From IMG/VR virus record IMGVR_UViG_3300013307_000054, positions 1 to 20,654 of that record: 20,654 nucleotides of DNA; one strand, written 5' to 3'. This stretch comes from a virus. The translations under genes and the position numbers were made by a program. Numbering within the stretch: the stretch's first letter is position 1; every line of letters begins with the position of its first letter. A model generated the notes under the pieces. It ran no database searches and was not told the DNA's origin. It saw only the letters and a program-made list of their open reading frames with translations. Below, in pieces: positions 1-20,654 of this stretch.

Positions 1-127
1 CGTCTTCGATCCAGAAGAAGAACTGGAGGATCTCCTCCCAAGCTGGCGCCAGATCAATGGCTGCCGCACCGAGCCGGTTGAACCGAGCTTTAGCCTGCGT
101 GATGCCGAAAGCCTCGATGCTAAACAT
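1..127 (-). CDS. Neck / tail-completion protein, HK97 gp10-like (partial)
   Basis: This gene is cut by the left edge, so only its first 42 codons are visible. The reading begins MFSIEAFGITQAKARFNRLG and continues with a segment containing DLAPAWEEI. That pattern (one basic helix, then D-x-x-PAW-x-x-I) resembles the N-terminus of HK97 gp10-like or Mu gpG-like morphogenesis proteins, which sit at the head-tail joint or tail terminus. The ATG lies five bases after the stop of the head-tail connector gene, with only a weak ribosome-binding site, so translational coupling is likely. Its position right after the connector supports a neck role. The family assignment rests on a short stretch and on context. 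Most of the protein lies outside the window. Confidence 0.55.
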   Translation of the reverse strand, partial: MFSIEAFGITQAKARFNRLGAAAIDLAPAWEEILQFFFWIED

Positions 128-131
128 CAGG

Positions 132-884
132 CTACCACCGCGTGCTCAGTCCGTAGGGAGGATACTTGGTGGTGTCAGGGAACGAGCCGACTGCTTGCTT
201 GCTCGGCGCTGTGCTGACTTGAGTTGGGTCTCCGCCCTCCTTGATGACCTGAACCTGTCTCGAGAGACGGGACAAATCCTCTTCGTACTCTTCCTTCAGT
301 TGCTTGTATGGCGAGCGGTCTGTGTTGACCTGCTCAGGGAAGTAGTCGAGCTCGATCTGCATTGCTACACGCTCAGCCACAACCGTAGAAGCGTCTTCCC
401 ACAGCTCACTAGGGATGTCCGTACCGATGACATTGGCTACATCGCCGATGTGCTCTACGATCAGGTGCATAACCTGTGTATCGGTTGGACGAGTGGTGGC
501 ATTGAACGTGCCGATCTCATTGCCGTACTGATCCCTTGTGCGAGAGACGATCTGGTCAGCAACCTCCTGAATGCTTGGGGTCCAGGGAAGCGTCGCAGGC
601 GCGACGTTCTGAATGGGCGCGAAGTAAAGGACGTCGCCGTTGGCGTCGAGGAAGGAAACGCGGTAGAATCCCTCCTGAAGAGTTGCATTGTCCGTCGTGA
701 AGGAACGCGCCAACGGCTCTGAGGGGTCTGTGTCCACTCCATCTGGCAGAGTTGAGATGTCGATAACCTCGATCTGCGTCCATGGCCCGTCAACGTTGTC
801 CGATTCCTCGACATGAATAACAGACCACGGTACACCGTCGTAACGCGGTGTGGGCCTGTAATCGGTGAACGAAACGACATACAT
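132..884 (-). CDS. Head-tail connector protein with N-terminal beta domain
   Basis: The protein has 250 residues and appears to have two parts. Residues 1-92 look like a beta-sandwich of Fn3 type (alternating hydrophobic strands, motifs VEESDNVDGPWTQIE and GFYRVSFLDANGDV). Residues 103-215 look like a helical gp6/gp15-type head-tail adaptor, containing PSIQEVADQI, PTDTQVMHLI, and ERVAMQIELDYFPEQV followed by SPYKQL. Adaptors of this kind form the ring under the portal. The C-terminal 35 residues are probably disordered. The start overlaps the stop of the repeat-protein gene by one base (TGATG), and AGGA lies about ten bases upstream. The connector call is by motif style and position and the Fn3-like call is inference. 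An extra beta domain on an adaptor is less usual. Confidence 0.65.
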   Translation of the reverse strand: MYVVSFTDYRPTPRYDGVPWSVIHVEESDNVDGPWTQIEVIDISTLPDGVDTDPSEPLARSFTTDNATLQEGFYRVSFLDANGDVLYFAPIQNVAPATLPWTPSIQEVADQIVSRTRDQYGNEIGTFNATTRPTDTQVMHLIVEHIGDVANVIGTDIPSELWEDASTVVAERVAMQIELDYFPEQVNTDRSPYKQLKEEYEEDLSRLSRQVQVIKEGGDPTQVSTAPSKQAVGSFPDTTKYPPYGLSTRW

Positions 885-2902
885 CAGCGTGCAATCCTCC
901 CCGATTGGCCGGCAGCAATACCAGTCAACGCAACATCTCGGTCGCCCGTTGTAGTTCTCGTGATTCTGCCGCCCGGTGCGTAGAGGATCCGCCCCGAGTC
1001 ATCTGTGAATGTGACGACTGCGGTTGGCCGTCCTGTGACGGACCCACTCACGGTTGAAGTGGCAAAGATGTTGCCGGCGAAGAAGGGTGAGAAGCTCAGC
1101 TGACCGCTCAACGTTGAGGTCGCGAGTATGTTTGCCGGAATGACTACCCTTAGAGCAACCAGCCTTCCCGAGACGGTGCTGGTAGCGTTGATCTGACCGC
1201 CCACGGTACGAAGACGCCTGATGCTTCCCGTCACAACGCTGGTAGCACTAACCAAGCCGCCGACGTGCCTGATCCTAGTCACGACACCGCTCACTACGCT
1301 CGTGGCGCTGATGTTGCCCGCCAGCCGGTGTACAGCCGTGACCCTGCCTGTGACGGAAGAGGTGGCGCTGATGGTAGCCGGAAGAATCGGCGCTGTGCCG
1401 AGCCTCTTGATAGAGCCCGTCACCGTGCTTGTTGCATTGATAGTTGCCGGCAAAATTGCACGACGTACGACAATCTTACCAGACACCGTACTCGTAGCGC
1501 TGATTGCGGCTGGCAGGATGGCCCTGCGAGCCACGATCTTGCCACTGACTGTAGAGGTAGCCGCAACATTCCCTACGAGAGCACGTCTGGCTGTTACTAT
1601 TCCTGAGACAACAGCCGTCGCAGCTACATTCCCCGCTATGCGGCGAACAGCTACGACTGCGCCGCTGACGGTACTCGTGGCGTTGATGTTGCCCGAGATG
1701 AACTTTCCTGCCGCGAGCCGCGTCACAGAACCAGAGACGGTGCTTGTGGCCAAGACGTTCCCCGGCAAGATACCCGCGATGCGCCTAATGGATCCACTCA
1801 CAACGCTTGTCGCGAGGATGTTGCCCGGCAAGATGCGTCGCCTAGCCGTGACGGATCCGCTCACCGTCGATGTGGCCGCTACGTTTCCAGCGACACGAGC
1901 GATCTTGTTGACGCGCCCCGAGACGGCGCTGGTGGCTAGGACTGTAGCCGCAACTATCGCCCTACGGACGGCCACAGCGCCCGAGACGACAGATGTCGCC
2001 AGGATGTTTGCAGGACGTACTGCACGGATCACACGCAGCGCTCCGCTCACTACGCTCGTGGCCGTGACATTGGCGGGCAGCACAGGCTTCAAACGCGCAA
2101 TCGTGCCGCTAACCGTGCTTGCGGCCGTAACTGTCGCAGGCGCAATTTTTCTTATTGCTCCGACAACGCCAACGACAGTAGAGGTTGCACTAATTGTTGC
2201 GGGGGTGATCGCACGCTTTACTACGATGGCGCCTGTAAGCGTTGAGGTGGCCGAGATCGTTGCCGGGGTGATAGCCTTCGGCCCTGCCGCAACGTGCATG
2301 GAAAGATCAGCAGGCGCCAGGAGGTATGAAGCGTTGCTTGTTGCGTCGTCTTCGGTGGTGCCGTCGTAAAACATCGTGTTGGTATAGGCAGTTGCCATCG
2401 ACTGAGTGCCGCTGCGGAAAACCTCCAGGACCAAGATGTCTCCGTCCTGAACTGCGGTGAGGTTCCCTGCACCGGGTGAATCCGTAACTGCGGTCTCGCC
2501 CGTGCCAACTTCCGCCGAGGTAGTCGCATTGGCTGCGCTGATGATGTTGGCGACCTTGGCCCCCGTACTTGGCCTCCACACGTACAGGTAACAAATGAAA
2601 CCGAAGTTCGATGCAGCGTTAGCCTCTGATCCGGCAAGGTGAATAGACCATGAGCCAGAGGGGATATTCTGTGCTGCTAGCGGTGGCGACACAAATCGGC
2701 GAAACCAATCTGTCTGCGCTGACGTGCTCGCAGCAGTTGTCAAGCTGACACTAGCCTGCGAAGTGCCGATCGTGTCATCCATCGCGCGAGCCGTAGATGC
2801 ACCCGTGGCTGTGACGGCTGGGGTGATTCCCGCATTGTTCGTTGCCCCAGGCATCGTCCCCGAGTCGGTCGATGTGGCGTCATGGAGGTAGAACTTCTGC
2901 AT
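884..2902 (-). CDS. Tandem-repeat virion protein, possible head or tail fibre
   Basis: The protein has 672 residues in three parts. Residues 1-205 form a Ser/Thr/Ala-rich domain with predicted beta strands (SGSWSIHLAG, FGFICYLYVWRPSTG, DGDILVLEVF), like small jelly-roll domains of virion proteins. Residues 208-626 hold about 20 tandem copies of a 19-24 residue unit, consensus I-L-P-x-x-I-x-ATSTVSG-x-I-x-x-R-R. A short tail of 46 residues follows. The regular Thr/Ser-Val-Gly pattern suggests a stacked beta-strand fibre. There is no signal peptide or membrane segment. It lies within the head/neck genes, overlapping the start of the connector and touching the preceding gene. A surface fibre or host-contact protein is inference; no enzymatic motif was seen. 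Confidence 0.7.
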   Translation of the reverse strand: MQKFYLHDATSTDSGTMPGATNNAGITPAVTATGASTARAMDDTIGTSQASVSLTTAASTSAQTDWFRRFVSPPLAAQNIPSGSWSIHLAGSEANAASNFGFICYLYVWRPSTGAKVANIISAANATTSAEVGTGETAVTDSPGAGNLTAVQDGDILVLEVFRSGTQSMATAYTNTMFYDGTTEDDATSNASYLLAPADLSMHVAAGPKAITPATISATSTLTGAIVVKRAITPATISATSTVVGVVGAIRKIAPATVTAASTVSGTIARLKPVLPANVTATSVVSGALRVIRAVRPANILATSVVSGAVAVRRAIVAATVLATSAVSGRVNKIARVAGNVAATSTVSGSVTARRRILPGNILATSVVSGSIRRIAGILPGNVLATSTVSGSVTRLAAGKFISGNINATSTVSGAVVAVRRIAGNVAATAVVSGIVTARRALVGNVAATSTVSGKIVARRAILPAAISATSTVSGKIVVRRAILPATINATSTVTGSIKRLGTAPILPATISATSSVTGRVTAVHRLAGNISATSVVSGVVTRIRHVGGLVSATSVVTGSIRRLRTVGGQINATSTVSGRLVALRVVIPANILATSTLSGQLSFSPFFAGNIFATSTVSGSVTGRPTAVVTFTDDSGRILYAPGGRITRTTTGDRDVALTGIAAGQSGRIAR
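1025..2281 (-). repeat. About 20 imperfect tandem repeats of ~63 bp
   Basis: This is the DNA encoding the repeat domain of the 672-residue virion protein. Each unit is about 60-66 bp and in frame. The best-conserved part encodes ATSTVSG or ATSVVSG, while the linker between repeats varies (RRILPGN, IRRVAGN and similar). Synonymous positions differ between copies, so the array is old rather than freshly duplicated. Because every unit is a multiple of three, gain or loss by slippage or recombination would keep the frame. Confidence 0.9.
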
Positions 2903-3225
2903 TACTCTCCACCTACAGGTTCAAGTTCCTCGTAGGTGAAAAGATCAGAACCACAACACGAGTGAAATTCAGGGGTCACCGGAACATCAAGCTCAGAGTC
3001 GATGCGCTCCTTGCCAAATTGCTTACGAAGCTCAGCAAGATGTTCGTGGTTCTTTACCTCAGCAAATACTCCGGGGATAGGCTCCACGATTGCCCCGATG
3101 AGACAATCACCCCGACGATCACACTGCCCACGAACGATCCAACGGCGTCCATCCGCTCGGCGATACCGGACGTATCCGGGCCGCTGCTCCTCGATGAACA
3201 CGTCTGGATCGCTCGTGGGCTGCAT
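2902..3225 (-). CDS. Hypothetical protein, Cys-containing, in head module
   Basis: The protein has 107 residues and I do not recognise a family. It begins MQPTSDPDVFIEEQRPGYV and contains a basic stretch (RYRRADGRRWIVRG), two spaced cysteines (CDRRGDC) and a Cys-Cys pair near the end (HSCCGSD). The N-terminal half suggests a small beta domain and the C-terminal half a helix (HEHLAELRKQFGKERI). The chosen ATG lies two bases after the previous stop with AGGA nearby; longer in-frame readings would run into the preceding gene. The stop touches the start of the repeat-protein gene. It is probably a minor virion or assembly protein by position only. The four cysteines could bind metal but the spacing is not classical. 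Confidence 0.7.
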   Translation of the reverse strand: MQPTSDPDVFIEEQRPGYVRYRRADGRRWIVRGQCDRRGDCLIGAIVEPIPGVFAEVKNHEHLAELRKQFGKERIDSELDVPVTPEFHSCCGSDLFTYEELEPVGGE

Positions 3226-3227
3226 GA

Positions 3228-3857
3228 CTAATCCTGCACCACCGTCATCGCGTTCTGCGCTAGCTGTGGTGTGTCGCCGGTGTTGATGGTCGTACTCGTG
3301 ACGGTACACCACTCGATGCCGTTGTCCGCAGACGTTCCTGCGTTGGCGTCCAACACACCCAGGTAGGTCACGGTCGGTGCCGTGCCTCCGGTGCTGGTCG
3401 CCCACGACTTCGCTGCATCACTCGGCCACGTCTTGGTGTACGTGGTCGTGCCGGAACCAGATGCGAAGATCGTCGTGTTGTTCGTCAGCGACAATCCCGC
3501 GTAGCTCGTATATGCAGCCTTGCCTGCCGTCGCGCCGTTGAACGTGTCGTCCAACGCCGACGTGTACAGGTGAACGAAGTACGGCGTCACAGCCGTGTAC
3601 GCTGTGGCGCCGTGAATGATGTCTTGGACTTTCTTGCTGATGTAGAACGAGAGGGAACCGGCCATCCGTACGATCCCCATCTGCTCCTCGGGTGAACGAG
3701 CCTTGAAGATGCGGTCGTACAGGCTCAGCTCATCCTTGTCCAAGAAGTCGCGGAAGATCTCGACGCCGTGCTTAGTCAAGACCCAGGGCGACGTTGGGAC
3801 GACGGGCTTGATGCGCGGGATGATGACCCCGCCGGGACTGACGTCGAAGTCCATCAC
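3228..3857 (-). CDS. Hypothetical virion protein, helical N-term and beta C-term
   Basis: The protein has 209 residues. The first 80 contain amphipathic helices (VEIFRDFLDKDELSLYDRIF, SPEEQMGIVRMAG). The rest is rich in Thr, Ser, Ala, Gly and aromatic residues (YFVHLYTSAL, AYTSYAGLSLTNNTTIF, TYTKTWPSDAAKSWA), a composition common in phage tail-fibre-like or decoration beta domains. The segment AYTSYAGLSL followed later by TPTVTYLG-type strands and NTGDTPQ resembles a domain seen in many phage minor virion proteins, whose precise role is unclear. Two start codons are adjacent: a GTG that overlaps the previous stop (GTGA) and the next codon ATG. The choice changes the protein by one residue. 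It probably works with the following repeat protein. Confidence 0.75.
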   Translation of the reverse strand: MMDFDVSPGGVIIPRIKPVVPTSPWVLTKHGVEIFRDFLDKDELSLYDRIFKARSPEEQMGIVRMAGSLSFYISKKVQDIIHGATAYTAVTPYFVHLYTSALDDTFNGATAGKAAYTSYAGLSLTNNTTIFASGSGTTTYTKTWPSDAAKSWATSTGGTAPTVTYLGVLDANAGTSADNGIEWCTVTSTTINTGDTPQLAQNAMTVVQD

Positions 3858-4255
3858 GCACCCACCTTGTGCTGATGCGTGTGCCCGCCCGTACTGGCCG
3901 CTACCTTGTCGGGCAGCTGCTTGAGGCGAGTGTTGGTGAGCTTCCCGCTGAGCGGACTCACCGCGCCCTCCTCGTAGTGCGGGTCATCGGGCAGAACGCC
4001 GAAGTGATGCTCGGCACCCTCGACGGGGTCGTCTGCGGTGCCGGCATATCCGGGCAGATCAGGGTCGACGTCCTGAGTGCCGACCATGTCGGCGAACTGC
4101 TTGTGATGCCTTTCGTTGTGCGATGGCTCACCCGGACCGATGAACACAAATGCGTCCCGTTCCGGATCGTATGCGATGGGCTCGTCAGCATGCTCACCCT
4201 CAGAAGCAAGCAAGTTGCCGTTCCCATCGCAATACATTCTGCCAGTGTATTCCAT
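3854..4255 (-). CDS. Hypothetical head-module protein, acidic and His-rich
   Basis: The protein has 133 residues and I do not recognise a family. It begins MEYTGRMYCDGNGNLLAS and is strongly acidic in the middle (DDPVEGAEHHFGVLPDDPHY), with many His residues and a basic, His-containing end (GHTHQHKVGA). It has no membrane segment or signal peptide. The ATG is preceded by a good ribosome-binding site (GGAGAAGGAG, then GCAAGC). It follows a pair of strong stem-loops after the upstream gene, so it may have its own expression level. Its stop overlaps the next start. Its position between the capsid block and the fibre-like genes suggests a small structural or assembly protein. Confidence 0.7.
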   Translation of the reverse strand: MEYTGRMYCDGNGNLLASEGEHADEPIAYDPERDAFVFIGPGEPSHNERHHKQFADMVGTQDVDPDLPGYAGTADDPVEGAEHHFGVLPDDPHYEEGAVSPLSGKLTNTRLKQLPDKVAASTGGHTHQHKVGA

Positions 4256-4273
4256 GCTTGCTCCTTCTCCTTT

Positions 4274-4333
4274 GTTGAGGGGCAGGAGTTGCTGTCCTGC
4301 CCCTCAACGCTGGATGACTAGCTCGGGCTAGTC
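4274..4333. other. Tandem stem-loops between two head genes
   Basis: Two perfect inverted repeats sit in the 72-base gap. The first has 14-bp arms GTTGAGGGGCAGGA (4274-4287) and TCCTGCCCCTCAAC (4295-4308) with a 7-base loop. The second has 7-bp arms GACTAGC (4316-4322) and GCTAGTC (4327-4333) around TCGG, and overlaps the TAG stop at 4328-4330. On the leftward transcript neither is followed by a U-tract, so a standard intrinsic terminator is not clear. They could be a weak terminator or an RNA-processing or stability element separating the capsid transcripts from the genes below. Confidence 0.75.
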
Positions 4334-4870
4334 GTCGTCGTCGTTCCCGCCACCCTGGCTTGCAGCTGCGAGCATGGCGTCCAGCTTGTTGGTCACGCCG
4401 GCACGCGGATCGTTCTCACGCAGGCGTGCCGCGTGCTCCTCCGCGTCCCAAACGCGCTGGATGTCGTCCGGGTTGCTTGCGTCGGCGAGGGCGACGGTGT
4501 CGTCCACGTTGAGCTTGTGCTCGACGATGTACGCACCGAGCTCCGTAGACGACAGCGTGCTCGTCTGCGGTCCCTCGTCCTCGACCTCCGCCTGACCTGC
4601 CGGCAGAGAGGGCAGCTGCTTGCCCTGGGCCTGTGCCAGCAGAGCCTCGTGACCCTGCGGGTACTCGCCCTTGCGGATGCCCTTCGCCTCTTCGTCCGTG
4701 AAGAACGCATCGAGCTCCTTGCCGCGCTCGAGGGACTTCTTGTCCGTGATGTCGACGTCATCGCCGTAGTGCGCGATGCGCTCCACACGAGACTGCGTCC
4801 CCGGCTCGACGTGAGAGTCCACGTCCTCGAACCAGGTGAAGAGACGATGCTTGATGATGACTTTGCTCAT
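4328..4870 (-). CDS. Capsid-adjacent hypothetical protein
   Basis: The protein has 180 residues. It starts MSKVIIKHRLFTWFEDVDSH and includes VERIAHYGDDVDITDKKSLERG and DAFFTDEEAKGI, then an acidic linker (QAEVEDEGPQ). A helical domain follows (STELGAYIVEHKLNVDDTV, RVWDAEEHAARLREND), and it ends with a poly-acidic tail GGGNDDDD. It lies directly after the major capsid gene and has a strong ribosome-binding site (AAGGAGGGACG before ATG). Genes in this place often encode head-tail adaptors or head-completion proteins, but no diagnostic motif is visible here. The acidic tail might contact a basic partner; this is inference. Strong stem-loops overlap and follow its stop. Confidence 0.75.
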   Translation of the reverse strand: MSKVIIKHRLFTWFEDVDSHVEPGTQSRVERIAHYGDDVDITDKKSLERGKELDAFFTDEEAKGIRKGEYPQGHEALLAQAQGKQLPSLPAGQAEVEDEGPQTSTLSSTELGAYIVEHKLNVDDTVALADASNPDDIQRVWDAEEHAARLRENDPRAGVTNKLDAMLAAASQGGGNDDDD

Positions 4871-4879
4871 CGTCCCTCC

Positions 4880-5977
4880 TTAGGTCAGGCCCGTGAACTT
4901 CAGGACCGCGAATGCGTTGTTCGCGTACATGAGCGGGCGGACCGAGGACTGCACCCAGGTCTGCTCCTTCCCGTTCGGGTCACGCCACGTCTCCGTGCTG
5001 AGCGGCTTCTCGACCCTCATCTCGCCGACCTGACCCTCCGCGATCGCGTAGGCGGAGCCTGCCGCGACACGGTTGGTCACGAAGATGTCGACGTCGTACG
5101 AGTCGAGGAGCGCACCCAGCTTGTCACCGTAGATGCCCTCGAGGTTGAACATTTCGTTCGGGTTCATGATCCACAGGTTGTAGTCCATGTCCATCTCTTC
5201 CTGCTCGGCGATGAGATCCGCCTTGGCGAAGTCCCGTGCCGGGAAGAGCGGCCAGTTGCTACCGCCTGCGTAGGTCGTGTTGACCGAGCCCCACGAGACG
5301 CCGGTCACCGTGCGGGCGTTCGCCGAGATGAACGCCTCCAGGATCTGGACGCCGCGCTGGTTGATCTTCCGAACGATGGTGTTGCTGAGCTGCCGCATGG
5401 CCTTGGTGAACTCGCTCACCAGGTTGCGGTCCCGTGCCTCGTCGAGGAAGTAGAACTTGGCGCCCCACTTCTCGACGACCGCCGCAACAGGCGCACGCCT
5501 GCTGAAGCTGACGATCGGGAACTCCGAACCCGGCTCCACACGCTCGACATCACGGTCGGCGTACAGATCCGGGTACACGACGACGTCGTAGATGACAGCG
5601 CCACCCGTCACCCCACCGGCCGACGCGAAAACACGGTCCACGAAGAACCGCTGACGCGTCAGATCGAGGACCATCGGCGTGATGACCCTGGTGGGCTGCT
5701 GGAGAGCGATGTCGATCGTGAACGTCGTTCCCGAGATCGTCGGCGCAGCCAACGGATTGATCACAGCGCCAGGGTACGGCGCAGCGGCAACCGGCGGGTC
5801 TCCGGCAGGCTCGAAGCGCGCAGCGGCAAAACCGTCTGCGGACTTGAGGCCCATCCGTGCGAACTCCGACCGAAGGAGCTCGGGATCGGCGCGACCGACC
5901 GCGACCATCTCTGCCAACGTCGGTAGCTCGATGTTGACGCGAGGGCCGTGGTCCATCGCGAGTGCTCTGTTTCTCAT
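4880..5977 (-). CDS. Major capsid protein
   Basis: The protein has 365 residues. It is called as the major capsid protein from its size, its place after protease/scaffold and decoration genes, and its sequence style. A helical N-terminus (ELPTLAEMVAVGRADPELLR) is followed by an extended region, FSRRAPVAAVVEKWGAKFYF and a helix EFTKAMRQLSNTIVRKINQR. A C-terminal segment (LWIMNPNEMFNLEGIYGDKL ... VDIFVTNRVAAGSAYAIAEG ... NNAFAVLKFTGLT) is typical of HK97-fold capsid P- and A-domains. The start is decided by a very strong site, AAGGGAGGAGGG, just before the ATG at 5977. A longer in-frame reading upstream would overlap the decoration gene and is rejected. The N-terminal ~50 residues could be a processed delta-like region, but no cleavage site is evident. 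Confidence 0.85.
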   Translation of the reverse strand: MRNRALAMDHGPRVNIELPTLAEMVAVGRADPELLRSEFARMGLKSADGFAAARFEPAGDPPVAAAPYPGAVINPLAAPTISGTTFTIDIALQQPTRVITPMVLDLTRQRFFVDRVFASAGGVTGGAVIYDVVVYPDLYADRDVERVEPGSEFPIVSFSRRAPVAAVVEKWGAKFYFLDEARDRNLVSEFTKAMRQLSNTIVRKINQRGVQILEAFISANARTVTGVSWGSVNTTYAGGSNWPLFPARDFAKADLIAEQEEMDMDYNLWIMNPNEMFNLEGIYGDKLGALLDSYDVDIFVTNRVAAGSAYAIAEGQVGEMRVEKPLSTETWRDPNGKEQTWVQSSVRPLMYANNAFAVLKFTGLT

Positions 5978-5987
5978 CCCTCCTCCC

Positions 5988-6425
5988 TTAGTAGAGTTCG
6001 ATCTCGAGGTCGAGACCTGTGCCCGCAACAGCCGGACCCACGTTTCGACCCACCTTGACGCCGGCAGCGAACGGGATGACTGCTCCCGTTGCGTCGACCT
6101 GGACTTCCGCGCCGGCACCAACTGCTGCGCCGGACGTGACGGGCACGATGGTTCCCTGCCCGCTGATGACGGGGACCTTGCCGTTGGCGACCTGGTCCCA
6201 CATGGCGACGCCTTCGACCGCCGCACCCGCTGCAGGCGGACCCGCAACGACGTAGTCGGAGCCGTCGTTCGTCGCCAACGGATCTGGAGCCAGACCCGCC
6301 AGACCGCCGGACTGACGCCCGGTGATCACGCCGACGAACTTCTTGCCGGTCACACCAGCGGTGCAGTGGACCGTGATGACCCGCGTGTAGGCAGCGGACT
6401 TGAGCGGAATGCACTCGTTGTTCAT
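5988..6425 (-). CDS. Capsid decoration / head-stabilising protein
   Basis: The protein has 145 residues, almost entirely beta-rich. It begins MNNECIPLKSAAYTRVITVH and continues with Gly/Ala/Val-rich repeats of the type AGVTGKKFVGVITG, GKVPVISGQGTIVPVTSG, AAVGAGAEVQVDATGAV and PAVAGTGLDLEIELY. This pattern (a barrel of short strands linked by AG turns) is typical of DUF2190-like or lambda gpD-like decoration proteins, which bind the expanded capsid surface and stabilise it. The gene overlaps the end of the portal-protease-scaffold gene by ATGA. It lies ten bases before the capsid start, the usual order scaffold, decoration, capsid. It is likely co-expressed at high level with the capsid. Confidence 0.75.
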   Translation of the reverse strand: MNNECIPLKSAAYTRVITVHCTAGVTGKKFVGVITGRQSGGLAGLAPDPLATNDGSDYVVAGPPAAGAAVEGVAMWDQVANGKVPVISGQGTIVPVTSGAAVGAGAEVQVDATGAVIPFAAGVKVGRNVGPAVAGTGLDLEIELY

Positions 6426-9400
6426 GCCCGCAGACCTCCACGACGGTACTTCCCATCCGAGGAGATCCTCGAATGGCGCGGCAGATCACCACCAGCTGCG
6501 GCGGCGACGGGAGCATTGCCCCTCGTCTCCGGGAACAGCTGATGGGTCCAGCCCATGATCGTGTCCTCTTCGATCTCCTGATCGCTGAGGGTCTCGACCG
6601 AGTGGGCATGTCCCCGCTCCTGCACCGGGACAATCCCCGGCTGCAAGGCTGCGAGGGCTTGCGCCCCACCCTCGGGGTCGCTGGCCATGTACTGCAACCA
6701 GTGATCCCGGCGAGCCGGTGGGATGCGTCCGTCGCCGATGGCGGCAGACACGAGCGTCTCGCGCTCGTTCGCGGCGGTCCGATCTGCGAGGCTGATCGCC
6801 GTCTGCGCACCACGGCGCAGTTCGGCAAGTGTTGCCTCGTCGATGGCCACCACACCCGGAGGCAACGACGCCGCTACTGCGGTGCGCTCCCCCGGCTCCG
6901 GCGTTGGGGCAGGCGGATCGGCCGGAGGATCTGCGGCCGGAGGATCCGCAGGCGGATCCGCTGCGGGCGGATCTGCTGGCGGGTCGGCCGGAGGATCCTG
7001 TGCCTCCGCTGCCTCGTTCAGCGCACGGAGGGTGTCCCGGACTTGGTCGTCGGAAGCGTCCTCCGACAAGCCCAGGCGCTGACGGATCTGCTTGGGATCC
7101 ATTGCACCTCCTGATGCGGTTGTCGGGAGGACGCTTGCCTCCCGGTCGGACCAACTAGCCAAGACCTCACGGCCATCGGCCAGCGATGCTGCGACATGCT
7201 CTGCCGCAACCTTGAGCACATCCACGGGCACAGCGTCCATGTCCGGGATGTAGTCGATACGCACCGGCATCGGTTCACCGAACGACACGTTGCCCTTGTC
7301 GTCCGATCCGAACGCCAGCTTGTACAACTTTCCACTGTCGTCGTCCTCGACCACGAGCTCGTTGGGGTCTGTCAGCGCAGCCTGGATCCACCACCATCTG
7401 GTGTCTTCACCATCACCGAACTGAGCGTAGAACGCCCGACGGATGTCGTCGAGGTTCGCCGAGGCGGAGGTCTTCCTGCCGAACAACTTCATCGGATCAC
7501 CTCCGGTTGATTTGGCCGCCGCTACGACGGCCTCGACGATCTCGTCGTCGATGACTACGTCCTTGGGTACTTGGTTTGTGTAATACTGAGGAAGATCCTC
7601 AAGCACTGTGACGCCAGGCCACTGAACGCCCAACAGCGAACAGGCAGACAGTACGAAGCGCCACTTCTTCCCCGCCTGGCTCTGTACATTGCTCCACCCC
7701 TCGATGCTGCGTGAGGGGTAGGCATAAGGCAAGATGGGCGCCAACCAACCAGGGACACCCTGGTAGTCAGCATAGACCGTCATGCCGTTGTCGGAGAGCC
7801 GTAGGTTCTTCGCCATGCCGAAGTTAGGCGTAGCGTCGAACTCTGGATCGTTGAAGCGTGGATCAATATGACCCAGCTTCAGGCGTGGGCTGGGAATGCT
7901 GTGATCCTCGTTCGCGGCTACCACCGCGTCACGCAGATCTTCAGGCGTGAATGTTCTTGGGCCGGTGCTGAGATTGTACTCGATCCCAGCATGAAGGATC
8001 TCAACATTCGGAACCGTCACGACCGCAGGACCACTGGCCATGACGTCTGGATCAAGTGCGGGATCTTCCGGCGGAGGGAGCACCCTACCTTCCGATCCCG
8101 CATCTGCAGACGCCCTCGTCGGAGTAGCCGGTGCTGTCTGCTGATGGCCCGGAACGTTCGGCGAGTTGCCTGTTCCGGGCTGCTCAGAGAGCTCCTCCTG
8201 CGGATTGGTCTTGTTCAGCGGTGGCTGATATGGACCGCCAGGAGTGATCTCAGGACGCGGCTCAGTCTTCGTGGGCATCAGCTTGCGGTAGCGGACCCAA
8301 TTCTCCGTTTCGTCGTCCATAGTGATGACACCTTGATGCACAAGCATACCTAGCTCTTCAGAGCCCAGAGCATCTTCGGTGCTGCGCTCCCAGGTGAGGC
8401 GCGGCGTGAGCTCCTCATCTTCACCGTAGTTCCAGTCGACGATGTCTTCGATGACGTGCTCGGTCATCACATCGCAGTACCACTGCGCGATGTGCCGCTG
8501 CCCCACCAGGAAGAAGTCCTCAAAGGTTTCGCTGAGTGCATACGAGCCTACATGACTTCCTCCTTGTGCCAGGTTGACTAGTTGCAGAAGGAAGCGGCGC
8601 GCCATCGACTCGTCCAAGCGCTTGATTGTCCGGTCGATATCGCTGCCTGATCCCTTCGCGATCTGCACCTTGGTGCCGAACGGCACAGCCAGCCCTGAGT
8701 TCTCACCGATGCGGAACTGTTGCATCAGGCTGTTGAGATTCTCGAGCTCGTCAGAAGTCATGTCCTGTGCGCCCTCGGCGTACGGGACACCACCACTGCG
8801 CTCATGATTGATCGCCTCAATCCTGAGGTCGCGATCTTTGATGATCCAGTCGCGGTAGCAGTCGCGCATCATGCTGCGTCCCGTCCACGACATCCCTTCG
8901 GCCTGGAATACGAATGGCACCAGGTTGTCAACGGGAATCTCTGGTCCCTGCCAGTAGCCAGCAGCAGGCGTGTTCTGCTGGAAGTTCCAGCCAACAGGAG
9001 CCCACTGCATGACGCTGACGAGCTCACCAGAGTCGTTGACGTTGATCTGGCGGATCGTTTGCGGCATGCGAGGCGCTAGCTTCCGGAGACGCCACTTCCC
9101 GTCAACGATCTGTCCGACCTGTTCGAAGTACATATGCCCGTAGATCACGGACAGCATGGCCTGTGTGATGAAGCGGCTGTGAGAGAACCTGCCCTTCATA
9201 CGGCCGACAGACTCGGAGTCCTTACCCATGACGGGCAGATTGAGGTCTTCGCTGATCTCCTTCACCAGCGAGTCCTTGGCACCGTTCGGATCGATGACGA
9301 ACCGCAGCTGACAGATGCCCCACATGACGGCGGTAATGAGGCCTGCCAGCTGCGAGTCCGTCCTCATCTGGTCCAGCAGTCGGACGTTCAGAGGCCAGCG

Positions 9401-9583
9401 CAACTCGGGAACGAACTCCCATTCGTCCACGTACATGCGCCATGGACCACCGGCTCCCGCGAGCGGGTACGGTGAGCCGACGACACCCCAGCCTCCCAAA
9501 CCGAGATCGGGCACGCCGAGCTCAGTCGTAGGTGCGCGGACACCTTGGCGGGTAGTGACTCTGGGACGTCCGACCTGAGCCAT
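6422..9583 (-). CDS. Portal-protease-scaffold fusion protein
   Basis: This single frame of 1053 residues appears to join three head-assembly functions. Residues 30-440 match the style of Mu gp29/DUF935-like portals (RWPLNVRLLDQMRTDSQLAG, SVIYGHMYFEQVGQ, KLAPRMPQTI, FQAEGMSWTGRSMMRDCY, RRFLLQLVNLAQGG). A Pro-rich linker spans 440-520. Residues 525-670 resemble the Mu I-type maturation protease (FTPEDLRDAVVAAN, SPRLKLGHIDPRF, YAYPSRSIEGW), with His572 and Ser624 or Ser626 as possible catalytic residues. Residues 698-785 form a domain often attached to such proteases (RWWWIQAALTDPNELVVEDD). The rest is scaffold-like, with DPPADPPAA repeats at 863-890 and helices. The start overlaps the previous stop (TAATG). 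Domain identity is from family knowledge; the catalytic residues are inferred. Confidence 0.85.
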   Translation of the reverse strand: MAQVGRPRVTTRQGVRAPTTELGVPDLGLGGWGVVGSPYPLAGAGGPWRMYVDEWEFVPELRWPLNVRLLDQMRTDSQLAGLITAVMWGICQLRFVIDPNGAKDSLVKEISEDLNLPVMGKDSESVGRMKGRFSHSRFITQAMLSVIYGHMYFEQVGQIVDGKWRLRKLAPRMPQTIRQINVNDSGELVSVMQWAPVGWNFQQNTPAAGYWQGPEIPVDNLVPFVFQAEGMSWTGRSMMRDCYRDWIIKDRDLRIEAINHERSGGVPYAEGAQDMTSDELENLNSLMQQFRIGENSGLAVPFGTKVQIAKGSGSDIDRTIKRLDESMARRFLLQLVNLAQGGSHVGSYALSETFEDFFLVGQRHIAQWYCDVMTEHVIEDIVDWNYGEDEELTPRLTWERSTEDALGSEELGMLVHQGVITMDDETENWVRYRKLMPTKTEPRPEITPGGPYQPPLNKTNPQEELSEQPGTGNSPNVPGHQQTAPATPTRASADAGSEGRVLPPPEDPALDPDVMASGPAVVTVPNVEILHAGIEYNLSTGPRTFTPEDLRDAVVAANEDHSIPSPRLKLGHIDPRFNDPEFDATPNFGMAKNLRLSDNGMTVYADYQGVPGWLAPILPYAYPSRSIEGWSNVQSQAGKKWRFVLSACSLLGVQWPGVTVLEDLPQYYTNQVPKDVVIDDEIVEAVVAAAKSTGGDPMKLFGRKTSASANLDDIRRAFYAQFGDGEDTRWWWIQAALTDPNELVVEDDDSGKLYKLAFGSDDKGNVSFGEPMPVRIDYIPDMDAVPVDVLKVAAEHVAASLADGREVLASWSDREASVLPTTASGGAMDPKQIRQRLGLSEDASDDQVRDTLRALNEAAEAQDPPADPPADPPAADPPADPPAADPPADPPAPTPEPGERTAVAASLPPGVVAIDEATLAELRRGAQTAISLADRTAANERETLVSAAIGDGRIPPARRDHWLQYMASDPEGGAQALAALQPGIVPVQERGHAHSVETLSDQEIEEDTIMGWTHQLFPETRGNAPVAAAAGGDLPRHSRISSDGKYRRGGLRA
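7100..7112 (-). promoter_or_regulatory. Internal ribosome-binding site and in-frame ATG (codon 828)
   Basis: The minus strand reads AGGAGGTGCA then ATG, in frame with the fusion gene. It would yield a 226-residue protein beginning MDPKQIRQRLGLSEDASDDQ, which consists only of the helical, Pro-repeat scaffold-like part. The spacing of four bases equals that used by another gene here (GGGAGGCACC then ATG at 18348). In phage Mu the scaffold gene Z is nested in frame at the end of protease gene I, and this site would do the same. Confidence 0.65.
7490..7504 (-). promoter_or_regulatory. Internal ribosome-binding site and in-frame ATG (codon 698)
   Basis: On the minus strand the sequence reads GGAGGTGATCCG then ATG, an almost perfect match to the anti-Shine-Dalgarno sequence at ideal spacing. 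The ATG is in frame with the fusion gene and would give a 356-residue product beginning MKLFGRKTSASANLDD, without the portal and the protease core. Such a site inside a coding region is unlikely to arise by codon choice alone, since it encodes the run TGGDPM. Confidence 0.65.
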
Positions 9584-10293
9584 TAGGCTCGGACCAGAAT
9601 GGTTGAGTCTCCGCTATCCTCCAGCAGTTGCTGAAGAGTGGAGACGGTCATGTGCATCCTCCCACGCACACCGTATCCGAGGCCCCAGGAGTTGCGACAC
9701 TCCACGATTGACTGGGCCAGGTCGGTCTCGAGATAGAAACCGTCGGAGACGATCTGGTGTCCGCCACGGATCTGACCGGCGATCTTGATCAAGCCCGAAG
9801 CGTCTGGGTCATCGAACCCTTCGTACCAGGCGATGCCGAGGCTGAGAGGGCCGTGCATGAGAGCCTGCAGCGCGGCGTCGATGGAGAAGGTGTGGCGGTA
9901 GCTTCCGCAGTATCCCTTCTCCACCGCTGCCTTGGCAGCAGCAATGCCCGATGAGCCGGTGTCGTCTGGCGGGTACTCGCCCGGGAATCCGTCGAGCACC
10001 GTTGCGCGCTCGTACAGAGCGAGGGCGTCTGCCTCGACCAGCGGGTTGCGCATGTCGATCTTGGGCTGGTCGAGGGGTCGTGTGTTGACTGCGCCGGCAG
10101 TTGCGTTGCCGGTGCACGAGCCGAGTTGGCCCTGATCGAGGATGCCTCCGTAGTGACCGTGGTACGTCGTATGCAACTCGACGGTCGCAGCCTCGAATGG
10201 ATAGTTCTTCGAGCGCGGGTCATGCTCGATGTGACGTCCGAGGCGCTTGCCCTCGATGACGTGCTCTTCGATTCGCTCGAGACGGACGTTCAC
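9583..10293 (-). CDS. Papain-like cysteine protease
   Basis: The protein has 236 residues and carries the C1A (papain) signature in order. Gln54 and Cys60 lie in DQGQLGSCTGNATAGA, His179 in GGHQIVSDGFY, and Asn201 in CRNSWGLGYGVRGRMHM. The N-terminal residues 1-45 are charged (EEHVIEGKRLGRHIEHDPRS) and could be a pro-region or a docking part. There is no signal peptide, so it should act in the cytoplasm or within the particle. It starts with GTG overlapping the stop of a tiny basic gene (GTGA) and ends overlapping the portal gene start. It lies between holin and portal, so roles in capsid maturation, protein processing, or release are all possible. The catalytic set is complete, so activity is likely; the substrate is unknown. 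Confidence 0.85.
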   Translation of the reverse strand: MNVRLERIEEHVIEGKRLGRHIEHDPRSKNYPFEAATVELHTTYHGHYGGILDQGQLGSCTGNATAGAVNTRPLDQPKIDMRNPLVEADALALYERATVLDGFPGEYPPDDTGSSGIAAAKAAVEKGYCGSYRHTFSIDAALQALMHGPLSLGIAWYEGFDDPDASGLIKIAGQIRGGHQIVSDGFYLETDLAQSIVECRNSWGLGYGVRGRMHMTVSTLQQLLEDSGDSTILVRA

Positions 10294-10403
10294 CGAGCAC
10301 TCATCCTCGGTGGCTTCGGCACTGAACTCATGTTGGTCACGGACGTGCGTCCGGAAGCCTTCATGAGACCCTTGCCTGAGAACTTGCCTTTCTTACGGGC
10401 CAT
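10290..10403 (-). CDS. Tiny basic protein, 37 residues
   Basis: This short frame encodes MARKKGKFSGKGLMKASGRT followed by SVTNMSSVPKPPRMSAR. It has a strong ribosome-binding site (GTAGGAGGCCACAG before ATG) and its stop is overlapped by the GTG start of the cysteine protease, which together argue that it is real. It is very basic (about ten Lys/Arg) with no acidic residue and no membrane segment. It could bind nucleic acid or a capsid protein, or mainly serve to couple translation of the protease. I do not recognise a family. Confidence 0.75.
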   Translation of the reverse strand: MARKKGKFSGKGLMKASGRTSVTNMSSVPKPPRMSAR

Positions 10404-10413
10404 CTGTGGCCTC

Positions 10414-10794
10414 CTACGGGTAGTTGGGCGACGTGACGCGCACGCCGTTGGTGACCTGGTAGATCGCGAGCAGAGCGACGAACCCTGCGCTGATTGCTCC
10501 GATGAGCTCTCCCTGCGTGACGACGCTGTCGGCGTAAGCAGTGATGAGAGCCGTCACGAATGCACCGGCGAAGGCAGAGAACGCCTTGATGATGCCGCCG
10601 GCAATGCCCGGTACGTTCTCGCACCACCAGGTGAATCCGCCCGATGCGAGGACAGCGCCGATGATCTTGAGCCAGTCGTACGTGCCGAGGTGGCCCAAGT
10701 TCTGCTGTGGGCTGGTGCCGAGCGCAGTGACGAGTGCTGTGGCAATCGCGATGAGAAGAGCAAGAACTGCCTTCGCGTACTTTCCTGAGAGCAT
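10414..10794 (-). CDS. Holin
   Basis: The protein has 126 residues with about four hydrophobic segments: 8-26 (AVLALLIAIATALVTALG), 41-57 (WLKIIGAVLASGGFTWW), 63-88 (GIAGGIIKAFSAFAGAFVTA) and 95-114 (GELIGAISAGFVALLAIYQV). A small multi-span membrane protein beside endolysin genes is the usual mark of a holin, which opens the inner membrane to time lysis. The start at 10794 is fixed by AAGGAGGGAGTA just upstream. A longer reading from 10875 overlaps the endolysin and lacks this site. It follows the M15-type endolysin by 16 bases. Family-level assignment is by topology and neighbours, as holins share little sequence. Confidence 0.85.
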   Translation of the reverse strand: MLSGKYAKAVLALLIAIATALVTALGTSPQQNLGHLGTYDWLKIIGAVLASGGFTWWCENVPGIAGGIIKAFSAFAGAFVTALITAYADSVVTQGELIGAISAGFVALLAIYQVTNGVRVTSPNYP

Positions 10795-10810
10795 TACTCC
10801 CTCCTTGTTG

Positions 10811-11533
10811 TCATTTGCCGACCCAGAGTCGGCGCGGCGGTTCGGTCCGAAGATTGACGTGATGAAGTTCTGCACCGTACCCGTAGGGGCGATGCGCGTT
10901 GATGCCCCTGCTCGCTAGGTGCCGGATGAACGCATCGACGTGACCGTCGTCGATGTCCATGCCGCACTGCCACCATTCGAGGTGTCGCCCCGACGGACCT
11001 GGGTAAGCGTAGCCGTCGGAGCGTAGCTCGTGCGTACTGGTGCCAGGACGGTTGGCGGGTGCGTAGCCGGGCCAACCATGCACATAGCCGTACCAAAGCT
11101 GGTACTGCGTGCGCTTACCGTGTTTGTGAAGGATGGCCACGCCCTGAGGATCCTGTCCGCGATAGCAAGAGAAGATCGTCGCTCCGACAGCATGAAGGCT
11201 TGGCAAGATCACCACGGCCAGCTGCCGAGGAACGGCAGCGCCCTGCACGTCAACGTAACGCGGCAGGTTACGCTTTGCCATCTTGTAGATCATCGTGGCG
11301 TAGCGGTTGAAGTGAGTACGCAAGTGCTTGTGCGTCTCCTCGCCGTAGACGCCATCATCCTTCAGACCAACAGAATGCTGGTAGATCTTGAGTTGGTCGC
11401 GAAGATGCGACGTGAAGAGGCGTCCAAGCTTGACGTCTCTGCCAGCGCGACGCAGACCGATGTGGACGGCAGCAACATCGAGACCGTGTGACCCGACGCG
11501 AAGGACTCGCCCGTTGAAGGGAACGTCGCTCAC
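10811..11533 (-). CDS. Endolysin: peptidoglycan-binding domain plus M15-type peptidase
   Basis: The protein has 240 residues. Residues 8-75 form a PG_binding_1-type domain (LRVGSHGLDVAAVHIGLRRA, QLKIYQHSVGLKDDGVYGEE). The C-terminal half resembles zinc peptidases of the M15/VanY kind: STHELRSDGYAY (His168), WQCGMDIDD (Asp193 or Asp195) and AELHHVNLR (His224 and His225) give a plausible His-Asp-His metal site. It would cut peptide cross-links or stem peptides in the host cell wall. It starts with GTG overlapping the stop of the lysozyme-like gene (GTGA), so the two are translationally coupled, and the holin follows. There is no signal peptide, so export depends on the holin. The exact bond cut is not readable from sequence. 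Confidence 0.85.
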   Translation of the reverse strand: MSDVPFNGRVLRVGSHGLDVAAVHIGLRRAGRDVKLGRLFTSHLRDQLKIYQHSVGLKDDGVYGEETHKHLRTHFNRYATMIYKMAKRNLPRYVDVQGAAVPRQLAVVILPSLHAVGATIFSCYRGQDPQGVAILHKHGKRTQYQLWYGYVHGWPGYAPANRPGTSTHELRSDGYAYPGPSGRHLEWWQCGMDIDDGHVDAFIRHLASRGINAHRPYGYGAELHHVNLRTEPPRRLWVGK

Positions 11534-11952
11534 TCGATCTCCTTCAAGAGAGTCAGCATGAGCGTCGGATTCGTTCCCCAGTGCTGCTTGATCGTGGAAC
11601 CGTACTTATCGACCAACTCTTCAGCCGTGGTGCCGTTGGCCTTTGCGTGACGCAAGCCGTAGAGGAAGTCACCCCACAGCGGCTGCTGGAGGGTGTCAAC
11701 CAGCGCAACGATGCCCTGCCACGGATGGTTGTAGTTGCACACTCCCACCTCGTTGTAGTCAGGCGAGGACTGCCAATCGCCGTGAGCCTGAGAATGGATG
11801 TGGTTGACGGTGTTGAGCGGGTTCCAGCGCGCATTCCCGCCCTCCGCGCGCTGCATAGCCGTGAAGAATCGCACGATCTCGTGATCGAGCGGAATCTCGA
11901 GCATCGCGCTGCCCCGCTCAATCCATCTCTCTGGTAGGTGCGTCTGTGTCAT
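11530..11952 (-). CDS. Lysozyme / transglycosylase-like lysis protein
   Basis: The protein has 140 residues. The core reads FFTAMQRAEGGNARWNPLNT and later PDYNEVGVCNYNHPWQGI. This matches a pattern common in actinobacterial phage and host proteins of the lysozyme-like fold, in which the Glu of AEGG (Glu37) is the probable acid catalyst and the NPLNT and YN-VGV-NY motifs shape the glycan cleft. It would cleave the sugar backbone, complementing the peptidase encoded next. The start has a strong site (AAGGAGGGAGC before ATG), nine bases from the large terminase stop, and the gene ends overlapping the peptidase gene. No signal peptide is seen. The fold assignment is from motif recognition. Confidence 0.75.
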   Translation of the reverse strand: MTQTHLPERWIERGSAMLEIPLDHEIVRFFTAMQRAEGGNARWNPLNTVNHIHSQAHGDWQSSPDYNEVGVCNYNHPWQGIVALVDTLQQPLWGDFLYGLRHAKANGTTAEELVDKYGSTIKQHWGTNPTLMLTLLKEIE

Positions 11953-11961
11953 GCTCCCTCC

Positions 11962-13518
11962 TTACATTACCTTGGTCAGTAGGTCTCCCGCGATCGTGCG
12001 GGAGTTCTGCCTCATCCTGTCGGCGACTTCGTCAGACAAGACGGCAGGCGAAACGATGGACATGACGGCTGCGTCGGCATGGTTTGGAGAGGGGAGGCCA
12101 CGAGCCGTCATGTCCTCCTTAGTCTCGATGAAGATGCGGCCGGAAGAGTCCGTCCCCCACTTCACCGAGCCGAGCTCAGCAGAAAGCTTCTCATCGGCCG
12201 GGTCAAGATCGATGAGACCCTCCTCCATGAGCTCGCGGAACGTCCACCAAGTCTCTGACCTGCGATTCTTGAACTTCGCAGGGTTAGCTGCGCGCTGACT
12301 ACCCTGGTACGAGGAGACTGGCTCCCTCAACTCGCGTAGGCGGTCGAACACGCCTGATCCGATGCCGATGACGTCCACGTTGATGGGTACGCGCACGGCA
12401 GGATGCTTGCTGATGTGACGGCGAACGATGCCCACCGTCTCCATCGTGTCGCGCTTGCCCCAGGCCTCTACGAGTCTGACCTGACCGCCACGATTGCGGT
12501 ACAGAGCAGACTTGTCGTGACCGTAGCGCGCAACGTCCAGGCCGTAGCGACCCGTCTCGTGACCCGGAAGATTGTTGCGATGAGCCTTCTCGATCAGGGT
12601 CGGAGAGATCAGGTACTCGTCTGAGATGTCCGGGAACTCGCCATTGACCTTTGCTTGCCAAATAGGCGAGCCGATGCCCCACTCCTTGATGGCCGTTTGC
12701 ACCCAGAGGGGCGAGACGAGACCTTCTGCAACGTCATCCGGCACCCACTCATCGGGAACAGGCTCGTAATCTTCGGGCACTGCTCCGATGGCCCGAAACT
12801 CATCCAGCACCTCCTTCGGGAAGTTCGGCGTATCCCAGACGCTGATGCTGATCACGTGCCATCCTGACCCCGGCTTGCAGATCTGAGCAAAGCGGCTATT
12901 CGGGTCATCCGGGTTGCCGATTGCGAGGATACGGCTGTTCTCGTTGGTGGCGAGAGCCAAGACTGAGTTCCACAGAGCCTCTGGGATACCACAGGCCTCA
13001 TCGAGGATGGCCATGAAGTACCGAGCGTGGATGCCCTGGAAGGTTGTCTCGTCGTAGTCCTGCGGCTTGCGGCCGATTCCGATGATCTCCTCTGTCGGAT
13101 CGGCGCGCTTGGCTTCGCTCTCGCCCATGTGCCACTGACAGTCGAGCGTGATGCGGCCGCGAAGCTTGCCTTCGTTGTGACGTCGGCGTAGCTCGCGCCA
13201 GAGGATCTGCTCGACCTGCGGATATGAAGGGGCAGTGGTGACCAGGAACGCGGAGCCAAGGGGGTGGACCTCCGGGTCCAGCCACCACGCCCCGGCGCAG
13301 GAAGCACTGAAGGACTTGCCCGGACCGTGACAAGACTTCACCGCAACAAAGCGGTGTTCCTTCAGCGCCTGCATGATCTCTACCTGCTTTGACCAGAGAT
13401 GTCTGCCCAGCTTCTCGCGCGCCCATGTGACGGGGTCGCTCGCGTAGATGGTGGGCTGCGGGTACAGACGGTCGAGCGCAACCTCGATGACGTCGGTAGG
13501 GATTTCGACCGCCATCAC
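11962..13518 (-). CDS. terL: Terminase large subunit
   Basis: The protein has 518 residues and is the DNA-packaging motor ATPase and nuclease. The N-terminal ATPase shows a Walker A motif VKSCHGPGKS (60-69) and a Walker B motif FMAILDEA (168-175, Asp173 Glu174). The C-terminal RNase H-fold nuclease shows acidic residues in YGLDVARYGHDKSA (Asp328), INVDVIGIGSGV (Asp382) and NHADAAVMS (Asp482). Length and motif order are standard for the family. It pumps DNA into the head through the portal and cuts the concatemer. The start is either GTG at 13518 or the next codon ATG, both overlapping the small terminase stop (GTGATG). The lysis genes follow directly. Confidence 0.95.
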   Translation of the reverse strand: MMAVEIPTDVIEVALDRLYPQPTIYASDPVTWAREKLGRHLWSKQVEIMQALKEHRFVAVKSCHGPGKSFSASCAGAWWLDPEVHPLGSAFLVTTAPSYPQVEQILWRELRRRHNEGKLRGRITLDCQWHMGESEAKRADPTEEIIGIGRKPQDYDETTFQGIHARYFMAILDEACGIPEALWNSVLALATNENSRILAIGNPDDPNSRFAQICKPGSGWHVISISVWDTPNFPKEVLDEFRAIGAVPEDYEPVPDEWVPDDVAEGLVSPLWVQTAIKEWGIGSPIWQAKVNGEFPDISDEYLISPTLIEKAHRNNLPGHETGRYGLDVARYGHDKSALYRNRGGQVRLVEAWGKRDTMETVGIVRRHISKHPAVRVPINVDVIGIGSGVFDRLRELREPVSSYQGSQRAANPAKFKNRRSETWWTFRELMEEGLIDLDPADEKLSAELGSVKWGTDSSGRIFIETKEDMTARGLPSPNHADAAVMSIVSPAVLSDEVADRMRQNSRTIAGDLLTKVM

Positions 13519-14126
13519 GCAGCCTTCTCGCCAGACTCCAAAGCTGGCCGTGAAGTCAGAGCAATGAGCCTGCGCTTGACGATTGCGGGTGCAGCCTCGC
13601 GCCCTTCCTTGTCCATGTGAGGCATGAGTTCGTCCAGGATGCCCCTCAGCAGAGCAGCCAGCGTCTCACCATACGTCTCGGCGATGCGCACACGGCGCTC
13701 CTCGATGTTCATCTGGATGGCCATCTGCCCGAATTTCGCAAGATCGCGCATAGCTGCCTGGCGCTCGCGAGCGTACAGATGGAACTGCTTGCCGAGCATT
13801 GTCTCCTCAATCCAGTGTTTCTCCTCGAGCTCGGCCATACGGTTGGTGAGCCACTCCACCTCACCGGAGCGGATCTGGATGCAGCGCAGGATCGCCTCTT
13901 CGGGCGTGGTCTCGATGGGCGTCCCCAGAAGCGCACGGTGCTCAGCTTTGGCTGCAGCCTTGACGTGATTGGGCATGCTGCCTCCGTGCAGCTTGCACTT
14001 GCCTATGCCGGGATGAATCGTTCCCCAGCCGGCAGCCATGTTGCAATGGCCACCTGTTCGCTTCTTTGCTCCGCAGGTAGCCCCCGCTTTGGCGGCAGCC
14101 GCCCTAGCTCCGGCGTTGTGCGGCAC
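13515..14126 (-). CDS. terS: Terminase small subunit with N-terminal zinc motif
   Basis: The protein has 203 residues. The N-terminal part carries a probable zinc knuckle: Cys18 (TCGAKKRTGG), Cys28, then GWGTIHPGIGKCKLHGGS with Cys44 and His47. This Cys-Cys-Cys-His pattern is frequent in small terminases or their partner proteins in phages of Gram-positive hosts. The rest is helical (EEAILRCIQIRSGEVEWLTN, RERQAAMRDLAKFGQMAIQM), as expected for the oligomerising core, which recognises the packaging site and activates the large subunit. It begins with GTG overlapping the previous stop (TAGTG) and ends overlapping the large subunit start. Assignment depends on the pattern and on adjacency to the large terminase. 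Confidence 0.85.
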   Translation of the reverse strand: MPHNAGARAAAAKAGATCGAKKRTGGHCNMAAGWGTIHPGIGKCKLHGGSMPNHVKAAAKAEHRALLGTPIETTPEEAILRCIQIRSGEVEWLTNRMAELEEKHWIEETMLGKQFHLYARERQAAMRDLAKFGQMAIQMNIEERRVRIAETYGETLAALLRGILDELMPHMDKEGREAAPAIVKRRLIALTSRPALESGEKAA

Positions 14127-14341
14127 TAGGCGGGACGCTCCGGCCAGCGAGACTCAACCAACAACGATTCGTAGCCGGGAGATCTGCGCGTGTCTTCGTG
14201 GAAGATAGCAGATCCCTCCATCGTGTGTTGTACGTGCCCGACTGGCCGAGGCTCTTGACCTGGTCCCAAAGGCACGTCCTCCCAGTCCACCGGGCTCTCC
14301 GGCAGATGGTCGCCGTGCGGGTTGATCACAGGTCCGAGCAT
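14126..14341 (-). CDS. Small hypothetical protein before the terminase genes
   Basis: The protein has 71 residues: it begins MLGPVINPHGDHLPESPVDW, is rich in Pro, Glu and His, and ends ESRWPERPA. I do not recognise it. It has no clear fold features and is probably partly disordered. Its stop overlaps the GTG start of the small terminase by one base (TAGTG), which suggests it is real and coupled to packaging. The ribosome-binding site is weak (CAGGGTAAG, ten bases upstream). A different start within the frame is not obvious. Confidence 0.6.
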   Translation of the reverse strand: MLGPVINPHGDHLPESPVDWEDVPLGPGQEPRPVGHVQHTMEGSAIFHEDTRRSPGYESLLVESRWPERPA

Positions 14342-14436
14342 GGTGGTAGCTTACCCTGCGGCCACCGGGCTCAGCCCAGCACTGTGGTAGCAAGCCGGAT
14401 CGCGCGCTCCCTCGCGCGTACGCGCGCGCGCGAGAG
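14342..14436. other. Intergenic gap with CG-rich stem-loop
   Basis: This gap lies between the RuvC-like gene and the small gene before the terminases. It carries an alternating CG stretch with an inverted repeat, CTCGCGCG (14411-14418) and CGCGCGAG (14427-14434), starting two bases after the RuvC-like gene's stop. Twenty bases around 14411-14432 alternate C/T with G/A almost without break. There is no U-tract in either direction. It might be a weak terminator or a processing site. No promoter was recognised. Confidence 0.6.
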
Positions 14437-14979
14437 CTAGCTGTGGGCGATCATATACCGCTTCAAAAGAAGCGCAACATGGCGCCAAGCTGAGCGTTCG
14501 TGCTCGCGCCCAACTACCCAGATGCCCCACTCCTTCAAGCGTGCATTGGGCGCTGTTTGAACGGCGTCACCAGCCATCTGAAGGTGCATCCCTGGCATGA
14601 CGACTTGACCGCGCTTGTGCTCACGCCACTCATCTCTGCGACCCATCCGATAGCCCTCAAGTCCCCAGATGAGCGCGAGCGAGATCGTGCTGTCCGTGCC
14701 GCCAGCAGTTTGACCTGGCTTCAGGACGAAGTTCTCAACTGCGAGGAAGACGTGGTCTGGAGGAAGGCAGGCCGAGCGGACGCAAGACCGATAGAAGTCA
14801 GCCCACAGGGAAGCTAGCTCCTTGATCTGCGTCCGCTCGTCCCCTTCAACGGTTGTGCTGCCGGGCAGCATGCGATCTTTGATTGAACCCGCAAGCCCCT
14901 CCTTGTGCTTGGGATCAAAGATCCCCCACGCGACGCCTGTAGCGCCACCCGGGTCAACCGCGAAGATGCCGATGTTCAT
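14437..14979 (-). CDS. RuvC-like Holliday-junction resolvase / nuclease
   Basis: The protein has 180 residues. The start NIGIFAVDPGGATGVAWG is the first strand of an RNase H-fold nuclease with Asp9. The second acidic residue is Glu82 in FLAVENFVLKPG. The C-terminal REHERSAWRHVALLLKR matches the last helix, where many family members have an Asp (HERDA); here the position is Ser163, with Glu161 and His167 nearby. Such enzymes resolve branched DNA before packaging, which fits the terminase neighbours. The ATG is six bases after the preceding stop with GAGAAG upstream. The substituted residue raises doubt about full activity. It could instead be a structure-specific nuclease of other function. 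Confidence 0.75.
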   Translation of the reverse strand: MNIGIFAVDPGGATGVAWGIFDPKHKEGLAGSIKDRMLPGSTTVEGDERTQIKELASLWADFYRSCVRSACLPPDHVFLAVENFVLKPGQTAGGTDSTISLALIWGLEGYRMGRRDEWREHKRGQVVMPGMHLQMAGDAVQTAPNARLKEWGIWVVGREHERSAWRHVALLLKRYMIAHS

Positions 14980-14985
14980 GACGTG

Positions 14986-15189
14986 CTACTTCTCGAGCCC
15001 ACTCAGCCTCGGCGAGTTGGCGTCGAAGCCGTGGTTGCCGGTCCCGGGCGGATCCTGGAACGCAACGTGCGGCGTTCCCTGGGTCGTGCCCTTGAACTTG
15101 TTGAACGGAGACTTGATGCGCCGAGACGCCTGCGCAGCGCCTCCCGACCCAGCATTCCTCCGTCCACCTTTGCCGGTGAGCTTGAACAT
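14986..15189 (-). CDS. Small basic Gly-rich protein
   Basis: The protein has 67 residues and begins MFKLTGKGGRRNAGSGGAAQ, then ASRRIKSPFNKFKGTTQG. It is basic and Gly/Ser/Asn-rich and probably mostly disordered, with a possible nucleic acid-binding character. The ATG at 15189 has a strong site (GAGGAGGTGTAC upstream). A longer reading from 15297 overlaps the DUF1508 gene and lacks such a site. No family is recognised. It precedes the RuvC-like gene by six bases and may be co-translated with it. Confidence 0.7.
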   Translation of the reverse strand: MFKLTGKGGRRNAGSGGAAQASRRIKSPFNKFKGTTQGTPHVAFQDPPGTGNHGFDANSPRLSGLEK

Positions 15190-15202
15190 GTACACCTCCT
15201 CT

Positions 15203-15376
15203 CTACTGGTCGATGGGTACTCCAGGGAAGACTTCTCCGGCGGCTCTGACTGCGTCCTCGTGACGGCCGTGACCCTCGCCCTGCGCGACGATCTCACCGT
15301 TGGCTCCCTTGGCGCGCCAGTACCACTGCTCGTCTTCGCCCTGGAACGTCTCGATGTTTGTTGCGTTCGTATCCAC
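15203..15376 (-). CDS. DUF1508 (YegP-like) small protein
   Basis: The protein has 57 residues and carries one copy of the DUF1508 pattern: FQGEDEQWYWRAKGANGEIV, then AQGEGHGRHEDAVRAAGEV. The family normally has the order F-x-x-x-W-Y-W-R-x-x-x-x-NG-x-x-I/V-A-x-(S/G)-E-x-Y/H and is a small alpha/beta fold of unclear role, often duplicated in bacterial YegP. The start is set at a GTG (15374-15376) because AAGGGAGG lies three bases upstream. A longer reading from an ATG at 15547 would overlap the zinc-ribbon gene and has no ribosome-binding site. It is followed by a strong site for the next gene. Function in the phage is unknown. Confidence 0.75.
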   Translation of the reverse strand: MDTNATNIETFQGEDEQWYWRAKGANGEIVAQGEGHGRHEDAVRAAGEVFPGVPIDQ

Positions 15377-15408
15377 GTGCCTCCCTTCGTCCGTGAGTAT
15401 AACCGCTG

Positions 15409-15534
15409 TCACTCGTCGGGAAACTCTAGCATGAAGCGACGGCAAACGGGACAGCACCAGACACGAATGCCGCCATCGTCTACGACGTGCTCGCAGAACA
15501 CCATGGGATGGCGACGCGTGAGAGCAATCGGCAT
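15409..15534 (-). CDS. Tiny zinc-ribbon-like protein, 41 residues
   Basis: This short frame encodes MPIALTRRHPMVFCEHVVDD followed by GGIRVWCCPVCRRFMLEFPDE. Cys14 and His16 plus Cys-Cys-x-x-Cys (residues 27-31) could form a small zinc site. The frame fills the gap between two real genes in the same orientation. No strong ribosome-binding site is visible before the first ATG; the second Met (residue 11) is an alternative. It overlaps in another frame the upstream extension of the DUF1508 gene. The Cys pattern is the main support. Confidence 0.55.
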   Translation of the reverse strand: MPIALTRRHPMVFCEHVVDDGGIRVWCCPVCRRFMLEFPDE

Positions 15535-15556
15535 CGGCCCATAGCACTTCGGAGGC

Positions 15557-15835
15557 TCAGACAGCGAACCCAAGTTCCTCTGGGTCGCCCTCGAAGATCC
15601 AGACCGTGTCGCTGGGCATGCGCGCGTCGTAGATGATCTCGACAGCAGTCAGCGCTTCGCGCAGGTCGTTGAGCATGACGCGGACGTCAAGGTGGCGTAC
15701 ACGACCGTGCACCAGGTAGAACTGCATGTCCTGCTCCATCAGGGCCTGAATGTGATCGACAAAAGTCTGTGTGAGACTAGATGTCTTGCCGATCGCGCGC
15801 CCAGTCCTGATGTCGCGCACATTGCCTGCGGTCAT
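15557..15835 (-). CDS. Hypothetical protein, 92 residues
   Basis: It begins MTAGNVRDIRTGRAIGKTSS and is mostly helical with LTQTFVDHIQALMEQDMQFY, VRHLDVRVMLNDLREALTAV and an acidic end (WIFEGDPEELGFAV). No family is recognised. The start at 15835 overlaps the stop of the membrane-peptide gene by ATGA, which is typical of coupling here. A longer frame beginning at 15976 would run over two other small genes and is rejected. Length and composition suggest a soluble protein. Being in the cluster of small genes before the packaging genes, it may be a host-takeover or regulatory protein, but nothing in the sequence shows this. Confidence 0.75.
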   Translation of the reverse strand: MTAGNVRDIRTGRAIGKTSSLTQTFVDHIQALMEQDMQFYLVHGRVRHLDVRVMLNDLREALTAVEIIYDARMPSDTVWIFEGDPEELGFAV

Positions 15836-15927
15836 CGGTACAGCTTCCAGAAGATGCCGCTCGCTGCCCAGCCCAGCCACGCAATGGCGAGCACGAACGG
15901 GAACAGTATGTACGAGAGCGTACGCAT
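15832..15927 (-). CDS. 31-residue membrane peptide
   Basis: The frame encodes MRTLSYILFPFVLAIAWLGW followed by AASGIFWKLYR. A single hydrophobic span (about residues 5-25) lies between one basic residue at the N-terminus and Lys/Arg at the C-terminus. Its start overlaps the stop of the upstream gene by one base (TGATG), and its stop overlaps the start of the next gene (ATGA), so it is tightly embedded. This strongly suggests a true small gene. Possible roles are membrane stress, superinfection exclusion or a lysis accessory, but none is shown by the sequence. Confidence 0.7.
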   Translation of the reverse strand: MRTLSYILFPFVLAIAWLGWAASGIFWKLYR

Positions 15928-16160
15928 CAGTTCTGGGAGATGAAGGCCATGACGCCTGATCCGTCGCACAGGTCACAAGGCACCGGAAGCGCCAGAATGC
16001 CGATCGGCGTGAGGATGCCGATTGTGGCGGCGAGGCCTGTGCCTTCGCAGTCCGTACAGGTCCGACGTATCAGACCGCTCATGGTGGTCAACTGCTCTGG
16101 TGTGATGCGCGAGCCTAGATCGATGATGCGTCCTTGGCTGAGTATCTCGAATGCATTCAT
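15927..16160 (-). CDS. DnaJ-type CxxCxGxG zinc-binding protein
   Basis: The protein has 77 residues. Two motifs, CTDCEGTG (residues 35-42) and CDLCDGSG (62-69), match the CxxCxGxG repeat of the DnaJ cysteine-rich domain and would bind one zinc ion. The segment between them is hydrophobic (LAATIGILTPIGILALPVP), which might be a membrane-like hairpin or a core. The N-terminus ITPEQLTTMSGLIRRT is helical. There is no J-domain, so it is not a chaperone by itself. Small proteins of this kind are common in phages of actinobacteria with unknown function. The start follows the previous stop by seven bases, with a weak AGGA. The upstream sequence ACAAATATG also occurs in the non-coding hub. Confidence 0.75.
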   Translation of the reverse strand: MNAFEILSQGRIIDLGSRITPEQLTTMSGLIRRTCTDCEGTGLAATIGILTPIGILALPVPCDLCDGSGVMAFISQN

Positions 16161-16167
16161 ATTTGTC

Positions 16168-16335
16168 CTACCAGTTTTGTGGGTCGCCGATCGCGGAGAC
16201 GAATGAATATTTGACTGAGCAGCCCGTCCTACGGCAGTACATGGTGTCTTCGACCAACTGCGGTGCGAGACGGGAGTAGGTTGAGCCGAAGCGGTGGAAG
16301 CCGAGTCGGCACAGTAGGCGTCCTAGTGATAGCAT
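16168..16335 (-). CDS. Small Cys/His phage protein, 55 residues
   Basis: The frame encodes MLSLGRLLCRLGFHRFGSTY, then SRLAPQLVEDTMYCRRTG and CSVKYSFVSAIGDPQNW. The pattern C-R-L-G-F-H near the N-terminus and C-R-R-T-G-C later resembles small zinc-binding phage proteins of the DUF1660 kind (C-x-x-x-G-H then C-x-x-C/G). No good ribosome-binding site is visible. Instead an 8-bp inverted repeat overlaps the ATG. The stop lies seven bases before the next ATG. It fills an otherwise empty gap in the correct strand and frame. Support is moderate, from the Cys/His pattern and context. Confidence 0.55.
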   Translation of the reverse strand: MLSLGRLLCRLGFHRFGSTYSRLAPQLVEDTMYCRRTGCSVKYSFVSAIGDPQNW

Positions 16336-16359
16336 GCCCGTAGTCTAGCGGACGGGCAT
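16334..16359. other. Stem-loop over a start codon
   Basis: A perfect 8-bp inverted repeat, ATGCCCGT (16334-16341) and ACGGGCAT (16352-16359), with a 10-base loop, covers two bases of the ATG of the 55-residue gene. In leftward mRNA it would sit where the ribosome binds. It might hide the start or be a weak terminator of the gene before it. No U-tract follows in the leftward direction. Confidence 0.6.
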
Positions 16360-16389
16360 TTGTAAGGCTAGCACCCGTTAGCAGGCACT

Positions 16390-16578
16390 TTACGCTGCTA
16401 GGCGTGCGCGGCGCTGCTTCAGTCGGCGCAGGCGCTGCTGGAGGCGAGACCATGCCCAGGGCTCAACCGCTTCGTAGTCCAAGTCGTGTCGCCCTGTGGC
16501 TAGCCGCGTGCTCTCGAGATACTCATGCCATGAGTCTTGCTCTTCAAGCTTGAGCATCTCCTCAGTCTCCCGGTCCAT
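16390..16578 (-). CDS. Small charged helical protein, first gene of leftward block
   Basis: The protein has 62 residues, is highly charged and almost fully helical: MDRETEEMLKLEEQDSWHEY, LESTRLATGRHD and a strongly basic C-terminus (RLQQRLRRLKQRRARLAA). The N-terminal half is acidic and the C-terminal half basic. No family is recognised; it could be a small DNA- or RNA-binding or protein-docking peptide. The ATG is preceded by only a poor GCGGGC sequence, but a TATACT box lies ten bases upstream, so the mRNA may be leaderless or nearly so. It is the outermost convincing gene of the leftward set. Confidence 0.6.
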   Translation of the reverse strand: MDRETEEMLKLEEQDSWHEYLESTRLATGRHDLDYEAVEPWAWSRLQQRLRRLKQRRARLAA

Positions 16579-16587
16579 GCTGCCCGC

Positions 16588-16593
16588 AGTATA
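16588..16593 (-). promoter_or_regulatory. Possible -10 box of leftward promoter
   Basis: The minus strand reads TATACT ending ten bases before the ATG of the first leftward gene. A -35 box is weak (GTTTCA at a spacing of 17). Transcription would begin at or within a few bases of the ATG, giving a leaderless or very short-leader mRNA, which is common in actinobacteria. The call is tentative. Confidence 0.35.
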
Positions 16594-16740
16594 GCCGGTG
16601 GGCGCTGCACTGAAACCAGGGTAGCTTGATGGGCCTGCGGGTCGGCGGCTGGTAACGTGGTACCATGGCGGAGGAACGGGACTCCGGTTGGCTTACGTCT
16701 ATCCGGTTGGTGATGTGAAGTGCGGGTGCTAAGGGTTTGC

Positions 16741-16912
16741 TCGCGCGCGCGGCGCGCGCCGGACCCGGACGGGTGATGGGAGTCTCGCGACGCGCGCGTG
16801 TACGCTCGCGTACGCGAAGTTCTTTAGTTCTTCGTTCTTGGTCTTCCAGTCTCGCGCGCGTGTACGCGCGTACTCGAGGATCAGGGAGTTAGCGATTTTC
16901 TTGCCTCGCGCG
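16741..16912. repeat. Alternating CG blocks with a repeated 14-mer
   Basis: CGCGCGCGTGTACG occurs at 16791-16804 and again at 16853-16866, each preceded by AGTCTCGCG. Further CG blocks lie at 16741-16759 and 16905-16914. From 16853 to 16873 pyrimidine and purine alternate without a break, and GTACGCGCGTAC is palindromic. Such sequence can adopt left-handed DNA or cruciforms under supercoiling. A similar block occurs at 14401-14434. Confidence 0.75.
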
Positions 16913-16915
16913 CGA

Positions 16916-17142
16916 ACAAATATCATGCTTTAGGACATATTTGTGCGATTTGTGTAGCGGTTACGACTCGATTTTCCGATTCGCGGGGGTCGCACCTCCT
17001 ATTTGGTTACAAATTGAGGTAATTCTGAGAATATTTGAACCGAATTGGTGTGGAAATTGACAAATGAAAGAGGGGTAGTACATTTATTCTCAATTCTATT
17101 CAACATTTGTAATCCTATTCGCTTCAGGCTAGACAAATATGT
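16916..17142. promoter_or_regulatory. Repeated ACAAATAT sites, possible operators
   Basis: ACAAATATGT lies at 17133-17142, and its reverse complement ACATATTTGT at 16935-16944. ACAAATAT also lies at 16916-16923, forming an 8-bp inverted repeat with the site at 16935 across a 13-base gap. A nine-base match, ACAAATATG on the minus strand, is found at 16158-16166 next to a gene start. The sites bracket the AT-rich region with the rightward promoter, so they may bind a phage regulator. This is inference. Confidence 0.5.
17057..17084 (+). promoter_or_regulatory. Sigma70-type rightward promoter
   Basis: A perfect -35 box TTGACA (17057-17062) is followed after 16 bases by TACATT (17079-17084), a four-of-six match to the -10 consensus, in an AT-rich stretch. 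It would transcribe toward the rightward genes with a leader of about 900 bases, or make a non-coding transcript. A weaker candidate, TATAGT at 17559-17564, lies nearer the genes but lacks a -35 box. Confidence 0.5.
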
Positions 17143-17187
17143 GAGGAAATGCGGCACCTCTTTCTAGGCTTCGGGCCTCGTACTTCG

Positions 17188-17487
17188 CGAAAAAGTGGTG
17201 ATTACCAGGGGTTTCGTCGCTTTGTATTCGGGGTGGCCCTACCCCACCCCTACGGTACTTCGGCGTTCGTACTTCGGCGTACGAGTACCGCTAGATCGGC
17301 CGCTAGATCTACCCCACGCCGGGGCGGGCTTCGCCCTTTCGTACCCCTACCCCTACGGCTTTGGTACTTTCTACCGGCCGATACCCCGGGCGATCTACCG
17401 GGCGATACAACCCGCTTCCGAAGTGGCGATAGAACTACCGTAGCTAGTACCATAGCGCCTAGGCCGAAAAGTGCCAAATTACCAGGG
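17188..17487. repeat. Direct repeat flanking a block of short tandem duplications
   Basis: A 23-base imperfect direct repeat, CGAAAAAGTG plus ATTACCAGGG, lies at 17188-17210 and 17465-17487. Between the copies are short tandem duplications: GTACTTCGGCGT at 17255 and 17269, CCGCTAGATC at 17288 and 17300, CCGGGCGAT at 17386 and 17398, and CCCCTACGG at about 17246 and 17350. The repeat periods of 12-14 bases resemble iterons. No open frame here has coding character that I trust. Confidence 0.65.
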
Positions 17488-17569
17488 CTTTTCTAGAAAT
17501 TCCCGCTATTTGCGACTTTTTCGGAATTCCGACCCTAGTAATAGGCCGCGCCGTACCCTATAGTTCTAC

Positions 17570-17997
17570 TTAGTAAGGGATAGCGGTTATTGAAGGTTAT
17601 CGCTTACTAAGGGCTCCGCCCCGGGTTCAATACGCGGCTTACTCGCCGCCGTTCGCCCCGGGGATCTGGTAGCCGGTCTCGCCCGGGGGAGCGCCGGGGA
17701 GCGGGGTACAGTGTACCGGCGTAGTGCCGGAGTGCCAGGCAAAAAGCTGGCCAGGAGCCAAGGCCCCAAACCGTCAGGTAAGCCGGTCGGAACTACCGCG
17801 CCGGAAGGAATGGGAGTTCGTAAGCCCCGGACAGAGTAAGCGCGGAAAGCCGACGTAGGCTGAGAGGACGGTAATGGGACCTCCCTCCCTGACGCGGTGG
17901 GGCCTTCATAACCCCACTGCGGTAAGCGCCAGCCCGTAAGCCGGAGGACGCTTACCGCAGTCTCGGATAAGCCGGGATCGCATAACAGGGAGGTACT
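17570..17997 (+). ncRNA. Hairpin-rich leader or non-coding RNA candidate
   Basis: This segment has many nested inverted repeats: TTAGTAAGGGATAGC with GTTATCGCTTACTAA (17570-17610, two mismatches); GCGGC and GCCGC (17633-17648); GGTAC and GTACC (17705-17717); CCGGC and GCCGG (17716-17730); GCCAG and CTGGC around a run of A (17734-17751). There is also a perfect 13-bp stem, ACTGCGGTAAGCG with CGCTTACCGCAGT (17916-17961). TAAGCCGG recurs exactly at 17779, 17937 and 17968. It ends in an ACAGGGAGG ribosome-binding site for the gene at 18002. It may be a long structured leader or a separate stable RNA; no known RNA family was recognised. Confidence 0.4.
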
Positions 17998-18001
17998 ACC
18001 A

Positions 18002-18292
18002 ATGACGTTCGAGATCAACAACACCGAGGCTACGTTCGAGCAGCTCGAGAACGGCAAGGTGAAGATCACGTGTGGTGGCAAGAACGTCGGCACGTTCAGC
18101 GCCGAGCAGCTCACCAGCCTCGTGACGATCACCCTGGCAGCCCGGAAGAGCGCGTACGCGCACAAGCGGGACGCCAAGAAGGCGCAGCGCGAGGCCGCGA
18201 AGGCAGAGCGCCAGGCCAAGAAGGCCGAGACCAAGCAGCAGCAGATCGAGCGGCTTCAGAAGCAGCTCGAGAAGCTGACTGCCGCAGCGTAG
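18002..18292 (+). CDS. Small coiled-coil protein, first rightward gene
   Basis: The protein has 96 residues. The N-terminal half looks like a small beta domain (TFEINNTEATFEQLENGKVK, ITCGGKNVGTF). The C-terminal half is a long charged helix very rich in Ala, Lys, Gln and Glu (KKAQREAAKAERQAKKAETK, IERLQKQLEKL), probably a coiled coil. No family is recognised. A ribosome-binding site ACAGGGAGG lies eight bases before the ATG, after the hairpin-rich leader. As the first gene of the block it is probably made early and in quantity. The Lys-rich helix could bind nucleic acid; this is inference. Confidence 0.8.
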   Translation: MTFEINNTEATFEQLENGKVKITCGGKNVGTFSAEQLTSLVTITLAARKSAYAHKRDAKKAQREAAKAERQAKKAETKQQQIERLQKQLEKLTAAA

Positions 18293-18301
18293 GGAGGCTG
18301 A

Positions 18302-18327
18302 AGCTGGGAGCCTAACGGCTCCTGGCT
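18302..18327 (+). other. Intergenic stem-loop 1
   Basis: The arms AGCTGGGAGCC and GGCTCCTGGCT form an 11-bp RNA stem (two wobble pairs) with a UAAC loop. The stem ends eight bases before the ACAGGGAGG site of the next gene. There is no U-tract, so it is not a typical terminator. Confidence 0.75.
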
Positions 18328-18347
18328 TGAGCTAACAGGGAGGCACC

Positions 18348-18518
18348 ATGAAGAAGTCCGAGTTCGGACCGTGGGCTGATGAAGCCCCAACCGTGTACCA
18401 GCGTCCGCGTGGCGCTGCCCCGAAGCAGCGTCTCAGGACGAAAGGCAATCCGCAGTATCTGCACGTCCCAGCTGGCAGCACTCGTATGAACGAGCGCAAT
18501 CAGCACAGAGGGTGGTAG
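18348..18518 (+). CDS. Small basic protein, 56 residues
   Basis: The frame encodes MKKSEFGPWADEAPTVYQRP, then RGAAPKQRLRTKGNPQYL and HVPAGSTRMNERNQHRGW. It is basic, without membrane segments, and probably flexible. No family is recognised. It has the standard upstream element of this block: a stem-loop, then ACAGGGAGGCACC and ATG. That element and its repetition before the neighbouring genes are the main support that this short frame is translated. Confidence 0.75.
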   Translation: MKKSEFGPWADEAPTVYQRPRGAAPKQRLRTKGNPQYLHVPAGSTRMNERNQHRGW

Positions 18519-18519
18519 C

Positions 18520-18547
18520 GGGTGAGGCAGCCTAGAGCTGCCCATCC
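18520..18547 (+). other. Intergenic stem-loop 2
   Basis: GGGTG and GGCAGC pair with GCTGCC and CATCC, giving 11 bp with one bulged A and a five-base loop. The sequence GGTACTA follows at 18549, then ACAGGGAGG at 18563-18571. Confidence 0.7.
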
Positions 18548-18580
18548 CGGTACTACACAAACACAGGGAGGTACGACATC

Positions 18581-18796
18581 ATGACAGACCTACAGCGTCT
18601 GCTCACGAAGCCCACCACGGGCACTCTGGTCGAGCTCGACTGCCGTGAGAACAGCGATGAGAAAGTTCAGCTGTTCTGGCAGCCCGTTACGGGTCGCACG
18701 TACATTCGCATCACGAGCGCGAGTGACGTTGTGACTCGCCGGGTGCCGAACGACGAGGCACGTCAGGCTTTCCAGCACCCCTGGTGCTACGTCTGA
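18581..18796 (+). CDS. Hypothetical protein, 71 residues
   Basis: It begins MTDLQRLLTKPTTGTLVELD and continues with beta-like segments (EKVQLFWQPVTGRTYIRITS) and a final helix (PNDEARQAFQHPWCYV). It is a small soluble alpha/beta protein with no recognised family. The ATG follows ACAGGGAGGTACGACATC. It lies alone between two hairpin-bearing gaps of the rightward block. It is probably an early gene, perhaps acting on host functions, although nothing in the sequence shows the target. Confidence 0.8.
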   Translation: MTDLQRLLTKPTTGTLVELDCRENSDEKVQLFWQPVTGRTYIRITSASDVVTRRVPNDEARQAFQHPWCYV

Positions 18797-18917
18797 GATT
18801 CAGCCAGCAACGCGCTCCTCGCAGGAAAGCGTAGGCTGAGGCCCATCCCCGCCGAGCGCACCACAGCCGGGATGTGGCCTGAGCCTGGCATAAGTCAGCT
18901 CAAACAGGGAGGATCCT
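18797..18917 (+). other. Intergenic gap with three stem-loops
   Basis: Three inverted repeats occur in this 121-base gap. CAGCC and GGCTG (18801-18838) enclose a second pair, ACGC and GCGT. AGGCC plus CATCCC pairs with GGGATG and GGCCT (18839-18880), giving 11 bp with one bulge. TGAGCCTG pairs with CAGCTCA (18880-18902, one bulge), ending just before ACAGGGAGG at 18904. This is the longest gap among the rightward genes and may hold a small RNA or a decayed gene. No open frame of note was found. Confidence 0.65.
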
Positions 18918-19085
18918 ATGTATCAGGTTCGCAGGATCACGCAGAACGCACGCGGCGAGATCACAATGCTCGTCACGCGCGGTCTCACCAAGCGTGAAGC
19001 TGTTCGGTTGCTGCCCGACCAGGGCACCATTCTGAAGGACACGATCGACGGCGTCCGCACTTACAGCTACGTGGTGTCGCGCTGA
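18918..19085 (+). CDS. Hypothetical protein, 55 residues
   Basis: The frame encodes MYQVRRITQNARGEITMLVT, then RGLTKREAVRLLPDQGTI and LKDTIDGVRTYSYVVSR. The pattern strand-strand-helix (LTKREAVRLL)-strand-strand suggests a compact alpha/beta fold, as in many small phage proteins. It has the ACAGGGAGG site six bases from ATG. The stop overlaps the start of the next gene by one base (TGATG), so the two are coupled; this is the only such overlap in the rightward block. Function unknown. Confidence 0.75.
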   Translation: MYQVRRITQNARGEITMLVTRGLTKREAVRLLPDQGTILKDTIDGVRTYSYVVSR

Positions 19086-19420
19086 TGTTTGAGTGGCTAG
19101 ATCCTGACAGCGACGACGTGTACGAGATCATGTACAACGTCACGCAGTCCGAGTCCGAAGGGCCAGAGCACTATCTCTGGCGCATCCGTACCGCTGATGA
19201 CAGCGGCGAGTGGCAGAAGCTGCCGCCGTTCGTTGACAGCGACACGATGGACCTCATCGAGACGCACTTCTTCGGTGCGAAGCCTCTCAAGCAGACGATC
19301 ATCCGTGTCCTCACCAGTACGCCACGCTGCCCATTCTGCGGTAGCCGAGCGGCTGAGTTCGGAGACAACAATCAGCTGCTGGGCTGCCCTGACTGCGGCT
19401 ACGAAGCACCAGACGTGTAG
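19085..19420 (+). CDS. Zinc-ribbon protein, 111 residues
   Basis: The N-terminal 75 residues are acidic and mixed (MFEWLDPDSDDVYEIMYNVT, EHYLWRIRTADDSGEWQKLP). The C-terminus carries two zinc knuckles: CPFCGS (Cys82, Cys85) and CPDCGYEA (Cys101, Cys104), which together make a classical four-Cys zinc ribbon. Such ribbons bind nucleic acid or act as transcription or host-enzyme adaptors. The gene has no ribosome-binding element of its own and depends on coupling to the gene before it. Family beyond zinc ribbon is not recognised. Confidence 0.8.
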   Translation: MFEWLDPDSDDVYEIMYNVTQSESEGPEHYLWRIRTADDSGEWQKLPPFVDSDTMDLIETHFFGAKPLKQTIIRVLTSTPRCPFCGSRAAEFGDNNQLLGCPDCGYEAPDV

Positions 19421-19424
19421 CAGC

Positions 19425-19450
19425 GGCTGGCACCTCAACGGGTGCTGGCC
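19425..19450 (+). other. Intergenic stem-loop 3
   Basis: GGCTGGCACC and GGTGCTGGCC form a 10-bp stem with two wobble pairs and a six-base loop. GGTACTA follows at 19451 and ACAGGGAGG at 19462-19470. Confidence 0.75.
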
Positions 19451-19476
19451 GGTACTACACAACAGGGAGGATCCTC

Positions 19477-20271
19477 ATGACAGAAAGCGATCAGACCAGG
19501 TACGCTGACAAGATCGCAGCGCTGCTCCGGAAGGCTGAGAGCACGCCGCATCCTGAGGAAGCGGAAAGCTTCTTCACCAAGGCTGCGGAGCTCATGGCCA
19601 AGTACCGGATCGACGAGGCGATGCTTGCTCAGCGCGAGGGTCGCAAGGCCGACGACCAGTATGCCGAGGAAGAGTTTGTGACAATCGGCATCTATCGTCA
19701 TGCCCTCTACTGGCTGGACTGCTACTGTCTCTGGGCAGCAGGTTGCGAGTTGTACGAGATCAGCAGACCTGGTCCGCGCACCCTCGATGGCAAGGAGTAC
19801 AAGCAGACCCGAGTCATCGTCGGTGCCGGCTTCAAGTCAGATCTCGACAGCGCTCGCATGCTGGCTACCAGCCTGAAGCTCCAAGCCATGCGCGCGGAGA
19901 CCAGTTGGTGGGACGCCAACGAGTATCGCTACGAATGGGATACGAAGGGCAATCAGCACGCTGCTCGGCGCGGCTTCATGTTGGCTTACGCACAAGGTGC
20001 GTGGACCATCATGAAGAAGGCCAACAAGGAGGCAGAGCAGGCTGCTCAGGACGAGCAGGGCGAAGGCACTTCGGTAGCTCTGGTGCTTGCGAACAAGAGC
20101 GACATCGTGAAGCACGAGTTCCAGAAGCGCCACAGCGATCTGCGCGAAGGTCGCGCCAGTCGCATGAACGATGGCGGCTACGAGGCGCGCGCAGCTGGCT
20201 ACGCCGAAGGCAAGAAGGCCGATGTCGGAACTGGCAAGGTCGGCAGCGGTCGCAAGGCAATCACGAGTTAG
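19477..20271 (+). CDS. DUF2786-domain protein
   Basis: The protein has 264 residues. Residues 8-50 match the DUF2786 pattern: DKIAALLRKAESTPHPEEAE, then SFFTKAAELMAKYRIDEAML. The middle (residues 68-180) fits the mixed domain that commonly follows DUF2786 in phage proteins (RVIVGAGFKSDLDSARMLAT, RRGFMLAYAQGAWTIMKKAN). The C-terminus is rich in Gly, Ala and Lys (YEARAAGYAEGKKADVGTGK). The family is widespread in phages and actinobacteria and its role is unknown. The gene follows a stem-loop and ACAGGGAGGATCCTC before ATG. It is the largest gene of the visible rightward block. Confidence 0.8.
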   Translation: MTESDQTRYADKIAALLRKAESTPHPEEAESFFTKAAELMAKYRIDEAMLAQREGRKADDQYAEEEFVTIGIYRHALYWLDCYCLWAAGCELYEISRPGPRTLDGKEYKQTRVIVGAGFKSDLDSARMLATSLKLQAMRAETSWWDANEYRYEWDTKGNQHAARRGFMLAYAQGAWTIMKKANKEAEQAAQDEQGEGTSVALVLANKSDIVKHEFQKRHSDLREGRASRMNDGGYEARAAGYAEGKKADVGTGKVGSGRKAITS

Positions 20272-20274
20272 CAG

Positions 20275-20301
20275 CCATCCTCACTCACTGAGTGGGGATG
20301 G
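20275..20301 (+). other. Intergenic stem-loop 4
   Basis: CCATCCTCACTC and GAGTGGGGATGG form a 12-bp stem (one wobble pair) with a three-base loop. GGTACTA overlaps its end at 20301, then ACAGGGAGG lies at 20314-20322. No U-tract follows. Confidence 0.8.
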
Positions 20302-20326
20302 GTACTAACCAACACAGGGAGGATCC

Positions 20327-20654
20327 ATGAAGCACGAGCATTCATTCAGGCTGCCTTCGGGCACGGTCAACGTGGTAGTCAGCCACGAAGATCCGAAGCC
20401 GCTCAGTGCTGCCGAGTGGGAGGCGCTCGAGAGAGTTGAGCGTCGCATCCACCGTGGCAACGCTGGGCACGGCTGGACTGACGTCATGTGCAACGACGGT
20501 GACGAGAATCTGAACTGGCTGTGGTCGCACACCAAGACGTACGTCGAAGAGGACTACAGGGTGTACGACATGAAGGAGCGCAATCAGCGACCCGACATCA
20601 TCACAGCCTGGATCATGCACGAGACAGCACGTCGTGTAGGTCAGTGCCTCGCCA
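20327..20654 (+). CDS. Hypothetical protein (partial, runs off right edge)
   Basis: The frame is open for 109 codons to the window end. It begins MKHEHSFRLPSGTVNVVVSH and continues with a helix (SAAEWEALERVERRIHRGNA), an acidic segment (CNDGDENLNWLWSHTK) and a further helix (IITAWIMHETARRV). No family is recognised in the visible part. The ATG is preceded by ACAGGGAGGATCC, as for its neighbours. The 3' end lies outside the window, so length and domain content are unknown. Confidence 0.75.
   Translation, partial: MKHEHSFRLPSGTVNVVVSHEDPKPLSAAEWEALERVERRIHRGNAGHGWTDVMCNDGDENLNWLWSHTKTYVEEDYRVYDMKERNQRPDIITAWIMHETARRVGQCLA

Follow-up and report, generated by a model that had tools for sequence, protein, structure and literature searches.

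A portal-protease-scaffold fusion gene with two conserved internal start sites in an uncultivated phage group

A portal gene fused to a Mu I/Z-type protease-scaffold gene

A 20.7-kb record of an uncultivated virus (the window, meaning the whole stretch of DNA that we analyzed) carries a single 1,053-codon gene that encodes, in one chain, a portal, a linker, a head maturation protease, a middle domain, and a scaffold (6422..9583; this and all other features of the window given below lie on the minus strand). Judged by sequence comparison, it is a genuine fusion of a portal gene with a Mu I/Z-type protease-scaffold gene, with recognizable domains, conserved internal starts, and a separate protease start that has been lost. 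The phages with this fusion are an uncultured group and probably actinobacterial; to judge from their relatives, soil actinobacteria are likely hosts.

The head genes of the window are all encoded on the minus strand. The terminase genes (small, then large) come first, followed by a lysis-like cluster and a papain-like peptidase gene; next is the fused gene, and after it come the genes for a small head protein and the major capsid protein. The fused gene starts with an ATG at 9583..9581, overlapping the stop codon of the preceding gene as TAATG, and its own stop codon ends at 6422. The initial annotation had described this region as one frame containing portal, Mu I-like protease, and scaffold regions in that order, and domain searches against Pfam and PHROGs bore this out, with a full portal domain at residues 68 to 424 and a head maturation protease/scaffold match at residues 519 to 1012.

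The portal domain (8312..9382) belongs to the Mu/phage portal family, matching PHROG 113 (E = 1.3e-50) and Portal_Mu (PF06074, E = 9.7e-36; 124.2 bits against a curated cutoff of 23.9, covering positions 2 to 324 of the 336 in the profile). A profile of the portal alignment also matched solved portal structures, with a best E value of 3.7e-30. Joining of the portal to a neighboring head gene is known from the portal-MuF fusions of Microbacterium and Arthrobacter phages (PMC7302621, PMC5513430), but there the partner is MuF and here it is the protease-scaffold; no family match to a MuF domain was found after the portal in Pfam or PHROGs at E values up to 1. We found no portal-protease fusion in the open-access literature searched, the coverage of which is incomplete, and we make no claim of priority. 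Unusually long portal ORFs are also present in three distant relatives (L141:3695-6602, L117:3877-5977, and L053:245-2465) and are possibly portal-MuF fusions.

The head maturation protease domain comprises residues 521 to 693 (7505..8023). PHROG 3894, a head maturation protease family, matched residues 519 to 1012 at an E value of 4.9e-87, and Mu-like_Pro (PF10123) matched residues 813 to 1015 with 37.8 bits against a cutoff of 25.2, covering only positions 138 to 326 of the profile. H572 and S626 are unchanged in all 32 aligned sequences and, on this conservation, are likely the catalytic residues; the 54-residue gap between them is similar to that between the catalytic His and Ser of gp21. 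An AlphaFold model of residues 521 to 831, built from 32 relatives, reached a pLDDT of 81.7, and its best protease matches, with modest Z scores, were T4 gp21 and herpesvirus proteases (5jbl, 5.9; 4v08, 5.7; VIA-align). With Foldseek alone, no PDB entry matched this model significantly; among viral models, it matched those of prohead proteases and of scaffolding proteins. Searching PDB sequences with the protease profile gave no hit. The middle domain, at about residues 708 to 780 (7244..7462), has an alpha/beta fold in the model that is weakly PH-like. Within the downstream region, an imperfect tandem repeat (6908..6998) encodes a PPADPPAA stretch that varies among relatives. A model of the full 1,053-residue chain reached a pLDDT of only 41.6 and was left out of the analysis.

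Probable repeated gain or loss of the fusion among relatives

We applied a frame test to 120 loci from a wider scan, counting a locus as fused if a single frame ran through both domains without interruption. Separate genes were present at 97 loci, and the 23 fused loci came from 19 contigs, including the window. The 18 others are IMG/VR contigs from many metagenomes, which align with the window over the full length at 52 to 74% identity. Portal and protease are separate genes in the other relatives (at most 78% identity in conserved parts) and in every cultivated relative inspected, and a search of bacterial genomes with a single sequence returned no homologue.

Our initial hypothesis was that a frameshift or assembly artifact had merged two genes, as the relatives inspected first have separate, overlapping genes and one of them (L002) gave a short match at the junction in a different phase. 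We dropped it because 18 further contigs, with several distinct lineages among them, have the same fusion in frame, and we now regard a sequencing or assembly error as vanishingly improbable. The initial annotation had likewise anticipated that homologues might expose such a merge; those that we examined did not.

In the gene trees, the window and L011 adjoin relatives with separate genes (L012), apart from the remaining fused lineages. Approximately unbiased (AU) tests rejected one fused clade for both the portal (p-AU = 1.2e-5) and the protease (p-AU = 2.2e-4), ruling out a single origin of the fusion, and the state changed between fused and separate at least 3 times in the portal tree and 4 times in the protease tree. 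These tests indicate multiple gains or losses of the fusion, or its spread by recombination, with gain and loss not distinguishable.

Loss of the separate protease start and a conserved linker motif

In relatives with separate genes, the protease start is preceded by a strong or moderate Shine-Dalgarno (SD) stretch (dG of -5.3 to -13.9, these scores being energies and not initiation rates), whereas in fused genomes the SD at the corresponding Met is weak or absent (0.4 to -5.0), with the single exception of L032 (-10.2). The two groups differ with a Mann-Whitney p of 0.0005, a value not corrected for relatedness. At the junction, the nearest relative with separate genes has GGAGGAGGGGTAGATGA, with a strong ribosome binding site and TAGATGA, and these are absent from the window and from fused L090, the latter having Gln at the position of the protease-start Met. 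We conclude from these comparisons that the separate protease start was lost where the genes fused.

It could be argued that the working protease still comes chiefly from another start inside the gene, close to the former boundary, at GTG codon 501 or ATG codon 515, and that the long chain is a by-product. An ATG is indeed retained there in nearly all fused genomes, the SD of L032 is good, and GTG 501 has an SD with a dG of -6.6. We nevertheless find this reading unlikely, given that the boundary ATG has no real SD in most fused genomes and is replaced altogether in L090, and that the two downstream SDs described below were retained while the boundary SD was lost.

The portal and protease domains are connected by a variable linker rich in Pro, Ala, and Thr (residues 446 to 520; 8024..8248), which differs in sequence and length between fused relatives. 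Near its end is the motif PDVMA (residues 512 to 516; 8036..8050), which fused homologues retain in the form P[DH]V[MQ]A, with P512, V514, and A516 invariant in 11 fused sequences and the rest of the linker variable. The Met of this motif has no SD in the window, nor does the motif have a ribosome binding site in most fused forms, and its conservation without one makes it a candidate processing site at which cleavage of the linker is plausible. Alternatively, the linker may stay uncut, so that portal, protease, and scaffold remain one chain of which only the C-terminal parts self-degrade. The variable sequence and length of the linker would fit that alternative, but the three invariant residues in so variable a region argue against it, as does the normal role of prohead proteases in phages such as lambda and T4, which is to degrade scaffold (PMC5155283); we consider an uncut linker possible, though doubtful. 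No single clear cleavage motif is common to the linker and the N termini of the major capsid proteins; one is clear only in L028, whose major capsid protein has PPDVMA ahead of RFEP.

Two conserved internal start sites

The initial annotation had also singled out in-frame ATGs at codons 698 and 828, each after a near-perfect SD, as starts of extra products of 356 and 226 residues. Their positions proved exact. The ATG of codon 698 (7492..7490) is preceded by GGAGGTGATCCG (7493..7504; dG, -13.8) and would begin a product consisting of the middle domain and scaffold (6422..7492), and that of codon 828 (7102..7100) is preceded by AGGAGGTGCA (7103..7112; dG, -11.2) and would begin a product consisting of the scaffold, in a position like that of Mu Z (6422..7102).

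We scanned for internal starts across 20 close relatives aligned by protein (494 columns), taking a dG of at most -9 as a strong SD. Just two columns had both a start codon and a strong SD in almost all sequences, those of codon 698 (19/20, with the SD itself at the aligned place in all 20) and codon 828 (18/19), and the next best column reached 6/20. The start codon at 698 is ATG in 12 relatives and GTG in 7, and at 828 it is always ATG. A few other coincidences of SD and start codon occur in the fused gene, in other frames, and one lone site of this kind would not impress; what is impressive in the alignment is the conservation of these two.

The SD-like stretches could be a mere by-product of a conserved Gly-Gly-Asp/Ala-Met protein sequence, and the Gly-Gly pair is itself conserved. 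The choice of codons speaks against this, since wherever the spaced Gly-Gly pair is present, its first, SD-forming codon is GGA or GGG (18/18 at 698 and 17/17 at 828), compared with 33% across all Gly codons and 4/26 for Gly-Gly pairs elsewhere. Moreover, the SD at 698 persists despite altered residues or spacing in L012, L042, and L109, and the Met/Val alternation at that codon is written as ATG/GTG. We therefore regard a protein-level by-product as very unlikely and, on the strength of this conservation, take both internal starts to be real evolutionary signals.

The two sites differ in how widely they are distributed. Site 828 is strong also in cultivated phages of Gordonia, Rhodococcus, and Corynebacterium (Mbo4, Dina, UmaThurman, Schnabeltier, and others). 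With the exception of Dina, phages outside the clade mostly have a weak site 698; nor is this site absolutely retained among fused forms, as L114 has Thr there. The Mu Z-type nesting suggested in the initial annotation is thus supported for 828, which appears from this distribution to be an old and widespread Z-like scaffold start, with the refinement that 698 appears mostly clade specific and extends the scaffold by a small middle domain.

The resemblance to Mu I (protease) and Z (scaffold) lies in a scaffold produced within the protease frame from an internal start that has an SD of its own, and in the PF10123 match, and the difference lies in the portal fused in front and in the presence of two internal starts, the first of which adds the middle domain. 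In phage lambda, too, the scaffold (Nu3) is nested in frame within the protease gene (C), but the protease is of an unrelated type and the portal (B) is separate. Nested scaffolds with an internal start have been reported for Mu and, at Val177, for Mu-like phages of Pseudomonas aeruginosa (PMC4378225). In UmaThurman, Mbo4, Dina, and Schnabeltier, the homologues of the portal and protease-scaffold genes keep this order, and several of these phages share the second of the two internal SDs and starts, but portal and protease are encoded separately. The conserved nested starts suggest that standard annotation overlooks scaffold products in many actinophage protease genes.

A proposed model for head assembly

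It is a standing question how each procapsid obtains the right few proteases and one portal, and the fused chain would hard-wire the answer: if translated as such, it would leave every portal subunit with one protease attached, with scaffold in excess. The SD of the portal start is weak in every relative whose start was identified (0.4 to -6.6), and weak initiation there would yield few full-length chains. Twelve of these would assemble into the portal ring, their protease and scaffold parts facing the procapsid interior, and the ring with its tethered parts would nucleate assembly at the portal vertex and set the number of proteases at about 12 per head. The strong internal starts would meanwhile supply a surplus of 356- and 226-residue chains, so that the two hidden starts probably yield extra scaffold-only copies. 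Weak full-length and strong internal initiation would together suit a head that is expected to require many scaffolds but few portals and proteases. Once assembly is complete, the tethered protease would digest the scaffold and probably also cut the linker, perhaps at P[DH]V[MQ]A, and so release the portal.

We infer the expression levels, ring geometry, and cleavage in this model, and we hold its core, a low-level full-length portal-protease chain with internal initiation of scaffold and a likely linker cut, with good though not full confidence. The more detailed reading, a three-tier head-assembly gene with about 12 portal-tethered proteases at the vertex, two surplus classes of scaffold, self-cleavage at the linker motif, and repeated gain or loss of the fusion, we would give an even chance. 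Protease-capsid and protease-scaffold-capsid fusions of small actinophages and PAJU2-type phages similarly have a structural protein that carries the head protease in cis, but their partner is the major capsid protein, present in hundreds of copies, and here it is the 12-copy portal. The existence of close relatives with and without the fusion offers a clean comparative test.

Neighboring genes

The start of the small head protein gene (5988..6425) overlaps the end of the fused ORF, and its product is cement/decoration-like (PHROG 673). The major capsid protein (4880..6010, a searched region that extends upstream of the true start) matched PF25209 (E = 5e-13) and PHROG 1650 (E = 3.3e-56). The protein has an N-terminal extension of ~60 to 70 residues (about 5790-5980) that is absent in cultivated relatives (match from query residue 86) and is perhaps a cleaved, scaffold-like delta domain.

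Directly before the portal, and sharing the TAATG overlap with it, is the papain-like cysteine peptidase (9583-10293; PHROG 16701, E = 4.3e-56). The lysis-like genes (10414-11952), with one weak peptidoglycan-binding match, have an unusual location between the large terminase and the portal. Elsewhere in the window, a 672-residue protein (884-2902) contains many degenerate ATSTVSG-type repeats; it has no informative family match and is probably a fiber or surface protein.
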